Of a stretch of DNA of 5,841 bases, positions 1-5,841 are shown in pieces. The notes under the pieces were generated by a model. The model saw nothing but the letters and a program-made list of their open reading frames with translations, was not told where the DNA came from and made no database searches. Each line of letters begins with the position of its first letter. Position 1 is the first letter of the stretch. The position numbers and the translations under genes were made by a program. This stretch comes from Methanobacteriota archaeon (lineage in GTDB: Archaea; Hydrothermarchaeota; Hydrothermarchaeia; Hydrothermarchaeales; JAADFM01): assembly GCA_013152845.1 (NCBI GenBank), contig JAADFM010000032.1:1-5841 (forward strand). The letters run 5' to 3'.

Positions 1-541
1 GGTATTCCCACTGGGCCCGGTTTCCCCTGCGCTGGAGTTGGCCGTCGTTGTAGTACCGGGAGAGGTAGGTGGAGACCGAGCTCAGCTGGATATCCTCCCC
101 ATAGACAATTTCATATTCCTTCTGGATATCCTGGGACCGGACCCAGGAATCGGGATGCCCGTGCTTCAGCAGTAGGAATACCTTCTCCTTCTGGGTCAGG
201 CCGTGGGGGTCCTGGTTGAGCCAGGAGGGCAGCTGGTGCCCCTGTACATCCTGGAGGACCGCATCCCCGATGGAGGGATCGACGCCGTATAGGTATCCCA
301 GGAATGCCCCCACTTCCCGGGGGGCCTCTTCGGGTTCCATGTCCTCCAGTTCCCTGCTGATGGCCTCCCTGCCGTCACTCCCCTCCATTCTCAGCCGGAT
401 GGGCCCCTCCTCTCCCCTGAAGACATAGTCGAGGTAGTCGTCTATCTTCTCCAGGACCCTCCTGTAGGGCAGCCTCTCCAGGGAGATGGAGGAGCTCCCC
501 CTCGGGCCATGGACCTCTATCTTTATGCTGGGATACTTCAT
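1..541 (-). CDS. winged-helix DNA-binding protein, C-terminus cut by window edge
   Basis: An open frame of 180 codons runs from ATG at 541-539 to the window edge with no stop. The start is supported by a purine-rich GGGAGTG Shine-Dalgarno a few bases upstream and by the AT-rich promoter region behind it. Residues 1-110 or so are acidic and charged and match no family I recognise. Residues 116-180 look like a winged helix: a first helix around TQKEKVFLLLKHG, a second around SQDIQKEYEIVYG, a recognition-type helix around LSSVSTYLSRYYNDG, then a basic wing (QRRGNRAQWEY). This suggests a transcription regulator with an N-terminal sensing or dimerisation region. It is divergent from ftsZ and shares its promoter region, so control of ftsZ or of itself is plausible but inferred. 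The fold call rests on pattern only; the protein may continue beyond the wing. Confidence 0.8.
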   Translation of the reverse strand, partial: MKYPSIKIEVHGPRGSSSISLERLPYRRVLEKIDDYLDYVFRGEEGPIRLRMEGSDGREAISRELEDMEPEEAPREVGAFLGYLYGVDPSIGDAVLQDVQGHQLPSWLNQDPHGLTQKEKVFLLLKHGHPDSWVRSQDIQKEYEIVYGEDIQLSSVSTYLSRYYNDGQLQRRGNRAQWEY

Positions 542-562
542 TTTCACTCCCTATTCACTACT

Positions 563-577
563 TATCAATGTTAACAT
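563..577. promoter_or_regulatory. candidate operator, left copy (TATCAATGTTAAC with palindrome ATGTTAACAT)
   Basis: TATCAATGTTAAC at 563-575 matches TATCATTGTTAAC at 730-742 in 12 of 13 bases. The perfect 10-bp palindrome ATGTTAACAT occupies 568-577. The site lies over the predicted transcription start of the leftward winged-helix gene, where a bound protein would block initiation. Its operator role is inferred from position and repetition. Confidence 0.4.
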
Positions 578-589
578 GCTGCCAAGTTA

Positions 590-605
590 CATATAAATAA
601 CTTAC
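590..605 (-). promoter_or_regulatory. TATA box of the leftward winged-helix gene
   Basis: Read on the minus strand, TTATTTATATG (600 to 590) resembles an archaeal TATA box. A start about 25 bases downstream falls near 570 and gives a leader of roughly 28 nt before the ATG at 541. The upstream BRE is weak. Other AT-rich stretches (for example around 636-646) could serve instead. Confidence 0.5.
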
Positions 606-676
606 CATAGCCAATTTTTCATATATTTCCATGCATTATATATATGTTAATAGTAAATTAGAATAATATAAATCTG

Positions 677-689
677 TTTTCTTTGAAAA
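677..689. repeat. short inverted repeat upstream of the ftsZ promoter
   Basis: TTTTC-TTT-GAAAA is a perfect 5-bp inverted repeat with a 3-base centre, ending 11 bases before the putative BRE. It could be an activator site. In DNA this AT-rich it could also be chance. Confidence 0.2.
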
Positions 690-700
690 GATGCACAAAA

Positions 701-717
701 CGAAACACTTATATATG
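701..717 (+). promoter_or_regulatory. ftsZ promoter: BRE plus TATA box
   Basis: CGAAAC at 701-706 is a purine-rich BRE candidate directly before the TATA box CTTATATATG (708-717). A start 22-27 bases downstream of the box centre falls at about 735-740. This leaves a leader of about 32-37 nt that still contains the AAGGGGGT ribosome binding site at 757-764. This is the best-formed promoter in the window. Confidence 0.75.
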
Positions 718-723
718 AGTACT

Positions 724-751
724 TGTGAATATCATTGTTAACTCGTTCACA
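724..751. repeat. TGTGAA-N16-TTCACA dyad over the ftsZ start region
   Basis: TGTGAA at 724-729 and TTCACA at 746-751 are perfect 6-bp inverted arms. They flank the GTTAAC element, and their centres are 22 bp apart, close to two helical turns, as expected for a dimeric regulator. The right arm overlaps the hairpin at 743-757, so only one of the two structures may be meaningful. Confidence 0.3.
730..742. promoter_or_regulatory. candidate operator, right copy (TATCATTGTTAAC)
   Basis: Second copy of the 13-bp element at 563-575, differing at one base and keeping the palindromic GTTAAC core (737-742). It covers the predicted ftsZ transcription start. A shared repressor acting on both divergent genes would explain the two placements; this is an inference. 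Confidence 0.4.
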
Positions 752-757
752 GAACGA
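743..757 (+). promoter_or_regulatory. hairpin-forming inverted repeat just before the ftsZ ribosome binding site
   Basis: TCGTTC-ACA-GAACGA is a perfect 6-bp inverted repeat with a 3-base loop. It lies near the 5' end of the predicted ftsZ leader and its last base is the first of the AAGGGGGT Shine-Dalgarno (757-764). As RNA it could form a small stem abutting the ribosome binding site; as DNA it could be half of an operator. Neither role is shown by sequence alone. Confidence 0.4.
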
Positions 758-771
758 AGGGGGTAAAGAAG

Positions 772-1962
772 ATGGACTTCCTCTTGGAAAAGGCGATGGA
801 AAACACCAGAAAAGAAGAACGTTTCACCCCGGCCGGAAACGGAATCGGGCAGGCGAGGATAACTGTCATAGGCAGTGGAGGAGCTGGAAACAACACCATA
901 AACCGGCTTCACAGGATCGGAATCAGCGGCGCTCAGCTCATAGCGGTCAATACCGACAGGCAGCACCTTGAGACCATTGAGTCCGATAAGAAGATGCTGA
1001 TAGGCACCGAGCTGACGAGGGGCCTCGGCGCCGGCGGCTATCCCGAGATAGGGGAGCAGGCTGCCCTGGAGGCAAAGCCCGAGCTGCGGAGTGTGCTGGA
1101 AGGCTCGGACCTTGTGTTCCTGACCGCTGGCCTCGGCGGTGGCACGGGTACGGGCAGTCTTCCTGTAATCGCTGACATCGCAAAGCAGACCGGGGCCGTG
1201 GTTGTCGGTGCCGTGACCATGCCCTTCAATGTAGAGAGGGCGAGGATCGGAAAGGCCAAAGAGGCCCTCCTGAAGCTCAAGAAGGCCGCCGACAGCGTGG
1301 TGGTTGTGGACAACAACAAACTCCTGTCCCATGTCCCTGACCTGCCCATCAACGATGCCTTCGGGGTTGCCGACGAGGTCCTCTCCAGGATGGTCAAGGG
1401 CATAACCGAGACGATAGCGGTCCCCAGCCTTGTGAACCTTGACTTCGCAGACGTGCGCAGTGTCATGAGGGACAGCAGCGACAGGGGTGTCGCCATGATA
1501 GGCCTTGGGGACTCTGACACCCGGAACCGGGCAGAGGAGGCCGTGCTCCATGCCATGGAGAACCCGCTCCTTGAGGTTGACTACAGGGGTGCCACCGGGG
1601 CCCTGGTGCACATCACCGGCGGCCGGGACCTGACCCTGGGAGAGGCCAACAAGATAGGGGAGCTTGCAACCTCCTACCTCAGGGACGATGCATCGGTAAT
1701 CTGGGGTGCTAGGATAGACCCTGAGTACGACGGCAGGGTGCAGGTCATGATAATCATGACAGGCGTCTCCTCGCCTGACATCCTCGGGCCCAACGACTCT
1801 ATCCAGAAGTTCCAGCAGCCCTCCTACTCCGGCAACCTCTTTGACAGGTACGTTAGGGCCAAGCCCAGACCAGTCAAGCCGCCCGGAGCGGACAGGATTC
1901 AGAGACCGGAAAGCCTCATGACAGACGTCCTGAAGGATTCAGGCATTGACTACATCGTGTGA
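772..1962 (+). CDS. ftsZ: cell division GTPase FtsZ
   Basis: This is a tubulin-superfamily GTPase that polymerises at mid-cell to form the division ring. The 396 residues are normal length for FtsZ. Visible motifs are the N-terminal nucleotide-binding GSGGAGNN (34-41), the tubulin signature GGGTGTG (122-128) and the T7 loop NLDFAD (222-227), whose two aspartates complete the GTPase site of the neighbouring subunit. The C-terminal domain follows up to about residue 340, then a linker of about 43 residues, then a conserved-looking tail (TDVLKDSGIDYIV, 384-396) of the kind that binds membrane anchors. The start is ATG with AAGGGGGT seven bases upstream. The motifs point to canonical FtsZ and not to CetZ. 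It heads a cluster with a 17-nt gap to the next gene. Assignment to the FtsZ1 or FtsZ2 lineage needs a tree. Confidence 0.97.
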   Translation: MDFLLEKAMENTRKEERFTPAGNGIGQARITVIGSGGAGNNTINRLHRIGISGAQLIAVNTDRQHLETIESDKKMLIGTELTRGLGAGGYPEIGEQAALEAKPELRSVLEGSDLVFLTAGLGGGTGTGSLPVIADIAKQTGAVVVGAVTMPFNVERARIGKAKEALLKLKKAADSVVVVDNNKLLSHVPDLPINDAFGVADEVLSRMVKGITETIAVPSLVNLDFADVRSVMRDSSDRGVAMIGLGDSDTRNRAEEAVLHAMENPLLEVDYRGATGALVHITGGRDLTLGEANKIGELATSYLRDDASVIWGARIDPEYDGRVQVMIIMTGVSSPDILGPNDSIQKFQQPSYSGNLFDRYVRAKPRPVKPPGADRIQRPESLMTDVLKDSGIDYIV

Positions 1963-1979
1963 GTTCACGAGGGGTCGAA

Positions 1980-2168
1980 ATGACAACCCTTTCTGAACAG
2001 CTGGCAAAACCCGAGCTCCCTGAGCCATCCAGGGAGAGCGTCGACCTGGGCCGGACCTATTCGGTCCTCTCCTTCGGCGACGTCTCGGGTGCCATCGAGG
2101 ACTATACCCTGATCCCAATAGATCAGGAGGGTCTGGTGGTTGTAAAGAACCTCGTATTCTTCGAATAG
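1980..2168 (+). CDS. small uncharacterised protein between ftsZ and GTPase gene
   Basis: This encodes a 62-residue soluble protein that I do not recognise. The ATG at 1980 is preferred because GAGGGG lies five bases upstream (1969-1974). An alternative GTG at 1959 overlaps the ftsZ stop and would add seven residues, but has no such site. The N-terminal third is polar and proline-rich (KPELPEPSRES) and probably flexible. Residues 26-62 look strand-rich and hydrophobic, ending in GLVVVKNLVFFE. There is no signal peptide, membrane segment or cysteine. It lies 17 nt after ftsZ and 11 nt before the GTPase gene, with the next gene's Shine-Dalgarno overlapping its stop, so co-expression is very likely. 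A partner or adaptor of one of the two GTPases is a guess from position. Confidence 0.75.
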   Translation: MTTLSEQLAKPELPEPSRESVDLGRTYSVLSFGDVSGAIEDYTLIPIDQEGLVVVKNLVFFE

Positions 2169-2179
2169 GAGGTCTGAGA

Positions 2180-2620
2180 ATGGAAAGGCGAAAAGTGGTC
2201 GTGCTTGGAAAGTACGATGCAGGTAAAAGCACCCTGATAAGCAGGCTCGCAGACAACGCCAAGAACGTGGAATATGACGGGATAACCGTTTCCATGGACA
2301 TCGGCTACAAGGTCTTCGGCAACAAGAAGCTCTACTTCTTCGGGACACCCGGCCAGGAGAGGTTCAAGTTCTTGAGGAAGATACTCTCCGAGGGCCTGGA
2401 CTGCGGGATAGTAGTGGTGGACTCCACCCGCGGCCTGACCAGGGAGGACATGGAAATCCTGGAACAGGTGAAGGCCATGGGCGTCCCCTATATGGTCTTT
2501 GTCAACAAGACCGACAAGGGGGAGCTGGACTACGACTTCGGGGTGGCCACCGTCAAGGGCTCAGCGCTTCACGGTGATGGGGTGAATAGAGTGGTGGAAA
2601 CCGTCCTCGCCATGACATGA
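2180..2620 (+). CDS. small Ras-like GTPase (COG2229 / CvnD-like)
   Basis: A 146-residue single-domain P-loop GTPase. G1 is GKYDAGKST (10-18), the G2 threonine is probably T36, G3 is FGTPGQERF (54-62), G4 is NKTD (109-112) and G5 is SAL (128-130). The usual G3 aspartate is glycine here (G55), a change I recall as typical of the COG2229/Cvn group and not a defect; the catalytic-type glutamine Q59 is kept. There is no transmembrane segment, no N-terminal myristoylation glycine and no C-terminal cysteine, so it appears cytosolic. GGAGGT sits six bases before the ATG. Relatives such as MglA and bacterial CvnD act as molecular switches with Roadblock partners; none is encoded in this window. Its place 11 nt behind the small protein and in line with ftsZ suggests a role in division or its positioning, which is inferred. 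Confidence 0.92.
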   Translation: MERRKVVVLGKYDAGKSTLISRLADNAKNVEYDGITVSMDIGYKVFGNKKLYFFGTPGQERFKFLRKILSEGLDCGIVVVDSTRGLTREDMEILEQVKAMGVPYMVFVNKTDKGELDYDFGVATVKGSALHGDGVNRVVETVLAMT

Positions 2621-2636
2621 CGGAGGTGATGAGGAG

Positions 2637-2867
2637 ATGGATACCGAGACAAAAAAGTTTGCAAACACAGCGGTTAAAATCAACGTGATAAAGAGCGTTT
2701 TTGGTGAAGGGGAGAAGCTCAAGGGCAAGGAGATCGTCGAACGGGTTCGCGCCCAGGGATACAAGGTCAAGGATGCCAATCTGAAGATGTTCATCTATTA
2801 CAACATGCTGTACAAGCACCTGAAAAAGGAGGACATCAACGGCATCAACCACTACAGCCTGGTCTAA
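2637..2867 (+). CDS. small winged-helix-like protein
   Basis: A basic protein of 76 residues and the last gene of the ftsZ cluster. The start is set by a near-perfect GGAGGTGAT (2622-2630) with ATG at 2637, 16 nt after the GTPase stop. Predicted order is a helix at about 7-22, a helix at 29-41 (KGKEIVERVRAQG), a long lysine- and tyrosine-rich helix at 46-65, then a short wing ending in HYSLV. This pattern and the charge suggest DNA binding by a single winged-helix domain. The 5' part is more AT-rich than its neighbours. It may regulate the cluster or bind the GTPase; the sequence does not decide. Family is not recognised and the fold call is tentative. Confidence 0.85.
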   Translation: MDTETKKFANTAVKINVIKSVFGEGEKLKGKEIVERVRAQGYKVKDANLKMFIYYNMLYKHLKKEDINGINHYSLV

Positions 2868-2883
2868 GGCTTCCTCCATCCCC

Positions 2884-2907
2884 TTTTTTATATTATTTTT
2901 ACCTTTT
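2884..2907 (+). terminator. poly-T terminator of the ftsZ cluster
   Basis: Three T-runs (2884-2889, 2896-2900, 2904-2907) begin 17 bases after the stop of the last plus-strand gene, with no strong stem before them. This is the usual form of an intrinsic archaeal terminator. It overlaps the 3' end of the small ORF on the opposite strand. Confidence 0.65.
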
Positions 2908-3004
2908 CCTTCAGCAGGGGTCTGTGGATAGTCGGGACATACCAGCCCTTCTGCCTGATAATCATCTCCTTTTTGAGATTGTATTCCCCTTCGCTGCCTT
3001 TCAT
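2888..3004 (-). CDS. candidate 38-residue small protein
   Basis: An open frame of 38 codons and a TAA (2890-2888), starting at ATG 3004-3002. GGGGAG lies four bases upstream of the ATG on the minus strand, so the start is plausible. The product is basic (MKGSEGEYNLKKEM followed by a WYVPTIHRPLL stretch) and ends in KEKVKII; it has no membrane segment. It begins 42 nt after the antiporter stop on the same strand with no terminator between, so it could be the last gene of that cluster. No family recognised. Support is the ribosome binding site, position, and a plausible composition; it could be a chance frame in a 3' region. Confidence 0.45.
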   Translation of the reverse strand: MKGSEGEYNLKKEMIIRQKGWYVPTIHRPLLKEKVKII

Positions 3005-3015
3005 AAATCTCCCCT

Positions 3016-3029
3016 GATATTATAATATC
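3016..3029. repeat. perfect 14-bp palindrome before the small ORF
   Basis: GATATTATAATATC is a perfect palindrome lying between the antiporter stop and the ribosome binding site of the 38-codon ORF. On either strand it also resembles a TATA box, but it is only about 19 bases from that ORF's ATG, too close for a start upstream of it. It could be an operator or a weak RNA stem. Confidence 0.35.
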
Positions 3030-3046
3030 CCTTCTAGCATAAATAG

Positions 3047-4237
3047 TTATTTGATATCCTCTCCGAAGACCACCCCTTCAACAGGGTTATCCTGGCTGAG
3101 GAAGCGGCGGACGATAGGGGGGGTTATAACCGTTGTGATTACCGCCAGGAGAACAAAACTCGAGAAGATGCTGTCACTGATCTTCCCCATCCCGTATGCG
3201 ATGTTGGCAGCAGCCAACCCAACGGCCAGACGGGTGGTCATGGCCGAAGCCATCCCCAGGGACTCCCTGACCGAAAACCCCATGGCCAGGGCAGGGAAGA
3301 AGCCCCCCACGCCCTTGCTCAATATGGCCACCGTCACCAGTGCAGATGCAAAGACCAGCTCGCCCTCTACGTTCAGGATGGAGAGGATGTCCGTGCTGCA
3401 ACCTGAAACAAAGAAGAAGATGGGTACAAAGAAGCCATAGCCTATGGCGTTCAGCTTCTCCAGGAACCAGCCGGTCTTTATGGAATCCGAGACAGCGATA
3501 CCCGCAAAAAAGGCCCCGACTATGGGATGGAGGTCGATGTTCTCAGATACGATGGCCACTATGAGGAGGACCAGTATGAGGAACCTGGTCTCTGCCTCGA
3601 TGGAGACCATAAACTTTGGCCGGTTCAGGGAATACTCGGCGAATTTCGGGACGATATAGAGGATGGCCATGAAGAAGAGTAGCAGGACCAGGACATAGGA
3701 AACCGGGTTGAAGGGTTCGCCTGCGAGGGCCTTTATGAGGACGGCCAGGGCCACCATGCTTACGATGTCGTCGAGGACTGCAGCCCCCAGTACCGTTGTC
3801 CCCACCCGTGTGGCCAGTAGATTGAGTTCCTTCAGTACAGGGGTCACCACTCCCACGGAGGTCGTGGATAGGATTACTCCCATGAGGGCCTTGACGGTGG
3901 TCGGATAGCCAAAGGCATCGGCCAGGAGATATCCGCTGGCGAAGGGGATGAGGAAGGTGAAGCTCCCCAGGACTGATGCCTTCTTCCAGTTCTCCCTGAT
4001 GATGGTAGGGTGCATCTCCAGCCCGGCCAGGAACATGAGGAACACTATCCCGAACTCGCTCAGGGAGAGGAGGAGCCCGTCCTTCTCCACCACCCCCAGG
4101 CCGTTCCAGCCCAGGAGCATACCGAAGATGATTATGCCTGTGACCTCCGGCATCCCCACGCCCCTAGACAGGAGGGGAGAGAAGAAGGCCACGGCCATTA
4201 TGATGAGGAAAAGGAGAAGGACATCCACCCTATCCAC
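3047..4237 (-). CDS. CPA2-family cation/proton antiporter
   Basis: This is an integral membrane exchanger of Na+ or K+ for H+. The 396 residues hold about 12-13 hydrophobic segments from residue 6 to 377 and then a short charged tail. Family marks are FLAGLEM (69-75), the broken-helix stretch LSTTSVGVVTP (123-133), the ion-binding pair D156-D157 in AVLDDI, VPIFFFVSG (271-279) and K308 in the segment that in NapA-type antiporters carries the lysine paired with the first aspartate. These indicate an electrogenic NapA/KefB-like core. Unlike KefB and KefC it lacks a fused RCK domain; that domain is encoded just upstream, overlapping by 8 nt. The start is a GTG at 4237 inside the end of the RCK gene; a GTG three codons later is equally possible. 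Ion specificity cannot be read from sequence. Confidence 0.93.
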   Translation of the reverse strand: MDRVDVLLLFLIIMAVAFFSPLLSRGVGMPEVTGIIIFGMLLGWNGLGVVEKDGLLLSLSEFGIVFLMFLAGLEMHPTIIRENWKKASVLGSFTFLIPFASGYLLADAFGYPTTVKALMGVILSTTSVGVVTPVLKELNLLATRVGTTVLGAAVLDDIVSMVALAVLIKALAGEPFNPVSYVLVLLLFFMAILYIVPKFAEYSLNRPKFMVSIEAETRFLILVLLIVAIVSENIDLHPIVGAFFAGIAVSDSIKTGWFLEKLNAIGYGFFVPIFFFVSGCSTDILSILNVEGELVFASALVTVAILSKGVGGFFPALAMGFSVRESLGMASAMTTRLAVGLAAANIAYGMGKISDSIFSSFVLLAVITTVITPPIVRRFLSQDNPVEGVVFGEDIK

Positions 4238-4865
4238 CCTGGATTTTCAGGGAGGCCTTTCTGCATCCATCCCTATTGCCCACAAGGACCAGGGTGTCTC
4301 CGGCGTGTATGGTCTCATCCTCCTGTGGGTCGATGACTCTCGGCCCCCTGAGGATGGCAGATATGAAACAGTCCTTGCCCCTGAAGTTTGAGACCTTCTT
4401 CCCAGAGGCGGCAGAGCCTTCCACTACCTTCATGAAGATGGTATCGAATTCCCTGGTACCCATTAGAGAGTAGTCAAAGGCTACAGCCTCAAAATAGTAG
4501 GCTAGGATGAGCGGCGGCGAGATGGCCACGTCGATGCCCAGAGCCTGGAACATCTTCTGGTTCCGGGACTTGTTGACCTTTGCGGCCACCCTTTTGGCAC
4601 CGAGCATCTTGGAAAACTCACAGACCATGAGGTTCTTCTCGTCGCTGGGGGTCAACGCCATGACCACGTTTGCTTTGTCCACTCCTACCTTTTTGAGGAC
4701 CTCTGGATTGGTGGCGTCGTCGTTTACCACTTGGATGTGGTGGAGGGAGGCCACCTCCTGGGCGATTTCTTTGTTTATTTCAACCAGGACGACATCGAAA
4801 CCGGCGCCTGTGAGCCTTTTGGCTACATAGACCCCTATTTCCCCTGCGCCTACGATGACAATCAT
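4230..4865 (-). CDS. TrkA/RCK nucleotide-binding regulatory protein
   Basis: A soluble 211-residue protein that gates or regulates a K+ channel or K+/H+ antiporter in response to bound nucleotide. RCK_N (TrkA-N) spans about 1-120: GAGEIG (6-11) is the Rossmann glycine motif, E29 after the second strand fits NAD(H) or adenine-nucleotide ribose binding, and DDAT (49-52) is the conserved loop after the next strand. RCK_C (TrkA-C) spans about 138-205 and ends with the typical IHAGDTLVLVGN stretch. The ATG is 9 nt after the synthase stop with a GGAGG upstream. Its 3' end overlaps the antiporter gene, so translational coupling and a direct complex are likely, as in two-gene K+/H+ antiporters. It could instead serve a Trk or Ktr channel encoded elsewhere. 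Confidence 0.93.
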   Translation of the reverse strand: MIVIVGAGEIGVYVAKRLTGAGFDVVLVEINKEIAQEVASLHHIQVVNDDATNPEVLKKVGVDKANVVMALTPSDEKNLMVCEFSKMLGAKRVAAKVNKSRNQKMFQALGIDVAISPPLILAYYFEAVAFDYSLMGTREFDTIFMKVVEGSAASGKKVSNFRGKDCFISAILRGPRVIDPQEDETIHAGDTLVLVGNRDGCRKASLKIQGG

Positions 4866-4874
4866 ACTATTCCC

Positions 4875-5841
4875 TTAGCCTCCGCCCTTGATAAAACTCT
4901 CGACCATGTCCCTGGCCACGTTGTCCGGGTACTGCTCGGGTGGGGTCTTCATGAAATAGGACGAGGGGGCCAGGAGGGCCCCGCCGACGCCCCTGTCAAT
5001 GGCCAGCTTTGCGCATCTTATGGCGTCGATGACCACCCCGGCCGAATTCGGCGAGTCCTCAACCGACAGGCGGCACTCCAGGTTCATGGGCACGTCCCCG
5101 AAGTGGCGGCTCTCGATGCGGAGGAAGCAGAGCTTGTTGTCCTTCTGCCAGGGCACGTAGTCCGAGGGGCCGACGTAGACGTTGTCTGGCTCGATGTCCA
5201 TGCCCCGGGCCAGGATCTGGGAGGTGACGGCGTTGGTCTTGGAGCGCCGCTTGGAGAAGAGCCGCTCCTCCTCCTTCATGTTCAGGAAATCGGTGTTCCC
5301 GCCGGTGTTGAGCTGGTAGGTGCGGTCGATGGGCATCCCGCGGTCCAGGAAGAGGTTTGTGAGGGTCCTGTGAAGGATGGTGGCCCCTACCTGGGACTTG
5401 ATGTCGTCGCCGATGATGGGCAGGCCGGCCTTCTCGAAGCGCTGGCGCCAGTAGTCGGTCTGTACCCACTTTCCGTTGGGTTCCTGGGTCCATCCGCTTG
5501 CGATGAAAACAGGGATGCAGTTGATGAAGCCGCAGCCTGCCTCCAGGGCCTGTTCCACGTACCACTTGGTGGCCATCTCACTGCCCACCGGGAGGTAGTT
5601 GATTACCACGTCGGTATTGGTATCCTTGAGGACCTCGGCCACGTCTACCGTTGATGAGGGGTGCTTCTCGATAATCTGAGAGAGGTATTTGCCCAGGCCG
5701 TCGTGCGTCATGCCCCGCTGGACCTCGACGCCCAGTTTCGGGACCTTGGAGAATCTTGCGGTGTTGTTGGGCTCTGTGAAGATGGCCTTCGAGAGGTCCT
5801 TTCCCACCTTGTTCTTGTCGATGTCGAAGGCCGCCGAGAAC
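4875..5841 (-). CDS. ino1: myo-inositol-1-phosphate synthase, N-terminus outside window
   Basis: This enzyme converts glucose 6-phosphate to myo-inositol 1-phosphate in the cytosol using NAD+ as a recycled cofactor. The frame is open to the window edge: 321 residues are visible, beginning within [14 protein letters not shown], so roughly the first 45-50 residues (start codon and glycine-rich NAD loop) are missing. The GTG at 5807 is internal. Core motifs are [22 protein letters not shown] (near 5370-5412), [12 protein letters not shown] (near 5279-5314), a lysine-rich [16 protein letters not shown], and a C-terminal [13 protein letters not shown]. From memory it resembles the short archaeal and mycobacterial Ino1 type more than the long eukaryotic enzyme. 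An insertion of about 11 residues ([17 protein letters not shown]) follows PVFIA. It leads the minus-strand cluster. The product may feed archaeal inositol lipids or di-myo-inositol phosphate. Confidence 0.95.

Follow-up and report, generated by a model that had tools for sequence, protein, structure and literature searches.

The ftsZ2 locus and its small companions

The window analyzed here is the whole 5,841-nt stretch of DNA from a Methanobacteriota archaeon belonging to Hydrothermarchaeota (GCA_013152845.1, contig JAADFM010000032.1, positions 1 to 5,841 of the forward strand). Four closely packed open reading frames on the + strand, listed in a preliminary description of this DNA, were confirmed: ftsZ (772..1962), P62 (62 residues, 1980..2168), a small GTPase (2180..2620), and wH76 (76 residues, 2637..2867), separated by gaps of 17, 11, and 16 nt. 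A TATA-like box at 709..716 (+) begins 63 nt upstream of the ftsZ start codon, and GGGGG at 759..763 (+) is the likely ribosome-binding site, with AGGGGG/GGGGTA over-represented upstream of 19 ftsZ2 genes. The gene denoted HTHup (2..547, − strand), cut by the end of the window, is transcribed divergently and probably carries a C-terminal winged helix. Its own TATA-like box (590..598, − strand), as well as a T-rich stretch that may act as a terminator after the last stop (about 2881..2906, +), were read from the sequence.

The FtsZ of the window includes both the GTPase and C-terminal domains, with GGGTGTG at residue 122, NLDFADV at residue 222, the T7-loop aspartate, and GIDYIV at the C terminus (residue 391), and scores 398 bits, above the cut-off, against TIGR00065. 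Judged by sequence, it is of the FtsZ2 type, not FtsZ1. The latter identity was dropped on the basis of two comparisons. When matched to the FtsZ1 of M. jannaschii, a label that relies on the PDB name 'FTSZ HOMOLOG 1' (1W58), the other FtsZ of the phylum (G004) scores 441 bits and that of the window 324 bits. In a quick tree of 56 FtsZ rows, the window protein is located inside a 19-row Hydrothermarchaeota clade (100), which lies across 99 branches from the FtsZ1 set. SepF is present in 19 of the 23 genomes of the phylum, remote from the ftsZ2 cassette.

Eighteen ftsZ2 cassettes of Hydrothermarchaeota, including that of the window, could be evaluated downstream, and two small proteins seen in this phylum only are found behind ftsZ2: wH76, on the same strand, in 18/18 of them, so that its linkage to ftsZ2 is not due to chance, and P62 in 13/18. 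Among 44 gene junctions, 39 fall between −11 and 57 nt and two reach 112 and 121 nt, three having no value. From this layout we infer that ftsZ2, P62, the gene in the slot described below, and wH76 form one operon. Matches to wH76 were found in 23/23 genomes of the phylum and 0/371 other archaea, and HTHup in 20/23 and 40/371, respectively, with part of the phylum matches of profiles A1, A3, and A5 arising by construction, since these profiles were made from phylum members. The cluster of ftsZ with two small unknown proteins, as initially proposed, is conserved well beyond one species in this phylum-wide comparison with respect to ftsZ2, P62, and wH76; of its members, the GTPase shows the least conservation. 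Nor is the 62-residue protein the orphan that it had been taken for: like wH76, it is conserved within Hydrothermarchaeota.

P62 is predicted to have a disordered N terminus followed by a three-stranded sheet (residues 27–60), with a mean AlphaFold2 pLDDT of 73.6 and values of about 90 across residues 31–60. No structural match was found among the solved structures (best E 1.1). A search with just the sequence of the window protein, at E 0.05, recovered nine of the other 12 copies of P62; the rest were recognized by position and resemblance. The AlphaFold2 model of wH76 (pLDDT 93.6) is a predicted winged helix consisting of three helices and a two-stranded wing. Neither P62 nor wH76 matches a Pfam or NCBIfam family above the cut-off, or any Pfam family at E 0.1; the single sub-threshold NCBIfam match of wH76 has an E of 0.09. 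We can speculate that P62 and wH76 would cooperate with FtsZ2 or belong to the same circuit, the former perhaps as a small partner of FtsZ2 and the latter as a second DNA-binding regulator.

The exchangeable slot

The slot following P62 is the most variable part of the cassette. In the 18 evaluable cassettes it holds an intact GTPase once (in the window), a degenerate GTPase in three cases (family f7), and a DHHA1-type protein in nine, whereas five slots are empty. The window GTPase (146 aa) carries intact motifs G1 (GKYDAGKS, residue 10), G3 (GTPGQ, 55), G4 (NKTD, 109), and G5 (GSA, 127), and scores 71 bits, above the cut-off, against TIGR00231 (small_GTP). These motifs are also kept in its closest relatives, P0002–P0004. 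In the f7 proteins the P-loop glycine and NKxD are lost, and the gene is positioned behind wH76, not before it.

The preliminary description saw in this GTPase a Ras/MglA-like switch for the placement or timing of the FtsZ ring, with P62 and wH76 as its partners. The intact G1, G4, G5, and GTPGQ switch II, as well as the presence of both the window and f7 proteins among the phylum GTPases found in the ftsZ2 cassette, are in keeping with this proposal. As a general mechanism it is nevertheless very unlikely, with the GTPase intact in one of 18 cassettes, devoid of its motifs in three, and absent from 14, and with P0005 (51% identical) keeping G1 and G4 but not switch II. Related GTPases are also located away from ftsZ2 within the phylum (G009:C150, beside a KaiC-like gene by reading, and G002:C278, in a 399-aa frame). 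Outside the phylum, none of five close relatives (L009–L013, with 1.5 kb flanks) lies beside ftsZ; four of them are found between aroA-like and nth-like genes (names from a match for L010 only). In addition, no roadblock-type partner was recognized in the window cassette (Pfam, P62 and wH76, E 0.1). Since the contents of the slot vary over the 18 cassettes, a Ras-like switch would be specific to a lineage, as one of the occupants of an exchangeable slot.

A TPGQ-type switch II is a trait of the MglA/Cvn-type GTPases, and the window protein shares it. It differs from them in having no recognized roadblock partner and in its best sequence matches, which are IF-2/EF-Tu-type and Der GTPases, making the initial label 'Cvn/MglA-like' a weak one. 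The best 60 of 209 matches in the PDB are IF-2, Der, EF-G, Rab, and others, with none named MglA.

The alternative occupant, present in nine genomes of a single family (f2), is a free-standing domain akin to the DHHA1 portion of DHH phosphoesterases. A profile search matches it to the DHHA1 end of archaeal TrkA_N-DHH-DHHA1 proteins (E down to 1e-21), from which it differs by the absence of the DHH catalytic part. In Pfam alone its matches are below the curated cut-off, with E of 0.06 and 0.16 for two of the three proteins scanned and a different weak match for the third. Its interpretation as a decayed GTPase was rejected, as it has no GTPase motif and a different profile.

The slot has two unrelated occupants and is empty in five cassettes, and in f7 the GTPase has decayed and is displaced behind wH76; this could also mean that the slot gene is a bystander, with unrelated small genes falling in behind ftsZ2 and decaying there. 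We consider this possible but doubtful: both occupants are related to nucleotide-binding folds, identity to the first row remains at 45–79% for the DHHA1-type protein over its nine genomes, and the f7 GTPase, which groups with that of the window (support 87), is retained as an open frame despite the loss of its motifs. The slot protein may instead be a dispensable modulator that would sense a nucleotide in some lineages, GTP/GDP in the window and perhaps a dinucleotide in the cassettes with the DHHA1-type protein. The exchangeable slot offers a natural experiment on the accessory proteins that an FtsZ ring tolerates or needs.

HTHup and the site arrays

In 18 of 19 loci, HTHup lies upstream of ftsZ2 in divergent orientation, and the 19th (G009) ends at a contig edge. 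At E 0.1, Pfam yields no match for the window copy; for its relatives it gives only sub-threshold matches to the OST-HTH and Penicillinase_R winged helices. Each of the two divergent promoters carries a group of short sites. On the ftsZ2 side, a putative operator array (724..751) consisting of TGTGAA (724), GTTAAC (737), and TTCACA (746) covers the position at which transcription is expected to begin. On the HTHup side, an array (543..575) of TTCAC (543), TTCAC (554), and GTTAAC (570) lies between the TATA-like box and the start of HTHup; the latter was taken as ATG 541, but a GTG at 547, which the first site (543) overlaps, might also be the start.

Arrays of at least two TTCAC/GTGAA-type sites occupy the same place, between the TATA box and the start codon, in 19/19 ftsZ2 promoters of Hydrothermarchaeota, which, like the 20 HTHup loci (10 families) discussed below, are not independent because relatives share descent. 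The first site lies 13–17 nt 3′ of the TATA-like word in all 18 promoters (of 19) in which this word was located. Altogether, TTCAC/GTGAA occurs 85 times in 4.94 kb of ftsZ2 upstream sequence, compared with 10.6 ± 3.2 in shuffles (maximum 21), and the density of sites is 17.2/kb in the ftsZ2 promoters versus 2.4/kb in the remainder of the same loci. In 1.2 Mb of G004 there are two three-site clusters, one at ftsZ2 and the other without a tie to division.

A related signal accompanies HTHup in other archaea. Upstream of 20 HTHup homologues sampled from 10 other archaeal families, with starts that were set mechanically and, in 6/20, no Met before the domain, no hexamer is in greater excess than TGTGAA/TTCACA. 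Its family score of 8.0, against 1.9 expected, is below the top score of any word in shuffles (8.3), and thus the case rests on the excess over expectation together with the independent find at ftsZ2. The hexamer is present upstream of 18/20 HTHup homologues versus 20/64 control genes (Fisher P 3e-6), some of the control upstream regions being shared with HTHup. Taken singly, 12 of the 20 upstream regions exceed their own shuffles at P 0.05 and eight do not; no site was found upstream of the homologues in f55 and f105, two of the 10 families. Within the scanned loci, mostly picked for ftsZ or HTHup with the exception of the 1.2 Mb of G004, all 10 clusters (6 distinct loci) located away from Hydrothermarchaeota ftsZ2 are in HTHup-bearing loci; among the six, that of G234 is inside the HTHup frame, and those of G351 and G268 are about 0.75 kb upstream. 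In f36, HTHup is divergent from the gene of the proteasome-activating nucleotidase, and the ftsZ2 loci read in this family (G050, G090) have no array though HTHup is present.

Our main interpretation, to which we assign a probability of roughly 0.6, is that the window contains a Hydrothermarchaeota ftsZ2 operon with an exchangeable slot, likely controlled by HTHup on a TTCAC-type array. HTHup, the likely regulator of both itself and the ftsZ2 operon, would bind sites side by side on the two divergent promoters and, once bound, would block or position the polymerase, thereby holding itself and the operon in one autoregulated dose. To our knowledge, little is known about the control of FtsZ-based division in archaea outside haloarchaea, and the ftsZ2 promoter offers both a specific site array and, in HTHup, a candidate regulator.

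The array might alternatively be bound by wH76, acting either as an autorepressor or, like TubR, as an adaptor between FtsZ2 filaments and DNA. The occurrence of wH76 in every evaluable cassette and its confident winged-helix model would suit such a role, as would its Foldseek search, in which TubR, the protein that links the tubulin-like TubZ to DNA, ranks second and fourth. In G020 and G022, moreover, wH76 and HTHup are adjacent and divergent with no FtsZ2-type match, so that neither is tied to ftsZ2 alone; a profile comparison of the two proteins gave no relation (probability 0.2). We regard binding by wH76 as unlikely, since its best Foldseek E is 0.028, amid many other winged-helix repressors, and arrays or sites are present where wH76 is absent (G044, other phyla). 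The promoters of wH76 paralogues were also rejected as targets of the array, with no three-site cluster in the 18 upstream regions checked (two shorter than 70 nt, one with a mis-set frame).

Comparison with known systems

In the TubZ–TubR system of plasmid segregation, a gene of the tubulin/FtsZ family adjoins that of a small winged-helix protein. The predicted model of wH76 resembles the TubR fold, the match being weak and generic, but the window has an FtsZ2 on a genome contig, and the arrays extend to genomes without wH76.

Half-sites in mixed orientation, as found in the array, suit ribbon-helix-helix (RHH) repressors. An unlinked CdrS-like RHH protein could occupy the array, in the way that CdrS serves the division genes of haloarchaea. 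According to the parts of the published accounts considered here, the CdrS of Haloferax binds in front of ftsZ1, dacZ, and panA (PMC8406309). In f36, the divergent neighbor of HTHup is the gene of a proteasome-activating nucleotidase. Binding by such a protein is quite improbable. No RHH gene was seen in the Hydrothermarchaeota cassette; in the window, none directly precedes ftsZ2, where HTHup is found, and no window protein has an RHH match. When 1.2 Mb of G004 and a further 54 loci of the phylum were queried with the RHH protein of G044, the matches were weak (E 0.003 and 0.02), and a Hydrothermarchaeota CdrS was rejected in the part read, these matches being all there was. Genomes with an RHH-like gene before ftsZ2 and no HTHup match (G026, G028, G048; RHH by Pfam for G028 only) have no cluster. 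In favor of HTHup as the binder, G044, from another phylum, combines HTHup (E 3e-42), the array, and ftsZ2 preceded by an RHH gene, with no wH76.

Control by HTHup, as preferred here, may be compared with the cdrS-ftsZ2 locus of Halobacterium and Haloferax (PMC7439475, PMC8406309). As far as the consulted portions of these papers go, ftsZ2 there, as in the putative operon of the window, belongs to a polycistronic locus with a very small DNA-binding protein, and in Halobacterium the promoter of the cdrS-ftsZ2 locus is also bound by another regulator, CdrL. CdrS is, however, an RHH protein encoded before ftsZ2, whereas wH76 is a predicted winged helix behind it; CdrL is also an RHH protein, whereas the candidate for binding the window promoter, HTHup, is divergent and probably a winged helix. 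The window cassette additionally includes P62 and the variable slot. In our best reading, the HTHup circuit would be the equivalent, made with different folds, of the CdrSL-ftsZ2 circuit of haloarchaea.

A more far-reaching and rather unlikely scenario is that HTHup is a widespread, undescribed winged-helix cell-cycle regulator acting on TTCACA/TGTGAA arrays beside orc1/cdc6, proteasome-ATPase, or ftsZ2 in different phyla. In Hydrothermarchaeota it would run an FtsZ2 operon in which the exchangeable slot couples a nucleotide-sensing protein (GTPase or dinucleotide-type domain) to division and wH76, like TubR, serves FtsZ2 as an adaptor to DNA. If HTHup were indeed a deep archaeal cell-cycle regulator, the question could be tested with its homologues from other lineages, some of them likely culturable. 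Among the titles and abstracts listed in literature searches on the motif, a winged-helix regulator of ftsZ2, or archaeal ftsZ autoregulation, none seemed relevant, and the window cassette is not described in the consulted parts of a paper on FtsZ/tubulin evolution and of the ArvA paper (PMC10927574).

The latter, in the same parts, presents ArvA with ArvB/ArvC as an operon of a small archaeal GTPase with small partners, reported in Hydrothermarchaeota too. The window GTPase was rejected as ArvA, being 146 aa long and not adjoining OapB, which in this genome is located on another contig (C134). OapB/ArvB is found elsewhere in 18/23 genomes of the phylum, and in all six loci read it lies beside its own GTPase frame of 214–221 aa.

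Composition and conservation of the cassette

The four-ORF cluster recognized in the preliminary description is borne out, with ftsZ2 (772–1962), the gene of the 62-residue protein P62 (1980–2168), that of the GTPase (2180–2620), and that of the 76-residue protein wH76 (2637–2867) all in place on the plus strand, separated by gaps of 17, 11, and 16 nt. The window, taken to come from the phylum Hydrothermarchaeota, corresponds to contig 32 in a genome of 1.17 Mb that is 63% complete. A CPA2-type antiporter and a TrkA-type protein are encoded convergently on the 3′ side of the cassette, between it and the convergent gene of inositol-1-phosphate synthase (4875–5840, minus strand), which is likewise convergent behind the cassettes of G002, G003, G004, and G010.

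In a comparison with solved structures, the match to Methanocaldococcus jannaschii FtsZ1 is 324 bits for the window FtsZ versus 441 bits for the second FtsZ of the phylum (genome G004). The first and second FtsZs of genome G043 score 496 and 359 bits, with the window protein being 49% identical to the former and 60% to the latter. A quick tree of 56 rows, made after exclusion of three divergent rows and two duplicate loci and leaving many inner forks open, places the window inside a 19-row Hydrothermarchaeota clade (support 100) and separates two FtsZ sets at 99. On the basis of these bit scores, identities, and tree placement, the sequence identifies the window protein as FtsZ2. According to a survey of archaeal ftsZ contexts, ftsZ1 has informational genes in its neighborhood, while ftsZ2 usually has an RHH gene close by (PMC9871819), and another paper describes the cdrS–ftsZ2 locus as highly conserved throughout archaea (PMC7439475).

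FtsZ is matched at E 1e-20 in 22 of the 23 phylum genomes (none in G022). Nineteen, including that of the window, have the FtsZ2 type, and G005, G019, and G020, two of which are ~60% complete, have only the other type. Among the window and 18 further ftsZ2 loci, 18 can be evaluated downstream, since that of G003 ends right after ftsZ2; in G003, wH76 starts a separate contig, on which the convergent gene of inositol-phosphate synthase comes next, an order shared with some of the other cassettes. The expected conserved adjacency of ftsZ, P62, and the GTPase holds in part: wH76 is present in 18/18 evaluable cassettes and P62 in 13/18, window included in both counts, but an intact GTPase only in that of the window. 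HTHup, a probable winged-helix protein encoded divergently upstream of ftsZ2 (2–547, minus strand), is found there in 18 of 19 loci, the exception (G009) being cut by a contig end.

The window wH76 alone, used as a query, finds a match in all 23 phylum genomes, and its profile finds none in 371 archaea outside the phylum. Its structure is confidently predicted as a winged helix (pLDDT 93.6), with PagR, TubR, BlaI, and further winged helices, most of them DNA-binding, as the best Foldseek matches, none better than E 0.028. In G020 and G022 (family f9; no FtsZ2-type match), wH76 is divergent from an adjoining HTHup (L182, L184).

For P62, the window sequence alone retrieves nine other cassettes at E 0.05, and the assignments in G008, G001, and G011 rest on position and resemblance. 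The P62 profile matches 14 of the 23 phylum genomes at E ≤ 5e-11, 13 of them included in it by construction; among 175 archaea outside the phylum, it gives only two matches (E 0.005–0.007), taken as noise. The predicted structure has a disordered start followed by a three-stranded sheet, with no match in the structure search. Second P62-like genes away from ftsZ2 (L352:3235–3378 in G004 and L353:1960–2106 in G003) both adjoin a gene for a similar-looking protein of 221–222 residues.

The exchangeable position in the cassette

The place of the GTPase gene behaves as an exchangeable slot. Besides the intact GTPase of the window, the 18 evaluable cassettes include three with a degenerate GTPase, whose gene lies behind wH76 (G006, G010, G012), nine with a DHHA1-type protein, and five that are empty (G002, G004, G007, G009, G021). 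The window GTPase has intact G1, G4, and G5, and its switch II reads GTPGQ. These motifs are retained in proteins P0002–P0004 (87, 79, and 69% identical to it), whereas P0005 (51%) keeps G1 and G4 and has lost switch II, and the GTPases of family f7 no longer have switch II, NKxD, or the second glycine of the P-loop. In a tree that has long branches and is not conclusive, a branch supported at 87 sets the window and f7 GTPases apart from the rest.

None of five close relatives in other archaea lies beside ftsZ within 1.5-kb flanks; that in locus L010 is flanked by aroA and nth (NCBIfam), with L009, L012, and L013 looking alike and L011 differing. Among the matches listed for the other 22 phylum genomes are those in the f7 cassettes, a related GTPase that in G009 (C150) adjoins what reads as a KaiC-like ATPase, another within a 399-residue frame in G002 (C278), and matches inside long frames of translation-factor size. 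The proposal that this GTPase is a general switch for division, suggested by its place in the cluster, is not supported, as it is intact in a single cassette and the five relatives examined in other archaea are not beside ftsZ. Judging from sequence, a better description of the cluster is that of a conserved operon of ftsZ2 with regulatory and accessory genes, behind a candidate operator of its own.

The DHHA1-type slot protein (151–160 residues) occurs in nine genomes of family f2. Two of three such proteins scanned alone only graze DHHA1, and their profile matches frames of ~470–600 residues both in phylum genomes and in 40 of the 175 other archaea searched. Two of these frames, when scanned, are TrkA_N–DHH–DHHA1, with the match falling over DHHA1. 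Close relatives are named nanoRNase/pAp phosphatase in one source. Because the DHH part is absent, the slot protein would retain at most a ligand-binding module.

Repeated sites at the ftsZ2 promoter and their candidate binder

Side-by-side reading of the ftsZ2 promoters revealed repeated TTCACA/TGTGAA words. In the 260 nt upstream of each of 19 ftsZ2 genes, TTCAC/GTGAA occurs 85 times versus 10.6 ± 3.2 (maximum 21) in 300 shuffles, a density of 17.2/kb compared with 2.4/kb in the remainder of the same loci, and no other hexamer is as over-represented as TGTGAA and ATTCAC. Two or more sites occupy the same place in 19/19 promoters, and a TATA-like word, found in all except G012, always precedes the first site by 13–17 nt. 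A second array in the window (543–575) lies between the TATA-like box and the start of HTHup. Across 60 stretches of G004 that total 1.2 Mb, there are two three-site clusters, one at ftsZ2 and one at the junction of two other genes, versus 0–2 in each of ten shuffles. Under a stricter word, 357 loci (2.48 Mb, with many overlapping copies) contain 87 clusters, of which 77 match Hydrothermarchaeota ftsZ2 upstream regions; the other 10 represent six distinct loci (G044, G132, G234, G351, G268, G024), all with an HTHup homologue, that of G234 containing the cluster inside its frame.

Within the phylum, 20 of 23 genomes have an HTHup homologue; outside it, 40 of 371 archaea do. Upstream of 20 of them, from 10 families outside the phylum and drawn from the 40 matching genomes, the hexamer excess, taken with no preset motif, is led by TGTGAA, followed by TCACAA and ATTCAC. 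Of these 20 regions, 18 contain TTCACA/TGTGAA, compared with 20 of those upstream of 64 control genes (Fisher P 3e-6, with same-family loci not independent), and 12 individually exceed their shuffles at P 0.05; wH76 is absent from all 20 loci. In G044, which belongs to a different phylum, HTHup is transcribed divergently from ftsZ2 and an RHH gene, with three sites in between spaced by 12 and 8 nt, as in G002 and G009. No site cluster is found in G026, G028, and G048, which have an RHH-like gene before ftsZ2 and no HTHup match. Counting against HTHup as the binder, G050 and G090 encode it, yet their ftsZ2 loci lack an array. Taking these observations together, HTHup is the best candidate for binding the array. 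In family f12, dense GTTAAC/TTCAC sites lie upstream of HTHup (L276 in G024, L289 in G281), and an FtsZ search of G024 and G066 gave no match at E 1e-40.

HTHup homologues lie within ~2 kb of orc1/cdc6 in families f19, f69, and f12, and in f36 HTHup is divergent from the gene of the proteasome-activating nucleotidase (L272, L281, L289, and L282 across these four families); such neighbors would fit a cell-cycle regulator. In Haloferax, CdrS is reported to bind upstream of ftsZ1, of panA, and of dacZ, a gene for c-di-AMP synthesis (PMC8406309). We can speculate that the dacZ and panA targets of CdrS, the f2 slot protein, and the f36 placement of HTHup by the proteasome ATPase gene possibly belong to one theme. 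The f2 slot protein is itself related to a c-di-AMP/oligoRNA hydrolase domain.

The genome of the window has seven tubulin-family matches in total. Three such genes lie near each other on another of its contigs (L185 on C146, 527–4749, minus strand); two of the three carry a CetZ C-terminal domain, and the first two are separated by an unknown protein of 283 residues.
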